From Lentimicrobiaceae bacterium (lineage in GTDB: Bacteria > Bacteroidota > Bacteroidia > Bacteroidales > F082), in NCBI GenBank assembly GCA_018661505.1, contig JABJIE010000007.1, positions 1 through 64,000 of the forward strand: DNA of 64,000 nucleotides, read 5' to 3'. The position numbers and the translations under genes are program-made. Shown here one piece after another: positions 1 to 64,000 of this stretch. Each line of letters starts with the position of its first letter. The stretch's first letter is position 1. The notes below the pieces were generated by a model. The model worked only from the letters and a program-made list of their open reading frames with translations, made no database searches and was not told the DNA's origin.

Positions 1-1
1 A

Positions 2-583
2 CATACAGATGTTATGAAAACACAGGCTCTACTTGCGGGCCTAGAAAAATATAAATTTGATGCTGCCTTTGGTGGTGCCAGAAGAGATGAGGAAAAATCT
101 CGGGCAAAGGAAAGAATTTATTCATTTCGTGATAAGTTCCATCAATGGGACCCAAAAAATCAGCGACCAGAGCTCTGGAGCCTATACAATGCAAAAGTTC
201 ATAAGGGTGAATCAATAAGGGTATTCCCCATTTCCAACTGGACTGAGCTTGATATTTGGCAATACATAAGGCTGGAAAATATCCCCATTGTTCCTTTATA
301 TTATGCCAAAGAAAGACCAGTGGTTGAAGATAACGGAAGTTTAATTCTTGTTGATGATGATAGAATGCCTAAGGAATTAAGAGATAAGGCAAAAATGAGA
401 ATGGTTAGATTCAGAACCCTGGGTTGCTATCCATTAACCGGTGCAATAGAATCCGAAGCTGATACCATTGAAAAAATAGTCGAAGAAATGATGACTGTAA
501 CAGTAAGTGAAAGAACCACTCGTGTTATAGATTTCGATCAGGAAGCTAGTATGGAGCAGAAAAAGAGAGAGGGTTATTTTTAA
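2..583 (+). CDS. cysD: Sulfate adenylyltransferase subunit 2 (partial, 5' end outside window)
   Basis: Small subunit of the heterodimeric ATP sulfurylase, which forms adenosine 5'-phosphosulfate (APS) from sulfate and ATP in the cytoplasm, driven by GTP hydrolysis in CysN. The frame is open from base 2 and reads HTDVMKT at once, matching the middle of the family; roughly the first 110 residues, including the PP-loop, lie outside the window. Family landmarks seen are [49 protein letters not shown] and the terminal KKREGYF. The internal ATG at 14 is not the true start. CysN follows after 47 bp on the same strand, the usual operon order. Confidence 0.97.
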
Positions 584-630
584 ACACAAAGCCAATGAAA
601 GATTTGGTTTAAATTGAAATTTATTAAAGT

Positions 631-2535
631 ATGGACATTCGGGAATTTCTTGATCAGGATCAGAAAAAAGACTTACTTCGACTATTAACAGCAGGATCTG
701 TGGATGATGGAAAATCAACGCTGATAGGTCGATTACTTTTTGATAGTAAAAAGCTATATGAAGATCAGCTTGATGCCCTTAAAAGAGATAGTAAAAGGGA
801 GGGGCATGCCGGAGAAGAAATAGATTATGCTCTTTTGTTGGATGGGCTTAAAGCCGAAAGGGAACAAGGAATAACCATTGATGTTGCGTATCGCTATTTT
901 TCAACTTCCAAAAGGAAGTTTATTATTGCAGATACCCCAGGCCATGAGCAGTACACAAGAAACATGGTAACTGGAGCATCAACTGCAAATCTGGCGATAA
1001 TATTAATAGACGCGAGAAAGGGTGTTATAACACAAACTAAACGACATACATATCTTGTTTCATTGTTGGGCATAAAGCACGTTGTTTTGGCCGTAAACAA
1101 GATGGACCTCATGGATTACAGCCAAGAAGTTTATGACAACATATGTCGTGACTATAACAATTTTGTAACTCCTTTGGGCATACCAGATGTTAGGTTTTTC
1201 CCAATATCTGCACTAAAGGGAGACAATGTTGTTGATCTTTCGGATAAAATGCCCTGGTATCATGGAAAAAGTGTGCTGGAGCATTTGGAAAAAATTCACA
1301 TCGCGAGTGATAGAAATTATTCCGATCTCCGGTTTCCGGTTCAATATGTTGTTCGACCATCTCTGGATTACAGAGGTTTTTCCTCTCAGGTTGCATCAGG
1401 AATTATCTCGAAAGGAGATGAGGTGATGGTGCTCCCATCACGAAAAAAATCCTTTGTAAAAGAAATTGTAACCTATGACGGAAATCTTGATTATGCATTT
1501 CCACCACAATCAGTTACCATAACCCTTAATGATGAAATAGATATTTCACGTGGAGATATGTTGGTACATCCCAATAACTTACCTAAAGTAGAAAGGCATT
1601 TCGAGGCCATGCTAGTATGGATGGATGAATCTCCCATGAAAAATGGCACACAATTTCTCATTAAGCACACATCTCAGACTACCAAAGCAAGAATTGATAA
1701 AATTCAACATCTTGTTGATGTAAACACCCTTGAAAAGAGAAATTCTGATAAATTTGAGCTAAATGAAATAGGACGGGTGGTAATCACAACCACAAAACCT
1801 TTATTTTTTGATGCTTACAAGAAAAATAGGCAAACTGGTTCATTTATATTTATAGATCCTGTAACACATAATACATGTGCTGTGGGTATGATAATCGACA
1901 AACTCAGTAGCGATGATTTACCAAGTCGAATTATTGGTGTTGACAAGGAAAAAATTACCACAGGCGTGGGGTTAATTGCGAAGTCAGAATACGAATCCGT
2001 ATATCAGCAAAAGGGAGCAACAATATGGCTAACAGGACTGCATGGGTCAGGCAAAAATGAGCTGGCATACACCCTTCAAAAAAGCCTGTTTGATATGGGA
2101 GCAAAGGTTATGCTATTGGATGGTAAATCCGTTAGAGCTGGCCTAAGCAAAGAACTTGATTACACACCTACCGACAGGGCTGAACACATGAGGCGAGTTG
2201 CTCATATTTGTAAGTTAATGAATGACCAGGGGATCCTAGTTGTATGTTCATTTGTATCTCCCGATGAATCTGTCAGAAAACAAGTTGCCGAAATAATAGG
2301 AGAAGATAAATTTAGTCTTGTTTACCTGGATTCAGATATTGACTTTTGTCGTGACAATGATAAATACGGGCTATATGAAAAGGCTGATGAGGGAGCCCTT
2401 AAATATCTTCCTGGTGTTGATATGGAATATCAGGTGCCAAGCAAACCATCGCTTAAAATAGATGCTATCAATAGGGCTAAAAATCTTGAGTTATTAATAA
2501 ACTATCTCAACAAAAATAAAATATTCCCCATTTAA
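631..2535 (+). CDS. cysN: Sulfate adenylyltransferase subunit 1 with C-terminal APS-kinase-like domain
   Basis: GTPase subunit of ATP sulfurylase. The EF-Tu-like GTPase domain has G1 GSVDDGKST (residues 22-30), G2 REQGITID (77-84), G3 DTPGHEQ (101-107) and G4 NKMD (156-159), then two beta-barrel domains to about residue 450. At 634 aa it is longer than plain CysN (about 475 aa) because an APS-kinase-like domain is fused from about residue 460. That domain is degenerate: its Walker A reads GLHGSGKN (469-476) with Asn in place of Ser/Thr, and the usual DGDxxR reads DGKSVR (497-502). Kinase activity is therefore doubtful, although the NodQ/CysNC layout is clear. It is transcribed behind cysD. 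Confidence 0.95.
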
Positions 2536-2543
2536 TTTAAGGT

Positions 2544-3176
2544 CTACTTCCTACCATAATCCGCGGGTATCTCACCCCAGATTTTTGTTTTCCATTTGAT
2601 AATGGGGACATTAACGGGATTTGCTTTTAGCCATTCAACACTACTATCAAGAGCCTTGAACAATTCAATGTTCTTAGGTGTGCGAGCAAGTTTAGTATTT
2701 ACCCTTTTCTTTGTTATCCACGAAATTGCAGTTTTAGAGTCTGAGTATATGGGGTATTTAAGCTTGTTCTTTTTTAACCATGCCAACGCCAAAACGATTG
2801 CTAAGAATTCGCCAATATTAACGGTACCCATTTCGTATGGTCCACGATTGAAAAGTTCCGTTTCAGTATCTGTAAACACACCCCTAAATTCAAGTTCTCC
2901 AGGATTACCCTTACATGCAGCATCAACGGAAATACTGTTTAATATGGGTTTTTCATCTGTGGTTAACTCGTGAATGTTTTTCTTGCCCTTTAGTTGTGCA
3001 ATCTCCCAATACGACTTTTTATATGCATTAAGAGCCTCTTCATGATCACCAAAAGATTTATACTGTGCTCCTTCGTAACCATCAACCTGTTTCTTGCACT
3101 CATTCCAGCTATCGTATATACCAGGTTTTATGCCTCTCCACACCACATAAAATTTTTGCTTGGATTTTTTACTCAT
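2544..3176 (-). CDS. rnhA: Ribonuclease H1 with N-terminal viroplasmin-type domain
   Basis: Cytoplasmic endonuclease that removes the RNA strand of RNA-DNA hybrids. Residues about 7-50 (FYVVWRGIKPGIYDSWNEC, then YKSFGDHEEA) form the small hybrid-binding domain shared by eukaryotic RNase H1 and caulimovirus viroplasmin. The catalytic domain from about residue 80 has all four carboxylates: Asp in SVDAACKGNPG, Glu in NIGEFLAI, Asp in IYSDSKTA and Asp in IPADYGRK. At 210 aa it is full length for the Bacteroidota form. It converges on cysN with 8 bp between stops and is divergent from gldH. Confidence 0.93.
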   Translation of the reverse strand: MSKKSKQKFYVVWRGIKPGIYDSWNECKKQVDGYEGAQYKSFGDHEEALNAYKKSYWEIAQLKGKKNIHELTTDEKPILNSISVDAACKGNPGELEFRGVFTDTETELFNRGPYEMGTVNIGEFLAIVLALAWLKKNKLKYPIYSDSKTAISWITKKRVNTKLARTPKNIELFKALDSSVEWLKANPVNVPIIKWKTKIWGEIPADYGRK

Positions 3177-3180
3177 ATTA

Positions 3181-3188
3181 CAAAAATA
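3181..3188 (-). promoter_or_regulatory. Bacteroidota -7 element (TATTTTTG) of rnhA
   Basis: On the minus strand this is an exact TAnnTTTG match ending 4 nt before the rnhA ATG. Transcription would begin about at the start codon, so the mRNA could be leaderless. No good -33 TTG lies at the usual distance, so the call rests on the -7 box alone. Confidence 0.4.
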
Positions 3189-3211
3189 GCACTCTAAAAA
3201 ACATTCTCACT

Positions 3212-3219
3212 TATATTTG
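3212..3219 (+). promoter_or_regulatory. Bacteroidota -7 element (TATATTTG) of gldH
   Basis: Exact TAnnTTTG match 16 bp upstream of the chosen gldH ATG, back to back with the rnhA element. It supports the start at 3236 over the longer upstream reading frame, which would begin inside rnhA. The -33 region is weak. Confidence 0.4.
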
Positions 3220-3235
3220 TATAAAAATTGATAAA

Positions 3236-3694
3236 ATGCGAAATCTATTAATGGCAATAGTGGCGGTAATCATTATCTCTGGCTGCGATAACAAGGTGGT
3301 TTACAAAAACTATCATGAGTTGGAAAACATGAATTGGAGCAGATTCGATAATCAGGTATTTGATATTAATGTAACAAAAAATATACCCCTGGATTTATAT
3401 TTATCCCTTCGACATCATACTGATATGCCATATAACTACTTAGATGTTAACATAACCTTGGAAACTCCAAATGGAGAATTTCGATCAAAAGACTATCATT
3501 ATAGTCTAAAGGATTCTAATCATAAGTGGAAAGGTTCTGGGATGGGAGAGCTATGGGATTTGGATCTTACAATAAGAAAAGATATTTCATTTCGTAAAGA
3601 TGGAATTTGTAAAGTAACAATTGAAAATAAAATGCCCAGGGGTACAATTCCCGGAATTATCGAGTTAGGAATTATCGTTAAAGAGGCTAACTAA
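3236..3694 (+). CDS. gldH: Gliding motility lipoprotein GldH
   Basis: Lipoprotein of the Bacteroidota gliding/type IX secretion family, required for gliding in Flavobacterium. The start at 3236 gives a 152-aa precursor with a lipoprotein signal, MRNLLMAIVAVIIISGC, and Cys17 as the lipidated residue. The body carries the family pattern: W..FDNQVFDINV near residue 33, a basic-aromatic SLRHHTDMPYNYLDVNIT stretch, and GSGMGELWD. An upstream in-frame ATG at 3065 would overlap rnhA and destroy the signal peptide, so it was rejected. GldH is also found in non-gliding Bacteroidota, so motility itself cannot be concluded. Confidence 0.88.
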   Translation: MRNLLMAIVAVIIISGCDNKVVYKNYHELENMNWSRFDNQVFDINVTKNIPLDLYLSLRHHTDMPYNYLDVNITLETPNGEFRSKDYHYSLKDSNHKWKGSGMGELWDLDLTIRKDISFRKDGICKVTIENKMPRGTIPGIIELGIIVKEAN

Positions 3695-4621
3695 CTACTT
3701 TAGGGTAAAAGTAGTGTGCCCAATATTATTATTTCCTTCAAAAACATCAACATGATAAAGCCCTGGCTCCAGCTCAAGACTTTGTCTCTTAAACCACCTC
3801 AAACATAAATCAATCGATTTATTTTCATAATTTACTTCTTCTTTAATGGAATATTGAATCTGTTCTCCATTAAACTCAAATGAGTAGTCACTTCCCCTTC
3901 CCTTTGAAAGAATCTCCATGTTTGGCTGTGCTATTCGAACATAAATCTCCTTATTACCAGCTTCAATAATGCTATTTTCACCCAGGGTTAGGCATACTTT
4001 TATTACGTCCACACGGCGAACTTTGTCTGTGGCAATCTCTTTTCCGCTTCCCTTTTTATGAGTTGGTGTACTTATTAAGTTATAGGCATTTAATACCGCA
4101 GCTTCATCAACAATTTCTGATAAGGTTTCTGTTTGTTGCTCTAACTGTTTATTTTTTCGCCGTTCTATTTTGATTTCCTCCTTGATTTGAAGGTTTTCTT
4201 CCGTCAGGTCTTTATTTATGGTAACTATGGAATCCATTTGGCGAACATATCCTTGTGCAATAACTTGCAATTTAGACATCTTCTTTTTTATCTTGTAATA
4301 CTCCCATTTATAATTGAGCATTTTTTTAATCTCTTTTGCATTGGCCTGAATAACACTATCCATTACCAGAAGTGAGTCTGATGCTTCACCATAAGATTTT
4401 TTTATGTCTTCATGCTCGCCTATTAGCGTGTTGAGTTCCATCTCCAGTTCCTGCTTTTGAATCTCTTTCTCAGCAAGTAACTCTTTCATGGTACTTTTAA
4501 CAGATAGCAGCCATAATGATACACCAATTATACCCAGTGCCATTATTACTATTACAATGTACATCCATAGGTTGGATGTACCTTTTTTAATGTTTGTGTT
4601 GATGTCGTTTTGGTTATCCAT
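3695..4621 (-). CDS. Single-pass membrane protein with long coiled coil, function unknown
   Basis: The 308-aa product has a cytoplasmic N-terminus, one transmembrane helix at about residues 19-41 (LWMYIVIVIMALGIIGVSLW), a long heptad-rich coiled coil from about 42 to 175, and a C-terminal beta-rich domain of about 110 residues starting near KVRRVDVIKVCLTLGENSI. The last part reads like a small immunoglobulin-like or carrier domain (YVRIAQPNMEIL, GLYHVDVFEGNNNIGHTTF). I recognise it as the type of conserved hypothetical often found in Bacteroidota but cannot assign a role. It converges on gldH with adjacent stops. Confidence 0.75.
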   Translation of the reverse strand: MDNQNDINTNIKKGTSNLWMYIVIVIMALGIIGVSLWLLSVKSTMKELLAEKEIQKQELEMELNTLIGEHEDIKKSYGEASDSLLVMDSVIQANAKEIKKMLNYKWEYYKIKKKMSKLQVIAQGYVRQMDSIVTINKDLTEENLQIKEEIKIERRKNKQLEQQTETLSEIVDEAAVLNAYNLISTPTHKKGSGKEIATDKVRRVDVIKVCLTLGENSIIEAGNKEIYVRIAQPNMEILSKGRGSDYSFEFNGEQIQYSIKEEVNYENKSIDLCLRWFKRQSLELEPGLYHVDVFEGNNNIGHTTFTLK

Positions 4622-4748
4622 GTTTAGCTCTTTCTTTGTGCAAATTTACTCACAATAACATAATTAATAACGAAAATTGTGATACTTTTCGTATTGATGC
4701 AATAGTTTGCATTAGAATTTAATAAATTATTTGTGTGAATTTTAGAAG

Positions 4749-4943
4749 TTAGATTGTATATATTGTTTTTTGAACATGAAATTTATCTATGCTTCCATCT
4801 GCCAATATCTCCTCAAGCTCTTCTCCCATGAGTATATCAGCATCCAGGGGAGTTTTAAATAACATTAAAATTCGAATCTCCAAAGGTTCGAGGATTCTTT
4901 TACTTAAAATTTTTCTCGCCTGAGTGACATGCTTGCTTTTTTG
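4749..4943 (-). pseudogene. Coding-like frame directly after the ruvC stop (gene remnant?)
   Basis: In the same frame as ruvC, 64 codons stay open after its TAG up to a TAA at 4749-4751. The translation is protein-like (KILSKRILEPLEIRIL, then TPLDADILMGEELEEILADG). No plausible start codon gives a longer product than about 36 aa. RuvC itself ends where the family normally ends, so this is more likely the remains of a separate gene than a RuvC extension. I do not recognise the family. The rest of the 4622-4943 gap holds nothing I can name. Confidence 0.3.
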
Positions 4944-5495
4944 CTATTTATTTTTCAGTCTGCTAGGGTTTTCCTTAATAAAACTCTTCCAGCCTGTGTA
5001 GTTTGATGTTTGTTTTAGGCCTGATCCTTGAAAATAATGACAAACTGCTGCTGCAAGTCCATCGGTTTCGTCCAGGTATTTGGAAGGTTCGTTAAATTTA
5101 ACAATATTCATAAGCATCCCTGCTACCTGTTCCTTTGAGGCATTTCCATTACCAGTAATTGATTGCTTAATTTTTTTAGGTGAATATTCAAAAATAGGGA
5201 TCCCCTTATACAGGCCAGCAGCCATGGCAACTCCCTGGGCTCTCCCAAGTTTCAACATTGATTGAACGTTTTTTCCGAAAAAAGGAGCCTCTATGGCTAG
5301 TTCATCAGGATTGTATTCTTCTATGATTCCAAGGGTTCGTTCAAAAATCTTTTTTAATTTTAACGCATGGTTATCATAACTTCCCAGTTTTAGAACACCC
5401 ATTGTGATTAAATTGATTGTGTTTCCCTTTTGTTGGATCAATCCATAACCCATGATGTTTGTTCCGGGGTCAATGCCTAATATAATGCGTTCCAA
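4944..5495 (-). CDS. ruvC: Crossover junction endodeoxyribonuclease RuvC
   Basis: Holliday-junction resolvase that cuts junctions migrated by RuvAB. I chose the TTG at 5495, giving 183 aa beginning [18 protein letters not shown], the normal family N-terminus. An ATG farther upstream (5588) would add 31 unrelated residues and overlap the divergent membrane-protein gene. Catalytic carboxylates are visible: Asp9 in GIDPG, Glu in LAIEAPFF, and the Asp pair in [14 protein letters not shown]. The DNA-binding [13 protein letters not shown] stretch is intact. It is divergent from the flippase-like gene with only 19 bp between starts. Confidence 0.93.
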
Positions 5496-5514
5496 GTCTA
5501 AATATTTATAATTA

Positions 5515-6537
5515 GTGAAAACAAAACTACGCAAAACATATAACATTATTATTAGATTTTCAGTTGTTGCTTTTACTGCTATTTTCATTTATGATCAATT
5601 GGTGTTTCGTAAGGATATAAACCCTTTAATTGATTATTTTGATAACATTACTTACGGCTTCTGGTCTGATTTCATGTTGATATCTGTTCTTTTATTGATT
5701 CCATTAAACATACTACTTGAAGGAATGAAATGGCAATATCTAATGATAAAACTAGAAAAGATTTCTATTTATACTGCAGTTAAGGGTGTTCTTGCTGGTA
5801 TATCTGTTAGTATGATAATGCCAAATCGCGTGGGAGATTATCTCGGTAGGGTTTTTATACTTAAAAAAGCTGATAGGTTTCAGGCAGTGTTGGCAACAAT
5901 TCTTGGAAGCCTTGCCCAACTTTTAACTACAATAATTATGGGTTTAATCGGTATAATCCTATTTATACCTGATTATTTTATTATCAGTACAGGATTGAAT
6001 TATTGGATATACCTGGGCATAATATTGGGTGTTGTGATAGCTATTGCTGTATTGGTATTTATTTATTTGAATTTTTCTGTTTTTTCTGTTGTTATTAAGA
6101 AAATAAGCGGGAAATATTACAATAAAATTCAGCGCTATTCACAGGTTTTTTCTTGGTATAATCAAAAGGAGCTGATGAATGTGTTGTTATTAAGCATTTT
6201 CAGATATTTGATCTTTTCCATGCAGTTTTATTTGCTACTGAAAGTATTTGGTGTTGGTATAAGTTACCCTGTTGCCATGATGCTAATATCAATCGTTTAC
6301 TTGATGATGGCAATTATTCCAACGGTGGCATTAACAGAAATAGGTGTGAGGGGGTCAGTAAGTCTTTATATTTTTAAACAATACTTTGAAACAACAGGTG
6401 GATGGCAGCCCGAGGTTGCGGTAGGAGTATTAAGTGCTTCTTCATTTTTATGGCTTTGCAACCTGATTTTGCCTGCAATAATAGGTGCTGGTTTTGTTTT
6501 TAGTTTGAAATTCTTTAGAAAGTCTAATGGAAGCTAG
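5515..6537 (+). CDS. Flippase-like / lysylphosphatidylglycerol-synthase transmembrane family protein
   Basis: Integral inner-membrane protein of 340 aa with about eight hydrophobic helices, of the UPF0104/AglD family related to the membrane half of MprF. Landmarks are [18 protein letters not shown] near residue 62, a [14 protein letters not shown] loop (about 100-115) and [16 protein letters not shown] (about 273). These proteins are thought to move or present lipid-linked substrates. The start is a GTG at 5515. It overlaps the following glycosyltransferase by 11 bp, so the two are likely translationally coupled and may act on the same lipid-linked sugar. The substrate cannot be told from sequence. 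Confidence 0.85.
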
Positions 6538-7654
6538 TTATATTCTTTGGGTAATATTTTTATTTCTGATTGCATATATAATTGTCATCGGCATCATTAC
6601 CATTGGATGGATTAGAATACCTCAAACCTCCACAAAAAAAATTACTGTAAAAACCAAAGTAAGTGTAATAATTGCTGTTAGGAATGAAGCGGGTAATATT
6701 TATCCTCTTCTGGAATCATTGGTTAAACAAACCTATGATCCAAATTTATTTGATATTGTTATTGTTGATGACCATTCTGAAGATGAGACAGTAAATATTA
6801 TTAATAAATATATCCATAATGACATCATATCAATAACCCTAATTAAGGCTGACAAGAAGGGTAAAAAAAGTGCTTTACTTCAAGGTATTAATTATTCTAA
6901 TTCAGAATTAATTATAACTACTGATGGCGATTGTAGTGTAAATTACAATTGGATTTCAGCCTTTGTGGACTACTATGTTTCCAGTAATAAAAAAGTTATA
7001 TCAGGCCCTGTTACATATTCTAGTTCAGGTGGTTTTTGGGAAGGCTTTTTTAGACTAGATTTTTCTAGTCTGGTAGCCGCGGGTGCTGGATCAATAGGAG
7101 TAGGATTACCTCTAATGGGAAATGGTGCGAATATGGCATTTTCAAAAGAAATTTATACTGATTTTGATAATAGGAATGACAAACATGCATCGGGAGATGA
7201 TGTTTTTCTTATGCATCATGTAACTAAAAAGTTTGGGGCTAAGTCATTGGGGTTTTTGAAAAACGAAGACTCTATGGTTATCACACACGCTCCAAATAAC
7301 ATATCATCATTTATGAGTCAACGCATGAGATGGGGATCCAAGGCCAAAGGATACCGATTAATATGGCCCATTGTTGTTTCACTGGTAGTTTTTTTATTTA
7401 ATGCCGGTTTATCAGCAATTCTAATCAGTGGGTTTTTTATGAGTTGGGCATTTATTGTTTATGCACTTTTGGTGATTACTAAATATTTCATCGATTTCCC
7501 ACTAGTATATCGGTACTTAAATTTTAGCAATGCCCCCAGATTAAAGCCGCTTTTTTTCTTTGCTGAATTCATTTATCCGTTATATATATTCACAGCTTCA
7601 ATTCTTGCTCTTTTCTTTAAATTTAGCTGGAAAAATAGAGATGGCTTAAGTTAA
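6527..7654 (+). CDS. Membrane-bound family 2 glycosyltransferase
   Basis: The 375-aa product has an N-terminal membrane helix (about 5-27), a GT-A catalytic domain (about 48-270) and three C-terminal hydrophobic helices. Catalytic features are VSVIIAVRNEAGNI, the nucleotide-binding VDDHSED, the TTDGDCSV divalent-metal site, GDDVFL as acceptor-side acid, and QRMRWGSK (the QxxRW motif of processive or membrane GT2 enzymes). It probably adds sugars to a lipid or glycan at the cytoplasmic face. The start overlaps the upstream flippase-like gene. The gene ends 5 bp from the convergent ispD. Confidence 0.88.
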   Translation: MEASYILWVIFLFLIAYIIVIGIITIGWIRIPQTSTKKITVKTKVSVIIAVRNEAGNIYPLLESLVKQTYDPNLFDIVIVDDHSEDETVNIINKYIHNDIISITLIKADKKGKKSALLQGINYSNSELIITTDGDCSVNYNWISAFVDYYVSSNKKVISGPVTYSSSGGFWEGFFRLDFSSLVAAGAGSIGVGLPLMGNGANMAFSKEIYTDFDNRNDKHASGDDVFLMHHVTKKFGAKSLGFLKNEDSMVITHAPNNISSFMSQRMRWGSKAKGYRLIWPIVVSLVVFLFNAGLSAILISGFFMSWAFIVYALLVITKYFIDFPLVYRYLNFSNAPRLKPLFFFAEFIYPLYIFTASILALFFKFSWKNRDGLS

Positions 7655-7659
7655 TAGGC

Positions 7660-8337
7660 CTAACTTACAATATGTTGATGTAATGCTTTGGCATAAATAA
7701 TATCTGCTGGATGGGTTATTTTAATGTTTTCAACATTACCTTCGACCAAATTTATTGCATTTCCTGTGGTTTCGAACACGGTTGAGTCATCTGTAAACCT
7801 TTGGTCAAACTGCTGGTTATATGCCTTTTTTATTAGTGAGCCGGTAAATGCTTGAGGAGTTTGAACCAATTTGAGTTTCCCCCTATCCACGGTTTGATTA
7901 AATTTCCCCTGATGCTCTCGTACTGAATCTGAAATTTCAATTGCAGGAACTGCATTCCCTTTTCGTAAAGCTACTTCAACTACGTTTGTTATTGTGGTTT
8001 TTGAAGGGAATGGTCTTGAGCCATCATGAATAATAACCAGCTCATTATCACAAACATTTTTTAATCCACTTTTAACCGAATGAAAACGTTCTGGTCCGCC
8101 AATGATAATATCATGAGGAACATTAAAAGAATGTCTTGAACATAGGTCCTTCCAATATTCCAAATATTTATCATTTAATACAAGAGTGAATCTAACATTT
8201 TTTAAGAATGTAAATGCCTCAAATGCGTGTAACAACAGAGGCTTCTCTGATATTATTTGAAACTGTTTTGGTATTGAATCATCAAAGCGACTACCAAAGC
8301 CTGCGGCCAAAATGATTACATGTTTTCGATCACTCAT
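7660..8337 (-). CDS. ispD: 2-C-methyl-D-erythritol 4-phosphate cytidylyltransferase
   Basis: Transfers CMP from CTP to 2-C-methyl-D-erythritol 4-phosphate, the third step of the MEP isoprenoid pathway. The 225-aa length is typical. The CTP-binding glycine-rich loop with conserved Arg and Lys is AAGFGSRFDDSIPKQF (about residues 11-26); HDGSRPF (about 104-110) supplies the catalytic/metal acids, followed by VQTPQAF. It lies 21 bp downstream of queA on the same strand and is probably co-transcribed with it. Confidence 0.93.
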   Translation of the reverse strand: MSDRKHVIILAAGFGSRFDDSIPKQFQIISEKPLLLHAFEAFTFLKNVRFTLVLNDKYLEYWKDLCSRHSFNVPHDIIIGGPERFHSVKSGLKNVCDNELVIIHDGSRPFPSKTTITNVVEVALRKGNAVPAIEISDSVREHQGKFNQTVDRGKLKLVQTPQAFTGSLIKKAYNQQFDQRFTDDSTVFETTGNAINLVEGNVENIKITHPADIIYAKALHQHIVS

Positions 8338-8358
8338 CTAAACATGTTTTAATTAAAA

Positions 8359-9408
8359 CTAAAGTATCAGCATTGCATCACCATAGGTGAAGAATTTATA
8401 TTTTTTCTTGATGGCAGTGGCATAAACTTCCTTAAGAAAATCATGGCCCATGTACGCACTTGCCATCATCATCATTGGAGACATGGGTAAGTGAAAGTTC
8501 GTAATCATTGCATCAGCCGTTCTAAAGTTATAAGGTGGGTTAATGAATTTATTTGTCCATCCAGAATATGGTTTTACCAAGCCTGTAATTGAAACTGCTG
8601 TTTCAAGGGCTTTCATACTTGTGGTACCAACAGCACAAATCTTATTCTTTTTGGTTTTAGCACCATTGATGATGTTTGCATTTCCTTGATTAATAAACAT
8701 TTCTTCCGAATCTACCTTGTGTTTTGATAAATCTTCTACCTCAATGGCCCTGAAATTGCCCAGGCCTGTATGTAGTGTTATCTCAGCAAAGTTAATTCCT
8801 TGAATTTCCAATTTTTTCATTATTTCTCTGGAAAAATGAAGACCTGCGGTTGGAGCTGCTATCGCCCCCTCATGTTTTGCATATATTGTTTGATATCTTT
8901 CATCATCAATTTCTTCAACGGAACGCTGATGAATTTTTGGAAGAGGGGTTTCTCCTAATGTTTGAAGTGTTTGTTTAAACTCATCATATGAACCATCAAA
9001 CAAAAATCTAAGTGTGCGGCCTCTGGAGGTAGTGTTGTCTATTACTTCAGCAACCAATGACTCATCTTCACCAAAGTAAAGTTTATTGCCAATTCTTATT
9101 TTTCTTGCAGGATCTACCAGAACATCCCATAATCTACTTTCTTGATTTAATTCTCTTAAAAGAAAAACTTCAATCTTTGCTCCTGTTTTTTCTTTCTCTC
9201 CATATAATCTTGCAGGAAAAACTCGTGTGTTATTTATTACAAATACATCACCTTCATCAAAATAATCAAGTATGTCTTTGAAAGAGCGATGCTCAATGGT
9301 GCCCTCTTTTCTGTTTAAAACCATTAACTTTGATTCATCCCTATTTTTTGGAGGATGACTAGCAATTAATTCTTTGGGTAGGTCGAATTTAAATTGTGAT
9401 AATTTCAT
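8359..9408 (-). CDS. queA: S-adenosylmethionine:tRNA ribosyltransferase-isomerase
   Basis: Transfers and isomerises the ribosyl moiety of SAM onto preQ1-modified tRNA, giving epoxyqueuosine in the queuosine pathway. The 349-aa length matches the family. Landmarks are the N-terminal [29 protein letters not shown] (about 57-68), AAPTAGLHF (about 185-193), [15 protein letters not shown] and the C-terminal [14 protein letters not shown]. It is the first gene of a leftward queA-ispD pair. No preQ1 riboswitch was recognised upstream. Confidence 0.95.
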
Positions 9409-9542
9409 CTATATTTATTAAGTATTATTTATACTGTATTTCTTGTTTTCAAAAAGCTTGCGAAGATAAGCTTTTTAAACCCGTTTGTCAAGTCTTTGTT
9501 GTCTACACTTCTGTATATCAAACCATTATAGTTGATTATTTA

Positions 9543-9757
9543 TAGATTTTGATGGTGCTATTGATATTACCTACTCAGAATATAAAATGAGTAATCAAGC
9601 AAGTTAATAAATCCGAAGGGCTTTGTCAACTACTCCATACAAGTTTATATACAAAAGGAATAAATGGGTCGGAAATAGTTATCTTGATAAAGATGAATAT
9701 GGTGATTGCCTTTATTCTCAACAAATAGTATACATAGAGATAAATAGGAGTTTTTAA
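9543..9757 (+). pseudogene. Interrupted reading frame, likely gene remnant
   Basis: One plus-strand frame here gives protein-like translation (IDFDGAIDITYSEYKM) that is broken by tandem TAA codons at 9605-9610, then continues (STTPYKFIYKRNKWVGN, then LDKDEYGDCLYSQQIVYIEI) to a TAA at 9755-9757. A short protein-like stretch just upstream (VYTSVYQTIIVDYL) lies in another frame, which suggests a frameshift as well. No intact start is present. The end overlaps the ndh stop on the other strand. The rest of the 9409-9753 gap shows nothing recognisable. The family is unknown. Confidence 0.3.
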
Positions 9758-11061
9758 TTATCCTCATCACTTTTTGGAGAATTCTTCTTTGGTATTATTA
9801 ATATTCGTAGCGACTGATCGTAGGTAAAATAACTCCACAGCCAATTTAGGAATGTTGATAATTTGTTTTTAATACCAACGATTGTAAATAAATGAACAAC
9901 AGACCATAAAAGCCATGCTATAAAACCCCCAAGTTTAATTGACGGGAGATCTGCAACAGCTAAGTTTCTGCCAATTGTAGCCATTGATCCCTTGTCTTTA
10001 TACTCAAATTCTTTCATGGCCTTTGAGGATGCCATTCTGGAAATATTGTTTGCAAGATTTAATGCTTGCTGTATTGCTGTTTGGGCGACCTGAGGATGAC
10101 CCTTGGGGTATAACGGTGTTTCCATGTAGCATTGGTCTCCAAGCACGAAAATATTATCAAATCCCTTTATTCTATTATATCTGTCAACTATTATTCGGTT
10201 GCCATTTGCTAGGTTTTTGGGGTCTATACCTTTACATGTGTTGGCAATTACACCGGCAGACCACACAACTGTTTTTGAGCGAATTGTAGTTCCATCAGAT
10301 AGAAATAATTCCTCACCATTATAATCTGTTACGCTTGTATTCAGATATACTTCTACCCCAAGTTTTTTAAGATAAGACAATGCTTTTTCGGAGGAAAAGT
10401 TTGACATACCCGTTAATAGTTTTGGAGATGCTTCGTAAAGTGCAATGTGCATATTTTTTAAATCCAGTTCGGGATAATCTTTTGGGAAAATATATTTTTT
10501 CATTTCCGCAAGTGCTCCAGCCAGCTCAACACCAGTTGGTCCTCCTCCCACAAGTACGATATTAAGATAGTTATCTATTTTACAGCTATCCGTTTCAAGT
10601 AGGCTATTTTCAAAATTCTGCAAAATGGTGTTTCTTATAAAAATTGCATCTGCAGATGTTTTCATTGATAGAGAAAATTTCTCAATATTCTTTTGTCCAA
10701 AGAAATTTGTAGTGGCTCCCATGGCCAAAATCAAATAATCATATTTTAATTTCCCTATTGAGGTCTGTATTTCGTTTTTATCCTTGAATATCTCTATTAA
10801 TGATGCAATCCTAAAATGGGTGTGCTTGAAATTTTGCAAAATCTTTCTAAAGGGAAAAGAAATCGCACTTGGTTCTAGTCCTGATGTGGCAACCTGATAT
10901 AAAAGTGGCTGAAACTGGTGATAATTGTTCTTATCTAAGATCACTATCTGATAGCCTTGACAAACCATTTTACGAACAAACTTAAGTCCTGCAAACCCAC
11001 CACCAATAATTACTATTCTTTTCTTATCAATATCTGGAATATTAGGTATATAGGTATTCAT
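9754..11061 (-). CDS. ndh: Type II NADH dehydrogenase (NAD(P)/FAD-dependent oxidoreductase)
   Basis: Single-subunit, non-proton-pumping NADH:quinone oxidoreductase on the inner face of the membrane. It has two Rossmann folds: FAD site RIVIIGGGFAGLKFV (about residues 15-29) and NAD site IVLVGGGPTGVELAGALAEM (about 168-187). The FAD-contacting VLGDQCYMETPLYPKGHPQVAQTAIQQA segment sits near residue 310 (positions shown in part). The C-terminus (WLLWSVVHLFTIVG, then WLWSYFTYDQS) is hydrophobic and probably anchors the enzyme. The 435-aa length is normal for the Bacteroidota form. It is monocistronic on sequence grounds, with a terminator-flanked peptidase gene upstream. Confidence 0.9.
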   Translation of the reverse strand: MNTYIPNIPDIDKKRIVIIGGGFAGLKFVRKMVCQGYQIVILDKNNYHQFQPLLYQVATSGLEPSAISFPFRKILQNFKHTHFRIASLIEIFKDKNEIQTSIGKLKYDYLILAMGATTNFFGQKNIEKFSLSMKTSADAIFIRNTILQNFENSLLETDSCKIDNYLNIVLVGGGPTGVELAGALAEMKKYIFPKDYPELDLKNMHIALYEASPKLLTGMSNFSSEKALSYLKKLGVEVYLNTSVTDYNGEELFLSDGTTIRSKTVVWSAGVIANTCKGIDPKNLANGNRIIVDRYNRIKGFDNIFVLGDQCYMETPLYPKGHPQVAQTAIQQALNLANNISRMASSKAMKEFEYKDKGSMATIGRNLAVADLPSIKLGGFIAWLLWSVVHLFTIVGIKNKLSTFLNWLWSYFTYDQSLRILIIPKKNSPKSDEDN

Positions 11062-11250
11062 TAGTTTGTTGTGTAATAGCCATGATTTAAGAATTAAAAC
11101 AAGACTAAGGTATAAAATAGTTCCTAACCACTTAGATTATCTAATTCTATGGATAATAATATAATCGGAAAATATAAATTTATTTGATACAAAAGGCTCA
11201 GGGTAATAACAAGTTTAGATTGCTAATTGGTTTATGGATAGAGCATCCCT

Positions 11251-11291
11251 TGTAATAAAATAAAAACCAGACCATTAACACGACCTGGTTT
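11251..11291 (-). terminator. Rho-independent terminator of the manC-S46 peptidase unit
   Basis: On the minus strand a perfect 7-bp stem (AAACCAG/CTGGTTT, bases 11264-11270 with 11285-11291) with a 14-nt loop is followed by TTATTTTATT. It begins about 20 bp after the peptidase stop. Confidence 0.75.
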
Positions 11292-11310
11292 AAACAAATC
11301 AATCTCTTTG

Positions 11311-13518
11311 TTAGTCCATAACCTCTATTATCACCTCCTCTTGCTCAACATCATCTGCAGTTGGTCTGTCGGTTACCAGAGTCATTTCTTCTATCAAATT
11401 TGTTGCTCCAGCAAATTTATCCACAATGAACAATACATATCGAATATCAACATTTATGGTTCTTTGCAATTCTGGCTCAAAAGCAATATCCCCACTCATG
11501 GCTTCCCAGTTTCCATCAAATGCTAATCCTATTAATTCGCCGTTAGCATTTATTACGGGACTTCCAGAATTACCACCGGTAATATCATGATTTGTTAAAA
11601 AACATACTTTCATCACTCCGTCTTTCCCATATTGTCCGTAGTCCTTTGTTTCGTATAATTCTTTGAGTTTGCCAGGTACAACAAATTCCCAGTTGGAAGG
11701 GTCTTCCTTTTGCATAACCCCATCCATTGTTGTGAAATATTCATAGTGTACCGCATCTGCTGGGAAATAATCCTGAACAGTACCATAGGTTACACGCATT
11801 GTGAAATTTGCATCTGGTGCATAGTTTTTATCTGGGTTCATTTCCCTTAATCCAGCGATATATAGTCTATGGCCCCTATCCAACTTATCATAGGCATCTT
11901 TTGTTTTACTCTGCATATCACTATAGGAGTTAAAAAACTCATTAACGGCAACAAGCGCAGGATCTTTTGCAAGTTTCTTACCATTTGGATCTGCCAGAAA
12001 TGCATCTACTTTTTGTTTGGAAGAAAAAATGGATTTATTAAACATCCAATCGGCATACTTTTGATAATTGCCTTTAAATTTCTTATCCATTTTTAATAAA
12101 TACGGAGGTTGTTGATCCAAAGGAACATTTTCATGATACATCTTCATCATTGAAGCAAACAAATTTTTATCAATGTTTTCATTGTAGTCTTTGAAATAAG
12201 TATCCGTAGTAGATCTTAATCTATTTGCAACCTTATTAACATCCTCATCTGTGGATTCTTTGTTATCCAATACCTTGCTCAACCTTTTAAATCTATTTGC
12301 AAAGCCAAGTATTTCAGCACCTCGATACACAGCTTCACGAAAATATGTTTGAGCTTTTGCATATTGGCCTAGAACATCATATGCATCTCCAATAAGTACA
12401 AGAGCTTCTCCGTATTTCTCTTTTGCTTCTGGTGTTTGGTCTAACCAATTTTGAAAATCAGCTTCTTCTGCTTGTTTTTTCTCTTTTACCTTTAACCGCT
12501 TAAGTCCTTTTGTTTGACCAATAAAATATTTCCAGTAATTAGCTGTGCGAGCAAACTTAGATGCATATTGAAGGCGAACGGATTCATCTGTGTCCATGCC
12601 TTCTCTCATTTTATCAAGTTTCACCTCACGTATTTCCACAACCGTAGGGTTAGATGTATTGATTGCCATGTTTATTCCATAGGATGACATAAACCTGTCT
12701 GTTCCTCCAGGGTAGCCCATTATCATTGAGAAATCTCCCTTTTCAACACCCGCAATATTAATGGGTAAATAGTGTTTAGACTTTAATGGTACATTGTCTT
12801 CAGAATAAGTTGCGGGTTTTCCATCAGGACTAGTATAAACCCTAAAAATAGAAAAGTCGCCAGTGTGGCGGGGCCACATCCAATTATCAGTATCAGCTCC
12901 ATACTTTCCTATTGATTCGGGTGGCGTACCAACCAAGCGTATATCCTTAAATGTTTCGTAAACAAATAAATAGTATTCGTTACCCCCAAAAAACTGGGCA
13001 ACGCGGGCATTAAATTCATTATCTTTTGAAGCATATTCTTCAATGGCTTCAATATTTCTACTCACTATTTCACCTCTTTCATCCTCTGTCATTTCAGGAG
13101 TTGTTCCATCAAGTACTTTACGCGTAACATCTCTCATGTGGTCCAGAAATTGAGCCGTTAATCCTTCAACTGGTATTTCTTCACCCTTATTCATAGCCCA
13201 AAAGCCATCGTCCAAGTAATTTGCTTGCGGTGTACTTATCTTCTGTATTGAGCCATAACCACAGTGGTGATTTGTTAATAATAATCCTTCGGGCGATATA
13301 ATCTCGCCCGTACACCCCCTGCCAAAAATCGTTATGGCATCTTTAAGACTGCTGTTATTAACATTATAAATGTCTTCAGCAGTTAGCTTTAGGCCCATTT
13401 CTTGCATTTCGGCAATGTTCTTATTAATCAAAAGCGGAATCCACATTCCTTCATCAGCTCTAGAGTTGATATTAAAGCCAAATGTTATAACCAGTATAAA
13501 AATTAATGTATTTTTCAT
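11311..13518 (-). CDS. S46 family dipeptidyl-peptidase, DPP7-like
   Basis: Exported serine peptidase of the Bacteroidota S46 family, which removes dipeptides from oligopeptide N-termini in the periplasm. The 735-aa precursor has a signal peptide (MKNTLIFILVITFGFNINSRA). The chymotrypsin-like triad is visible: His85 in TNHHCGYGS, Asp in YGADTDNWMWPRHTGD and Ser in TGGNSGSPV. Just after the Ser, FDGNWE carries Gly where DPP11 enzymes have the Arg that selects Asp/Glu at P1; this points to DPP7-type preference for hydrophobic P1 residues. The gene lies 14 bp after manC and probably shares its transcript. Confidence 0.93.
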   Translation of the reverse strand: MKNTLIFILVITFGFNINSRADEGMWIPLLINKNIAEMQEMGLKLTAEDIYNVNNSSLKDAITIFGRGCTGEIISPEGLLLTNHHCGYGSIQKISTPQANYLDDGFWAMNKGEEIPVEGLTAQFLDHMRDVTRKVLDGTTPEMTEDERGEIVSRNIEAIEEYASKDNEFNARVAQFFGGNEYYLFVYETFKDIRLVGTPPESIGKYGADTDNWMWPRHTGDFSIFRVYTSPDGKPATYSEDNVPLKSKHYLPINIAGVEKGDFSMIMGYPGGTDRFMSSYGINMAINTSNPTVVEIREVKLDKMREGMDTDESVRLQYASKFARTANYWKYFIGQTKGLKRLKVKEKKQAEEADFQNWLDQTPEAKEKYGEALVLIGDAYDVLGQYAKAQTYFREAVYRGAEILGFANRFKRLSKVLDNKESTDEDVNKVANRLRSTTDTYFKDYNENIDKNLFASMMKMYHENVPLDQQPPYLLKMDKKFKGNYQKYADWMFNKSIFSSKQKVDAFLADPNGKKLAKDPALVAVNEFFNSYSDMQSKTKDAYDKLDRGHRLYIAGLREMNPDKNYAPDANFTMRVTYGTVQDYFPADAVHYEYFTTMDGVMQKEDPSNWEFVVPGKLKELYETKDYGQYGKDGVMKVCFLTNHDITGGNSGSPVINANGELIGLAFDGNWEAMSGDIAFEPELQRTINVDIRYVLFIVDKFAGATNLIEEMTLVTDRPTADDVEQEEVIIEVMD

Positions 13519-13532
13519 TCTATTTTGTGTGT

Positions 13533-14630
13533 TTAAATGTATTTTTCTCCTTTTTCAACCTTAACATCAGCAACAAATTGTCTTATGTGCTGTTCATCTT
13601 CTTTTTTACAAACCAATAAAGTGTTATCGTCTTCAACAACAATATAATTTTCCAACCCCTGAAGCACCACTAACTTGTCATTTGGCATATTTACAATACA
13701 ATTTTTAGTATCATAAAGCATAACATTCTTTCCAACCGCCGCATTCATGTTATCATCCTTGTCGCGAATTGTATATAAAGAGCCCCAAGTTCCAAGGTCA
13801 GACCAACCAAAATCTACAGCAAGGGTATATACGTTCTTTGCCTTTTCCATTATTCCATAGTCAATGGAAATATTTTTACATATGGCATAGGTGTCATTGA
13901 TGAAGTCTTCTTCTTTGGGTGTGTTATATTTTCCAATACCGCTTGCAAAGAGAGAATCTACCTCTGGCAAAAGCTCGTTAAATGCTGACATTATTGACTT
14001 CAAAGACCAAATAAAAATACCTGAGTTCCACAGAAAGTCACCACTGGCAAGGAATGATTTAGCTATATCAAGGGTAGGTTTTTCTGTGAAAGTTTTTACC
14101 TTGTGAAGCTGAGCTGACTCCTTTGAAACTCGACCTTCTTTGAATTGGATATATCCATAACCCGTATCTGGTCTGCTAGGTTTTATACCAAGTGTTAGCA
14201 ACCAGTTATTTTCAGAAGCAATTTTCATTGCAGTATTAATGTTATTAATAAACTCTTCCTCCTTTAAAATAATATGATCAGATGGAGCAACCACTACTAT
14301 GGCATCGGGATTATCTTCTTTAATTTTCCAATTAGCATATGCCACACATGGAGCTGTATTTCTTCGTGAAGGCTCACAAAGAACCTGATGTTCCGTTAGC
14401 TCTGGCAACTGCTCCAGCACAAGGTCTTTATAGATGCCATTTGTTACTACCAAAATGTTTTCTGCAGGACATATATTAGTGAACCTCTCAAAGGTGAGCC
14501 TAATGAGCGTTTTTCCCACCCCCAGAACATCGATGAACTGCTTTGGTCTTGAAGTTTTACTCATTGGCCAAAAACGAGCTCCAACACCACCAGCCATGAT
14601 AATACAGTAATTATTTTTATTGTTTTCCAT
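13533..14630 (-). CDS. manC: Mannose-1-phosphate guanylyltransferase
   Basis: Makes GDP-mannose from mannose-1-phosphate and GTP, a precursor of mannose, fucose or rhamnose units in surface polysaccharides. The 365-aa product has the nucleotidyltransferase signature MAGGVGARFWPMSKTSRPKQF split across residues 12-32, NTAPCVAYANW (about 88), VVVAPSDH, PDTGYGYIQ, FTEKPTLDIA and FLWNSGIFIW. It lacks the C-terminal phosphomannose isomerase domain of bifunctional ManC/AlgA, as usual in Bacteroidota. It is first in a leftward unit with the S46 peptidase. Confidence 0.93.
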   Translation of the reverse strand: MENNKNNYCIIMAGGVGARFWPMSKTSRPKQFIDVLGVGKTLIRLTFERFTNICPAENILVVTNGIYKDLVLEQLPELTEHQVLCEPSRRNTAPCVAYANWKIKEDNPDAIVVVAPSDHIILKEEEFINNINTAMKIASENNWLLTLGIKPSRPDTGYGYIQFKEGRVSKESAQLHKVKTFTEKPTLDIAKSFLASGDFLWNSGIFIWSLKSIMSAFNELLPEVDSLFASGIGKYNTPKEEDFINDTYAICKNISIDYGIMEKAKNVYTLAVDFGWSDLGTWGSLYTIRDKDDNMNAAVGKNVMLYDTKNCIVNMPNDKLVVLQGLENYIVVEDDNTLLVCKKEDEQHIRQFVADVKVEKGEKYI

Positions 14631-14690
14631 TGTAGTTGTTGTGTTACGGAATATTATTTAAATCAGTAATATTTAATTTAGTTTTACGAA

Positions 14691-14706
14691 AATATTGATC
14701 AATATT
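14691..14706. repeat. 16-bp perfect palindrome in the manC leader
   Basis: AATATTGATCAATATT reads the same on both strands. It lies about 60 bp upstream of the manC ATG, between the predicted -7 element (14737-14744) and the gene, about 25-40 nt into the predicted transcript. It could be an operator or a small mRNA hairpin; nothing else supports either. Confidence 0.5.
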
Positions 14707-14736
14707 AGCTTATGTTTTTTGTAATTAATTGCAGTT

Positions 14737-14744
14737 CAAAAATA
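14737..14744 (-). promoter_or_regulatory. Bacteroidota -7 element (TATTTTTG) of manC
   Basis: Exact TAnnTTTG on the minus strand, about 107 bp before the manC start. No clear -33 TTG at 19-23 bp. The resulting leader would be about 100 nt and contains the palindrome at 14691-14706. Confidence 0.4.
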
Positions 14745-14783
14745 CAAAACTCATTGGTTTATTGATGATAAAGTTAAATAATA

Positions 14784-15389
14784 CTACTCCGCTTTACTCA
14801 CGGGTGTAAGGGGGTGAAAAAGATATACACGATTGTTTTTTTTGCTAACACACAGATACCTTGTTCTACGTTTTTTTCCTTTAATAAATGTTTTGCCATT
14901 AGACGCTATAAACATTGTATTTTCTAATAATTGCTCCAAAAAAATCTCATTTGTTGAGTTGTCGTATTTATTCAAAGTCCTAGTTAATTCAATATCGGCA
15001 ACACTTGATGCTTTAGGGTTTTTAAAACTTTTATCCAAAACGTGCAATAAATCCTTCGGAAAGATGTCTTTTCTTAAAAATGGTTTTACACAAGCTATAA
15101 ACTGATGCTTCCATTCTTTTCCATGAGGCAAAACTGTGTTTTTATATTCTTCCCAAACCATTAAATGAGCAAGCTCATGAAGAAATGTAATTAAAAATGA
15201 ATATTGGTTCAAATTATGGTTTATGCTTATTCTATGATGATGATTTTGTCCGGGTGGCCTATAATCACCAAGTTTGGTTTTACGACGTTTGGTAATTTTA
15301 AGATGAATTTTATACTTTACTATCAAGCTCATAACCTCATGCGTTGAATGCTTGGGTAAGTATTTTGCCAGTAATTCTCTCTCATTCAT
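14784..15389 (-). CDS. SprT-like zinc metallopeptidase-fold protein
   Basis: The 201-aa product carries a SprT-like domain with the zinc motif HELAH in FLITFLHELAHLMVWEEYKN (about residues 66-85) and a following His in VLPHGKEWKHQF that would be the third ligand. Upstream KLGDYRPPGQNHHHRISIN matches the family's LGxyr.p.......I.lN pattern. In eukaryotes the SprT fold (Spartan) degrades DNA-protein crosslinks; the bacterial role is not settled. The C-terminal part (about 150-201) is basic and ends with KKRRTRYLCVSKKNNRVY, resembling the zinc-ribbon region of SprT proteins, but only one Cys is seen. Confidence 0.85.
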   Translation of the reverse strand: MNERELLAKYLPKHSTHEVMSLIVKYKIHLKITKRRKTKLGDYRPPGQNHHHRISINHNLNQYSFLITFLHELAHLMVWEEYKNTVLPHGKEWKHQFIACVKPFLRKDIFPKDLLHVLDKSFKNPKASSVADIELTRTLNKYDNSTNEIFLEQLLENTMFIASNGKTFIKGKKRRTRYLCVSKKNNRVYLFHPLTPVSKAE

Positions 15390-15470
15390 AGATGGGCAAA
15401 TATAACGGAATAATATCCGCCAAGTGAAAATGTTTTAAATACCATCATCTTCATAAGAAAAGAAGAATAA

Positions 15471-15638
15471 TTAAGAAAAATGTATTGTTTGGTTTGGGTG
15501 TGATTTGTGGGTCCAATCAGAACAGTTACAATCCTTTTTCTTAGATTTTGAGGGACGGTAACCTGGTTTTTTGGCTGCACATGATGCCAAGAATAATACT
15601 AGAAACATTGTTATTGTTATGTATGACAGGTTTTTCAA
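15471..15638 (-). CDS. Small cysteine-containing lipoprotein (55 aa, TTG start)
   Basis: A TTG at 15638 opens a 55-aa frame, MKNLSYITITMFLVLF then LASC, a clear lipoprotein signal with Cys20 as the lipid anchor. The mature peptide is short, basic and Cys-rich (AAKKPGYRPSKSKKKDCNCSDW) and stops at 15471. The only in-frame ATG is at codon 11 and would leave too short a signal. Such tiny lipoproteins with a DCxCxxW-type tail occur in Bacteroidota, but I know of no function. The gene lies 81 bp upstream of the SprT-like gene on the same strand. A different 64-aa frame over the same bases (15386-15580) looks non-coding. Confidence 0.65.
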   Translation of the reverse strand: MKNLSYITITMFLVLFLASCAAKKPGYRPSKSKKKDCNCSDWTHKSHPNQTIHFS

Positions 15639-15821
15639 AATATTATGTTTTCTAACTATTAATATTTAAAAGTAGAAATTTTATTTGCAATTCTACGTTA
15701 ATTAATTAAACGTTGTAATAAAATTCTTGTTGCAGATGCTGAAAAATCTTTTTCTTAACTTAGCCAACATTATTTCTGAAGTATTCAATCCTAAGATAAT
15801 TCATATTAGATTGTAATAAAA

Positions 15822-16562
15822 ATGGGGTTTGTAAAAGAGATAGGAAAATATGTTATACTGATGTTTGAAACTTTCAAACGACCTGACAAAGGACGTGTAT
15901 TTCGTCGTCAGTTAATGATAGATTTTCATGCGCTGGGAGTAGATTCAATTGGGATAGTTGTTTTTATTTCACTTTTTACTGGTGGAATTATAGCTATGCA
16001 GATGGCATATAACATTGACAACCCTCTTGTTCCTCTTTATCTTGTTGGATATACAACTAAACAAATGATGATTTTAGAAATATCGCCAACAATTATGAGC
16101 CTTATTTTGGCTGGTAAAGTTGGTTCTAGTATTGCTTCAGAAATTGGAACAATGAGAGTAACAGAACAAATTGATGCATTAAGGGTGATGGGTATAAACC
16201 CTGCTAATTACTTAATACTTCCTAAAATAACTGCAGCAGTCTTTTTCTTTCCTGTACTTGTTATATTTTCAATCGCAGTTGGTTTGGGTGGAGGTTTATT
16301 GGCAGTTACAGTGACAGGCTCTGTTACCCCAACTGATTTTATTGACGGGCTCCAATCATGGTGGGCACCATTTGATATAACCTATGCAATTATAAAAACA
16401 GTAGTTTTTGCCTTTATAATAGCATCTGTATCTGGGTATAAAGGTTATACGGTTCAGGGTGGGTCTGTTGAGGTTGGTCGTGCAAGCACAAAGGCTGTTG
16501 TGGCAAGTAGCATACTTATAATTATCTTTGATTTAGTTATAACACAAATGCTGCTGACATGA
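15822..16562 (+). CDS. mlaE: MlaE-type ABC transporter permease
   Basis: Inner-membrane permease of the Mla phospholipid transport family, which moves lipids between inner and outer membranes to keep outer-membrane asymmetry. The 246-aa product has five to six hydrophobic helices. Family signatures are the GVDSIGIVVFISLFTGGIIA start, LAGKVGSSIASEIGTMRVTEQ (about residues 105-125, given in part), ALRVMGINPANYLILPK and the C-terminal ASVSGYKGYTVQGGSVEVG. Its last codon overlaps the ATG of the ATPase gene by 4 bp, so the two are translationally coupled. Confidence 0.93.
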   Translation: MGFVKEIGKYVILMFETFKRPDKGRVFRRQLMIDFHALGVDSIGIVVFISLFTGGIIAMQMAYNIDNPLVPLYLVGYTTKQMMILEISPTIMSLILAGKVGSSIASEIGTMRVTEQIDALRVMGINPANYLILPKITAAVFFFPVLVIFSIAVGLGGGLLAVTVTGSVTPTDFIDGLQSWWAPFDITYAIIKTVVFAFIIASVSGYKGYTVQGGSVEVGRASTKAVVASSILIIIFDLVITQMLLT

Positions 16563-17302
16563 TAAAGGTTGATAATATTTCCAAATCATTTGCTGATCAG
16601 ACGGTATTGAAGGATATCTCCACATCTTTCGAAAAAGGTAAAACAAACCTAATAATAGGTCAGAGTGGGTCAGGTAAAACAGTACTTATGAAATGTTGTA
16701 TTGGGCTATTTGATGTGGATAAAGGCTCTATATTTTTTGACGATCGTAATTTTTCGGGGCTCTCTGAAAAAGATAAAAAAGAAACTCGTCAAGAAATGGG
16801 TGTATTATTTCAAGGAGGAGCATTATTTGATTCATTCACTGTTGAAGAGAACATAATGTTTCCATTAAATATGTTTACAAAACAATCCTATGAAGAAAAG
16901 CTTGAAAGAGTAAACGCTGTGCTAAGTCATGTTAATCTAACAAATGCCAATTCAAAATATCCTGCCGAATTAAGCGGAGGAATGATAAAACGTGTGGCCA
17001 TAGCGAGGGCAATTGCCATGAATCCTAAATATCTATTTTGTGATGAGCCCAATTCAGGACTTGATCCCAAAACAGCAGAGGTTATTGACGAGCTAATTTC
17101 AGAGCTAACCCATAAATTCAACATGACAACCGTAATAAATACTCACGATATGAATTCAGTACTGCAAATCGGACAAAAAATTGCTTTCATTAATAAGGGG
17201 GAATTATGGTGGGAAGGTGATAATAAAGAAATTCTAAAAGCTGACAACAAAGAACTTAACGATTTTGTTTTTTCTACAGAACTAACTCGTAGAATTAAAT
17301 AA
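16559..17302 (+). CDS. mlaF: MlaF-type ABC transporter ATP-binding protein
   Basis: Cytoplasmic ATPase partner of the preceding MlaE-like permease. The 247-aa length is standard. Motifs in order are Walker A GQSGSGKT (about residues 35-42), Q-loop VLFQGGALFDSFT (about 82), signature LSGGMIKRVAIARA (about 137; LSGGM is typical of the MlaF group), Walker B YLFCDEPNSGLDP (about 158) and switch His in NTHDM. The MlaD substrate-binding protein is not next to it in this window, since cvpA follows after 7 bp. Confidence 0.93.
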   Translation: MIKVDNISKSFADQTVLKDISTSFEKGKTNLIIGQSGSGKTVLMKCCIGLFDVDKGSIFFDDRNFSGLSEKDKKETRQEMGVLFQGGALFDSFTVEENIMFPLNMFTKQSYEEKLERVNAVLSHVNLTNANSKYPAELSGGMIKRVAIARAIAMNPKYLFCDEPNSGLDPKTAEVIDELISELTHKFNMTTVINTHDMNSVLQIGQKIAFINKGELWWEGDNKEILKADNKELNDFVFSTELTRRIK

Positions 17303-17309
17303 TTACCTA

Positions 17310-17849
17310 ATGACCGTAAACTTACTTGATATATTAATAATCGTTCCGCTATTATTGTTTGCTTGGAATGGTTACAGAAAAGGTTTAATAATAGAAATTG
17401 CCTCACTTGCAGCTCTGGTATTAGGATTATATGCAGCTTTTTTCTTTTCGGACTTTGCAGCTAAAATACTCAATGATAATTTTAATATTGATGAAAAATA
17501 CATTGCAATTTTTGCATTTTTACTAACCTTAATTGTGATTATCTTTTTTGTTATCACCGCAGGTAAAGTGGTACAAAAATTTGTTGAGGTCTTACTTTTG
17601 GGCTTTATTAATAAACTTGCAGGAGGAATTTTCGGTTTATTAAAGGGCGCTTTGATTCTAAGTATGTTGATTTTTGTTATTAATTATTTCAATTTTGGAA
17701 GCTTCATCTTCAAGGAAGAAACAAGACAAAAATCAATCCTTTTTGAACCCATTGAATCAATAGCACCTTTGATGTATTCATGGCTGGACTCAAAAAATTT
17801 CTCCTTTGAACTTCCAGATAAAGAAGACGTAATAGATACTATCTATTAA
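17310..17849 (+). CDS. cvpA: CvpA family membrane protein
   Basis: The 179-aa protein has four hydrophobic helices and the family's opening pattern LDILIIVPLLLFAWNGYRKG (residues 5-24), followed by IIEIASLAALVLGLY and, after a loop, LGFINKLAGGIFGLLKGALI. In enterobacteria CvpA is needed for colicin V production and for envelope stress resistance; the molecular role is unknown. It follows mlaF by 7 bp and is probably the last gene of the mlaE-mlaF-cvpA unit. It converges on pgk with 20 bp between stops. Confidence 0.88.
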   Translation: MTVNLLDILIIVPLLLFAWNGYRKGLIIEIASLAALVLGLYAAFFFSDFAAKILNDNFNIDEKYIAIFAFLLTLIVIIFFVITAGKVVQKFVEVLLLGFINKLAGGIFGLLKGALILSMLIFVINYFNFGSFIFKEETRQKSILFEPIESIAPLMYSWLDSKNFSFELPDKEDVIDTIY

Positions 17850-17869
17850 TAATACAATTCTTTTGTTAT

Positions 17870-19060
17870 TTAGTCATCTATTGCCGCAACTCCAGGTAGC
17901 AATTTGCCCTCAATAAACTCAAGCATTGCACCACCACCAGTGCTTACATAACTAACGTCATTTTGCAATTTAAACTTGTTAATGGCAGCAACAGAATCTC
18001 CTCCGCCTATTAGCGAAAATGCTCCCTTTTTTGTTGCATCAACAATTGCAAAGGCAACATCTTCAGTGCCTTGAGAAAAATTTGACATTTCAAATACTCC
18101 CATTGGACCATTCCAAAGTATGGTTTCTGATGCCTCTATCACGTCTCTAAATGCCTGTCCTGTTTCGGGCCCAATATCTAAGCCCATCCATCCATCTGGT
18201 ATTTCATATGAGTTGCAGAATTTCGTTTCAGCATTATTGTCGAATTTATCAGCAATGACTGCATCGGTAGGAATATGGAAACAAACATCGTTTTCTTCTG
18301 CTTTTTCCATGGCTGCTTTTGCGGTTTCGACCAAATTTTCCTCCACAAGCGAATTACCAACTTTGCCACCCAAAGCCTTTATGAAAGTAAACATCATACC
18401 GCCACCTATGAGTATATTATCAACTTTGTCTATGAGATTATTTATAATCTCTATTTTGCCACTAACTTTTGCGCCACCTAAAATAGCGGTAATGGGGGTT
18501 TTACCCTCCTTAACAACTTTATTTATGTTTTGGATTTCATTTGACATAATATATCCAAACATCTTATTTTTTGGGAAAAATTTTGCTATTATGGCAGTAG
18601 AAGCGTGTGCTCTGTGGGCAGTACCAAATGCATCGTTCATATATACATCAGCCAGCGCTGCAAGTTTTTTGGCAAAAATCTCATCGCCACTTGTTTCTTC
18701 TTTGTAAAAGCGAAGATTTTCGAGCAAAAGCACCTCACCAGGTTTTAGATTAGCCGATTTATTGATTGCTTCGTCACCTATACAATCATCTGCAAACTGA
18801 ACATTAACTCCTAGTTGTTTTGACAGTTCAGGTATAAGGTGTATCAATGAAAACTTGTGTTCTGGTCCTGATTTTGGCCTCCCTAAATGCGACATAAGTA
18901 TAACTGCTCCACCCGAACTAAGAACTTTTTTTATTGTTGGCACAGCAGCACGCATTCTTGTGTCATCTGTTATTTCAAATTTATCGTTAAGAGGAACGTT
19001 AAAATCTACCCTAATAATTACCTTTTTATTCGTGAAATCAAAGTTTTCAATATTATGCAT
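17870..19060 (-). CDS. pgk: Phosphoglycerate kinase
   Basis: Glycolytic enzyme that makes ATP and 3-phosphoglycerate from 1,3-bisphosphoglycerate and ADP. The 396-aa length is standard. Landmarks are [13 protein letters not shown] (about residues 14-26), [17 protein letters not shown] (about 57), [24 protein letters not shown] (about 156), [14 protein letters not shown], the nucleotide-binding [17 protein letters not shown] (about 326) and [13 protein letters not shown] Bacteroidota -7 element lies 35 bp upstream. It is convergent with cvpA. Confidence 0.97.
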
Positions 19061-19094
19061 TACTTTATCTTATTTATGGTTTTTGGTTCTTTTG

Positions 19095-19102
19095 CAAAAT
19101 TA
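19095..19102 (-). promoter_or_regulatory. Bacteroidota -7 element (TAATTTTG) of pgk
   Basis: Exact TAnnTTTG on the minus strand, 34 bp before the pgk ATG. The -33 region has no clean TTG. Confidence 0.45.
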
Positions 19103-19302
19103 ATAACATTTGTTTTAGAATTATAATTTTTGGCTCCTCATGCGAGTATAATTTATATGTTGAAAGCTATGTAACTGCTCAAATATTACCGAAAACGTTT
19201 GCTTATACATTGCTGTTTTCTGTTTTTTCTTGAATTCTTTAAGGTAAATTAAATTATACTTAAAAATGTAATGGATTTATTGGTTGTCATGATCAAAATA
19301 GG

Positions 19303-20964
19303 TCAAGATATGGGAACTGCATCAATCAAACTTTTCGTATAGTCAGATGATGGATTGTTATAGATTTGATCTGCATTTCCCACTTCTACTATTTTACCAT
19401 CTTTCATTACAATTAGTCTATCGCTCATATATCTTACAACGTTTAGGTCGTGCGAAATAAAAATATATGTAAACCCAAACTCATCCTTAAGGTCGTTTAA
19501 TAGATTTAAAACCTTAGCCTGGACACTCACATCTAGAGCAGAGACGGCTTCATCACAAATAATAAATTTAGGATTTAGTGCTAACGTTCTGGCGATAACA
19601 ATTCGTTGTCGTTGTCCTCCTGAGAATTCGTGTGGAAATCTGTTGTAGTGTTCCTCCCTTAATCCTACTTTTTCTAATAATTCTAAAACTCTATTTTTTC
19701 TTATTTGGTTATTGCCATACAATTTATGAACCAGCATTGGCTCCATAATTGCCTCTCCGATACAAATTCTGGGGTTCAGCGATGAATAAGGGTCTTGAAA
19801 AATTATGTTTATCTTTTTTCTTTGGTCCTTAAGTGAAGCTTTGTTTAGCTTCATTAAATTCTTTTCATTAAAAAATACGCTTCCCTTATTTGGTTCTATT
19901 AATCGCAATATCGCTCGGCTTAGTGTTGTTTTGCCACACCCAGACTCACCCACAAGCCCAAGTGTTTCGCCAGGATAAACCTTGAAACTAATATTATCAA
20001 CAGCTTTTATTATAATTCTTTTATTGCCTATCAACCCGCGTTTTGACGTATATTTTTTTGTTAAGTCAATAACATCCAATGTTGGTTTAGGGTGTCCGAT
20101 TGGGTGATGGATTTTTTTCTCACTTTTTTCCAAGTGATTCTGTCCATTAACAATGTCGTCTATTTCGGGCAGCCTTTTGAGATTGGTATTTATGGAAGGC
20201 CTACATGCAAGCAATCCTTTTGTATAAGGATGTTTAGGACTATTAAATATTTTGTTAACGCTGCCAGTCTCAACAACTTTTCCATCGTACATTACCATAA
20301 CATCATCGGCCACCTCTTTTATTACCCCCAAATCATGACTTATAAAAATGAGACCCATCTCATACTCATCTCTTAAGTCTTTCAAAAGAGAAATTATTTC
20401 TTTCTGAACAGTAACATCAAGTGCGGTTGTTGGCTCATCTGCAATAAGGATATCAGGATTATTGGCAATGGCCATGGCAATTATGATTCTTTGCTTTTGA
20501 CCTCCAGAAAGTTGATGTGGATAACTCTTATAAATCTCCTTAGGTCTTGGTAAATTTACTTTTTCAAATAGTTCTATCGTGAGTTCCTTTGCCTGTTTTT
20601 TATTCAGTTGCTGGTTTAATATTATGGATTCTTGTACCTGCTTTCCGCATCTCATTACAGGGTTTAACGATGTCATTGGTTCCTGAAATATCATCGATAT
20701 TTTTTGACCTCTATACTTTCTTCTTTCACGTTTCGATAATAATAATAAATCAACCCCTTCAAACTCTATGGAACCTTGGGTAATATTAGCCTTTGGTGGT
20801 AATAGGCCTATAATGGCCAAGGCTGTTATGGATTTACCAGAACCCGATTCCCCCACAATTCCCAAAGCCTTTCCCTTTGCAAGAGAAAGGTTAATATTCT
20901 CCACCGCAATATTTTCGGATTTAGTCTTGCCGAATTCTATTTTCAGATTCTCTATTTTAAGCAA
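19303..20964 (-). CDS. Peptide-type ABC transporter, two fused ATPase domains
   Basis: The 553-aa protein joins two nickel/peptide-family ATPases, equivalent to DppD and DppF, as in YejF/GsiA. Domain 1 has Walker A GESGSGKS (about residues 37-44), signature LSGGQKQR and Walker B ILIADEPTTALD. Domain 2 (from about residue 300) has GESGCGKT, FSGGQRQR and FIICDEAVSALD. An oligopeptide-transporter C-terminal stretch, KHPYTKGLLACRPS, follows domain 1. It would energise uptake of peptides or similar solutes. No permease or binding protein is next to it, so its partners must be encoded elsewhere. It is divergent from prs. Confidence 0.93.
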   Translation of the reverse strand: MLKIENLKIEFGKTKSENIAVENINLSLAKGKALGIVGESGSGKSITALAIIGLLPPKANITQGSIEFEGVDLLLLSKRERRKYRGQKISMIFQEPMTSLNPVMRCGKQVQESIILNQQLNKKQAKELTIELFEKVNLPRPKEIYKSYPHQLSGGQKQRIIIAMAIANNPDILIADEPTTALDVTVQKEIISLLKDLRDEYEMGLIFISHDLGVIKEVADDVMVMYDGKVVETGSVNKIFNSPKHPYTKGLLACRPSINTNLKRLPEIDDIVNGQNHLEKSEKKIHHPIGHPKPTLDVIDLTKKYTSKRGLIGNKRIIIKAVDNISFKVYPGETLGLVGESGCGKTTLSRAILRLIEPNKGSVFFNEKNLMKLNKASLKDQRKKINIIFQDPYSSLNPRICIGEAIMEPMLVHKLYGNNQIRKNRVLELLEKVGLREEHYNRFPHEFSGGQRQRIVIARTLALNPKFIICDEAVSALDVSVQAKVLNLLNDLKDEFGFTYIFISHDLNVVRYMSDRLIVMKDGKIVEVGNADQIYNNPSSDYTKSLIDAVPIS

Positions 20965-20978
20965 AGCGATTTTTTGTA

Positions 20979-21008
20979 TTGATTTTAAGGAAATTAATAG
21001 TAATTTTG
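20979..21008 (+). promoter_or_regulatory. Bacteroidota promoter of prs
   Basis: TTG at 20979-20981, a 19-bp spacer, and an exact TAATTTTG at 21001-21008. The spacing is canonical for the Bacteroidota housekeeping sigma factor. The start codon is 35 bp downstream. Confidence 0.65.
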
Positions 21009-21043
21009 CAGCGATTTTTCAAAACCAGACATATTAGATAATA

Positions 21044-21988
21044 ATGGCAGAACCAAAAGTAAGTATTTTTACCGGTAGAAAAACCCGTTATCTTGCTGAA
21101 AAAATTGCGGCCAGTTATGGAGCAGAAATAGGTAAATCTATTGTTACTAATTTCTCCGATGGAGAACTTCAAACATCGTATGAAGAAAATATACGAGGTA
21201 AGGATGTCTTTATTATCCAATCAACTTTTCCTCCGGCAGACAATTTACTTGAGCTATTGATGATGACAGACGCTGCCAAAAGAGCTTCTGCACGAAAAAT
21301 TATTGCTGTAATACCTTATTTTGGATATGCCCGACAGGATAGAAAAGATAAGCCCAGGGTTTCAATTGCTTCCAAGTTAATTGCTAACCTGCTTATATCA
21401 GCTGGTGTAAACAGGGTTATTACAATAGATCTTCATGCGGATCAGATACAGGGATTTTTTGATGTTCCCGTTGATAATCTATATGCGTCAAATATTTTTG
21501 TTGAATATATTAGAAAGCTAAAGCTACCAAACCTAGTAATGGCATCGCCAGATACGGGTGGAACGCGTCGTGCTGCCTCATATGCTAAAGCTCTTAATAC
21601 TGGTTTTGTTATTTGTTACAAACAAAGAGCAAAACCAAATGTAATTGAACAAATGGAGCTAATTGGTGATGTTGAAGGTAAAGATGTTGTTCTGGTAGAT
21701 GATATTATTGATACTGCCGGAACTATTACGAAGGCAGCAGACTTAATAATAAGTAGAGGAGCAAGCTCTGTTAGAGCTTTCTGTACACATCCCATTTTCT
21801 CTGGAAATGCTTACGAGCGACTTAGTAATTCCAAGTTTGATGAAATAATTGTTACAGATACGGTTCCATTAAAGCACGATTTAGATAAAATAAAAGTACT
21901 ATCCACAGCCGATCTGTTGGCAGAGGTTATACATAGAGTTCAAAACTTTGAATCAATTAGTTCATTGTTCGACTTAAGAAAGAAATAG
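21044..21988 (+). CDS. prs: Ribose-phosphate pyrophosphokinase (PRPP synthetase)
   Basis: Makes PRPP from ribose 5-phosphate and ATP for purine, pyrimidine, histidine, tryptophan and NAD synthesis. The 314-aa length is standard for class I enzymes. Motifs are the N-terminal SIFTGRKTRYLAEKIA, the flexible loop YFGYARQDRKDKPR (about residues 97-110), the divalent-metal site DLHADQIQGFFD (about 130) and the PRPP loop VVLVDDIIDTAGTI (about 216-229). It has its own promoter and is followed after 35 bp by rplY. Confidence 0.97.
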   Translation: MAEPKVSIFTGRKTRYLAEKIAASYGAEIGKSIVTNFSDGELQTSYEENIRGKDVFIIQSTFPPADNLLELLMMTDAAKRASARKIIAVIPYFGYARQDRKDKPRVSIASKLIANLLISAGVNRVITIDLHADQIQGFFDVPVDNLYASNIFVEYIRKLKLPNLVMASPDTGGTRRAASYAKALNTGFVICYKQRAKPNVIEQMELIGDVEGKDVVLVDDIIDTAGTITKAADLIISRGASSVRAFCTHPIFSGNAYERLSNSKFDEIIVTDTVPLKHDLDKIKVLSTADLLAEVIHRVQNFESISSLFDLRKK

Positions 21989-22023
21989 ATAATAAACTAT
22001 ATTTTAATTTAATTTTAATAATC

Positions 22024-22689
22024 ATGAAAAAAGTATCATTGAGCGGTTCTCTTCGAGAGAACGTAGGGAAAAAAGATGCTAAAAAACACAGAAGGGAAGG
22101 AAGCATTCCATGTGTGATTTACGGGGGTGAAAAACAAGTTCATTTTGTAGTGGATGAAGTCAAATTTGACAAAATTATTTTTACTCCGGATGTATATCTA
22201 ATAACCATAGATCTTGGTGGAGAAAAATATAAAACCATCCTTCAGGAATTACAATATCATCCTGTTACTGACAAGGTTCTGCATGCTGATTTCTTAGAAT
22301 TGGGAGAAGGTAAAGATGTAACAATTGGAATTCCTGTTAATCTTGTGGGAACTTCTCAGGGTGTTATGGCTGGTGGTCAATTGATTAAAAAAATGCACCG
22401 CCTAAGATTAAGAGGTCAAGTAGATAATATGCCTGATAATGTGGAGGTGGATATTTCAAGCCTTGTTATAGGTACATCTGTAAAAGTTAAAGATATTCAA
22501 TTGGATAATCTTGCGCTTCTTGATTCTCCAAACTCAGTTATAGTAAGAGTTAAAACTTCACGTAATGTTGCTGAAGACCTTGAAGACGAAGAAGGTGAAG
22601 AGGGTGAAGAAGGTGAAGAAGGAGAAGGTGGAGAAGGTGGAGAAGGCGGAGACGCTCCTACTCCAGCAGCAGAGGAAAGCAAAGGCTAA
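22024..22689 (+). CDS. rplY: Ribosomal protein L25 / general stress protein Ctc
   Basis: Binds 5S rRNA in the large ribosomal subunit. The 221-aa protein is the long Ctc form: an N-terminal L25 domain (RENVGKKDAKKHRREGSIPCVIYGGEK, in part, residues 9-35) and a beta-rich C-terminal TL5-type domain (VLHADFLELGEGKDVTIGIPV from about 90). It ends with an acidic low-complexity tail of Glu-Glu-Gly repeats from about residue 186, then DAPTPAAEES. Prs, rplY and pth are in the usual conserved order. A strong terminator follows the stop, so pth may depend on readthrough or its own promoter. Confidence 0.95.
   Translation: MKKVSLSGSLRENVGKKDAKKHRREGSIPCVIYGGEKQVHFVVDEVKFDKIIFTPDVYLITIDLGGEKYKTILQELQYHPVTDKVLHADFLELGEGKDVTIGIPVNLVGTSQGVMAGGQLIKKMHRLRLRGQVDNMPDNVEVDISSLVIGTSVKVKDIQLDNLALLDSPNSVIVRVKTSRNVAEDLEDEEGEEGEEGEEGEGGEGGEGGDAPTPAAEESKG
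22581..22650 (+). repeat. Tandem GAAGGT/GGAGAA-type repeat coding the acidic L25 tail
   Basis: Purine-only hexamer-like repeats (GAAGGT, GAAGAG, GGAGAA and variants) encode the Glu/Gly tail of L25. Because the units are in-frame, copy-number change would lengthen or shorten the tail without a frameshift. Confidence 0.7.
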
Positions 22690-22710
22690 CATTAAACTCC
22701 TTGAAATAAT

Positions 22711-22763
22711 TTAAGGGATAAGGGGATTAAACTACCTTTATCCCTTTATTTTTTAATTTTTTT
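22711..22763 (+). terminator. Rho-independent terminator after rplY
   Basis: A stem of AAGGGATAA with TTATCCCTT (loop of about 17 nt, partly paired further) is followed by a T-rich tract (TTATTTTTTAATTTTTTT). It starts about 25 bp after the rplY stop and ends at the pth start codon. Confidence 0.8.
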
Positions 22764-22766
22764 ATA

Positions 22767-23330
22767 GTGAAATACTTAATTGCAGGGCTTGGAAATGTTG
22801 GAGCAGAGTATGCAAATACTCGTCATAATATCGGGTTTGAAGTTGCCGATATGCTCATTCATGATTTAAAAGGTGAAGTAAGTATTGAAAAGCTTGCCAG
22901 TATTTCTAAAGTTAAGTTTAAAGGGAGAACCTTGGTAATTATAAAGCCAACCACCTTCATGAATTTAAGCGGTAAATCTGTCAGATACTGGCTTGATAAA
23001 GAAAAAATTCCAATAAAAAATCTACTTGTAATTCTTGATGATATTGCATTGCCTATGGGATCGCTAAGAATGAAATCAAAAGGTGGAGACGCTGGTCATA
23101 ATGGACTAACAGATATCATTGAAAAACTTGGAACCAATGTTTTTCCTAGATTACGCATTGGAGTTGGTGATAATTTTCCAAGAGGACGTCAGGTTGACTA
23201 CGTTTTAGGACAATGGTCAGGCGCAGAAGAAAAAATAATGCTCCCAAAAATAGAAACCGCCACAAGCATAGTTAAAAGTTTTGTTTCGCTTGGTATTGAA
23301 AGAACAATGGGTGCGTTTAATAACAAGTAA
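22767..23330 (+). CDS. pth: Peptidyl-tRNA hydrolase
   Basis: Releases tRNA from peptidyl-tRNA that has dropped off the ribosome. The 187-aa length is standard. Catalytic and binding residues are visible: GLGNVGAEYANTRHNIGFEV (residues 7-26, catalytic His in TRHNIG), FMNLSGKSV with the tRNA-binding Asn, LVILDDIALPMGSLRMK with the catalytic Asp, GGDAGHNGLTDI, and RLRIGVGDN. The start is a GTG directly after the rplY terminator T-tract, so the ribosome-binding region overlaps the terminator. Confidence 0.95.
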   Translation: MKYLIAGLGNVGAEYANTRHNIGFEVADMLIHDLKGEVSIEKLASISKVKFKGRTLVIIKPTTFMNLSGKSVRYWLDKEKIPIKNLLVILDDIALPMGSLRMKSKGGDAGHNGLTDIIEKLGTNVFPRLRIGVGDNFPRGRQVDYVLGQWSGAEEKIMLPKIETATSIVKSFVSLGIERTMGAFNNK

Positions 23331-23398
23331 CCAAAAGTGCCCAATGATTATTTATTTCAAGATGATTTTCGTATCCAAATCAGTAATTTGAGATTCAT

Positions 23399-24919
23399 TT
23401 ATCCTTTTAAGCGTTGTGATATAACACCGCTTATTTTATCAATGGAAATCCTTTCTTGTTTCATACTATCGCGTTCACGAATGGTAACGGTATTATCTTC
23501 AAGTGTTTGATGATCTACGGTAACACAGTATGGTGTTCCTATTGCATCATGACGGCGATAGCGCTTTCCTATTGCATCTTTTTCTTCATAAAAACACATG
23601 TAATCCACCTTCAATTTTTCCATTATCTCACGGGCTTTTTCAGGCAAGCCATCTTTTTTGGTGAGTGGAAATATTGCGGCTTTATAGGGTGCTAAAACAG
23701 GAGGAAGTTTCATTACTACCCTGGTATTTCCATCCTCAAGCTGCTCTTCGGTATATGAGTTGCTTAATACCGCTAAAAACATTCTGTCAAGTCCTATTGA
23801 TGTTTCAACCACATAAGGCACATAACTTTCGTTTATTTCAGGGTCGTGATAACGAAGCTTTTTACCGCTATGTTCTTCATGAGCACTTAGGTCAAAATCT
23901 GTTCTGGAATGTATTCCCTCAAGCTCCTTAAAACCCATTGGAAACTTAAACTCAATGTCGGCTGCTGCATTTGCATAATGTGCAAGTTTTTCATGGTCAT
24001 GAAACCTGAATTTTTCCGCAGGAATGCCCAATGAAGTATGCCAATTCATGCGCTCTTCCTTCCAATAGTCATACCACTTCATTTCTTCGCCCGGTCTTAC
24101 AAAAAACTGCATTTCCATTTGTTCAAATTCACGCATTCGAAAAATAAACTGGCGAGCAACTATTTCATTACGAAAAGCTTTACCGGTTTGAGCAATGCCA
24201 AATGGTATCTTCATTCTACCTGTTTTTTGCACATTCAGATAGTTTACAAATATCCCTTGGGCAGTTTCAGGACGTAAAAAAATTTCATTTGCACCCTCTG
24301 CAGTGGACCCCATTTTAGTTGAAAACATCAAGTTAAATTGGCGAACATCTGTCCAGTTTTTTGATCCAGATATGGGACACACTATTCCAACATCCTCTAT
24401 CAATGATTTTATGGCTGCCATATCATCATTGTCCATGGCTGGATATAGAATATTCTTTATTTTTTCAATTTTTTCTCTATTCGCAATAACCCGGGGATTT
24501 GTTTCCAGAAACTGAGCTTTGTCAAAACTATCTCCAAATCGTTTTGCTGCCTTTGTAACTTCCTTTTCAATTTTGGACTCTAGTTTTGAAATATGGTCCT
24601 CAATGAGAACATCAGCGCGATATCTTTTCTTAGAATCCTTATTGTCAATCATTGGATCATTAAAAGCATCCACATGACCCGATGCTTTCCACACAGTTGG
24701 GTGCATAAAAATTGCTGAGTCTATACCAACAATATTTTCATGCATTTGGACCATTGACTTCCACCAATAATCACGAATATTCTTTTTCAGTTCTGATCCA
24801 TTCTGAGCATAATCATAAACAGCACTTAGTCCGTCATAAATTTCACTCGATTGAAATACAAATCCGTATTCTTTTGCGTGAGCGATTACCTTCTTAAATA
24901 TATCCTCTGTATTTGCCAT
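23399..24919 (-). CDS. glyS: Glycyl-tRNA synthetase (alpha2 type)
   Basis: Charges tRNA-Gly with glycine; a class II synthetase of the single-chain, eukaryote-like form used by Bacteroidota. The 506-aa protein opens with KKVIAHAKEYGFVFQSSEIY and has class II motif 2 in RNEIVARQFIFRMREFEQME (about residues 252-271), the family's LRPETAQGIFVNY, EGIHSRTDFDL, motif 3 around ETSIGLDRMFLAVL (about 381) and a C-terminal anticodon-binding domain (PYKAAIFPLTKKDGL on). It lies 27 bp downstream of argF and is probably co-transcribed with it. Confidence 0.95.
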   Translation of the reverse strand: MANTEDIFKKVIAHAKEYGFVFQSSEIYDGLSAVYDYAQNGSELKKNIRDYWWKSMVQMHENIVGIDSAIFMHPTVWKASGHVDAFNDPMIDNKDSKKRYRADVLIEDHISKLESKIEKEVTKAAKRFGDSFDKAQFLETNPRVIANREKIEKIKNILYPAMDNDDMAAIKSLIEDVGIVCPISGSKNWTDVRQFNLMFSTKMGSTAEGANEIFLRPETAQGIFVNYLNVQKTGRMKIPFGIAQTGKAFRNEIVARQFIFRMREFEQMEMQFFVRPGEEMKWYDYWKEERMNWHTSLGIPAEKFRFHDHEKLAHYANAAADIEFKFPMGFKELEGIHSRTDFDLSAHEEHSGKKLRYHDPEINESYVPYVVETSIGLDRMFLAVLSNSYTEEQLEDGNTRVVMKLPPVLAPYKAAIFPLTKKDGLPEKAREIMEKLKVDYMCFYEEKDAIGKRYRRHDAIGTPYCVTVDHQTLEDNTVTIRERDSMKQERISIDKISGVISQRLKG

Positions 24920-24946
24920 GCGTTTTTAAACATTAATTTATTATAT

Positions 24947-25948
24947 CTATGATCCCAGTGTGGCAACCATAACAGCTTTTATTGTATGAAGTCTGTTTTC
25001 TGCCTCATCAAATACAACTGATGCTGGAGATTCAAATACTTCGTCTGTGACTTCCATGGATTCGACTCCAAATTTTTGATAAATATCCTCCCCAACCTTT
25101 GTTTCACGATTATGAAAAGCAGGAAGGCAATGTAAAAATTTAGTTTTTGGATTTCCTGTCATGGCCATCATTGCTGAGTTAACTTGATAGGGAATCATCA
25201 TTGCAATACGATCTTTCCATACCTCATCAGCCTCACCCATGCTTACCCAAACATCAGTATAAATAAAGTCAACTCCATTTACACCATCTTTAACACTTTC
25301 GGTTAGAGTAATTTTTGCCCCGGTCTCCTTTGCTATTTTTTTACATTCAGCAACTAGCTGTTCTTCAGGCCACATTTGTTTAGGGGCAACAGCGCGGAAA
25401 TCCATTCCCATTTTTGCAGCACCAACCATTAATGAGTTTCCCATATTATTTCTTGCATCACCTGTGAATGCAAAACTTACCTTGTGTAATGGTTTATCAC
25501 AATGCTCCTTCATTGTTAGGAAATCTGCCAAAATTTGTGTGGGATGATATTCGTCGGTTAATCCATTCCAAACTGGCACTCCAGCATGATCACCTAATTC
25601 CTCGACAATAGACTGTCCAAAACCTCTGTATTCTATACCATCATACATACGACCTAAAACACGTGCGGTATCCTTCATGGATTCTTTTGTTCCTATTTGA
25701 GAGCCTGATGGACCTAAATAAGTAACTCTGGCACCCTGATCATAGGCGGCTGTTTCAAAAGCACATCTTGTACGAGTTGATGCTTTTTCAAATATCAAAG
25801 CAATGTTTTTACCTTTTAATTTCTTCTGCTCTGTTCCTGCATATTTTGCCCTTTTAAGATCAGCGCTTAAATCAAGCATAAATTTTATCTCTTGAGGAGT
25901 GAAATCCAACAGTTTTAAGAAGTTTCTATTCCTAAGGTTAAATGCCAT
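24947..25948 (-). CDS. argF: Ornithine carbamoyltransferase
   Basis: Forms citrulline from ornithine and carbamoyl phosphate, or the reverse in the arginine deiminase pathway. The 333-aa product has the carbamoyl-phosphate motif STRTR (about residues 57-61), HPTQILADF (about 135), the ornithine-binding SMG loop ([13 protein letters not shown], about 235) and [11 protein letters not shown] (about 275). The SMG loop marks a true ornithine enzyme, not the N-acetyl- or N-succinyl-ornithine transcarbamylases known from many Bacteroidota. The length is like both ArgF and catabolic ArcB, and no other arginine gene is adjacent, so direction in vivo is open. Confidence 0.93.
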
Positions 25949-26002
25949 ATTAATTTGTTTTAGTCGTTAATAATTAATGTTATACATCAAAAAAGTGCAG
26001 AG

Positions 26003-26010
26003 CAAAAGTA
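26003..26010 (-). promoter_or_regulatory. Bacteroidota -7 element (TACTTTTG) of argF-glyS
   Basis: Exact TAnnTTTG on the minus strand, 54 bp before the argF ATG. No clear -33 TTG. No ARG-box-like palindrome was recognised nearby. Confidence 0.4.
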
Positions 26011-26176
26011 AATAAATTTAATAGATATAATATGGTTAACCTGCTCTTTTATTAAGCATAATATCACCCTTGTCATGTGCTTAGTATTCAATCAGCTATA
26101 GAATATGTAATAATATTTTTATTGTGAAATTAAGTGTGAATAATATGATTTCAATATTGACAAGAAAACTTCCCTA

Positions 26177-26209
26177 TTTGAATTCTTATCAGCAAAATAG
26201 ATATTTTAG
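26177..26209 (+). promoter_or_regulatory. Bacteroidota promoter of the DUF3109 gene
   Basis: TTTG at 26177-26180, a 21-bp spacer, and TATTTTAG at 26202-26209 (7 of 8 positions of TAnnTTTG). The ATG at 26233 is 23 bp downstream. Confidence 0.5.
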
Positions 26210-26232
26210 CGTCGATTTAAACCATTTTGGAG

Positions 26233-26802
26233 ATGATTATTGTTGATAATATACTTGTTTCAGATGAAATAAAGGATGTGTTTTTTGAATGTAGCCTAAC
26301 AGCATGTAAGGGTGAGTGTTGTGTTGCGGGAGATGCTGGGGCCCCTCTGGATGAGGAAGAAATTTCTACGCTGGAAGATGATGTAGATGAAATAATGCCA
26401 TACATGAGTGAAAAAGGTAAGCAGGTTATAAAGGAAAATGGTGTTTTTGAGTACGACGTTGATGGCACATATGTAACCCCTCTAGTAAATGATGAGGAGT
26501 GTGCATTTGTTTATTTTAAAGATGACATTAGTTTTTGTTCCATCGAGAAAGCATACAACGATGGTAAAATAGGTTTTCACAAACCAATATCTTGTCACTT
26601 ATACCCCGTAAGACTGAGTAAGGTTGGCAATAGCATTGCCATAAATTATCATCGATGGGATATTTGTAGTCCAGCAATTATAGCAGGTAAAAAAGCAGGA
26701 ATTCCCTTATATGAATATCTAAAGATTCCATTGATACGAAGGTTTGGTGATGATTGGTATAAAAACTTAAAGTTAAGGATTGATGAGCCTAAAAGGGGAT
26801 AA
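26233..26802 (+). CDS. DUF3109 family cysteine-cluster protein
   Basis: A 189-aa protein of a conserved Bacteroidota family of unknown function. The N-terminal part has the cysteine cluster CSLTACKGECCVAGDAGAPL (about residues 20-39), with further Cys in NDEECAFVYF, DISFCSIEKAY, KPISCHLYPVR and WDICSPA. The spacing resembles the YkgJ-type zinc/iron-chelating cluster, so it probably binds a metal or Fe-S cofactor. I chose the ATG at 26233; a TTG two codons upstream is also possible. It stands alone under its own promoter and converges on purN. Confidence 0.88.
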   Translation: MIIVDNILVSDEIKDVFFECSLTACKGECCVAGDAGAPLDEEEISTLEDDVDEIMPYMSEKGKQVIKENGVFEYDVDGTYVTPLVNDEECAFVYFKDDISFCSIEKAYNDGKIGFHKPISCHLYPVRLSKVGNSIAINYHRWDICSPAIIAGKKAGIPLYEYLKIPLIRRFGDDWYKNLKLRIDEPKRG

Positions 26803-26811
26803 GTGATCTAC

Positions 26812-27378
26812 TTATGATTTAAGCAATTCATTAATTACTTCTGGAAAGTACTTATGTTCCAATTCATGAATTTTATTAGAAAGGCTTTTTGGCGTTTCGC
26901 CCATGTCTAATTTACAACTCTTTTGAAATATTATCTGACCTTCGTCATAATGCTTGTTTACATAATGAATGGTAATTCCCGATTCTTTTTCAGATGCCTC
27001 TATAACAGCCTTATGAACACTCATCCCATACATTCCTTTTCCGCCAAATTTGGGGAGAAGAGCCGGGTGTATATTTATAATTTTTCCATTATATCCATCA
27101 ATCAAATACTCGGGTATAAGCCATAAAAAACCTGCCAAAACAATTAAATCAGGACTGTGTGATTTTATATTGTTCAGAATCCGTTCAGTTTTATAAAAAT
27201 CATCCCTATTGAAAACCTGAATATTTACACTTAATTTATTGGCCCTTTCTATCACTCCCGCTTTCGGGTTATTGGTGAATATACAGCTTGTGGTAATATT
27301 GTTATTATCCTCAAAATATGTTACTATACGCTCAGCATTTGTTCCATTTCCTGATGCAAATATTACAATATTTTTCAT
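26812..27378 (-). CDS. purN: Phosphoribosylglycinamide formyltransferase (GAR transformylase)
   Basis: Third step of purine synthesis: transfers a formyl group from 10-formyl-tetrahydrofolate to GAR. The 188-aa length is standard. Landmarks are the N-terminal IVIFASGNGTNAERIV (residues 4-19), LAGFLWLIPEYLID, the folate-site NIHPALLPKFGGKGMYG with the catalytic His (about 103-119), HKAVIEASEKESGITIHYV and the catalytic Asp in YDEGQIIFQ. It is divergent from acpP, an arrangement common in Bacteroidota. Confidence 0.95.
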   Translation of the reverse strand: MKNIVIFASGNGTNAERIVTYFEDNNNITTSCIFTNNPKAGVIERANKLSVNIQVFNRDDFYKTERILNNIKSHSPDLIVLAGFLWLIPEYLIDGYNGKIINIHPALLPKFGGKGMYGMSVHKAVIEASEKESGITIHYVNKHYDEGQIIFQKSCKLDMGETPKSLSNKIHELEHKYFPEVINELLKS

Positions 27379-27576
27379 TTAAAAGATGGATATTTTAAGC
27401 CGCTAAAATAGTTTAAATCAAAGAAAACTATGTAGAAATAAACACCATTGTGTTACATCAATAATAATTAATCTTTAACCTGTTGTATAACACGACATTA
27501 AAAATAAATTGTATTTTTTGCTTTTTATCTCATTAATGCCGTTCTTTGCATCGAATTTTAACCAAAAATTAGACAT

Positions 27577-27810
27577 ATGTCAGATGTACGTGCAAAAGTA
27601 GTAAGCATAATTGTAGATAAGCTTGGTGTGGAAGAAAGTGAAGTAACTAATGAAGCAAGCTTCACCAATGATCTCGGTGCAGATTCACTTGATACAGTTG
27701 AATTAATAATGGAGTTTGAAAAAGAATTCAATCTTTCTATTCCTGATGAAGAAGCTGAGAAAATTGAAACAGTAGGTAATGCTGTTACGTATATAGAAGA
27801 ACACCAATAG
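27577..27810 (+). CDS. acpP: Acyl carrier protein
   Basis: Carries growing acyl chains on a 4'-phosphopantetheine arm during fatty-acid synthesis. The 77-aa acidic protein has the attachment Ser in [18 protein letters not shown] (Ser about residue 38) and the usual four-helix pattern ending [20 protein letters not shown]. It is the first gene of acpP-fabF-rnc, with only 10 bp to fabF. Confidence 0.97.
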
Positions 27811-27820
27811 AAAATTATTT

Positions 27821-29077
27821 ATGGAGTTAAAGCGTGTTGTAATAACAGGCCTTGGAGCGATAACTCCGATTGGTAAAAATGTAGAAGATTATTGGTCAGC
27901 ACTGCTTGCAGGTGTTAGCGGCGCTGCGCCAATAACTAACTTTGATTCATCAAAATTCAAAACGAAGTTTGCATGCGAAGTCAAAGACTATGATGCCAAG
28001 GAGTATTTCGATCGAAAGGAAGCCCGGAAGCATGATAGGTATGCCCAATTCGGGTTAATTGCCGGCTATGAAGCTATAACTGACTCAGGCCTCGATTCTT
28101 ACGATGATCTAAATAGAAATCGTGTAGGTGTTATATGGGCTTCTGGAATTGGAGGGCTAAACACCTTCCATCAATCTGTTTCAGAATACACCCTGGGTGA
28201 TGGTACCCCAAGATTTAATCCGTTTTTTATTCCAAAAATGATTGCTGACATTGCAGCTGGCCATATTTCCATAAAATATGGTTTTAGAGGGCCAAATTTT
28301 GCAACGGTTAGCGCTTGTGCTTCATCGGCTAACGCTCTTTCAGATGCCTACAATTATATCCGGCTAGGAAAAGCTGATGCTTTTGTGACCGGAGGTTCTG
28401 AGGCTGCGATAACAGAAAGCGGTGTTGGTGGCTTCAATGCCATGCACGCAATTTCAACCCGTAATGACGATCCAAAAACAGCATCACGTCCTTTTGATAA
28501 AGATCGTGATGGTTTTGTAATGGGTGAAGGTGGTGCTGGTCTTGTTTTTGAAGAATATGAGCATGCAAAAGCAAGAGGAGCAAATATATATGCAGAGGTT
28601 GTGGGCGCAGGGCTATCTGGAGATGCTTATCACATGACAGCGCCACATCCGGAGGGTTATGGAGCACAGCTTTGTATGCAGGCAGCCATTGATGATGCCA
28701 ACCTGAAAATAGAAGATATTGATCATATAAATACTCATGGCACATCCACTCCCGTTGGAGATATTGTGGAGCCAAAGGCCATTGTAAATCTATTTGGAGA
28801 TCATGCTTATAAAATAAACGTAAACTCAACCAAATCCATGACTGGCCATTTACTTGGTGGTGCAGGTGCTGTTGAGTCCATTTCAACTATCCTTTCTGTT
28901 AAAAATGATATTGTGCCTCCAACCATAAACCATTTTACTGATGATCCTGAAATTGACAACAACCTAAACTTTACTTTTCATAAAGCTCAAAAACGTACTG
29001 TCAACTATGGTCTAACAAACACCTTTGGTTTTGGTGGGCATAATGCCTCGTTGATATTTAAGAAGTTTGCTAATTAA
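27821..29077 (+). CDS. fabF: Beta-ketoacyl-ACP synthase II
   Basis: Condenses acyl-ACP with malonyl-ACP in fatty-acid elongation. The 418-aa length is standard. The Cys-His-His triad is visible: Cys in TVSACASSANAL (about residue 168), His in NTHGTSTPVGD (about 308) and His in KSMTGHLLGGAG (about 344). GFGGHNASLIF at the C-terminus is the conserved glycine loop. It lies between acpP and rnc; the rnc TTG start is 11 bp after its stop. Confidence 0.97.
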   Translation: MELKRVVITGLGAITPIGKNVEDYWSALLAGVSGAAPITNFDSSKFKTKFACEVKDYDAKEYFDRKEARKHDRYAQFGLIAGYEAITDSGLDSYDDLNRNRVGVIWASGIGGLNTFHQSVSEYTLGDGTPRFNPFFIPKMIADIAAGHISIKYGFRGPNFATVSACASSANALSDAYNYIRLGKADAFVTGGSEAAITESGVGGFNAMHAISTRNDDPKTASRPFDKDRDGFVMGEGGAGLVFEEYEHAKARGANIYAEVVGAGLSGDAYHMTAPHPEGYGAQLCMQAAIDDANLKIEDIDHINTHGTSTPVGDIVEPKAIVNLFGDHAYKINVNSTKSMTGHLLGGAGAVESISTILSVKNDIVPPTINHFTDDPEIDNNLNFTFHKAQKRTVNYGLTNTFGFGGHNASLIFKKFAN

Positions 29078-29088
29078 AACTTCCCGAT

Positions 29089-29820
29089 TTGCTTGGATGC
29101 AATAAATTACGATTTTACTTTTCTTCTGATAGGGATACTTATCAGGCAATAAAAAATATATTTGGTTATTGTCCTGGAAATATTCACTTATATAAGCTTG
29201 CGCTAAGGCATAAATCCGCGAGCACCAAAAGGCTAAATGGGCTAAAGCTAAATAACGAGCGTCTCGAATATTTAGGCGATGCAATATTAAGCGCCATTAT
29301 TGCAGATTACCTTTTCAAAGCATTTCCCTATGAAAATGAGGGATTCTTGACAGAAATGAGATCTAAAATTGTTAGCCGTGCTGCACTTAACAAGCTTTCA
29401 CATAAACTAGGCCTCAATCTATTAATTAAATCGGGGAAAGAATCAACCGCTAAAGCAAAATCAGCAGGTGGTGATGCCTTTGAAGCAATTATTGGTGCCC
29501 TTTATCTTGATAAGGGTTATAGCATTACCAAAAAAATATTAATAACAAGAATTGTTAATCTACATTTTGATATTGACCTTCTCATAGAAACCGAAATCAG
29601 TTATAAAAGCAAGCTCAATGAATGGGCTCAAAAGGGAAAACATGATATAAAATTTACCGTGGAAGAAGAGATTGGTGAAAAACACAAAAAACAATATTTA
29701 GTATCCGTGGAGATAGATGGTCAATCACTGGCTAAATCACAAGACTATTCAATCAAAGGAGCAGAAAACCTTGCTGCTGAAAAGGCATGGAATGTAATAG
29801 AAAAAAATCAGCTTACTTAG
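29089..29820 (+). CDS. rnc: Ribonuclease III
   Basis: Double-stranded-RNA endonuclease for rRNA and mRNA processing. The 243-aa protein begins at a TTG (29089), the only reasonable start: an in-frame TAA lies six codons upstream and the conserved FYFSSDRDTYQAIKNIFGY follows directly. The RNase III domain has NERLEYLGDAILSAIIADYL (about residues 51-70) and the second catalytic segment GGDAFEAIIGALYLDKGY (about 126). The C-terminal dsRNA-binding domain runs from SYKSKLNEWAQKG to SIKGAENLAAEKAW. It is the last gene of acpP-fabF-rnc. Confidence 0.94.
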   Translation: MLGCNKLRFYFSSDRDTYQAIKNIFGYCPGNIHLYKLALRHKSASTKRLNGLKLNNERLEYLGDAILSAIIADYLFKAFPYENEGFLTEMRSKIVSRAALNKLSHKLGLNLLIKSGKESTAKAKSAGGDAFEAIIGALYLDKGYSITKKILITRIVNLHFDIDLLIETEISYKSKLNEWAQKGKHDIKFTVEEEIGEKHKKQYLVSVEIDGQSLAKSQDYSIKGAENLAAEKAWNVIEKNQLT

Positions 29821-29880
29821 TTTATGTTATTTTAGCATCTTGCTCATGAATAAGATATTCACAAGGGAAATGAGAACTAA

Positions 29881-31212
29881 ATGAAACTTTCACTTACAAA
29901 AGGGAATAAGCCCTGGAAAAGAGATCAGCGTTTTGCAGATGCTGACAAGAAAAATCTCAAGCTGATTTTTTATGCCTTCCTAGTTGGTATTATAGCCGGG
30001 GTTATCGGTTCATTCTTCAGAATTGTATTGGTATATATTGAAGGTTTTAGGGACACTTTGTTTAATAATGCCGGACATGATGGTTGGATAAGCTGGTTGT
30101 GGCCCTTATTATTTGTAATAATCGGCATTATTGTTTCCATAATAATAGTTAACAAATTTGCTCCTGAGGCTGCAGGTAGTGGTGTTCAAGAAATAGAAGG
30201 CGCTCTTGATGATATAAGGCCCATGAGATGGAAAAGGGTTATACCCGTAAAGTTTTTTGCATCTCTTTTTTCCTTGGGAAGCGGATTACTACTTGGTAGA
30301 GAAGGGCCCACAATACAAATAGGTGCCAATGTTGGTAAAATGATAAAAGATATCTTTAAACAGTCGGAGGATAAAACAAACCCACTGATTTCTTCGGGTG
30401 CTGCAGCAGGGTTGGCATGTGCTTTCAATGCTCCATTTGCCGGAATCATATTTGTAATTGAGGAAATGCATAGTCAATTCAAGTATAACTTTTATTCCAT
30501 CGCTGCAATTATGGTTGCTTCTGGTACAGCAGACTTGGTGGTTAGGCTAATAGTTGGTCCTCATCCCTCGATTGAAATGACAATATTTCAATCTCCACCC
30601 ATTTATGCGCTTTGGATGTTCGCCATATTGGGTGGCTTGTTTAGCTTCATTGGTTACGCCTTTAATAAGCTTCTGGTTGTTACCTTGGATATTTTTAAGA
30701 ATATTTCAAAAATGGCCATTTTGCTTGTGGGGATAATTGGAGGAATAATAATTGTCATTATTGGTGTTTATTTTCCTGAGGTGATAGGGGGTGGATACCA
30801 TACGATTTATAAGGCTCTTGGACATTCATTTACTATCTATACATTGGTTTTAGTTTTATGTGTAAGATTTGTGCTTACCATATTGAGCTACGGAATAGGA
30901 GTACCTGGTGGAATTTTCGCACCAATGGTGGCTTTAGGGGTTATTTTTGGTATGCTCTATGGTAATGTTATGGATAATTATTTCCCAGAATTAATTCCTC
31001 ATGCTGGGGTGTTTGCTGTTGCGGGCATGGCGGGTATGTTTGCCGCGGTGGTAAGGGCTCCAATTACAGGACTGGTTCTTGCCATTGAGATGACCTCAAA
31101 TTATGAGCTTATTTTACCCTTGATTATAACTACGGTTACGGCTTCAGTTGTTACCGCCCAACTAGGTAATGAGCCAATATACACAACTCTTTTAAGGCGT
31201 TCCTTGAAGTAA
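29881..31212 (+). CDS. ClC-type chloride channel/transporter
   Basis: A 443-aa inner-membrane protein with about ten hydrophobic helices. Ion-pathway motifs are AAGSGVQEIEGAL (position of GSGIP; about residue 98), GREGPTIQIGA (gating Glu, about 140) and GIGVPGGIFAPMVALG (GxFxP, about 345). The proton-path Glu is kept in FVIEEMHSQFKY and a Tyr near EPIYTTLLRR matches the central tyrosine. Together these suggest a proton-coupled chloride antiporter more than a pure channel. There are no C-terminal CBS domains. It stands alone, 60 bp after rnc. Confidence 0.9.
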   Translation: MKLSLTKGNKPWKRDQRFADADKKNLKLIFYAFLVGIIAGVIGSFFRIVLVYIEGFRDTLFNNAGHDGWISWLWPLLFVIIGIIVSIIIVNKFAPEAAGSGVQEIEGALDDIRPMRWKRVIPVKFFASLFSLGSGLLLGREGPTIQIGANVGKMIKDIFKQSEDKTNPLISSGAAAGLACAFNAPFAGIIFVIEEMHSQFKYNFYSIAAIMVASGTADLVVRLIVGPHPSIEMTIFQSPPIYALWMFAILGGLFSFIGYAFNKLLVVTLDIFKNISKMAILLVGIIGGIIIVIIGVYFPEVIGGGYHTIYKALGHSFTIYTLVLVLCVRFVLTILSYGIGVPGGIFAPMVALGVIFGMLYGNVMDNYFPELIPHAGVFAVAGMAGMFAAVVRAPITGLVLAIEMTSNYELILPLIITTVTASVVTAQLGNEPIYTTLLRRSLK

Positions 31213-31524
31213 CGTGCGCTTAATTTTGTTCCATTATACGCTAAATAGCTCATTCAATCCCATCCTTTTGATCAAAAAGTTTATAACAATTAGTAATGTT
31301 GCATGTCTTTCGTAACCGTTTGCGGTAATTATATAATCCTACCTCCTAGCGTTTTATTATCAGCACATTCCTTATTATATAAGTATTGACTTTACTAAAT
31401 TACACTTGTTAACATTTCTGGTATTACATATGCTGAACGTTTAAATAGTATAAAAACGGTTATTATTTGACATATTTTTATCGACGTCCTAATAATGAAG
31501 TCTTTAACGTTTAAATTTTTGCTT
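31213..31524. other. Intergenic region upstream of amt, no gene seen
   Basis: No open frame with protein-like translation on either strand. It contains a 12-bp palindrome, TTTTGATCAAAA, near 31266-31277. I see no convincing Bacteroidota promoter or known nitrogen-regulatory site; the amt promoter is probably in the last 100 bp. Confidence 0.5.
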
Positions 31525-32835
31525 ATGAAGAAGATTATTACTCTGATTTTACTAATTGTGTTTCCAGCCTCAATTTTTGCCACAAATGAGGTTGACACAG
31601 GTTCCACGGCATGGATGTTAACATCAACAGCTTTGGTATTATTAATGATCCCAGGCTTGGCTATGTTTTATGGTGGTTTGGTAAGATCAAAAAATGTATT
31701 GGGCACAATGATGCATAGTTTTGTTGCCATGGGAATCATGAGTGTTTTATGGGTGGTTGTTAGTTATAGCATGTGTTTTGGTGATAATATTCTTTGGGGG
31801 TGGTTTGGATGGAATAGTGATTATTTATTTCTCAGGGGTATAGACGATAAAATAATGGAGGGCGGCGTGCCAGAGCTTGTTTTCTCGATGTTTCAGGGTA
31901 AATTTGCTATTATAACACCCGCTTTAATTGCTGGGGCTATTGCCGAAAGAGTTTCATTTAAAGGATATGTAATGTTCATAGCTCTATGGGGAATAATTGT
32001 ATACAACCCTCTATGCCATTGGGTATGGGCTGAAGATGGATTCCTTTATAATTTAGGACCAATGGGAGCAATCGATTTTGCAGGAGGAACTGTTGTTCAT
32101 ATATCCGCAGGAGTCAGCGGTTTGGTTGCTGCCATTTTTATTGGAGTACGTAGAGGATATCCACAAAGACAAATGAGACCTAATAACCTTATTATGACGC
32201 TAATGGGTGCTGGTTTACTCTGGGTGGGCTGGTTTGGATTTAATGCAGGAAGCAGTATATCAAGTAGTCTTACCACCGCACAAGCATTAACAGCAACCCA
32301 AGTGGCTGCTGCATCGGGGGCTCTAATGTGGATAATCATCGAATATTTACATTTGGGTAAAGCAACTGCGCTGGGATTTGTTTCAGGAATACTAACTGGT
32401 TTAGTAGCTGTTACACCAGCGGCTGGAGTTGTTCAGCCTATTGGAGCTCTTGTTCTTGGAGCTGTGGCATCATTAATTTGCTATTATGCCATTATAATGA
32501 AAACTAAATTAGGTTATGATGATAGCTTGGATGCATTTGGTATACATGGAGTGGGAGGTGTTGTGGGGGCATTATTGCTTACGTTTTTTATTCGCAACAG
32601 TTGGATAGCAGAAGCAACAGCTTTAAGTAATGGCGGTTGGAGTGTGTGGTTACAACTTGGTGTACAAGCAGCGGCTGTATTTATCGCAATCGCCTATGCA
32701 ACAATTGGAACGCTAATCATTTTATGGGTTGTGGATAAAACCGTTGGTATGCGGTCTAAAACCCAAGACGAATTACAAGGTCTTGATTATGCCTATCATG
32801 GCGAAAGAGGATATGGTATGCTTAATCCAAATTAA
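31525..32835 (+). CDS. amt: Ammonium transporter
   Basis: Trimeric membrane channel that takes up ammonium/ammonia. The start at 31525 gives 436 aa beginning MKKIITLILLIVFPASIFA, a cleavable signal peptide as in other Amt proteins; an ATG ten codons upstream would only add a non-conserved lead. About eleven membrane helices follow. Pore residues are visible: AIDFAGGTVVHISAG (substrate-site Asp and first pore His) and DAFGIHGVGGVVGALL (second pore His). PMGAI, GWFGFNAGS and the C-terminal DELQGLDYAYHGERGYG are family hallmarks; the C-terminus contacts PII. The PII gene follows after 11 bp. Confidence 0.95.
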   Translation: MKKIITLILLIVFPASIFATNEVDTGSTAWMLTSTALVLLMIPGLAMFYGGLVRSKNVLGTMMHSFVAMGIMSVLWVVVSYSMCFGDNILWGWFGWNSDYLFLRGIDDKIMEGGVPELVFSMFQGKFAIITPALIAGAIAERVSFKGYVMFIALWGIIVYNPLCHWVWAEDGFLYNLGPMGAIDFAGGTVVHISAGVSGLVAAIFIGVRRGYPQRQMRPNNLIMTLMGAGLLWVGWFGFNAGSSISSSLTTAQALTATQVAAASGALMWIIIEYLHLGKATALGFVSGILTGLVAVTPAAGVVQPIGALVLGAVASLICYYAIIMKTKLGYDDSLDAFGIHGVGGVVGALLLTFFIRNSWIAEATALSNGGWSVWLQLGVQAAAVFIAIAYATIGTLIILWVVDKTVGMRSKTQDELQGLDYAYHGERGYGMLNPN

Positions 32836-32846
32836 AAACTAATATT

Positions 32847-33197
32847 ATGAAATTAATAACGGCTATAATAAGAAATAACCGGCTTGATTTGGTCCGTGAG
32901 AGCCTAATCGAAGCTGGCATCGAAAGAATTACTGTGAGCAGAGCATCAGGGCATGGGAAGCAGATAAAAGAAGAGGTTTATAGAGGTCAAAAGTTAGTTC
33001 CTGGACTAATTCCAAATATGAGAGTTGAAATTGCTGTTAATGATGAATTTGTGGATGTTGCAATAAGTGCAATAATAGATGCCGCACGTACGGGTGAGAG
33101 TACAGGCGGTGAAATTGGTGATGGTAAAATATTTGTAACGGAGCTTAAAGAGTGCATAAGAATAAGAACCGGTGAACGAGGCAGTGAGGCCATATGA
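32847..33197 (+). CDS. glnK: PII nitrogen regulatory protein (GlnK-type)
   Basis: Trimeric signalling protein that binds ATP/ADP and 2-oxoglutarate and blocks the adjacent Amt channel through its T-loop. At 116 aa it is 4 longer than usual. The T-loop (about residues 37-55) reads GHGKQIKEEVYRGQKL and keeps the uridylylation-site Tyr in VYRG. The B-loop reads ARTGESTGGEIGDGKIFV (about 85-102), in which STGG is an extra insert relative to the common ARTGEIGDGKIF. The C-terminal IRIRTGERGSEAI is conserved. Amt-PII pairing is the normal context. Confidence 0.93.
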   Translation: MKLITAIIRNNRLDLVRESLIEAGIERITVSRASGHGKQIKEEVYRGQKLVPGLIPNMRVEIAVNDEFVDVAISAIIDAARTGESTGGEIGDGKIFVTELKECIRIRTGERGSEAI

Positions 33198-33206
33198 TTT
33201 TATGTA

Positions 33207-33566
33207 TTAAAATGTCAACACCTTGTCACAAGATACTGTCCATTGAGCAAACTCTTTCATGTTACTTAACTTAATCCCAGGGATGAATTCGAGTTTATCA
33301 ATCCCTCGAGCCTTGGAACAACCCCCACAACTTTTTACTTCTGCGCCATTTCTTATTACAGATTTTAACATTCTTTCTATGTTATAAAATCCATTGGGAG
33401 TATTCTGATGTGGTAAGCCACATGTAACAGCATCGGCAAGTAAAAAAACATTCACTGCCACCTCATCAGTATGCTCTTTCTGCAATGTCATGGCCATTCG
33501 CAATGCATTGTATGCTTTTTCTGTTCCGTAAGGAGCATCATTGATTATAATTAAAATGTTTTGCAT
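33207..33566 (-). CDS. DsrE/DsrF-like family protein
   Basis: A 119-aa cytoplasmic protein of the DsrE-like fold, found in sulfur-relay and persulfide-handling proteins. It opens with ILIIINDAPYGTEKAYNALRMA (residues 4-25, in part), continues VNVFLLADAVTCGLPHQ and has a Cys-rich loop VKSCGGCSKARGI (about 78-90), the usual site of the reactive Cys. The C-terminal EFAQWTVSCDKVLTF is also typical. The sulfur substrate is unknown. It converges on the PII gene with 9 bp between stops. Confidence 0.85.
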   Translation of the reverse strand: MQNILIIINDAPYGTEKAYNALRMAMTLQKEHTDEVAVNVFLLADAVTCGLPHQNTPNGFYNIERMLKSVIRNGAEVKSCGGCSKARGIDKLEFIPGIKLSNMKEFAQWTVSCDKVLTF

Positions 33567-33630
33567 TTGATTTATGTATTAGGTTTCCAAGTGAGTTTCG
33601 TAAAATTATAAAGAAATAAAATAGTAATTG

Positions 33631-34038
33631 TTAATCAAGCCCCCAAACTTTAATAAGGTCATCTGGAAGCTCTGGCCTACCCCGTTGGTTTATTGCAGTT
33701 CCAACCACAAGAGCCTTAATTACAAGCTTATTGTCTGGAATCCTATAAATATGCTGAACAAAACCAAATCTTAATGGTGATAACCTTTCCATTTTTAAAA
33801 CAGAAGTAAACTCATCACCTCTCTTGAGGGGTGTCTGGTAATCAATTTCAACTCTTTTTACAACAAGGTTTATACCCTTTTCGCTTAAAACGGCAAAGTC
33901 CAAGCCCAATGATTTAATGTATGTGTGACGTGTATGTTCGAGATAATTTTGATATACGGAGTTATTAACTATTCCCTGCAAATCACATTCGTAATCTCTC
34001 ACCTCCATATCACACGTGAAGGCAATATCTTTCATCAT
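33631..34038 (-). CDS. Acyl-CoA thioesterase, 4-hydroxybenzoyl-CoA thioesterase (YbgC-like) family
   Basis: A 135-aa hotdog-fold enzyme likely to hydrolyse acyl-CoA or acyl-ACP thioesters. The catalytic Asp segment is YECDLQGIVNNSVYQNYLEH (about residues 17-36), followed by RHTYIKSLGLDF and the strand VVKRVEIDYQTPLKRGDEF (about 61-79). The substrate cannot be predicted. It starts with two Met codons; I kept the first. It is divergent from trpS, about 190 bp away. Confidence 0.85.
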   Translation of the reverse strand: MMKDIAFTCDMEVRDYECDLQGIVNNSVYQNYLEHTRHTYIKSLGLDFAVLSEKGINLVVKRVEIDYQTPLKRGDEFTSVLKMERLSPLRFGFVQHIYRIPDNKLVIKALVVGTAINQRGRPELPDDLIKVWGLD

Positions 34039-34195
34039 GATTGTAATCTTTTATGATAATTTTACTACAAATCTAAAAAAGCAGTTGTTCAATTTTACAA
34101 ACTCTTATAATATCTCTGGTAAATATTATTGCACATTACATTAAACGTGTTAAGTTATCGGAACAAATTTAGTAATCAAATTCTCATGATTTTAG

Positions 34196-34203
34196 TACTT
34201 TTG
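34196..34203 (+). promoter_or_regulatory. Bacteroidota -7 element (TACTTTTG) of trpS
   Basis: Exact TAnnTTTG, 24 bp before the trpS ATG. The -33 region lacks a clear TTG. No T-box or Trp leader was recognised. Confidence 0.45.
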
Positions 34204-34227
34204 CTCCCTTAAAACAATAGTAATGCA

Positions 34228-35235
34228 ATGGGTAATAAAGAAATAGTAGTAAGCGGAATACGTCCAACGGGAAATTTACATCTGGGAAATTATTTTGGCG
34301 CTATTAAGAATTTCGTTAAAATGCAAGAAACTAGTCAGTGTTATTTCTTCATTGCAGATTATCACTCGCTTACGACTCATCCAACACCCGGGGACCTACA
34401 AAAAAACGTAAAACAAGTTTTGATTGAATATTTAGCTGCAGGACTTGACCCCGAAAAAGCAACGCTTTACCTTCAAAGCGATTTACCAGAAACAGCTGAG
34501 CTTTATTTATTTTTGAACATGAATGCATATCTTGGAGAGCTTGAGAGAGTAACCACGTTCAAAGAGAAAGCAAGAAAACAACCAAACAATGTAAATGCTG
34601 GTTTGTTAACATATCCAACCTTGATGGCGGCAGATATTATTATTCATAAGGCAGCAAAAGTGCCTGTTGGAAAAGATCAGGAACAAAACCTTGAAATGAC
34701 AAGAACTTACGCTAGAAGGTTTAATAATATGTACAGCAAGGATTATTTTCCAATACCAAATGCGTATAACTTTGGTGAGCAATTAGTAAAAATACCCGGT
34801 CTTGATGGATCAGGTAAAATGGGTAAGTCAGAAGGAGAGGGTAATGCTATTTTTCTAAATGATGACCCAAAAACACTGCGTAAAAAAGTTATGAGAGCTG
34901 TTACCGATAGTGGTCCTACAGAAAATAATCAAAAAAAACCAGAAGCTATTCAGAACCTCTTCACGCTGATGAAAGTCGTTTCAAAACAAGACATTATTAG
35001 TCAGTTTGATGATATGTACAACGATTGTACAATAAGATATGGTGACCTCAAGAAACAGTTGGCAGAAGACATGGTGATCTTCACAGAGCCATTCCGTGAA
35101 AAAATTTCTGAATTATCTGCAAATGAAGATTATATCAAAAAGGTCATGAATCAGGGTGCTGAAAAAGCTCGAGAAAGCGCACAAAAAACCATAAATGAAG
35201 TTCGTGAAATAATAGGATTCCGAAAATATCATTAA
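34228..35235 (+). CDS. trpS: Tryptophanyl-tRNA synthetase
   Basis: Class I synthetase charging tRNA-Trp. The 335-aa length is standard. The HIGH-like motif is RPTGNLHLGNYFGA (about residues 11-24) and the KMSKS motif is SGKMGKSEGEGNAI (about 196). VGKDQEQNLEMTR (about 150) and YADYHSLTT-like IADYHSLTTHP are family features. It is the first gene of a likely trpS-hflX pair, with 28 bp between them. Confidence 0.96.
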   Translation: MGNKEIVVSGIRPTGNLHLGNYFGAIKNFVKMQETSQCYFFIADYHSLTTHPTPGDLQKNVKQVLIEYLAAGLDPEKATLYLQSDLPETAELYLFLNMNAYLGELERVTTFKEKARKQPNNVNAGLLTYPTLMAADIIIHKAAKVPVGKDQEQNLEMTRTYARRFNNMYSKDYFPIPNAYNFGEQLVKIPGLDGSGKMGKSEGEGNAIFLNDDPKTLRKKVMRAVTDSGPTENNQKKPEAIQNLFTLMKVVSKQDIISQFDDMYNDCTIRYGDLKKQLAEDMVIFTEPFREKISELSANEDYIKKVMNQGAEKARESAQKTINEVREIIGFRKYH

Positions 35236-35263
35236 TTACTTTTACACACATAAGCACTAAGAT

Positions 35264-36463
35264 TTGCTGGATAAAAAAAATAATTCCATTGTAAAAAATC
35301 CTGAAACAGCTGTTATTGTTGGGTTAATCACCAATAATCAACAAAAGGAAAAGGTTAATGAATACCTTGATGAGCTAGCTTTCCTCATTGAAACAGCAGG
35401 AGGTAAGCCTGTGAAGCGATTTACACAACCCCTAGATTATCCAAATGTAAAAACATACGTTGGCTCTGGAAAGCTTGACGAAATAAAACAGTACGTAAAA
35501 GCTGCTGAAATAGATATGGTGGTTTTTGATGATGAATTGGGTGGCTCTCAAATTAGAAACTTAGAAAAGGTGCTTGAATGCAAAATCATAGATCGTACAA
35601 ATTTAATCCTTGATATATTTGCTAAACGCGCCCAGACATCACACGCAAAGGTTCAGGTAGAGTTGGCTCAATATCAATATCTTCTACCAAGACTGACGGG
35701 TATGTGGACTCACCTTGAGCGTCAGCGTGGTGGTATAGGGTTGCGTGGTCCTGGAGAAACAGAAATTGAAACAGACCGTAGAATTATTCGAGACAAAATA
35801 AGCTTGCTAAAAAAGAAATTACTGCAAATAGACAAGCAGATGGCTACCCAGCGTAAAAATAGAGGTCAGCTGATAAGAGCAGCACTTGTTGGATACACAA
35901 ATGTGGGTAAATCTACAATAATGACACTGCTATCCAAATCGGAGGTATTTGCAGAAAACAAACTGTTTGCAACACTGGACACAACTGTAAGAAAAGTTGT
36001 TGTTGACAACCTTCCATTCCTTCTTTCGGACACCGTGGGTTTCATAAGAAAATTACCCCATGGCCTGGTGGAGTCTTTCAAGTCAACATTAGATGAGGTG
36101 CGCGAATCTGATATTCTTATACATGTTGTTGACATAAGCCATCCCGAATTTGAAGATCAAATTAAAACAGTAAATGAAACACTAACGGAAATTGGTGCTG
36201 GAGATAAAAAGGTAGTAATGGTTTTCAACAAGGTTGATGCTTATAAGTGGATTGAAAAGGATGCTGATGACCTAAGCCCATCTTCCAAAGAAAATATTAG
36301 CCTCAATGATCTTCAAAAAAGCTGGATGGCAAAAGATAATAATCCTTGTATATTCATATCTGCAAAAACGAAGCACAATTATCATGAGTTTCGTAAATTA
36401 CTTTATGACAACATTCGTGATATTCATTCCATAAGATACCCCTACAATAATTTTCTCTACTGA
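35264..36463 (+). CDS. hflX: Ribosome-associated GTPase HflX
   Basis: GTPase that binds and splits stalled or heat-damaged ribosomes. The 399-aa protein begins at a TTG (35264); the family N-terminus (TAVIVGLITNNQQKEKVNEY) follows with no better ATG. The HflX domain has KTYVGSGKLDEI, VFDDELGGSQIRNLEK and the linker RGGIGLRGPGETEIETDRR (about 155-173). The G domain has G1 GYTNVGKST (about 207), G3 DTVGFIRKLPH and G4 NKVD (about 319). Confidence 0.95.
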   Translation: MLDKKNNSIVKNPETAVIVGLITNNQQKEKVNEYLDELAFLIETAGGKPVKRFTQPLDYPNVKTYVGSGKLDEIKQYVKAAEIDMVVFDDELGGSQIRNLEKVLECKIIDRTNLILDIFAKRAQTSHAKVQVELAQYQYLLPRLTGMWTHLERQRGGIGLRGPGETEIETDRRIIRDKISLLKKKLLQIDKQMATQRKNRGQLIRAALVGYTNVGKSTIMTLLSKSEVFAENKLFATLDTTVRKVVVDNLPFLLSDTVGFIRKLPHGLVESFKSTLDEVRESDILIHVVDISHPEFEDQIKTVNETLTEIGAGDKKVVMVFNKVDAYKWIEKDADDLSPSSKENISLNDLQKSWMAKDNNPCIFISAKTKHNYHEFRKLLYDNIRDIHSIRYPYNNFLY

Positions 36464-36493
36464 ATATAAATAGCCCATCATAGTATATAATTA

Positions 36494-36685
36494 CTATTTG
36501 GCTATTACTTTATCTAGCAGTCTGTTTTTTCGATTATTTAGGCTGGTAATAATAAGCCTATAATTATCATTATTATTGGGCAAAAACAAATTAATGGTAT
36601 CGGCATATTGATACAGGGTTTCCCACTCTAAAGTGGTTGTAAAGTCTGGCTTTCCCTTATTATCAGCCCTTTTTCCAAAATAGCT
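36494..36685 (-). pseudogene. C-terminal fragment of a decayed gene
   Basis: Sixty-three codons are open on the minus strand, ending at a TAG at 36494-36496, with a clearly protein-like translation (SYFGKRADNKGKPDFTTT, then LEWETLYQYADTINLFLPNN, then YRLIITSLNNRKNRLLDKVI). There is no start codon in the fragment and an in-frame TAG lies directly upstream (36686-36688). It looks like the surviving 3' end of a longer gene. The family is not recognised. The remaining bases of the 36464-36780 gap hold no other feature I can support. Confidence 0.45.
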
Positions 36686-36780
36686 CTATACCTTGTGAAA
36701 AGCGTTGATAAAATTGGAAATGGTAACTATCTTAAAACAAAAACTTAAATAGTTTAGTTTTACCAAAAATAATTGTTGAA

Positions 36781-38382
36781 ATGAAAACAAGTCTGCTGAT
36801 TTTATTTTCCGTACTAAGCGGTTTACTGTTATTTGCCTCTTGGCCAGTTGACGGGTTTACTCCATTAATATTTATTGCATTGGTGCCCCTATTACTTGTT
36901 CAGCAATATCTCGGTGATAATAATAAGAAAGGAGTTTTTTGGTATTCATGGTTAACATTTTTGATTTGGAACGTGCTGACAACATGGTGGATATGGAACT
37001 CTACCCCGATGGGGGCCATAATGGCATTTGTTTTAAACTCCCTGTTTATATCGATTGTGTTTTTACTTTATCACCACTCTAAAAAGGCATTATTTAATAA
37101 TAAAAAAGGCGCATTTATACTTTTAATATATTGGATAACCTGGGAGTTTCTTCATATGAATTGGGACCTTACATGGTCCTGGTTAAACCTGGGTAATGTT
37201 TTTGCAACAAAACATACGTGGATTCAATGGTATGAATATACAGGGAGTCTTGGGGGTACACTGTGGGTTTTAACTGTGAACATCATTGTTTTTGAAATAG
37301 TTCGGTGTATACAACTAAAAATATCTTCCATAAGAATCGCCTCTCTTATAATTACAACGATTATAATTATTGTTGTACCATTGATTATTTCGTTTTCAAT
37401 ATATAACGGTTATAAAGAAAAGGAAATCCCCGTAGAGGTTGTTGTAGTTCAGCCAAACATAGATCCTTATAACGATCAGTATTCAATGCCTTTTTCAAAA
37501 ATCATGGATATTAATTTGGATTTGGCTTCAAAACTTGCTACACCTACTACTAATTATATTGTATTTCCAGAATCGGCCATTCAAGAAGAAATTTGGGAGG
37601 GGTATCTTGATAAATCGACTAGTATTCGTAATATTAATTTAGAACTTTTAAAATATTCAAATGCATCATTGGTAACTGGCGCCACAACATATAGGACTTT
37701 GAGTGATGAAGAAACGCCCACAAACGCAGCTAGGAGTTTCAATAATACCGGAGGAAAATATTATGCTTTTAATACTGCATTTTTGATTGAAAAACAAAGC
37801 GGTGTTCAAATTCATCATAAGTCGAAACTCACTCCCGGTGTTGAAATTATGCCATCTTGGTGGCTTCTAAAACCATTTGAAAGATTTGCCATCGATTTGG
37901 GGGGAACAACAGGTACGCTTGGAAGGGAGGAAAATTCTGTAGCTTTTTTTAGTAATAAAAACGAGCCCGTTTCCCCTATTATCTGCTATGAATCTGTTTA
38001 TGGTGAATTTGTTGCTAATTCTGTTAAGCTTGGCTCAGGGTTGATTTTCGTAATAACTAATGATGGGTGGTGGGGAAATACCCCAGGCTATAAACAACAT
38101 TTGATGTTTTCCGTACTAAGATCCATCGAAACACGACGCAGTGTCGCAAGAGCTGCAAACACAGGTGTGTCAGCATTTATTAATCAAAGAGGTGACATTA
38201 TTGATCAAACTGACTATTGGGTACCCGCTGTGATTAAGGCAACACTAAATGCAAATTACAAAATGACTTATTATACAATAAATGGTGATTATATTGCAAG
38301 AGGCGCTACATTTATTAGCTCGTTGTTAATACTAATATCGTTTACTCAGGGTTTTTTAAGAAAGAGAAAGAGTTTGGTTTAG
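36781..38382 (+). CDS. lnt: Apolipoprotein N-acyltransferase
   Basis: Last enzyme of lipoprotein maturation: adds the third acyl chain to the N-terminal Cys at the periplasmic face of the inner membrane. The 533-aa protein has six to seven N-terminal membrane helices (about residues 5-215) and a periplasmic nitrilase-like domain. The catalytic triad is visible: Glu in VFPESAIQEEIW, Lys in HHKSKLTPGVEIMP and Cys in PIICYESVYGEFV. TNDGWWGNTPGYKQH and RSVARAANTG are further signatures. The many lipoproteins of Bacteroidota make this a core envelope enzyme. Confidence 0.94.
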   Translation: MKTSLLILFSVLSGLLLFASWPVDGFTPLIFIALVPLLLVQQYLGDNNKKGVFWYSWLTFLIWNVLTTWWIWNSTPMGAIMAFVLNSLFISIVFLLYHHSKKALFNNKKGAFILLIYWITWEFLHMNWDLTWSWLNLGNVFATKHTWIQWYEYTGSLGGTLWVLTVNIIVFEIVRCIQLKISSIRIASLIITTIIIIVVPLIISFSIYNGYKEKEIPVEVVVVQPNIDPYNDQYSMPFSKIMDINLDLASKLATPTTNYIVFPESAIQEEIWEGYLDKSTSIRNINLELLKYSNASLVTGATTYRTLSDEETPTNAARSFNNTGGKYYAFNTAFLIEKQSGVQIHHKSKLTPGVEIMPSWWLLKPFERFAIDLGGTTGTLGREENSVAFFSNKNEPVSPIICYESVYGEFVANSVKLGSGLIFVITNDGWWGNTPGYKQHLMFSVLRSIETRRSVARAANTGVSAFINQRGDIIDQTDYWVPAVIKATLNANYKMTYYTINGDYIARGATFISSLLILISFTQGFLRKRKSLV

Positions 38383-38411
38383 ATAAAAAGGCTTAGTTGA
38401 ATTGACCTTGT

Positions 38412-38816
38412 TTACTCTTTTTCGTAATAGATAGTTATTTTACCAAGTGCTGTTGTTGATTCTGAAACAATTACTTCATTATCTAATGTGCCCAAATTAT
38501 TAGAAACTCCTGGGGCTCCTTCAAAGAAAAATGCGATTATTTTCGTTTCTCCATCTAGATTCCAGCTGGTTTCATGAGTATTGCCAGGAGACATTATTAT
38601 TAGGGTTGAGTCGTCTATAATCTTGAAATATGTTTCTTTTTGCATTTCAACTACCTGTCGAATCATTTCTGGAGTAGTATACTTTTCGTCAAAATCCGTT
38701 TCAACTCTATTGGCTTTCCAGGTACCAACAAGTTTACTTTCCGGACTACTTGCGCAAGATGAAATAATAAGGGTAATTAAAATTAAAAATACAGGCAGTT
38801 TTAATATGTGTTTCAT
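38412..38816 (-). CDS. Small lipoprotein, lipocalin-like fold suspected
   Basis: The 134-aa precursor has a lipoprotein signal (MKHILKLPVFLILITLIISSC, in part; Cys21 is the anchor). After it comes SKLVGTWKANRVETDF, the GTW opening seen in lipocalin-like proteins of Bacteroidota, then alternating beta-strand-like segments (STLIIMSPGNTHETSWNLDG and GKITIYYEKE). Function unknown. It converges on lnt with 29 bp between stops and is transcribed alone. Confidence 0.75.
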   Translation of the reverse strand: MKHILKLPVFLILITLIISSCASSPESKLVGTWKANRVETDFDEKYTTPEMIRQVVEMQKETYFKIIDDSTLIIMSPGNTHETSWNLDGETKIIAFFFEGAPGVSNNLGTLDNEVIVSESTTALGKITIYYEKE

Positions 38817-39040
38817 CTCTTATATTTTATAAAACAGTACAAAATTACAATCTATTTTCTTTGGGTTTACAATTCTTATGAATGTTTAACATTTTACGTT
38901 TTAGATTCGAATTTTGGGTGAGTTATTCGTTCACAAATAGCGAACATTAAGTAGGCTTGTCGCTCCTGTTTCTATGCTAAACATGCAGTTCATTTATTGA
39001 GCAAATGCGACATCATATATTTTCAGTTACATTTTATTAA

Positions 39041-39048
39041 TATCTTTG
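39041..39048 (+). promoter_or_regulatory. Bacteroidota -7 element (TATCTTTG) of rnr
   Basis: Exact TAnnTTTG, 46 bp before the rnr ATG. The -33 region is only weakly TTG-like. Confidence 0.45.
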
Positions 39049-39094
39049 CCAAAGAAGACCCTCCCTCCCTAAGTATTTAAAATTTAAAAAATAG

Positions 39095-41242
39095 ATGAAG
39101 AAGAAGAAAACCAAAAGACCACGAAGTGCGCTTACTGGCATAATATTAAGCATTTTTACGGAAAACCCTTTTAGGGCGTATAACCACAAGCAGATAGGGC
39201 ACATGCTGGGCGCCAAAGACAAAGCTGGGCGTGATATGGTTATAAAAATATTGGGTGAACTAATAGGTGATAAAAGTATTAATGAAGTAAAAAGAGGAAA
39301 GTATCAGCTTAATCCCGAAAAAATTCATGAGCTAACAAAACAAAAATATATAACAGGTTCTGTTGATATGCTGAGAACTGGCAAGGCATATGTAATTCCC
39401 GATGATGGTGGTGATGATGTGTTCATTGCATCTAATAACTCTGGCCGTGCGCTGCATGAAGACAAGGTTAAAGTTATTATTTTCCCTAAAAGAAAGGGCC
39501 ATAAAACCGAAGGACAAATAATTGAAGTTTTGTCACGGCCAAAAAATACTTACGTTGGTATTTTGGAAATGAATAAAAATTTCGGTTTTGTAATAGCGGA
39601 CAGCTCATCAATGCCATATGATATATTTGTTTCAAAAAACAAGAAAAATGAAGCGTCTGATGGCCAAAAGGTTTTGGTGAAAATAACAGACTGGCCAGAA
39701 CATGCCAATAATCCTTTCGGGGAAATAATAGAAACTCTTGGTCAGCCCGGAGACAATAACGTTGAAATGCAATCAATTCTTGCGGATTATAATTTTCCAC
39801 TGTCATTTCCGCCAAAGGTTGAAAAAAATGCGGCAAAAATTGGCACAACAATTACAAAGGATGAGATTAAGAAGCGAAGGGATTTTAGAAAAATTTGGAC
39901 AATAACCATTGACCCACATGATGCTAAAGATTTTGATGATGCTTTGTCCCTTGTTAAGCTAAGTGATGGAAGTTATGAGGTTGGTGTTCATATTGCAGAT
40001 GTGAGTCATTATGTGGTGCCAGGTACCGAGCTTGATAACGAAGCTTTAAAGCGAGCAACTTCGGTATATCTTGTTGATAGAGTAATTCCTATGCTGCCAG
40101 AGGTGTTGTCCAACCAGGTTTGTTCACTCAGGCCCGAAGAAGAAAAGTTAACCTTTTCTGCTGTTTTTACCATGAACGATAAGGCAGAGGTTACGAATCA
40201 GTGGTTTGGAAAAACTGTAATTAATTCCGACCGACGATTTACTTACGAGGAAGCCCAAGAGATTATAGAAACAGGCGAAGGTGAATATCATGAAGAGATT
40301 AGTGTTTTGCATGCCATCGCAAAAATACTTCGAAAGAAAAGGTTTGGGAAGGGAGCCATAAATTTCCATTCCGAGGAGGTAAAGTTTAAATTAGACGAAA
40401 CTGGGAAGCCTATTGAGACATATATTAAAGAACAAAAAGAAGCAAACTTTCTAATTGAAGAGTTTATGCTATTGGCAAATAAAAAGGTTGCTGAATTTAT
40501 AGGCAAGGTTTCTGCGGGAAAAACTCCAAGAACCTTTGTTTACAGGGTGCATGATGAGCCAAATCCCGAGAAACTAAATACTTTTGTGCAGTTTCTTAAA
40601 AAACTTGGTTATACTCTAAATGTTAGCTCCAGACAAAGCCTTGCCACATCTTATAATAGCCTTTTTGAAAAAATACACGGTAAGGGAGAAGAAAACATGA
40701 TCGAAACAATTGCCGTTAGAACAATGGCAAAAGCTGAGTATTCAACAGAAAATATTGGGCATTATGGGCTCGCATTCCCCTTTTATTCCCACTTTACTTC
40801 TCCCATAAGAAGATATCCGGATTTAATGACACATAGACTTCTTTTTCAGTATTTAAATGGGGGGAAATCTGCCGATAAGAATGTATATGAAGAGATGTGC
40901 AAGCATAGCTCAGAAATGGAGCGCAATGCTCAGAAGGCCGAGCGTGATTCAATAAAATATAAACAGGTTGAGTTTTTGCTTGATAAAAAAGGCAAGGTGT
41001 TCGATGGGGTAATCTCTGGGGTAAGCAAATGGGGAATATTTGTACAGCTAAATATTTCCAAAAGCGAGGGGCTGATTAGATTTAGTGATCTAAAGGATGA
41101 CTATTATTATTTAGACGAAGATAACTACCGAATAATTGGACGACAATATGGTAATGCTTACAGGCTGGGAGACAAGGTTAGTGTGCTTGTTAAGGATGTT
41201 GATATGGAGAAAAGGCAGCTAGATCTTAAAATCCTTGATTAA
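39095..41242 (+). CDS. rnr: Ribonuclease R
   Basis: Processive 3'-5' exoribonuclease able to degrade structured RNA. The 715-aa protein has an N-terminal winged-helix region, two cold-shock-like domains (GKAYVIPDDGGDDVFIAS; NFGFVIADSSSMPYDIFV), the RNB catalytic domain from about residue 260 with TIDPHDAKDFDDALSL (catalytic Asp cluster), VHIADVSHYV and PIRRYPDLMTHR, and a C-terminal S1 domain (FDGVISGVSKWGIFVQLN, about 636). It starts with a lysine-rich tail. It converges on the LTA-synthase-like gene. Confidence 0.96.
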   Translation: MKKKKTKRPRSALTGIILSIFTENPFRAYNHKQIGHMLGAKDKAGRDMVIKILGELIGDKSINEVKRGKYQLNPEKIHELTKQKYITGSVDMLRTGKAYVIPDDGGDDVFIASNNSGRALHEDKVKVIIFPKRKGHKTEGQIIEVLSRPKNTYVGILEMNKNFGFVIADSSSMPYDIFVSKNKKNEASDGQKVLVKITDWPEHANNPFGEIIETLGQPGDNNVEMQSILADYNFPLSFPPKVEKNAAKIGTTITKDEIKKRRDFRKIWTITIDPHDAKDFDDALSLVKLSDGSYEVGVHIADVSHYVVPGTELDNEALKRATSVYLVDRVIPMLPEVLSNQVCSLRPEEEKLTFSAVFTMNDKAEVTNQWFGKTVINSDRRFTYEEAQEIIETGEGEYHEEISVLHAIAKILRKKRFGKGAINFHSEEVKFKLDETGKPIETYIKEQKEANFLIEEFMLLANKKVAEFIGKVSAGKTPRTFVYRVHDEPNPEKLNTFVQFLKKLGYTLNVSSRQSLATSYNSLFEKIHGKGEENMIETIAVRTMAKAEYSTENIGHYGLAFPFYSHFTSPIRRYPDLMTHRLLFQYLNGGKSADKNVYEEMCKHSSEMERNAQKAERDSIKYKQVEFLLDKKGKVFDGVISGVSKWGIFVQLNISKSEGLIRFSDLKDDYYYLDEDNYRIIGRQYGNAYRLGDKVSVLVKDVDMEKRQLDLKILD

Positions 41243-41254
41243 GATTCTTTGGTA

Positions 41255-43117
41255 TTAATAGTCCATGAATTGCTGAAATAACACTTGTAAGTATGATTTT
41301 CCATCCATTATGACTGAATCTTTTATTTGATTATTTAGTGTTATTTCCATAAGGTCTCCTGTTCTGTTGCTATACACAAAATATCCATCGGGAGTAATCC
41401 ACCCAACACCATCATCACTTTCATAAAATGCAAACTCTGGTGTTGTGGGATTAAAAAGATTCCTGCTCCATGTAAATTCCAACGCGTTTAATCCCAGCTG
41501 CTGTAGTAGGGTAACGGGTATGTCTGTTTGAGATGAAATTCTATCCATTTGAGTACCGCGAAATTCTTCTTTTAAAACATCTCCAAATAATAACATTGGC
41601 ACCCTACGGTATTCCTTTTTATGAACTGGCCAATGATTATATGTGTCGTGACTGTGGTCGGCAACAATTAAAAAAAGAGTGTTTTTATACCATCTCATTT
41701 TTTTTGCTTCACTAAAATAATTTCCCAGGCTTTTGTCAGTATAATATGCAGAATTCAAATAATTATTCTGAGTCTTAGTATCAGCCCATCCTATAACATC
41801 TTCCATTGGCTGGTCATATGGTGAGTGTGTGCTTAGCGTAAATACCACCGATAAAAAGGGTTGTGATTCAGAATTAAGCTCTTTTAGCTGTTCGTTAAAT
41901 AAGTATTCATCGTGAAGGCCTAATTTTCCGCGTGGCAAACCCGCGTCAAAGTCCTTTTCCTCTTTTATCCTTTCAAAACCATTAACAGATATGAAAGAGT
42001 TAATCCCACCATACATAAGTTCTCCACCAAAATAATATGATGTGCTATAGCCCTCATTTATCATCTGTTTTGTGAAGCTAGGTAGATATATTATTTTATC
42101 CAGGTTATGAGAGATGGCTGTTATTGGTGTGGATGGGAATCCCGCAAAAATAGATGTCATTGATTGCTCAGAACGATTTCCGCTAACATAAAAGTTAGTA
42201 AAAAGAAGCCCCTCATTTTCAAGCTTAGCAAATTCTGGTGTTATACCAGCTCTTCCTCCAAGAGATTCTATTAAGTCTGCTGACCAGCTTTCTAAGATCA
42301 GAATAACAATATTGGGCTGTTCCTTACTTAGAATATTAATGGTTGTATCCTTATCCACCCTATGAAGCCTTTTCACCCTAGCATTTGCAGAGCTTAAGCT
42401 GTAAAAGTCAAACGGGTTTTTATTTCTAAACTTATAATTTTCTATTGTGCTTATTAACAAGCTGTAGCCCGAGTTTACAGATGTTAGGTTTATAAAGTTG
42501 TGTTTTGAAAAGTATGACTTGCTTTGGGTTATGGGTATCTCAGAAATACCACCTCTAATCCCCACAAATAATAATCCAGAGCCTATGATTAAATAAAACA
42601 ATCCAAAAACTAATTTCTTTTTTTGAGATGAAATTGGTTGATAAATAATTCTATTGTATATCCAGATGAAGAAGATGCTTTCTGTAATAATTAAGGCCAG
42701 CATAATAAAAAAAGTGCTGGTTTCTGCGGAATTGTAAATCTCTGCAGGATGTGATAAATAGTTTAACGCCTTGAACTGCAGTTTGGTTTTCCACTCTTCA
42801 TATATCCCTATCTCTGTGGTTGAAATCAACACATAAATAACAATAACAATTATGTTGTAATAAAAAGAAGTTCTATTTAACCACTTTGAGACATAAAAAT
42901 TCTGAATGACAGAAAGTACGAAGGGAAAAGCTAATATGTAACATGCTGTTGAAATATCAAGGGGTATGGCGTACCAAAATGATAGTAGCATTTCGCTTAT
43001 AGGAATACCATCCTGGTTTAAAATGCCCCAATAGTAAACATAAAAGATTAAACGCGTAGTCGCGAACAGAAACATCCAGAAAAAAAACTGTTTTAGAAGG
43101 GCGCTGATAAATTTCAT
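41255..43117 (-). CDS. LTA synthase-like / phosphoglycerol-type sulfatase-fold membrane enzyme
   Basis: The 620-aa protein has five N-terminal membrane helices (about residues 5-195) and an extracytoplasmic alkaline-phosphatase-superfamily domain from about 255. Visible metal and catalytic residues are Glu in IVILILESWSADLI, the nucleophilic Thr in NRSEQSMTSIFAGFPS, and the Asp-His pair in LIVADHSHDTYNHWPVHK. In Firmicutes such enzymes build lipoteichoic acid; in Bacteroidota they probably transfer phosphoglycerol or phosphoethanolamine to envelope glycans or lipids, but the acceptor is unknown. It is preceded by the LRR gene on the same strand, with a 91-bp gap and its own -7 element. Confidence 0.88.
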   Translation of the reverse strand: MKFISALLKQFFFWMFLFATTRLIFYVYYWGILNQDGIPISEMLLSFWYAIPLDISTACYILAFPFVLSVIQNFYVSKWLNRTSFYYNIIVIVIYVLISTTEIGIYEEWKTKLQFKALNYLSHPAEIYNSAETSTFFIMLALIITESIFFIWIYNRIIYQPISSQKKKLVFGLFYLIIGSGLLFVGIRGGISEIPITQSKSYFSKHNFINLTSVNSGYSLLISTIENYKFRNKNPFDFYSLSSANARVKRLHRVDKDTTINILSKEQPNIVILILESWSADLIESLGGRAGITPEFAKLENEGLLFTNFYVSGNRSEQSMTSIFAGFPSTPITAISHNLDKIIYLPSFTKQMINEGYSTSYYFGGELMYGGINSFISVNGFERIKEEKDFDAGLPRGKLGLHDEYLFNEQLKELNSESQPFLSVVFTLSTHSPYDQPMEDVIGWADTKTQNNYLNSAYYTDKSLGNYFSEAKKMRWYKNTLFLIVADHSHDTYNHWPVHKKEYRRVPMLLFGDVLKEEFRGTQMDRISSQTDIPVTLLQQLGLNALEFTWSRNLFNPTTPEFAFYESDDGVGWITPDGYFVYSNRTGDLMEITLNNQIKDSVIMDGKSYLQVLFQQFMDY

Positions 43118-43141
43118 TTAAATTTTACTGAATTTTGAAAG

Positions 43142-43149
43142 CAAAGGTA
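43142..43149 (-). promoter_or_regulatory. Bacteroidota -7 element (TACCTTTG) of the LTA-synthase-like gene
   Basis: Exact TAnnTTTG on the minus strand, 24 bp before the ATG. The -33 region has no clean TTG. Confidence 0.4.
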
Positions 43150-43208
43150 AACAATCATATTGTGCTTAAGTTGCTTAATGACATTGTGTAAGCATGGATT
43201 ATTTAATC

Positions 43209-45842
43209 CTAATAAAATACTACCTCAACATTTGCCTTTTGACGTTTATATTCATTTATCTTAGATGGTTTTATTAAAGTATTATAGCACTGAAGATAGT
43301 TAAGGTTTGAAAGTTGCACGAGAGGCTTAATGCTTTTTATCCTTGTATTATTTATATACAATTCCTCAAGTTTAGTAAGGTGGGTTATATATTTTAGGGA
43401 TTTTATTTTTGTGCCACCCATATCAAGTTTTAATAAGCCCGAGATAAGAGATATGGGCTCAAGGTCATCCACAGAGGTGTTTCTTATCATAAGCTCTTTA
43501 ATATGTTTAAGCTCAGAGATTGTATTTACCTGTGATATTGGGTTTTTTGATATGTCTAATTTTTCTATGGTTACAAGAGAAATAATAGGGCTAATGTCGG
43601 TTATGGAGGTAGAATTAATAACAAGTTCTTTTAATCGTAAAAACTTATGTAACGGATTTAGATTTAGTATGGATGGATTATCTGTAACTTGAATTGATTC
43701 GGAATCCACTAAACTTTGTAACTCTATATTAGATGGGTTTAAGGGTAGTTTCAATATTGCTATAAACTCCCGTTTCCAACTGTCATCTAGGTTATTCCAC
43801 CACATTCGTAAATTATCACTTTGGTATATGACAACGGTTTTGGGGTGGGCATTTTTAAACCTAAGGGCCTCTTCCTCTCTCACCAGTGTATTATCACAAT
43901 ATATTAGTTTGGGGGCGGCAGACTCCAGCGGTAAAAGGTTGTCAATCCTTGTGTTTTCAAGTTTTATAACACTAATTCGTCTCAATGAAGAAAGTGATTC
44001 AAGCGAAGATATTTCTGTGTTACTAATATTTATTTCTTCAATGTTTGATAATCCAGATAAGGGTGTTAAATCAGATATACTCGTCCCCTGAAGGTATACC
44101 TCGCTGAGTCGATGCATGATGCTTAATGGCTTAATATCATAAATCTGCTCATTGAATGCTGCTGATATTTTACGCTCTTGGATTACTTCATGAAGTTTTT
44201 CCACAGAAACGCTATCACTAATATTATACTCCTGTCTAAATATATTTCTCCATCCTATTGATAGATCTTGCCACCACTTCTCAAGTTCTCGAGAGTTATA
44301 AATCACCAAACACCCAGGGTTTTCGTCCATAAATTTATTGGCTTCATTTATGTCTACTTTACTATTATCACAGTAAATAATTTTAAGTTTCTTTTTGTTT
44401 TCTAATGGTTTTAGAGATGAAATATTTGTGTTGTTTGCCTGCAAAACAGTCATGTTTTCAAAGTTCGATAATGGTATCAGGCTATAAATTGATGTGCTGT
44501 CAATATTAAGATGCTGGACACTAGTTAGGCTAGATATTTTTTCCAGGCTTTTCACGCTCGTTGAGGAAATATTAACATCCGAAAGGTTATTTAGCTCACA
44601 AATTGGTGATAAATTACCTATGAGTGTGTGGCTAATGTCAAGTTGGTTAAGCGAATAAATTGTTTCTAAAGGTGTAATGTCTTCAACTTGAGAGTTGGAT
44701 ATATTTAGTTTGGTTATGTTTTCGAGCCCACCTAGCGTAGTTAAGTCTTGCACTTTAGTGTTTGAAAGATTTAGGTTTATAAGAGATGATAAATATCTAA
44801 GGGATGATAAGCCTACAACCTCCGAGCCGCTGCAGTTTAAAATTTCTATGTTTTTCAGGTTGCGAATGGGTTCGAGATCATTAATATTAGTATTTGTTAT
44901 ATTGATTTCTTTTAGTTGTGACAACTCGGATATGGGCTTTAAATCCTTTATTATTCGATTATTAGACATGTCCAATGATTTAACGCTTCTGAATGTTTTT
45001 AGAAGGTTAAATACAATAGAAGTGTTTACCCTTATGGTATCTTGAACTTCTAAAAAGGTGGTGTCATAATATACCATTAAGCTATCTTCCGGTAAAAAAG
45101 GATCCGTTTGTGGGTCTTCATCAATAATTAATGTGTCCGAAGTGTATTCTTTTACCCATTTTGATACTACCACAGAAGAGTCAGAAAACCATAATATATT
45201 TCTAAACGGAAGGGTGTCATAAACAATTACGGATTTTCCAAAATAGTTTTTCCACTCATTTGACATATCATTCCACCAATTTCGTATTTCTTCTTTTTCT
45301 TGAATTTTAGTTGTGTAAATGCTTGCTATTTTGAGGTCCTTTTGATTTGGATCAAGATTAACCTCAATATATCTAAGTTGATTATTGTTTATGGTATCAT
45401 CCTCCACGGTGATGCCCTGTAAGTTTCTATTTAGGGTGATTTTAAATACTATTTTATTACTATCTGTTATTATACTCTCCGTATCTTCAATTTCAAAGTT
45501 AAACTTTGCCTCTTTGAAAAAGAAATCGATATCCTTTAGATAGGCCTGAATATCCTTGTTAAGGGGCAGGTCTCTATTTTCATCTAAATCATCTTCTACC
45601 TGAACCTTATCGCTAGCAAATAGTTTCAGATAACTCTCATTAAATATAATATCCTTATCAGAAGGTTGTTCATTTGGGTCGCCGATAAAATTTAAAGTGC
45701 CCTGAAGGTAATTTATCAATTGTTTGGTTTGATTTTCATACTTATTAATTTCCCTAATACTGATGACGCTATCAGGCTGGCCCAATAAGAATAGCGGTAG
45801 TAAAATAACCGTGCTGAGAATTACTGGTATTAGTTTGCGCAT
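43209..45842 (-). CDS. Exported modular leucine-rich-repeat protein, function unknown
   Basis: The 877-aa precursor has a signal peptide (MRKLIPVILSTVILLPLFLLG). Residues about 25-200 form a non-repeat domain including VQVEDDLDENRDLPLN and AYLKDIDFFF. Then come internalin-like LRRs of about 22 residues (LxxLxxLxISxTxIxDLxPL) in three blocks. Blocks are separated by a repeated module, with WWNDMSNEWKNYF (about 190), EKWWQDLSIGWRNIF (about 535) and MWWNNLDDSWKREF (about 690); the latter two are each preceded by IYCDN, an EA..F helix and a VIY strand. The last block ends LQCYNTLI to VVFY. It is probably a protein-protein interaction scaffold. It overlaps the upstream gene by 13 bp. Confidence 0.8.
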   Translation of the reverse strand: MRKLIPVILSTVILLPLFLLGQPDSVISIREINKYENQTKQLINYLQGTLNFIGDPNEQPSDKDIIFNESYLKLFASDKVQVEDDLDENRDLPLNKDIQAYLKDIDFFFKEAKFNFEIEDTESIITDSNKIVFKITLNRNLQGITVEDDTINNNQLRYIEVNLDPNQKDLKIASIYTTKIQEKEEIRNWWNDMSNEWKNYFGKSVIVYDTLPFRNILWFSDSSVVVSKWVKEYTSDTLIIDEDPQTDPFLPEDSLMVYYDTTFLEVQDTIRVNTSIVFNLLKTFRSVKSLDMSNNRIIKDLKPISELSQLKEINITNTNINDLEPIRNLKNIEILNCSGSEVVGLSSLRYLSSLINLNLSNTKVQDLTTLGGLENITKLNISNSQVEDITPLETIYSLNQLDISHTLIGNLSPICELNNLSDVNISSTSVKSLEKISSLTSVQHLNIDSTSIYSLIPLSNFENMTVLQANNTNISSLKPLENKKKLKIIYCDNSKVDINEANKFMDENPGCLVIYNSRELEKWWQDLSIGWRNIFRQEYNISDSVSVEKLHEVIQERKISAAFNEQIYDIKPLSIMHRLSEVYLQGTSISDLTPLSGLSNIEEINISNTEISSLESLSSLRRISVIKLENTRIDNLLPLESAAPKLIYCDNTLVREEEALRFKNAHPKTVVIYQSDNLRMWWNNLDDSWKREFIAILKLPLNPSNIELQSLVDSESIQVTDNPSILNLNPLHKFLRLKELVINSTSITDISPIISLVTIEKLDISKNPISQVNTISELKHIKELMIRNTSVDDLEPISLISGLLKLDMGGTKIKSLKYITHLTKLEELYINNTRIKSIKPLVQLSNLNYLQCYNTLIKPSKINEYKRQKANVEVVFY

Positions 45843-46669
45843 AATCTGTAAGTTCTTATTAATTCCTGCTTTTCCTCCTCTTTTAAATAGACGAGGTTAG
45901 AAATAAGCCAGCCAGAATTCATATCGTCTCTATTAAAAAATGAAAGTTCAAAATACCAGTTATTGATTTGAAAAAAATGAAATTTTACGGATTCTATGCT
46001 CACAAATTTCATTTGGTTAGTTTTCATCATATAAAAAAACAATGTTAGATAATCTGGTTTATAATTTGAAGAGGCATATAGCTCAATATATTCTTGATTG
46101 GTTAGGGCTTTTTTTAGATTCATAAAATCTAATTCATGGCTCTGGGGATGCAGAAAATATGTGGTTTGCTCAATGGAGTCTGTCTCTGGAAAAATTCTAT
46201 TAAAGTTTTTAAAATAAACATTGCTCATAATCCATTTAGAGCCCAGGTTTTCTTCCTCAAGCGTTAAAAACAATATAATGTTCTCTTTTTTACCATTAAC
46301 CTCAAATGTTGCTGCTACTTCAGCATACCAGTCGGGGTCCAAAAAATTTAGATGCGTCGGGTTTTCATCATTTGTAACATCTGCAATAAAGTATTTTTTC
46401 AAATTACCAGATGTTCGTGGGTTATATCCATCAAACATTCCTGGTAGCAGCTTTCTCCTCATATCATTACTTCGGTATGATTTATCGTCAGTTAAAAGAG
46501 GTTTTCCGAAACTGTCTTCTTCCATATTAAACCTTTTAACAAACTGACCAACCTGTTTGTTCATAGCATAAAGAGTGGTTTCATCAGTAGTATAATTCCC
46601 TAGTGACTGTGAGTTAACCATATTAGCAATGCCAACGCTTATTATTATCAGTAAAAAATATCTGTTCAT
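45830..46669 (-). CDS. Exported protein of unknown function, partner of the LRR gene
   Basis: The 279-aa precursor has a signal peptide (MNRYFLLIIISVGIANMVNS) and no membrane helix after it. The mature part has TTLYAMNKQVGQFVKRFNME (about 32-51), RRKLLPGMFDGYNPRTSG (about 71) and two beta-rich segments (WYAEVAATFEVNGKKENIIL and WYFELSFFNRDDMNSGWLIS), both looking like a repeated NTF2- or lipocalin-like half, each ending with a W-(I/L)-I/M-S-N pattern. I do not recognise a family. Its end overlaps the LRR gene by 13 bp, so the two are co-translated and probably act together in the periplasm or outer membrane. Confidence 0.7.
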   Translation of the reverse strand: MNRYFLLIIISVGIANMVNSQSLGNYTTDETTLYAMNKQVGQFVKRFNMEEDSFGKPLLTDDKSYRSNDMRRKLLPGMFDGYNPRTSGNLKKYFIADVTNDENPTHLNFLDPDWYAEVAATFEVNGKKENIILFLTLEEENLGSKWIMSNVYFKNFNRIFPETDSIEQTTYFLHPQSHELDFMNLKKALTNQEYIELYASSNYKPDYLTLFFYMMKTNQMKFVSIESVKFHFFQINNWYFELSFFNRDDMNSGWLISNLVYLKEEEKQELIRTYRLCAN

Positions 46670-46857
46670 TTAATCGTAGTTTAGCAGAAGTTAGGAATCA
46701 TTATTGCTGACGCGCAAATTTAGTTTTTTATTAAAAACGTTTTAATCGCGCCTCTATTATCAATTTACAAAAAGCCTTTTCTGATGTTGATAATATTATG
46801 ATTTATAATCTTAGATTATTTAATAAATTTGATTTAAATTAAAAACCCTTTCCCGTC

Positions 46858-49800
46858 ATGAAAAAAACAATATTTCTCATATCTGCCATAATGATACTAT
46901 GTATTTTGGGTCATGCTCAAAAAACTGAATCTGATGATCTTTTAAAAGGAGTTTCGCTGAAAGCATTCGAGTATAGAAACATTGGGCCTGCGCTAAAATC
47001 TGGAAGAATTTCTGATATAGCAGTACATCCAGAAAATCAAAATATATGGTATGTTACAGTTGGCTCTGGTGGTGTGTGGAAAACAGAAAATTCGGGTATA
47101 ACATGGGCTCCTATATTTGATAACCAAAAGGTTTTTTCAACAGGATGTGTAACTATCGATCCCAATAACCCTCATGTTATTTGGGTTGGTACCGGTGAAA
47201 ATGTGGGTGGAAGACATGTTAGTTATGGTGATGGTATATACAAGAGTGAAGATGATGGCCAGTCATGGAAAAATATGGGTCTTAAAGAATCACAACACAT
47301 CTCTAAAATTGTTATTCATCCTAATAATTCGGATATAATGTGGGTGGCTGTTCAGGGTCCATTATGGTCACCGGGTGGTGATCGAGGGCTTTACATAACA
47401 AAAGATGGTGGAAAAACTTGGGGCAAAACATTGGGTGATGATGAATGGACAGGTGTAACGGATATTGTCATTGATCCTCGGAATCCAGATGTAATTTATT
47501 GCGCATCATGGCAGAGGGGCAGAACTGTTGCCGCCTATATGGGTGGTGGACCAGGATCAGGAATACATAAATCAACGGACGGAGGAAATACATGGACAAA
47601 GCTTAAAACAGGTTTGCCCAAATCGGATATGGGAAAAATTGGTCTTGCCATTAGCCCGCAAAATCCTGATGTAATATATGCCGCAATTGAGCTTGATAGG
47701 CGTAAGGGTGGGGTATATAAATCTGAAAACCGGGGAGCATCATGGAAAAAACAATCAGATGCGGTTTCAGGAGCTACTGGTCCTCATTACTATCAGGAGT
47801 TGTATGCAAGTCCTCATGAATTTGACAAAATATACCTTGCAGATGTTAGAATTCAGATCAGTAAAGATGGTGGTAAAACATTTAAACGGCTTAATGAAAA
47901 AAATAAACATTCCGATAATCACATAATTGCTTTCAGGGAAAATGACCCTAATTACCTACTGGTTGGAACAGATGGTGGGGTTTATGAAAGCTTTGATAAT
48001 GCAAAAAACTGGCGTTATATGGCTAACTTACCAATAACCCAGTTTTATAAGCTGGCTGTAGACGACTCAAAACCATTCTATAAGATTTACGGAGGTACAC
48101 AGGATAATGGAACCCTGGGGGGTGCTTCTAGAACTATTTATAGGAGAGGTATTTCCAATGCTGATTGGTTTATTAACCTTTTTGCCGATGGACATCAGCC
48201 GGCTACAGAACCAGGAAACCCAAATATTGTTTATTCTGAAACTCAGGAAGGAAACCTTTTCCGGGTGGATCAAAAAACGGGGGAGGCTATTAACATTAAA
48301 CCCCAAGCTAATCCTGGAGATAAATATGAACGCTTCAATTGGGACTCCCCAATTTTAATAAGCCCCCATAACCCAACTACAATTTACTTTGCATCCCAAA
48401 GGGTGTGGAAGTCCACAAACCGGGGAGACAGCTGGAAAACGATTTCAGATGACCTTACCAAAAATCAAGAACGGTTTAGCCTGCCCATTATGGATAAAAC
48501 ATGGGGGTGGGACTCCCCGTGGGACGTTTATGCAATGTCCGATTATAATACAATTACTTCGCTATCTGAATCGCCGCTAAAAGAGGGGCTTATTTATGCA
48601 GGAACTGATGATGGGTCAATTAGCGTAACAGATAATGGCGGAGACACATGGAATAAAATCGAAGTTGGCTCTTTACCAGGAGTTCCTAAGAATGCATTTG
48701 TAAATGATATTAAAGCTGATCTATATGACGAAAATACAGTGTTTGTTGTTCTTGATGATCACAAAAACGGGGATTTCAACCCCTATATTCTAAAAAGCAC
48801 CAACAGGGGAGAGAACTGGAAACAAATTACCAATAACCTCCCTGAAAATTTAATTGTTTGGAGGCTTGTTCAAGACCATATTAAGCCAGGAATCTTGTTT
48901 ATTGGTACTGAGTTTGGTATTTATATGTCAATTAATGGTGGACAAAGCTGGTCTAAAATGACAGGGGGAGTACCTACAATTTCTTTTCGAGATCTTGCAA
49001 TCCAAAAAAGAGAAAATGATCTTGTGGGCGCTTCATTTGGTCGTAGCTTTTTCGTCCTAGATGATTATTCTCCTTTACGTGAAATAGATGAGAACACTTT
49101 TGATCAGGAGGCAACTCTTTTTGGGTTGAGAGATGCGCTTTTATATTCTCCAAGAGCCTCTCAAACATTTGGAGGTAAAGGCTCAATGGGCGCATCATAT
49201 TTTATTTCTCCAAACCCTCCATATGGTGCTGTTTTCACATATTACTTGTCTAAAAATTATACAACATTAAAAGAGGCCCGAAAAAAGGAAGAAAAGAAGT
49301 CTAAAAAAAATGGTGAAGACATTACGTTTCCTGGCTGGAACAATTTGGATAAAGAGCTTTACGAGGCTAGCCCAGTTGTTATCCTTACAATAATGGATAG
49401 TTTGGGTAATAGCATAAGGAAAATTAAAGCTAAAAAAGGAAAGGGATTTCATAGAATATCGTGGGATTTGAGATACCCAGCATTTAATGGTATTGATACT
49501 GATGGACTTGGTGTATTTGATGAGTTTTCTTCGCGGGGAGGTCTAATGGTAATCCCTGGTAGATATTATGCATCGCTATCCAAAAGAATTGATGGTATTA
49601 ACAAACCGATTTCAGATACGGTTATGTTTAATGTGGTTAGTATTCAGGATGGATCCATAAAAGGGTCTTCTCCGGAGGATATTTTAGCCTTTGGCCGGGA
49701 TGTTGAAAGACTAAAAATAGCAAATTATGCACTAAACACTGTTGTAGATAATACGAAAAGAAAATTAGCCGCCATGAATAAGGCTATGGGATCAATTGGC

Positions 49801-50145
49801 GTTTCAAATGACAGTATCTATGATGGTATATTCGCATTAAACGCTCAGCTTGACGATATCCAGCAAAAACTTTATGGTAGTAAGTCTAAAAAAGAGGTGG
49901 GACAGAAAACGGATCCAACTTTTTCGGAAAGAATTTGGAATGCTGCAGGTGGAACTCAAAATATTTCTTACGGACCCACTAAAACACAAAGACAGAGCCT
50001 GAAAATAGCAACCGTCGAGTTTGAAACTATTAGATTAGAGGTGGAAGAAATGGTAAATATTAAAATACCCCTGTTGGAAGATAGATTAGTAGAAATTGGA
50101 GCTCCCTGGATTGAGGGGCAGCCCATTCCAAAAGCTAATGATTAA
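46858..50145 (+). CDS. Large exported BNR/sortilin-type beta-propeller protein
   Basis: The 1095-aa precursor starts with a signal peptide (MKKTIFLISAIMILCILGHAQ). Most of residues 40-750 is beta-propeller with Asp-box/BNR repeats such as KTENSGITWAP, KSEDDGQSWKN, KDGGKTWGK, KSTDGGNTWTK, KSENRGASWKK, KSTNRGDSWKT and STNRGENWKQ. It belongs to the exported 'glycosyl hydrolase-like' WD40/YVTN/BNR proteins common in Bacteroidota. Residues about 840-940 (GNSIRKIKAKKGKGFHRISW) look like a beta-sandwich and the last 150 residues are helical. There is no T9SS sorting tail. No catalytic activity is shown by sequence; the old glycosidase name should not be trusted. Confidence 0.82.
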   Translation: MKKTIFLISAIMILCILGHAQKTESDDLLKGVSLKAFEYRNIGPALKSGRISDIAVHPENQNIWYVTVGSGGVWKTENSGITWAPIFDNQKVFSTGCVTIDPNNPHVIWVGTGENVGGRHVSYGDGIYKSEDDGQSWKNMGLKESQHISKIVIHPNNSDIMWVAVQGPLWSPGGDRGLYITKDGGKTWGKTLGDDEWTGVTDIVIDPRNPDVIYCASWQRGRTVAAYMGGGPGSGIHKSTDGGNTWTKLKTGLPKSDMGKIGLAISPQNPDVIYAAIELDRRKGGVYKSENRGASWKKQSDAVSGATGPHYYQELYASPHEFDKIYLADVRIQISKDGGKTFKRLNEKNKHSDNHIIAFRENDPNYLLVGTDGGVYESFDNAKNWRYMANLPITQFYKLAVDDSKPFYKIYGGTQDNGTLGGASRTIYRRGISNADWFINLFADGHQPATEPGNPNIVYSETQEGNLFRVDQKTGEAINIKPQANPGDKYERFNWDSPILISPHNPTTIYFASQRVWKSTNRGDSWKTISDDLTKNQERFSLPIMDKTWGWDSPWDVYAMSDYNTITSLSESPLKEGLIYAGTDDGSISVTDNGGDTWNKIEVGSLPGVPKNAFVNDIKADLYDENTVFVVLDDHKNGDFNPYILKSTNRGENWKQITNNLPENLIVWRLVQDHIKPGILFIGTEFGIYMSINGGQSWSKMTGGVPTISFRDLAIQKRENDLVGASFGRSFFVLDDYSPLREIDENTFDQEATLFGLRDALLYSPRASQTFGGKGSMGASYFISPNPPYGAVFTYYLSKNYTTLKEARKKEEKKSKKNGEDITFPGWNNLDKELYEASPVVILTIMDSLGNSIRKIKAKKGKGFHRISWDLRYPAFNGIDTDGLGVFDEFSSRGGLMVIPGRYYASLSKRIDGINKPISDTVMFNVVSIQDGSIKGSSPEDILAFGRDVERLKIANYALNTVVDNTKRKLAAMNKAMGSIGVSNDSIYDGIFALNAQLDDIQQKLYGSKSKKEVGQKTDPTFSERIWNAAGGTQNISYGPTKTQRQSLKIATVEFETIRLEVEEMVNIKIPLLEDRLVEIGAPWIEGQPIPKAND

Positions 50146-50176
50146 TGTTATGTAAAATAAATATGTAGAGGGGTTT

Positions 50177-51094
50177 TCACCCCCTTATAAATAAGGCCTT
50201 TATGATTTCCTGTGCCATTTTTGGATTCTCCTTTAGCCTTCTTGTTGAATAAGCGAACCATTGTTTACCAAAGGGGGTATAAATGCGCATTTTATATCCT
50301 TTATTGATTATGGATTTACGAAGCGCGGGGGTTACACCATAAAGCATCTGAAATTCAAACATGTCATTTGGCACATTGTATTTTTTAATTAGTTCATATG
50401 CGCCAATAACAAGCTTTTCATCATGGGTAGCAATTCCTGGATATATGCCTTTTTTGAACATCTGCTCCAAGGCTAATAGGAAGTTTTGATTTATTTTTTC
50501 GTATTTCTTGAAAGCAATTGTTTCTGGCTCCACATATATTCCTTTACATAATCTGAAATTCAGAGGATTTTCATTGGAATGCATATCCATCATTTCATCT
50601 ATGTCATTCATGGTGCGGTGTAAATATGCCTGTAGGACTAGGCCTACATTCTTTGGAAATTCCTTTTTCAGCTTTCTAAAAAGTTCGATTTCCAGGTCAA
50701 CACACTGTGAATCTTCCATATCTATCCTCACAAAATTATCATGTTCAACAGCTTTTGCAACAATCTCTCTGATTAGCTTATAACAAGTATCCTTATTTAT
50801 TAGCAGCCCAAACATTGTGGGCTTTAGTGAATAATTACCAATCACATTGCTTTTCTCAACGGCTTCAATTATCTCGATGTATTCATCTCTATTCTTTTTT
50901 GCCTGATCTAGCTCTGAGATAAACTCTCCCAGCAGGTCAATGGTGGTAACATTTCCCTCTGAATTTAGCTTTTCTGCTATTTTGATTGCGGCGCCAAGAG
51001 ACCGTCCTGCGATATATCTTTTGGAAAAAATCCAAACCAATTTTTGTGGCATCAATGGTAAAATAGCCGCAACTATCTTATTTAGGATCATCAT
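50177..51094 (-). CDS. Proline dehydrogenase family protein
   Basis: A 305-aa monofunctional PRODH, a FAD-dependent TIM barrel oxidising proline to pyrroline-5-carboxylate and passing electrons to quinone. Landmarks are SLKPTMFGLLINKDTCYKLI (about residues 90-109), FVRIDMEDSQCVDLEIELF (about 121), VGLVLQAYLHRTMNDIDEM, RLCKGIYVEPETIAFK, GIATHDEKL and EFQMLYGV (about 240). The PutA-type P5C dehydrogenase domain is absent, so it must be encoded elsewhere. It converges on the BNR gene and has its own promoter. Confidence 0.9.
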   Translation of the reverse strand: MMILNKIVAAILPLMPQKLVWIFSKRYIAGRSLGAAIKIAEKLNSEGNVTTIDLLGEFISELDQAKKNRDEYIEIIEAVEKSNVIGNYSLKPTMFGLLINKDTCYKLIREIVAKAVEHDNFVRIDMEDSQCVDLEIELFRKLKKEFPKNVGLVLQAYLHRTMNDIDEMMDMHSNENPLNFRLCKGIYVEPETIAFKKYEKINQNFLLALEQMFKKGIYPGIATHDEKLVIGAYELIKKYNVPNDMFEFQMLYGVTPALRKSIINKGYKMRIYTPFGKQWFAYSTRRLKENPKMAQEIIKALFIRG

Positions 51095-51128
51095 TACTGC
51101 TCAGGTTTTATATTGTTATATTTTGGTG

Positions 51129-51162
51129 CAAATTTAGAGAGAATAGTTCAAATCATAACAAA
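51129..51162 (-). promoter_or_regulatory. Bacteroidota promoter of the proline dehydrogenase gene
   Basis: On the minus strand TTTG (51162-51159), a 22-bp spacer and an exact TAAATTTG (51136-51129), 34 bp before the ATG. Most of the remaining 51163-51342 gap shows nothing recognisable. Confidence 0.55.
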
Positions 51163-51342
51163 TTAATAGTATTTTTTTACCCTTTCTCTTAAGCTTTAAA
51201 GCGTTGTTTATCATTGTTTTACGAGTCGTGATAGAAAAATATTTTCCGCTTAACAATGAACAATATCAAAATTCTTGTTAAAAATTTAACACTGATTTGG
51301 TAATTGTAAAAGCCATCACGTCAAATCATTCTTAATAATATG

Positions 51343-51374
51343 TTTGTAATTAAAAATAAATAGCCGTAATTTTG
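51343..51374 (+). promoter_or_regulatory. Bacteroidota promoter of yceD-rpmF
   Basis: TTTG at 51343-51346, a 20-bp spacer and an exact TAATTTTG at 51367-51374. This is the best match to the Bacteroidota housekeeping consensus in the window. The start codon is 27 bp downstream. Confidence 0.7.
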
Positions 51375-51401
51375 CCGCCCGATTTTTGTATAGAATAGGC
51401 T

Positions 51402-51905
51402 ATGGTGGAATTTAAAATACCCATTAAGGGTCTTTCGTTAGATAAGCATGAATATGCATATAAAATCGACAAGTCGTTCTTTGATAACTATGAGTTTCTG
51501 GAAATTGAAGATGGGGTTTTAGATTTACGCTTGGATTTGATAAAAGAATCCACGCTTTTGAACCTAAGCTTTAGCTTTGATGGAAACATAACATTGAAAT
51601 GTGACAGGTGTTTAGACCTTTTCGATTTACACCTAAAAAACAGTTACAGACTGATAGTAAAATATGCCAATGATTTTGAGGAAATAAGTGATGAAATAAT
51701 TACAGTCCCATCATCTGAAAGCAACTTAGATATAAGTCAGTTTGTTTTTGAATACATTAATCTTATGTTGCCATTAAAAAAGGTTCATCCCGATGAAGGT
51801 GGTAATAAGACATGTAATAAAGACATGGTAAAAAGAATTGACAGTTACTCTGAACAAAAAAATGATCCCAGGTGGGACGCATTAAAGAATATAAATTTAG
51901 ATTAG
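51402..51905 (+). CDS. YceD / DUF177 family protein
   Basis: A 167-aa protein of the DUF177 family, whose bacterial and plastid members are needed for 23S rRNA accumulation or large-subunit assembly. The family core is NITLKCDRCLDLFDLHLKNS (about residues 62-81), with the CxxC pair; a second Cys region, GGNKTCNKDMVKRI, is near 135. The C-terminal DPRWDALKNI is the usual ending. It directly precedes rpmF (26 bp), which is the conserved order in many bacteria and supports a ribosome-assembly role. Confidence 0.9.
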   Translation: MVEFKIPIKGLSLDKHEYAYKIDKSFFDNYEFLEIEDGVLDLRLDLIKESTLLNLSFSFDGNITLKCDRCLDLFDLHLKNSYRLIVKYANDFEEISDEIITVPSSESNLDISQFVFEYINLMLPLKKVHPDEGGNKTCNKDMVKRIDSYSEQKNDPRWDALKNINLD

Positions 51906-51931
51906 AACTTAATAAATAAAGAAATAATAAA

Positions 51932-52123
51932 ATGGCACATCCGAAGCGCAAAATATCAAAAACAAGAAGAGATAAAAGAAGAACTCATTATAAAGCAGAG
52001 GCTCCTCAGCTCGCTACTTGTCCTACAACTGGTACGGTACATGTCTATCACCGCGCATATTATGTTGATGGTGACATGTATTACAAAGGAAAGCTTGTGG
52101 TTGAGAATGCAAAGGCTGAATAA
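51932..52123 (+). CDS. rpmF: 50S ribosomal protein L32
   Basis: A 63-aa basic ribosomal protein. It begins [20 protein letters not shown] and continues [20 protein letters not shown]. One Cys is kept in place of the usual zinc-binding set, as in the zinc-free L32 forms. It is preceded by yceD and followed by a strong terminator, so fabH is transcribed separately. Confidence 0.97.
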
Positions 52124-52170
52124 ACAGCTGTTTTTCTGATTGCTTTTTTTAAGCATCCCCATAGATAATA

Positions 52171-52208
52171 AACTCTTGAACACTTTTGTTTTCAGGAGTT
52201 TTGTTTTT
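52171..52208 (+). terminator. Rho-independent terminator after rpmF
   Basis: A 10-bp stem (AACTCTTGAA with TTCAGGAGTT, one G-T pair) around a 10-nt loop, followed by TTGTTTTT. It starts 47 bp after the rpmF stop and separates it from fabH. Confidence 0.88.
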
Positions 52209-52246
52209 AAACCCTTCTAGGCGTCTGTATGCCGCACAAATATTTG

Positions 52247-52254
52247 TATTTTTG
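52247..52254 (+). promoter_or_regulatory. Bacteroidota -7 element (TATTTTTG) of fabH
   Basis: Exact TAnnTTTG, 28 bp before the fabH ATG, just after the rpmF terminator. It sits inside an inverted repeat with arms GCCGCA (52231-52236) and TGCGGC (52253-52258), which could be an operator. The -33 position reads TCTG, one base off. Confidence 0.5.
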
Positions 52255-52282
52255 CGGCAAAATAAACTGAAAAATACTTAGT

Positions 52283-53287
52283 ATGTCAAAAATTAATGCA
52301 GCAATAACCGGAATCCATGGCTGGGTGCCTGAATATGTTTTGACCAACGAGGAGCTTGAAACTTTTCTAGATACAACAGACGAGTGGATAATGACGCGTA
52401 CTGGCATTAGAGAAAGGCATATTTTAAAGGGAGAAAATATGGGCACGTCTGTTATTGGAACAGAGGCCGTAAAAGGTTTATTAGAAAAAACAAATACTGC
52501 TCCCGATGAAGTTGACCTAGTTATATGTGCAACTGTCACCCCAGACATGCTTTTTCCAGCAACCTCAACAATAATTTGTGACAAAGTAGGTATTAAAAAT
52601 GCATTTAGTTTTGATTTAAACGCAGCATGTACCGGATTTTTATACGCCTTGGATACCGCAAGAAGATATGTTGAATCCGGATCCTATAAAAAAGTTATTG
52701 TCGTAGGTGCTGATAAAATGTCTTCAATTGTTGACTACACAGACCGAACAACTTGTGTTTTATTTGGTGACGCAGGTGGTGCTGTTCTTTTAGAGCCAAC
52801 TAGTGATGGTTTGGGAATAATAGATTCGGTACTAAAGAGTGATGGCATGGGTAGAGACCACCTTTATCAAAAGGCAGGAGGGTCAAGCTACCCCCCAACC
52901 CACGAAACCATTGATGCTCGACAACATTATATCTATCAGGAGGGTCAGGCGGTATTCAAATTTGCTGTTACAAAAATGGCGGATGTGAGTGCTGAAATAA
53001 TGGAGCGAAATAACCTTGGTGCTGAAGACATATCATACCTTGTGCCACATCAGGCTAATATGAGAATAATTGATGCAACAGCTCGTCGCATGGGGATTGA
53101 AAGAGACAAGGTTATGATAAACATTGAGCGCTACGGAAACACAACAAACGCAACAATTCCCATGTGTTTACATGAGTGGTCTCCAAAACTACAAAAGGGT
53201 GACATCCTTGTTCTAGCTGCCTTTGGTGGAGGTTTTACCTGGGGTTCCATGTACATAAAGTGGGCTGTTAATGGAAGCTCTAAATAA
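52283..53287 (+). CDS. fabH: Beta-ketoacyl-ACP synthase III
   Basis: Starts fatty-acid synthesis by condensing an acyl-CoA primer with malonyl-ACP. The 334-aa length is standard. The triad is visible: Cys in [14 protein letters not shown] (about residue 117), His in [11 protein letters not shown] (about 252) and Asn in [11 protein letters not shown] (about 282). [16 protein letters not shown] and the C-terminal [13 protein letters not shown] are family features. In many bacteria plsX stands between rpmF and fabH; here it is absent and fabH has its own promoter. Confidence 0.96.
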
Positions 53288-53329
53288 ATAATTTGAGAAT
53301 TGTAGCTGCGTAAAAAGGTAGCCTATATC

Positions 53330-54787
53330 CTATCTGATTTTTAAAAACGTTTTTGTCATCACCCCCTTGGTATTTCTATATTTTACAAAATATATGCCGG
53401 GTAAATAGCCCTCAACATTTAGCTTGTATATTTGTTGTGGTAGTATTTTTAACCCATCAACCCTAAGTCCCCGAGTATTGAATACGTGAACATTCATTGC
53501 CTCAGAATCATTATTCTTGAGTAAGATGTTGATTTGGGCAGGGTTAGGGTATAATGAAAGGAGGGGTTGTTGATGTTCATAAATCCCAACTGTGATTGAA
53601 ATTATAGCTGATGTAGTGTCCCAGCTATTAAGGTTATTTGAAACAAACTGTACCACATTGTATGGTCCTGAATTGGAATAAGTGTGGCTGGGGTTTTGCT
53701 CCGTACTATAATTACCATCACCAAAATCCCAATACCAGCTATTTGCTTTTTGACTTTGATCATAAAAGTATGCGTTATTTTCGATCTGCTCGTGATAAAA
53801 TCCTGCATATGGCATATGGATAGAATGAGAAAAAGACACTGTTTTATTAAAAACCGTATCCCAATAAGCATTTGGGCCAACCGGCCAGTTGCCATTATTG
53901 GTTCCATAAAACTCATGTCCTTCGCCTACTACAAAATATTTTTCTGGTTTATATCCCAAGTTTTCAATTCTTTCGGCTATCAATTCACTTCCATAAGAAG
54001 CTGGAAACGCAGGATTTCCAAATGCCGCTCCATAGCCAAATGGAACCACACCATCATCGGTTCCATGAACTAATAAAACGGGAATTGTATCGGTCTCAAC
54101 AATAAGAGTAGTATCTTGTAACGATCCCCACAAACCAACCAGTCCGTTTGATTTTCCCAGGTGAGAATAATTATTTCCAGAACAATCCAAGCATCCCAAA
54201 TCAGGGTTCGAATATGTTTCAGGGGGCCTTTCATCCTCGGTATCTAAAAATATATTATGTAGCCCAACAAAAGAACCTGCGCTACTACCAAGCATGTATA
54301 TGTTATTAGTGTCTATGTTGTATACATTTCTATTTTCCTTGAGAAACCTAATCGCCGTGCGTCCGTCTTGTAGGCCCCTGTATACCGCTCTTATTGAACT
54401 CGCTGAGCTCAGGGGATTCATTCCTAAACGATAGTCTATGCTTGCTGTAACATAACCCCTGTGTGCCATTGAATCACAAAAAGCCACCATGTCTTCAGCC
54501 AGCTTTGATCCCGTAAGAAAAGCACCTGAGTGCATGCACAACAATACTGGTCGTTTGGACAGGGTATCGCCCACCGGTAGATAAATGTCCATTAACAAGT
54601 CTTCATCCATGGTTAGGCTTTCCAGTATATATGGGAATAAAAGAGCAGGCGCATTGCCATATATAACATTTGTATTAATTTCGATTTCGGAGAAAACAGG
54701 AGAGGTATATCGATTATTATAGGGTATTTGACCCATTAAATTAATGGATGCCAACAAAAAAGCAAACGTAACCAGTTTGTATTTCAT
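53330..54787 (-). CDS. Secreted alpha/beta-hydrolase (carboxylesterase-like) with PKD domain and type IX sorting tail
   Basis: The start at 54787 gives 485 aa beginning with a signal peptide (MKYKLVTFAFLLASINLMGQ); an ATG 14 codons upstream lies before the predicted -7 element. The hydrolase domain (about 60-330) has the oxyanion-hole MHSGAFLTG and nucleophile GSSAG in YMLGSSAGSFVGLHN, with a candidate acid and His in VHGTDDGVVPFG and GEGHEFYG. A PKD domain follows (SWYWDFGDGNYSTEQNPSHT, about 355). The tail has LYPNPAQINI and GIYFVKYRNTKG, the T9SS type A sorting signal. It is probably surface-exposed or released; the substrate is unknown. Confidence 0.87.
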   Translation of the reverse strand: MKYKLVTFAFLLASINLMGQIPYNNRYTSPVFSEIEINTNVIYGNAPALLFPYILESLTMDEDLLMDIYLPVGDTLSKRPVLLCMHSGAFLTGSKLAEDMVAFCDSMAHRGYVTASIDYRLGMNPLSSASSIRAVYRGLQDGRTAIRFLKENRNVYNIDTNNIYMLGSSAGSFVGLHNIFLDTEDERPPETYSNPDLGCLDCSGNNYSHLGKSNGLVGLWGSLQDTTLIVETDTIPVLLVHGTDDGVVPFGYGAAFGNPAFPASYGSELIAERIENLGYKPEKYFVVGEGHEFYGTNNGNWPVGPNAYWDTVFNKTVSFSHSIHMPYAGFYHEQIENNAYFYDQSQKANSWYWDFGDGNYSTEQNPSHTYSNSGPYNVVQFVSNNLNSWDTTSAIISITVGIYEHQQPLLSLYPNPAQINILLKNNDSEAMNVHVFNTRGLRVDGLKILPQQIYKLNVEGYLPGIYFVKYRNTKGVMTKTFLKIR

Positions 54788-54805
54788 TTTTAAAATAACC
54801 ACAGG

Positions 54806-54813
54806 CAAATTTA
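54806..54813 (-). promoter_or_regulatory. Bacteroidota -7 element (TAAATTTG) of the secreted esterase gene
   Basis: Exact TAnnTTTG on the minus strand, 18 bp before the ATG at 54787 and downstream of the alternative ATG at 54829. This supports the shorter start with a clean signal peptide. Confidence 0.5.
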
Positions 54814-54940
54814 GAAAAAAACTATTCAAAAATATTACTTATAAAACAACTCGGGTTGCAATATAAAACGAGAAAATAATTTAGCTTAATTTAGACCTCT
54901 TATTGTTAATATTACTAAAGCTTTTATTTAATTATTTAGT

Positions 54941-56524
54941 ATGAACTCAAAAATGCTTTTGTTTGTGTTTGTTACACTATTCCTATCGGTTCAAAAAACA
55001 CATTCATGCACAAATATTCTTGTAACAAAGGGCGCTTCTGTTGATAGCGCAACTTATTTGGTATATTTAAATGATGGTGAATGGCTTTACAAGTTAAATC
55101 AAACCCCCGCTAAAAATCATTCTAAGGGAGACTCTTTGGTATATACAAGTATGACCGGTATTAAGTCTATGGTACATCAAGTTCCTCATACACATGCAAT
55201 AATTGGTTTTCAAATGAATGAGTACCAGCTTGCAATTGGAGAAACAACCTTTCTTGGTAGAGAAGAGCTCTGGGATAAGAACAAACCATTAAAATACTGG
55301 GAACTAATGGAATTGGCTCTGTTAAGGGCTAAAACAGCCCGGGAGGCTATTGGTGTAATAACAAGCCTGGTAGAACAATATGGCTATGGAAGTGAGGGTG
55401 AGTCTTTCTCGATAGCAGACCCCAATGAGGCCTGGATACTTGAAATGACAGGTGCTGGTGGTGCTGGTGGCGCCATTTGGGTAGCAATGAAAGTGCCCAA
55501 CGGCATGATTGCCGCACACGCAAACCGTTCTCGCATCGGTGAATTTCCACTGGATGACCCTGAAAATTGTATCTATTCTGATAATGTTATTTCATTTGCA
55601 GTCGAGAAAGGCTATTATAACCCTGATGGTGACGAGCCTTTTAGATTTAATAACGCTTATGACCCACCTACACCAAAGCACATAAGATATTCTGAATCTA
55701 GAGTCTGGAGTGTTTATAATAGAGCTGCTCCATCGGCCGGTTTAACACATAAATATAGCCGGGGAGAGGGCGGTGAAAAAGAGTATCCTTTGTTTATTAG
55801 CCCTGATAAAAAGCTAACATTAGCCGATGTGTTTTCTTTGGTTAGAGATCATTACGAAGATACTGAAATTGATATGACCACAGGTTTAGCAGCAGGTCCA
55901 TTTGGAAACCCTAATAGGATAAGACCATTATCCTGGGAAGCTGACTCTATTGTATATTCCTTTGAAAGACCTATTTCTACTTACAATACCGCATTTTCAT
56001 TTATAGCACAATTACGAGGCTATCTTCCAGATGAAATTGGAGGAATCGCTTGGTTTGGTGTTGACGATACTTACACTTCCTGTTATTTTCCAATATACTG
56101 CTGTGTAACAGAAATATCTAAGCCCTTTTCAACAGGTGACATAAATAGTTACTCTCGGGAGTCAGCTTGGTGGTCGTTCAACTTTGTGTCAAATTTTGCG
56201 AATATAAGATACTCATATATGATAGAGGATATAAGGGCGGTACAGATGGAGGTTGAAAATATTATTATTTCACAGCAAGACTCTATTGAAACAGAGGCCT
56301 TGAGCATGGGTGAGCATGAGCGCATAGAATTTCTAACAGCCCACTCATTTAAAATGGGTGAGATGGTTCATAATCGGTGGGTTGAATTAGGAGATAAGTT
56401 AATTACCAAATACAATGATGGTTATATAAAAAGTGATAATAATCAAATTGAAGAGAGGGGATATTCCTCTGAATGGTTAAATATAATCTCCAAAAAGGAT
56501 GGTGAAAGATATCGTATTCCTTAA
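54941..56524 (+). CDS. Peptidase family C69 dipeptidase, exported
   Basis: Ntn-hydrolase-fold dipeptidase. The 527-aa precursor has a signal peptide ending just before Cys23 (VQKTHSC, then TNILVTKGAS), so Cys23 is both the new N-terminus and the nucleophile. Family features are STYLVYLNDGE-like ATYLVYLNDGEWLY, HAIIGFQMNEYQLAIGETTF (about 85), MELALLRAKTAREAIGVITS and ESFSIADPNEAWILEMTG (about 150). Related enzymes release dipeptides. It is divergent from the T9SS esterase and stands alone. The exact substrate is not predictable. Confidence 0.9.
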   Translation: MNSKMLLFVFVTLFLSVQKTHSCTNILVTKGASVDSATYLVYLNDGEWLYKLNQTPAKNHSKGDSLVYTSMTGIKSMVHQVPHTHAIIGFQMNEYQLAIGETTFLGREELWDKNKPLKYWELMELALLRAKTAREAIGVITSLVEQYGYGSEGESFSIADPNEAWILEMTGAGGAGGAIWVAMKVPNGMIAAHANRSRIGEFPLDDPENCIYSDNVISFAVEKGYYNPDGDEPFRFNNAYDPPTPKHIRYSESRVWSVYNRAAPSAGLTHKYSRGEGGEKEYPLFISPDKKLTLADVFSLVRDHYEDTEIDMTTGLAAGPFGNPNRIRPLSWEADSIVYSFERPISTYNTAFSFIAQLRGYLPDEIGGIAWFGVDDTYTSCYFPIYCCVTEISKPFSTGDINSYSRESAWWSFNFVSNFANIRYSYMIEDIRAVQMEVENIIISQQDSIETEALSMGEHERIEFLTAHSFKMGEMVHNRWVELGDKLITKYNDGYIKSDNNQIEERGYSSEWLNIISKKDGERYRIP

Positions 56525-56618
56525 TAATAAAACAGGTTAACCTGGGTGTGCAAAAGCGTTTTTAAAATTGAATTTATTTAAAATTACCTACCTTAGCACA
56601 ACACATAAATTAAAAACC

Positions 56619-57149
56619 ATGAATAATATTTCTTACTCAAAAAACTGGTGGGCGCTTGCTTTTAATGGTATCATAGCTCTTTTGTTCGGTTTATTGGCAA
56701 TCTTTGCTCCGCGTGAAACTCTAGAGGTCGTTATAAAGTACTTCGGTATTGTTATGCTTATTGTTGGTGTTGCCATGCTCTTTGGGGCATACTCAAGTAT
56801 GAAAAACAAACTAAACTACGGTACAGATTTAATAAGCGCAATTATTACGGTTGCCCTGGGGGTGGTACTTTCTTTTTTCACCGAAAAAACCCTTGAAGTT
56901 ATTGTTGTAGTAATCGGGATCTGGGCTATTGTTCTGGGAATAGGGCAACTTATAATAATGTCTGCTCTTACTTCAAAGCCCGATAAAAATTATATGTTGT
57001 ATTGTGGTCTATTTACTTTGGTTTTTGGAGTCCTGATGTTTTTTAACCCTTTTACTATGGCGTCAGTGATGACTGTGGTGGTTGGTATTATGGCGGTGGT
57101 TATTGGTGTTGTTTTGATTTCGTTTGCTTTCAAGCTTAAAAACTTATAA
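56619..57149 (+). CDS. HdeD family membrane protein
   Basis: The 176-aa protein (from the ATG at 56619; an upstream in-frame ATG at 56568 adds a non-conserved lead) has six hydrophobic helices in three similar pairs, each ending in a short polar loop. NWWALAFNGIIALLFGLLAI (residues 9-28) is the family opening; later GIWAIVLGIGQLIIM and FTLVFGVLMFFNPF. HdeD gives high-density acid resistance in Escherichia coli; the mechanism is unknown. It converges on recJ with 18 bp between stops. Confidence 0.85.
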   Translation: MNNISYSKNWWALAFNGIIALLFGLLAIFAPRETLEVVIKYFGIVMLIVGVAMLFGAYSSMKNKLNYGTDLISAIITVALGVVLSFFTEKTLEVIVVVIGIWAIVLGIGQLIIMSALTSKPDKNYMLYCGLFTLVFGVLMFFNPFTMASVMTVVVGIMAVVIGVVLISFAFKLKNL

Positions 57150-57167
57150 ATCATCCCCTTGGATGTT

Positions 57168-58931
57168 TTAATCATGAAATTTAATGTCCAAAACTCTCAG
57201 CTGAAGCGTTGTATTTCCAAGCCAGAAATTTTCTTCGATATGATAACATATGTCGAAAATTTTACCCTCTTTCATCTTTTTAAAATGCCTTGCTTGATTA
57301 AATGCTATTGAGGGGACAGGGTTACCCGTTCTATCAGGGTGGACTGCTGAAAACTTTAGGTGCTTGCTCTCATCATTCTTACCTACAAGTTTAACATATC
57401 CCGTGTCGATAACGTTTTTGGTTAAAAATACCGGAGACATATTACCTGGACCAAACGGCGCAAATTGCCTTAGTATTTTATAGAACTTGTAGTTTATGTC
57501 GCTTATAAAAAGTTCGGTATCAATTTCTATTTCTGGAATAAGCATCTCTTGTGTAATGTTTTCTTCGGTATACTTATTAAACTCTGTGATAAAGCTTTCG
57601 AGATTTTCAGGTTTCAGTGACATTCCCGCAGCATAAGTATGGCCACCAAAGTTTTCTAGAAGATGAGATGTTGATTCAATTGCATTATAAACATCAAATC
57701 CTTTAACCGAGCGCGCAGAGCCCGTGATTAAACCATCTGCCCTGGTCAATACAACGGTGGGCCTATAATAGTTATCTATAAGCCTTGATGCAACTATACC
57801 AACAACACCCTTATGCCAATTAGCATTATAAACAATAGATGCTTTTTTACTAACTCCATTACCGCTCTCTCTGTTAGCAAGCATTTGTAAGGCCTCTCTG
57901 GTTATGTTGGTATCCAGTTTGCGTCGCGTTAAATTTAGTTCGTTTATTTGGTTGCCAAGTCTTATGGTGTGACCTTTATTATTGCTGATAAGAAGTCTTA
58001 CAGAATCTGTTGCACTGTCTATCCTGCCTGCAGCATTTATTTTTGGGCCTATTAGGAACACAAGATCTGTTATTGTTATTTTCCTATCGAAATAATGCGT
58101 GGGGCCCAGTGAGGTTCTTTTTTTTATTCCAGCGGAGTTTAAAAGATATGTTATTCCTATACGGGGAGACATGTTAAGATTTTCTAATCCAAAATATGAT
58201 AGAGTTCTATTTTCTCCTACAATTGCAACCATATCAGCGGCAATACTTATGGCAACAAGGTCAAGAAAAGCATAGGTGGTTTCTGGTGGCATTTCAAACC
58301 TAGCGGCAAGAGCTTGTATGAGTTTAAAACCAACTCCAGCTCCAGACAGCTCCTTAAAAGGATAATTACAATCATTTTGTTTGGGGTCTAAAACAGCGAT
58401 CGCCTCTGGAATCTTATCTCCTGGGCGATGATGGTCGCAAATAATTATGTCTAGCCCTTTTTTATTTGCATATTCAACCTTTTCAACCGCCTTAATTCCA
58501 CAGTCAAGTGATATCATCAACGTGTGGCCTTCAGAAACAGCATAATCTATCCCCTTAAAAGAAATTCCATAGCCCTCGTTGTAACGATCTGGTATATAAA
58601 AATCGACTAATTTGTGGGTGCCTTTCAGGAAAGAATAAACAATACTAACAGCAGTGGTTCCGTCCACATCATAATCACCATATACTAGTATTTTTTCTCC
58701 ATTTTCTCTGGCTTTTTCCAGGCGGTTAATTGCTTTATCCATTCCCTTCATTAGAAAAGGATCATGCAATTTGCTTATTTCTGGACGAAAAAAAGACTTG
58801 GCTGTTTGATAGCTTTTAATACCTCTCTGAGCCAAGAGGTTGGCGAGTTTGTGGTTGATATTAAGCGCCTTTGAAAGCGGCTCAATAATCTTATTATCAG
58901 CCACTTTTTTTATCACCCACCTCTTTTCCAT
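57168..58931 (-). CDS. recJ: Single-stranded-DNA-specific exonuclease RecJ
   Basis: 5'-3' exonuclease acting in recombination and mismatch repair. The 587-aa length is standard. The DHH phosphoesterase core is visible: VYGDYDVDGTTAVSIVY (about residues 83-99), MISLDCGIKAVEK (about 139), the DHH in IIICDHHRPGDKIPE (about 160) and AVLDPKQNDCNYPF. The C-terminal DHHA1 domain has GVVGIVASRLIDNYYRP (about 369) and ENFGGHTYAAGMSL. The gene is downstream of the MacB-type permease on the same strand, with a 197-bp gap. Confidence 0.95.
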   Translation of the reverse strand: MEKRWVIKKVADNKIIEPLSKALNINHKLANLLAQRGIKSYQTAKSFFRPEISKLHDPFLMKGMDKAINRLEKARENGEKILVYGDYDVDGTTAVSIVYSFLKGTHKLVDFYIPDRYNEGYGISFKGIDYAVSEGHTLMISLDCGIKAVEKVEYANKKGLDIIICDHHRPGDKIPEAIAVLDPKQNDCNYPFKELSGAGVGFKLIQALAARFEMPPETTYAFLDLVAISIAADMVAIVGENRTLSYFGLENLNMSPRIGITYLLNSAGIKKRTSLGPTHYFDRKITITDLVFLIGPKINAAGRIDSATDSVRLLISNNKGHTIRLGNQINELNLTRRKLDTNITREALQMLANRESGNGVSKKASIVYNANWHKGVVGIVASRLIDNYYRPTVVLTRADGLITGSARSVKGFDVYNAIESTSHLLENFGGHTYAAGMSLKPENLESFITEFNKYTEENITQEMLIPEIEIDTELFISDINYKFYKILRQFAPFGPGNMSPVFLTKNVIDTGYVKLVGKNDESKHLKFSAVHPDRTGNPVPSIAFNQARHFKKMKEGKIFDICYHIEENFWLGNTTLQLRVLDIKFHD

Positions 58932-59017
58932 GCTTAAAATTTTATTCTGTAAATATATGTATTTATGCCATAAAATACGGGATGTTTGTGTATATTATAA
59001 GAAAGCGTCTATTCTTA

Positions 59018-59041
59018 AGAGTATTAGAATAAACTCTTAGT
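59018..59041 (-). repeat. Inverted repeat between the permease gene and recJ
   Basis: TAAGAGT and ACTCTTA arms pair as a 7-bp stem around about 9 nt. There is no T-tract after it on either strand, so a terminator call would be weak; an mRNA hairpin is as likely. Confidence 0.35.
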
Positions 59042-59128
59042 TATTTACTAAACCTCTCCTGTTTTGTTACTCTGTTTTTTTAGTTTCAGCACTAGTGGTT
59101 TGATGACGCAATGACTATTTGGTTATCA

Positions 59129-60370
59129 CTAAAAGCTTGACCTCATCGCTTCCACCGGATCAAGCCGAGATGCTGACCATGCTGGTATAAATCCCGACAC
59201 GAATCCTATCATGGCAGAAACTAATATTCCCAATGTAATATTTCCAAGTGTAAGTATTAGTTCAAAGTTGAAAATCGAGCTTACCATAAAGGTTAGGGCG
59301 TATACTATTACCAAGCCTACTATACCGCCAATTATTGCAAGGAATACCGCTTCGAATAAAAATTGCAATAATATAAAGTAGTTTTTGGCGCCGAGAGCCT
59401 TCTGTATTCCAATTTGATTTGTGCGTTCTTTAACACTAACAAACATTATGTTTGCAACACCAAAGCCACCAACTAGTAATGAAAAACCACCAATTATCCA
59501 CCCAACGGTTGCTATAACCGCAAAAAGCTGATCAAATCCTTTGTTTATTATGTCTGTTTCATTTAAAGCAAAGCTGTCGTCTGCTGAAGGGGGTAGCTTC
59601 CTTATGGAGCGCATTATTCCTGTTAGCTCATCAATCATTTGATCGTTGGACACATCCGATCTTGCCTTTACAATAATCGTTGTACCAGTTCGTCTAAAAT
59701 CCAATAGTTTTTGACCATATTTTGCCGGTATTATAATCCAATTGTCTTTAGAGTTGCCAAAAATATCTTCTCCTTGTTTCTTGGTTACCCCTATCACATC
59801 TGTTTTCCGTCCAAACACCTTTATTTTTCTGCCTATAGCATCTTTTCCCTTGAATAAGCTTTCGGCAATATCTGCGCCTATGATCGCAATGTTTCGGCCA
59901 CTATGAGATTCTGCTGGAGTGAAATACCTTCCTTCCTGAAGGTCAAACGGCATAACCTTGGTGTAATCTTGGGATACAGGTACTATTGGCACATTCTCAA
60001 CCCTGTCTGCTCCATAATAAACATCGCGATTCACGCTTACCATAAATGCAGAAGCGGCAGCGGTATTAGACCTTTTCATAATTTCTCCCATTTCCTTTAG
60101 CGTAGGCTCGGGTCTCTGATAGTATTTCCACCACGGGTATTCAGAACCCACCTTCCATGGCCACTTCTGGATAAATATAACATTGCTTCCAAGTGAGCTT
60201 ATTTCACTTTTTATGGCGCTTTCTAGGCTATCAAAAACGGTGAATACCGAAATAATTGAGAATATTCCAATGGTAATACCTAGTAACGAAAGCACACTTC
60301 TTATTTTGTTTATGGCCAGCGCGTGGGTGGCGAAAAGTATACTTTCTGATATTAATTTGAGTATTTTCAT
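59129..60370 (-). CDS. MacB-type ABC transporter permease (FtsX family), orphan
   Basis: The 413-aa protein has one N-terminal membrane helix (INKIRSVLSLLGITIGIFSI, about residues 20-39), a large periplasmic MacB-PCD domain (about 45-270) and three C-terminal helices forming the FtsX core (GGFGVANIMFVSVKERTNQIG, about 300; ending DPVEAMRSSF). Such permeases work with a cytoplasmic ATPase and often a membrane-fusion protein to move lipids, peptides or antibiotics or to send mechanical signals. No ATPase is next to it, so its partner must lie elsewhere. The substrate is unknown. Confidence 0.88.
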   Translation of the reverse strand: MKILKLISESILFATHALAINKIRSVLSLLGITIGIFSIISVFTVFDSLESAIKSEISSLGSNVIFIQKWPWKVGSEYPWWKYYQRPEPTLKEMGEIMKRSNTAAASAFMVSVNRDVYYGADRVENVPIVPVSQDYTKVMPFDLQEGRYFTPAESHSGRNIAIIGADIAESLFKGKDAIGRKIKVFGRKTDVIGVTKKQGEDIFGNSKDNWIIIPAKYGQKLLDFRRTGTTIIVKARSDVSNDQMIDELTGIMRSIRKLPPSADDSFALNETDIINKGFDQLFAVIATVGWIIGGFSLLVGGFGVANIMFVSVKERTNQIGIQKALGAKNYFILLQFLFEAVFLAIIGGIVGLVIVYALTFMVSSIFNFELILTLGNITLGILVSAMIGFVSGFIPAWSASRLDPVEAMRSSF

Positions 60371-60500
60371 GTTTATCAGTGATAAATTGGAAGTAATGTT
60401 CAGTATTAGATTACTACTGACTACTGTAAATTTCTAAATTTTCAAAAATCGTTAAAATATATGAGAAAAAGTCTCGTGTAAGTTAATTAAAACGTGTTAT

Positions 60501-60532
60501 TTTGTAATAAATTTTATTTTACAATAATTTCC
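60501..60532 (+). promoter_or_regulatory. Bacteroidota promoter of purH
   Basis: TTTG at 60501-60504, a 20-bp spacer and TAATTTCC at 60525-60532 (6 of 8 consensus positions counting the two free ones). The ATG is 17 bp downstream. No purine riboswitch was recognised. Confidence 0.4.
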
Positions 60533-60549
60533 AAAAACTTTCTTCTTAA

Positions 60550-62064
60550 ATGAAAAAAATAGAAACAGCATTAATTTCCGTATTTAATAAAGATGGTCTT
60601 GATTTGCTTCTTGAAAAATTAAATGGCTTGGGTATAAATTTTATATCAACTGGTGGTACTCATAGCTATATTAAAAAGATGGGTTATGAGGCAACTAAGG
60701 TAGAGGCCTTAACAACATACCCTTCTATTTTAGGCGGAAGGGTTAAAACACTACACCCAAAAGTAATGGGGGGAATACTTGCTCGCGGAGATAATGATGG
60801 TGATAAGAAAGAATTGGATGAATATGATATTATTCCAATAGACCTGGTTATTGTGGACCTTTATCCATTTGAAGAAACCCTTAAAACGGCAAGTGAGGAG
60901 GGTGAAATTATTGAAAAAATAGACATTGGCGGAATAACCCTAATTAGAGCTGCTGCAAAGAATTTTAAAGACGTAATGGTGGTTCCGTCTTCGTGTCTTT
61001 ATGAAGACTTTTTGTCTCTTCTTGATTCAAAAAACGGAAGTACAGAAATGGAAGATAGAAAATTCTACGCCGCCCAAGCATTTAACATTAGCTCACATTA
61101 TGACACTGCAATATTTAATTGGTTTAATCCTGGTAAAATTAACACTTTCAAGGTTAGTGATAATAAAGGAAATACCCTAAGATATGGTGAAAACCCTCAT
61201 CAAAAAGGTATTTTTTACGGTGATCTGGTAGAGGTTTTTGATCAGGTTCACGGAAAGGCAGTTTCATACAATAACCTGCTTGACCTTGATGCTGCCATTG
61301 GCCTAATCAAAGACTTTGAGGAAACAACATTTGCCGTTATCAAGCATAATAATGCCTGTGGTCTAGCATCAAGAGAAAACCTCACAGAGGCATGGAATGC
61401 GGCGCTAGCAGGAGATCCTGTTTCTGCATTTGGTGGGGTATTAACAACAAACAAAAATATAGACGCGGAAACCGCTAAAGAAATAAATAAAATTTTCTTT
61501 GAAATAGTTATTGCACCATCATACGATGATGATGCTCTTGAGATACTAAAAAGCAAGAAAAATAGGATTATTTTAATACTAAAAAGTACAGGCTTTAATA
61601 GCCTTCAGTATAGATCTTTATTAAATGGCGTTCTTGTTCAAGATAAAGATCTTAAAACTGAAATCTCAGAAGACCTTGTTAAAGCAACAAAAAGAAAACC
61701 CTCCGAAAGAGAGGTGGAAGATCTGTTGTTTGCTAACAAACTGGTTAAGCACACAAAGTCCAATACCATTGTTCTGGCAAATAATAAACAGCTTGTTGGC
61801 TCGGGAACTGGTCAAACTTCAAGAGTAGACGCCCTTAAACAGGCGATCGAAAAGGCTAAAAATTTTAAGCTTCCCCTAGAAGGAGCTGTTATGGCATCTG
61901 ATGCATTTTTTCCTTTTCCTGACTGTGTAGAGATTGCAGAAAAGGCTGGTATAAAATCAGTTATACAACCAGGAGGCTCCATTCGTGATAAGGATTCCGT
62001 TGATTATTGTGACAATAACGGTATGTCAATGGTAATGACAGGAAACAGACATTTTAAGCATTAA
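60550..62064 (+). CDS. purH: Bifunctional AICAR transformylase/IMP cyclohydrolase
   Basis: Last two steps of de novo purine synthesis. The 504-aa protein has the N-terminal IMP cyclohydrolase (MGS-like) domain with ALISVFNKDGLDLLLEKL, FISTGGTHSYIKKMGY and TLHPKVMGGILARGDN (about residues 75-90), DIGGITLIRAAAKNF (about 127), and the transformylase domain with LRYGENPHQKG (about 217), FAVIKHNNACGLAS (about 260), GDPVSAFGGV and SDAFFPFPDCVEIA (about 455). It is followed by mreB, an order common in Bacteroidales. Confidence 0.97.
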   Translation: MKKIETALISVFNKDGLDLLLEKLNGLGINFISTGGTHSYIKKMGYEATKVEALTTYPSILGGRVKTLHPKVMGGILARGDNDGDKKELDEYDIIPIDLVIVDLYPFEETLKTASEEGEIIEKIDIGGITLIRAAAKNFKDVMVVPSSCLYEDFLSLLDSKNGSTEMEDRKFYAAQAFNISSHYDTAIFNWFNPGKINTFKVSDNKGNTLRYGENPHQKGIFYGDLVEVFDQVHGKAVSYNNLLDLDAAIGLIKDFEETTFAVIKHNNACGLASRENLTEAWNAALAGDPVSAFGGVLTTNKNIDAETAKEINKIFFEIVIAPSYDDDALEILKSKKNRIILILKSTGFNSLQYRSLLNGVLVQDKDLKTEISEDLVKATKRKPSEREVEDLLFANKLVKHTKSNTIVLANNKQLVGSGTGQTSRVDALKQAIEKAKNFKLPLEGAVMASDAFFPFPDCVEIAEKAGIKSVIQPGGSIRDKDSVDYCDNNGMSMVMTGNRHFKH

Positions 62065-62108
62065 ATTGCGCCATGAAACATCTTTTTATGAATCAAGTAA
62101 AAAAACTG

Positions 62109-62139
62109 TTGTTAACATCATAAAATTTCAATATTTTTA
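62109..62139 (+). promoter_or_regulatory. Bacteroidota promoter of mreB
   Basis: TTG at 62109-62111, a 20-bp spacer and TATTTTTA at 62132-62139 (one mismatch to TAnnTTTG). The mreB ATG is 56 bp downstream. Confidence 0.5.
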
Positions 62140-62195
62140 CAAGCCACTAAGCGTAGTGTGGTTCGGATTGAATTACTAACAATTATTACTATTAT

Positions 62196-63218
62196 ATGGG
62201 ACTGTTTTCATTTTTAACAAAGGAGATTGCCATTGACCTCGGCACTGCCAACACCATTATCATTTATAATGACAAGGTTATTGTTGACGAGCCTTCCATA
62301 GTTGCTTTAGAGCGGAACACTGGAAGGATTATAGCTGTGGGGAAAAAGGCGATGATGATGCACGGAAAAACACATGAAAACATAAAAACAATACGGCCCT
62401 TGCGCGATGGTGTAATCGCAGATTTTCAGAGTGCTGAATATATGATCCGTGAAATGATCAAAATGATCGGAATGAAAAACACCATCTTCCCTCCTGCCCT
62501 AAGAATGGTTATATGTATCCCGTCGGGTATCACCGAGGTTGAAGAAAGAGCTGTAAAAGACTCTGCTGAGCAGGCTGGTGCAAAAGAAATTAGGCTTATT
62601 CACGAGCCTATGGCTGCTGCAATAGGTATTGGTATTGATGTTCTAGAGCCAACCGGAAATATGATAATAGACATTGGTGGTGGTACTAGTGAAATTGCTG
62701 TTATAGCTCTTGGTGGAATTGTTAATAATACCTCAATTCGTATTGCGGGTGATGACTTTAATTCCGATATAGAAGAGTATATGCGAAAGCAGCATAACAT
62801 TATAGTGGGTGAAAGAACGGCAGAAAGAATAAAAATTGAAGTTGGTGCCGCAATTACAGAACTTGAAAATCCTCCGGATGAATATGCTGTACATGGACGG
62901 GATATGCTAACGGGAATACCGAAAGAAATTAAAGTAAATTATAAAGAAATCGCAAGCTGTTTAGATAAATCCATATCAAAAATTGAAGCGGCTGTGCTAA
63001 ACGCCCTTGAAAAAACACCCCCAGAGCTAAGTGCTGATATCTATCGTACAGGAATATATGTTGCTGGTGGAGGCTCTATGCTAAGGGGCCTGGATGAAAG
63101 GCTACATCATAAAACAAAGCTTTCTGTTCATGTTGCTGAAGACCCATTGAGGGCTGTGGCGAGAGGAACCGGTATTGCTTTGAAAAATTTTGATAAGTTC
63201 ACTTTCCTTATCAAATAA
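62196..63218 (+). CDS. mreB: Rod shape-determining protein MreB
   Basis: Bacterial actin homologue that guides cell-wall elongation, so the organism is probably rod-shaped. The 340-aa length is standard. ATPase motifs are phosphate-1 EIAIDLGTANTIIIYNDK (about residues 10-27), phosphate-2 NMIIDIGGGTSEIAVIALGG (about 155-174) and the adenosine-binding VAGGGSMLRGLDERL (about 285). IHEPMAAAIGIG and RIAGDDFN are further hallmarks. It is the first gene of the mre cluster; mreC starts 25 bp later. Confidence 0.97.
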   Translation: MGLFSFLTKEIAIDLGTANTIIIYNDKVIVDEPSIVALERNTGRIIAVGKKAMMMHGKTHENIKTIRPLRDGVIADFQSAEYMIREMIKMIGMKNTIFPPALRMVICIPSGITEVEERAVKDSAEQAGAKEIRLIHEPMAAAIGIGIDVLEPTGNMIIDIGGGTSEIAVIALGGIVNNTSIRIAGDDFNSDIEEYMRKQHNIIVGERTAERIKIEVGAAITELENPPDEYAVHGRDMLTGIPKEIKVNYKEIASCLDKSISKIEAAVLNALEKTPPELSADIYRTGIYVAGGGSMLRGLDERLHHKTKLSVHVAEDPLRAVARGTGIALKNFDKFTFLIK

Positions 63219-63243
63219 TTTAAAAGACTTTAAATGAGCTAGA

Positions 63244-64000
63244 ATGCGCAATCTTTTTGCATTATTATGGAGAAATCAGTTTTTTGTTCTGTTCATTCTA
63301 CTTGAAACCACATCGATATTTCTGTTAACCCGAAGTTATTCTTACCACGGCTCATTGGCTTATAGCACAACCAGCGATATTAGTGGTAGTGTTTTTAACT
63401 CTTACAACAACCTTACAAGATACCTTGCGCTTAACGAGGAAAATAATGCCCTGGCTGAAGAGAATGCAAGGCTTAGAAACCTGGTTCCGTCTTCATTACT
63501 ATTGCATGATAGTATTTATTTAAACAACGACACATCCTACAGGTATATTCCTGCCAGGGTAGTTCAAAATACAGTTAACAAAAGTAATAACTTCATTATT
63601 ATCAATAAGGGTAATAATGATGGAATAATGAAGGAAATGGGTGTGATATCTCGAAATGGCGTTGTGGGTGTTGTTGTGGGTGTTTCTGACAATTACTCTA
63701 CAATAATGTCGATGCTACATTCAAGGGTGCGAATTAGCGCAAGAGTTAAAAAAAGTGGGCAGTTGGTAAATGTTATTTGGGGACAAAAAAACCATCTGTT
63801 TGGAACTGTAATTGATATCCCCTCCCATATTTCTCTTGGGGAGGGAGATTCTGTAATAACCAGTGGAAACTCCATGATATTTCCAGAAAACATTTTGATT
63901 GGAGTTATTGAGTCACACGAAACGGATTTGAATAAAAATCTGAGCTCGGCGAAAATACGGCTGGGTGCTGATTTCAATGGCCTATACCACGTTTATTTAA
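63244..64000 (+). CDS. mreC: Rod shape-determining protein MreC (partial, 3' end outside window)
   Basis: Periplasmic scaffold of the elongasome, linking MreB to wall synthases. The ATG at 63244 opens a frame that stays open to the window end (252 codons). It has a short cytoplasmic start, one membrane helix (FFVLFILLETTSIFLL, about residues 13-28), a coiled coil (LALNEENNALAEENARLRNL, about 63-82) and the start of the MreC beta-barrel domain (IINKGNNDGIMKEMGVIS, GVVGVVVGVSDNYSTIMSML, GDSVITSGNSMIFPENI). It follows mreB as in the standard mreBCD order. Confidence 0.93.
   Translation, partial: MRNLFALLWRNQFFVLFILLETTSIFLLTRSYSYHGSLAYSTTSDISGSVFNSYNNLTRYLALNEENNALAEENARLRNLVPSSLLLHDSIYLNNDTSYRYIPARVVQNTVNKSNNFIIINKGNNDGIMKEMGVISRNGVVGVVVGVSDNYSTIMSMLHSRVRISARVKKSGQLVNVIWGQKNHLFGTVIDIPSHISLGEGDSVITSGNSMIFPENILIGVIESHETDLNKNLSSAKIRLGADFNGLYHVYL

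Follow-up and report, generated by a model that had tools for sequence, protein, structure and literature searches.

A degenerate APS-kinase domain fused to CysN in Bacteroidota: a probable pseudo-kinase and candidate nucleotide sensor

Does the APS-kinase-like domain at the C-terminus of a Bacteroidota CysN still phosphorylate APS and, if not, what could it do on the ATP sulfurylase? The question is raised by the first genes of the 64,000-nucleotide stretch analysed here (the window), which is the start of contig C60, window base 1 being contig base 1. The 3' part of cysD lies at 14-583 (+ strand; TIGR02039 CysD, 328 bits, profile positions 106-294), its 5' end being cut off by the contig start. 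It is followed at 631-2535 (+) by a cysN of 634 residues with a fused, degenerate cysC domain. The GTPase part of the ATP sulfurylase occupies 676-1893 (+; residues 16-421 of the TIGR02034 match, 616 bits) and the APS-kinase-like domain, in its Pfam extent, 2011-2463 (+; PF01583, residues 461-611, 161-165 bits, 165 bits for the domain alone). The match extends over the entire profile (positions 1-152 of 152), in agreement with a preliminary description of this gene that had called the domain full length. The domain order is that of bifunctional CysN/CysC proteins (NodQ; M. tuberculosis CysNC), and the protein matches the model of that family, NF004035, over its full length with 888 bits against a cut-off of 715. 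The product of the full-length ORF also passes the NCBI apsK cut-off (157 against 138.7). The two models are named 'bifunctional sulfate adenylyltransferase subunit 1/adenylylsulfate kinase' and 'adenylyl-sulfate kinase', so annotation based on such models will probably label this product a kinase.

In L006, the nearest relative at 95% identity and a member of the Lentimicrobiaceae by title, a full cysD lies upstream of cysN, with a NusG-like gene and a GFO/IDH/MocA oxidoreductase gene further upstream. Directly after cysN in the window, on the opposite strand (2544-3176, -), lies an RNase H gene with a Cauli_VI-type (RNase H1 N-terminal) domain. Further on, a 308-aa gene and ruvC stand about 320 bases apart (4622-4943); in L006 (6797-8795) the same two genes flank a TauD-family dioxygenase gene and a methyltransferase-like gene, so that an island appears to have been gained or lost near cysDN.

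Active-site residues of the fused domain

Residues are given in M. tuberculosis numbering, placed via the sequence of 4bzq. In structures of M. tuberculosis CysC, as described in PMC4373884, K456 and S458 bind phosphate, D478 contacts a Mg-bound water and D480, whose mouse equivalent is essential, probably acts as the catalytic base; R559 stacks on the ATP adenine and K562 stabilises the transition state; APS is held by R483 and R497, on the phosphosulfate, and by F492 and F576, which sandwich the adenine. Active APS kinases have a P-loop GxxGxGK[ST][ST], an LDGD motif containing D480 and a lid with R559 and K562. In the window the P-loop is GLHGSGKNE (2035-2061, +; read in the DNA with its flank at 2035-2067), in which K456 is kept, S457 is replaced by N and S458 by E. 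The second motif is LDGKSVR (2116-2136, +), with D478 and R483 kept and D480 replaced by K. DRAEHMR (2173-2193, +) keeps R497 and has H for N500, the start of the lid (2347-2376, +) has N for R559 and Y for K562, and LPG stands instead of FTG at 2407-2415 (+; F576 to L, T577 to P). Both phosphosulfate contacts are thus arginines, and canonical bifunctional CysN/CysC proteins, unlike this fusion, keep the kinase motifs. The preliminary description had inferred a loss of key residues from the Asn that ends Walker A and the Lys that replaces the second Asp of DGD; both were found in the DNA, and the loss had been understated, since it extends to S458, to the two lid residues and to FTG.

We aligned 166 distinct domains with those of the fungal 1i2d and the human 2ofw, and sorted them into 76 degenerate domains, 35 canonical fusions, 47 canonical kinases not placed as CysN fusions and 8 others. 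The degenerate class was defined by N or R after the P-loop lysine together with the absence of D480, and canonical fusions keep GK[ST] and LDGD by definition. The degenerate class consists of 74 Bacteroidota fusions (two of them, L035 and L060, cut or frame-broken), L063 from Acidobacteriota and a separate 250-aa protein that is no fusion (L196:1091-1840). Among the 74 Bacteroidota fusions, position 457 is N in 72 and R in 2 (S/T in none) and position 480 is S in 41, K in 31, T in 1 and N in 1 (D in none), these two rows holding by class definition. The remaining rows are independent of it. S458 is E in 48, with other residues elsewhere, and S/T is kept once, as a T (twice in the class of 76, in L063 and L135). 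R559 is kept in 0/74 (N in 60, others in the rest), as is K562 (gap in 42, Y in 25, G in 4, D in 3); F576 is kept in 2/74 and N500 in 17/74 (H in 54/74), and T577 has become P in 70/74. By contrast, K456 is kept in 74, R483 in 73, S524 in 72, R497 in 70 and D478 in 69 of these fusions, and 64/74 have F or Y at 492. The alignment with CysC and other Bacteroidota CysN C-termini, which had been proposed as a check, thus shows losses that are common to the 74 fusions, and by these residues catalysis and most of the ATP side appear to be gone and the phosphosulfate side retained. All 56 Bacteroidota loci from L006 to L061 share the N of the P-loop, and their second Asp is replaced by K in 27 and by S in 29, which rules out a sequencing or assembly error or a single odd strain.

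With D480, K562, the P-loop hydroxyls and R559 gone, the domain would no longer phosphorylate APS, and we hold it to be, with high probability, a pseudo-APS-kinase whose kinase function has been lost. A counterpoint is the retention of D478, the Mg-water contact, which is not called for by a loss of Mg-ATP binding alone. Because such a protein can pass kinase cut-offs, as that of the window does, PAPS synthesis in Bacteroidota should not be claimed from genomes without a check for a separate cysC.

Separate CysC and users of PAPS

A separate intact cysC, for which the preliminary description had proposed to look, is present in the window's genome. It stands alone on contig C42, with the canonical motifs GLSGAGKTT and LDGDNIR, and adjoins an inositol-monophosphatase-family, cysQ-like gene. 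The fused domain shares the fold of this CysC, with 33% identity, but not its canonical residues. Three sulfotransferase loci were found in the same genome, where both PF13469 and PF00685 were searched (PF00685 in this genome only). The presence of an intact cysC and of sulfotransferases indicates that PAPS is most likely made, and by the separate enzyme, from which it would pass to the sulfotransferases if these genes function as their families suggest. The earlier proposal that the fused domain keeps PAPS from being made is contradicted by these genes. Its other half, a regulatory or APS-binding module, is upheld insofar as the lost residues, the kept fold and phosphosulfate arginines and purifying selection point to a non-catalytic domain that possibly binds APS.

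The reductase of the window's genome, also put forward for inspection, is encoded on C83. This CysH has the FeS motifs CCxxRKxxPL and GCxxC; it passes TIGR02055 (APS_reductase, 264 against 235) and fails TIGR02057 (PAPS_reductase, 186 against 254). The broader NF002537 ('phosphoadenylyl-sulfate reductase') is passed as well (288 against 154), so the label of APS reductase rests on the FeS motifs. Cysteine synthesis would then run via an FeS-type APS reductase, as the family assignment of this gene suggests. CysH was read in 16/20 genomes of the order sample described below that carry a degenerate fusion, and 15, the window's included, have the FeS motifs; they were not found by pattern in the CysH of G145, which has CysC, and four further genomes (G076, G045, G182 and G078) gave a CysD-like match only in the CysH search. 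With an FeS-type CysH in most of these genomes, the reductive branch there should need no PAPS. In G182 and G078, the fusions (L131 and L134) have a GKR P-loop and EGS for DGD and lie in a run of cysC, cysD, cysN and sulfotransferase genes, much like the PAPS gene cluster of Bacteroides thetaiotaomicron described in PMC9417993.

Two samples were searched: 198 genomes of the order, with the best 18 first-look candidates per genome scored, and 395 genomes of the phylum, with the best 9 scored. PF01583 matched in 121/198 order genomes, many of the matches being weak. When the loci were read, the fusion proved degenerate in 20 genomes and canonical in 3, and a separate CysC was found, among the best 18 candidates per genome, in 12/20 of the former and 0/3 of the latter. 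Ten of 16 further named Bacteroidota genomes with a degenerate fusion also have one, which brings the total to 22/36; in 14/36 no separate CysC was found, which in unfinished genomes may reflect missing data.

On score and reading-frame length, 72 genomes of the phylum sample were classed as having a high-scoring fusion; in 18 of them the frame is 573-606 aa long, and these may be fusions of another kind than CysN-CysC. Against the 22/36 degenerate-fusion genomes with a separate CysC, a separate APS-kinase match was seen, among the best 9 candidates per genome, in 1/72 (G550), itself degenerate, and G305 has a second fusion. The two low-scoring fusions of this sample, those of the window's genome and of G284, are both accompanied by a separate CysC. 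Twenty regions were read from this sample: 18 are canonical CysN-CysC, L214 is degenerate and L210, whose reading frame opens with a canonical kinase, is no CysN-CysC. Any second match was found in 3/11 genomes with canonical fusions, namely a separate one in G614, two further long-frame copies in G620 and the degenerate L069:8272-9045 in G621.

Were PAPS a product of the fused domain, genomes that have the fusion alone would be expected to use PAPS as often as the others. We counted PF13469 (Sulfotransfer_3) matches, this family alone and with E up to 1e-6, in 25/36 genomes, comprising the 20 degenerate-fusion genomes of the order sample and 5 selected from the 16 named ones. They occur in 12/15 degenerate-fusion genomes with a separate CysC against 1/10 without (Fisher p 0.001, relatedness ignored). 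The exceptions are G158, G004 and G589, with CysC and no PF13469 match, and G052, 85% complete, with PF13469 matches and CysC not found. As a control, 2/3 genomes in which a canonical fusion is the only APS kinase have a PF13469 match (seven in G013, one weak in G165). In the complete genome of Draconibacterium orientale (L061/G596), the fusion is present and neither CysC nor a PF13469 match was found. Sulfotransferases thus track the separate CysC and not the fusion, and most likely no PAPS is formed by the fused domain. An APS kinase working by an altered mechanism, for example with a P-loop Asn replacing Ser and with a different base, would be in keeping with the fold, with K456, with the mostly kept D478 and with the apsK cut-off passed by the domain. 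We regard it as very improbable, as D480 (essential in its mouse equivalent according to PMC4373884) and K562 are lost in 74/74 and 9/10 genomes with the domain and no CysC found have no PF13469 sulfotransferase.

Fold, constraint and possible roles

We modelled the domain with AlphaFold2 from 51 aligned domains (1966-2532; pLDDT 96, pTM 0.91). The best solved matches are APS kinases, which together with the Pfam score of 165 bits assigns it the APS-kinase fold (3uie_A, Z 28.7, rmsd 1.4, 188 residues aligned), and the fungal allosteric domains 1i2d and 1m8p follow with Z 25.9 and 26.4 and 31 and 30% identity. Dead and live APS kinases have this fold in common, so that the match speaks for an intact domain and no more.

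Pairwise dN/dS of the domain, computable in 13/15 degenerate pairs, ranges from 0.019 to 0.186, several of the dS values being near saturation. Between the window and L006 it is 0.094 for the domain and 0.066 for the GTPase part, and the GTPase part has the lower value in 11/12 pairs with both. The domain is constrained, though less so than the GTPase part, and values of 0.02-0.19 indicate that it is not a freely decaying relic. One could still suppose that the kinase became redundant once a separate CysC took over and that the domain is merely tolerated. Besides the faster change of the domain, a decay series speaks for this: a high-scoring CysN subtype (at least 590 bits) occurs in 34 order genomes, of which 20 have the full-length dead domain, 1 a canonical one (in G032, truncated where the contig ends) and 13 neither; these 13, which have no PF01583 match listed on CysN, retain a shortened remnant (8) or a short tail only (5), and a separate CysC accompanies 13/13. 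Against it stand, apart from the dN/dS values, the full length retained in 14/36 genomes without CysC found and a set of residues present in 90-100% of 72 degenerate fusions (a count that excludes the separate protein L196:1091-1840) and in at most 10% of 82 canonical kinases. These are E, D and N (72/72 each), two Q (71 each), N457 (70), P577 (69) and two H (66 and 65), each found in at most 7/82 canonical kinases, N457 partly by class definition. We therefore judge tolerated decay unlikely. The shrunken or all but absent domain of the 13 related CysN nevertheless means that it is not needed everywhere. The shortened remnants (L222-L226, L228, L230 and L232), at the CysN C-terminus, are missed by PF01583 and found by a dead-domain profile.

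A dead APS kinase on an ATP sulfurylase is known from fungi. The C-terminal domain of the P. chrysogenum enzyme (1i2d/1m8p) is without kinase activity and confers allosteric control by PAPS, as reported in PMC3734648 and, for this precedent, PMC3779200. Like the window domain, it is an APS-kinase fold at the C-terminus of an ATP sulfurylase in which the P-loop hydroxyls are lost (D stands for S457 and A for S458), as are R559 (now S) and K562 (now R), and in which R483 and R497 are kept. Unlike it, it sits on a Sat-type sulfurylase, unrelated to the GTP-driven CysDN, keeps D480 and loses D478, the reverse of the window domain, and keeps F576, which the window domain has lost. Since the fungal domain binds PAPS with D480 and F576 in place, the match between the two systems is incomplete; PAPS regulation is known for the fungal domain, to which the window domain is likened by sequence and fold. 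Here the dead kinase sits on a bacterial CysN and is conserved well beyond this genome; in the literature searched we found neither a dead kinase as a control point on bacterial CysN nor a degenerate CysC on one. In fungi, feedback has been described as acting on the sulfurylase itself, and a conserved dead kinase would give bacterial CysN a control point of this kind.

On this basis, we favour a dead domain that senses APS or a like nucleotide on CysDN, as the best of several readings and with about an even chance of being right. The retained fold, the P-loop lysine, R483 and R497 suggest that binding of APS or a similar nucleotide has most likely been retained; once bound, the nucleotide would report the product level to the fused sulfurylase, whose APS output would be damped or shaped. 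The pocket is kept about equally in the 14 genomes without CysC found (R483 in 13, R497 in 14, K456 in 14) and in the 22 with CysC (22, 20 and 22), which makes APS, CysDN's own product, a likelier ligand than PAPS. The poor retention of F576 and N500 means that the affinity for APS may be low or the ligand another. A general role as partner of a separate CysC, or as a PAPS-only sensor, was discarded, as the same pocket is kept in 14/36 genomes without CysC found.

The main rival to sensing is scaffolding, in which the dead domain is kept for a dimer interface, for the oligomeric state of CysDN or for docking a separate CysC for APS handover, and senses no ligand. Yeast ATP sulfurylase has a comparable domain, with a role in hexamer assembly. 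PMC3779200 gives that yeast domain no defined function, and CysC of M. tuberculosis is a dimer (PMC4373884). The whole fold is kept in the window domain, and in the 9 genomes tabulated with cysC on the contig of the fusion the two are on the same strand, 2.4-4.3 kb apart in 8 and 11.8 kb in one. Scaffolding leaves unexplained, however, why R483 and R497 are kept beside lost catalytic residues, and docking of CysC cannot be the general role when CysC was not found in 14/36 genomes. We consider scaffolding possible but doubtful.

Origin of the dead domain

The history of the domain was followed in a tree from which six active-site columns had been removed and L072 left out as a near-copy. Seven further CysN fusions, from Gammaproteobacteria, Planctomycetota and Nitrospirota (L062, L064, L065, L068, L070-L072; the X group), resemble the window domain in having lost D480 and K562 and kept R483 and R497 in 7/7, but differ from it in keeping the P-loop hydroxyls and R559 in 7/7, so that ATP may still bind in them. 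The degenerate domains, from five phyla (Bacteroidota, Acidobacteriota and those of the X group), form one clade (99/93, 20/49 rows), in agreement with an earlier quick tree; closest to this clade is the canonical fusion of G165, a genome of the window's order (95/89). Joining the X domains to the proteobacterial canonical fusions was rejected (p-AU 0.005, domain tree). A tree of the CysN parts, in which some branches are very long, is contrary to this and puts the X group amid proteobacterial canonical fusions. Owing to this conflict the dead domain may not have arisen only once: either it was transferred from one CysN gene to another or common losses draw the domains together. A second APS-kinase match was found in 8/8 genomes of the X group and L063, one of them partial; these second kinases were judged by score, and the sequence was read for L065 only.

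The retention of the P-loop hydroxyls and R559 in X domains that have lost D480 and K562 suggests that catalysis was lost before the ATP site. For at least five phyla, one may tentatively picture a dead APS kinase on CysDN, old and inherited, whose ligand is APS and not PAPS; feedback on sulfate activation would have been reached independently of the fungal domain on Sat, the loss of D480 and K562 coming first and that of the ATP site following in Bacteroidota. This wider picture we think could well be wrong.

Further degenerate forms were also seen. A CysN of Victivallales (L074:594-2441) ends in a more eroded domain in which the P-loop and LDGD are unrecognisable, and no PF01583 match was found in its genome, G613, with E up to 1e-12. 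L069:8272-9045 (Denitrovibrio) and L196:1091-1840 (G550) are separate APS-kinase relatives of 250-258 aa with IDS for LDGD, each directly upstream of a canonical cysN-cysC, and perhaps represent another degenerate lineage with a role of its own.
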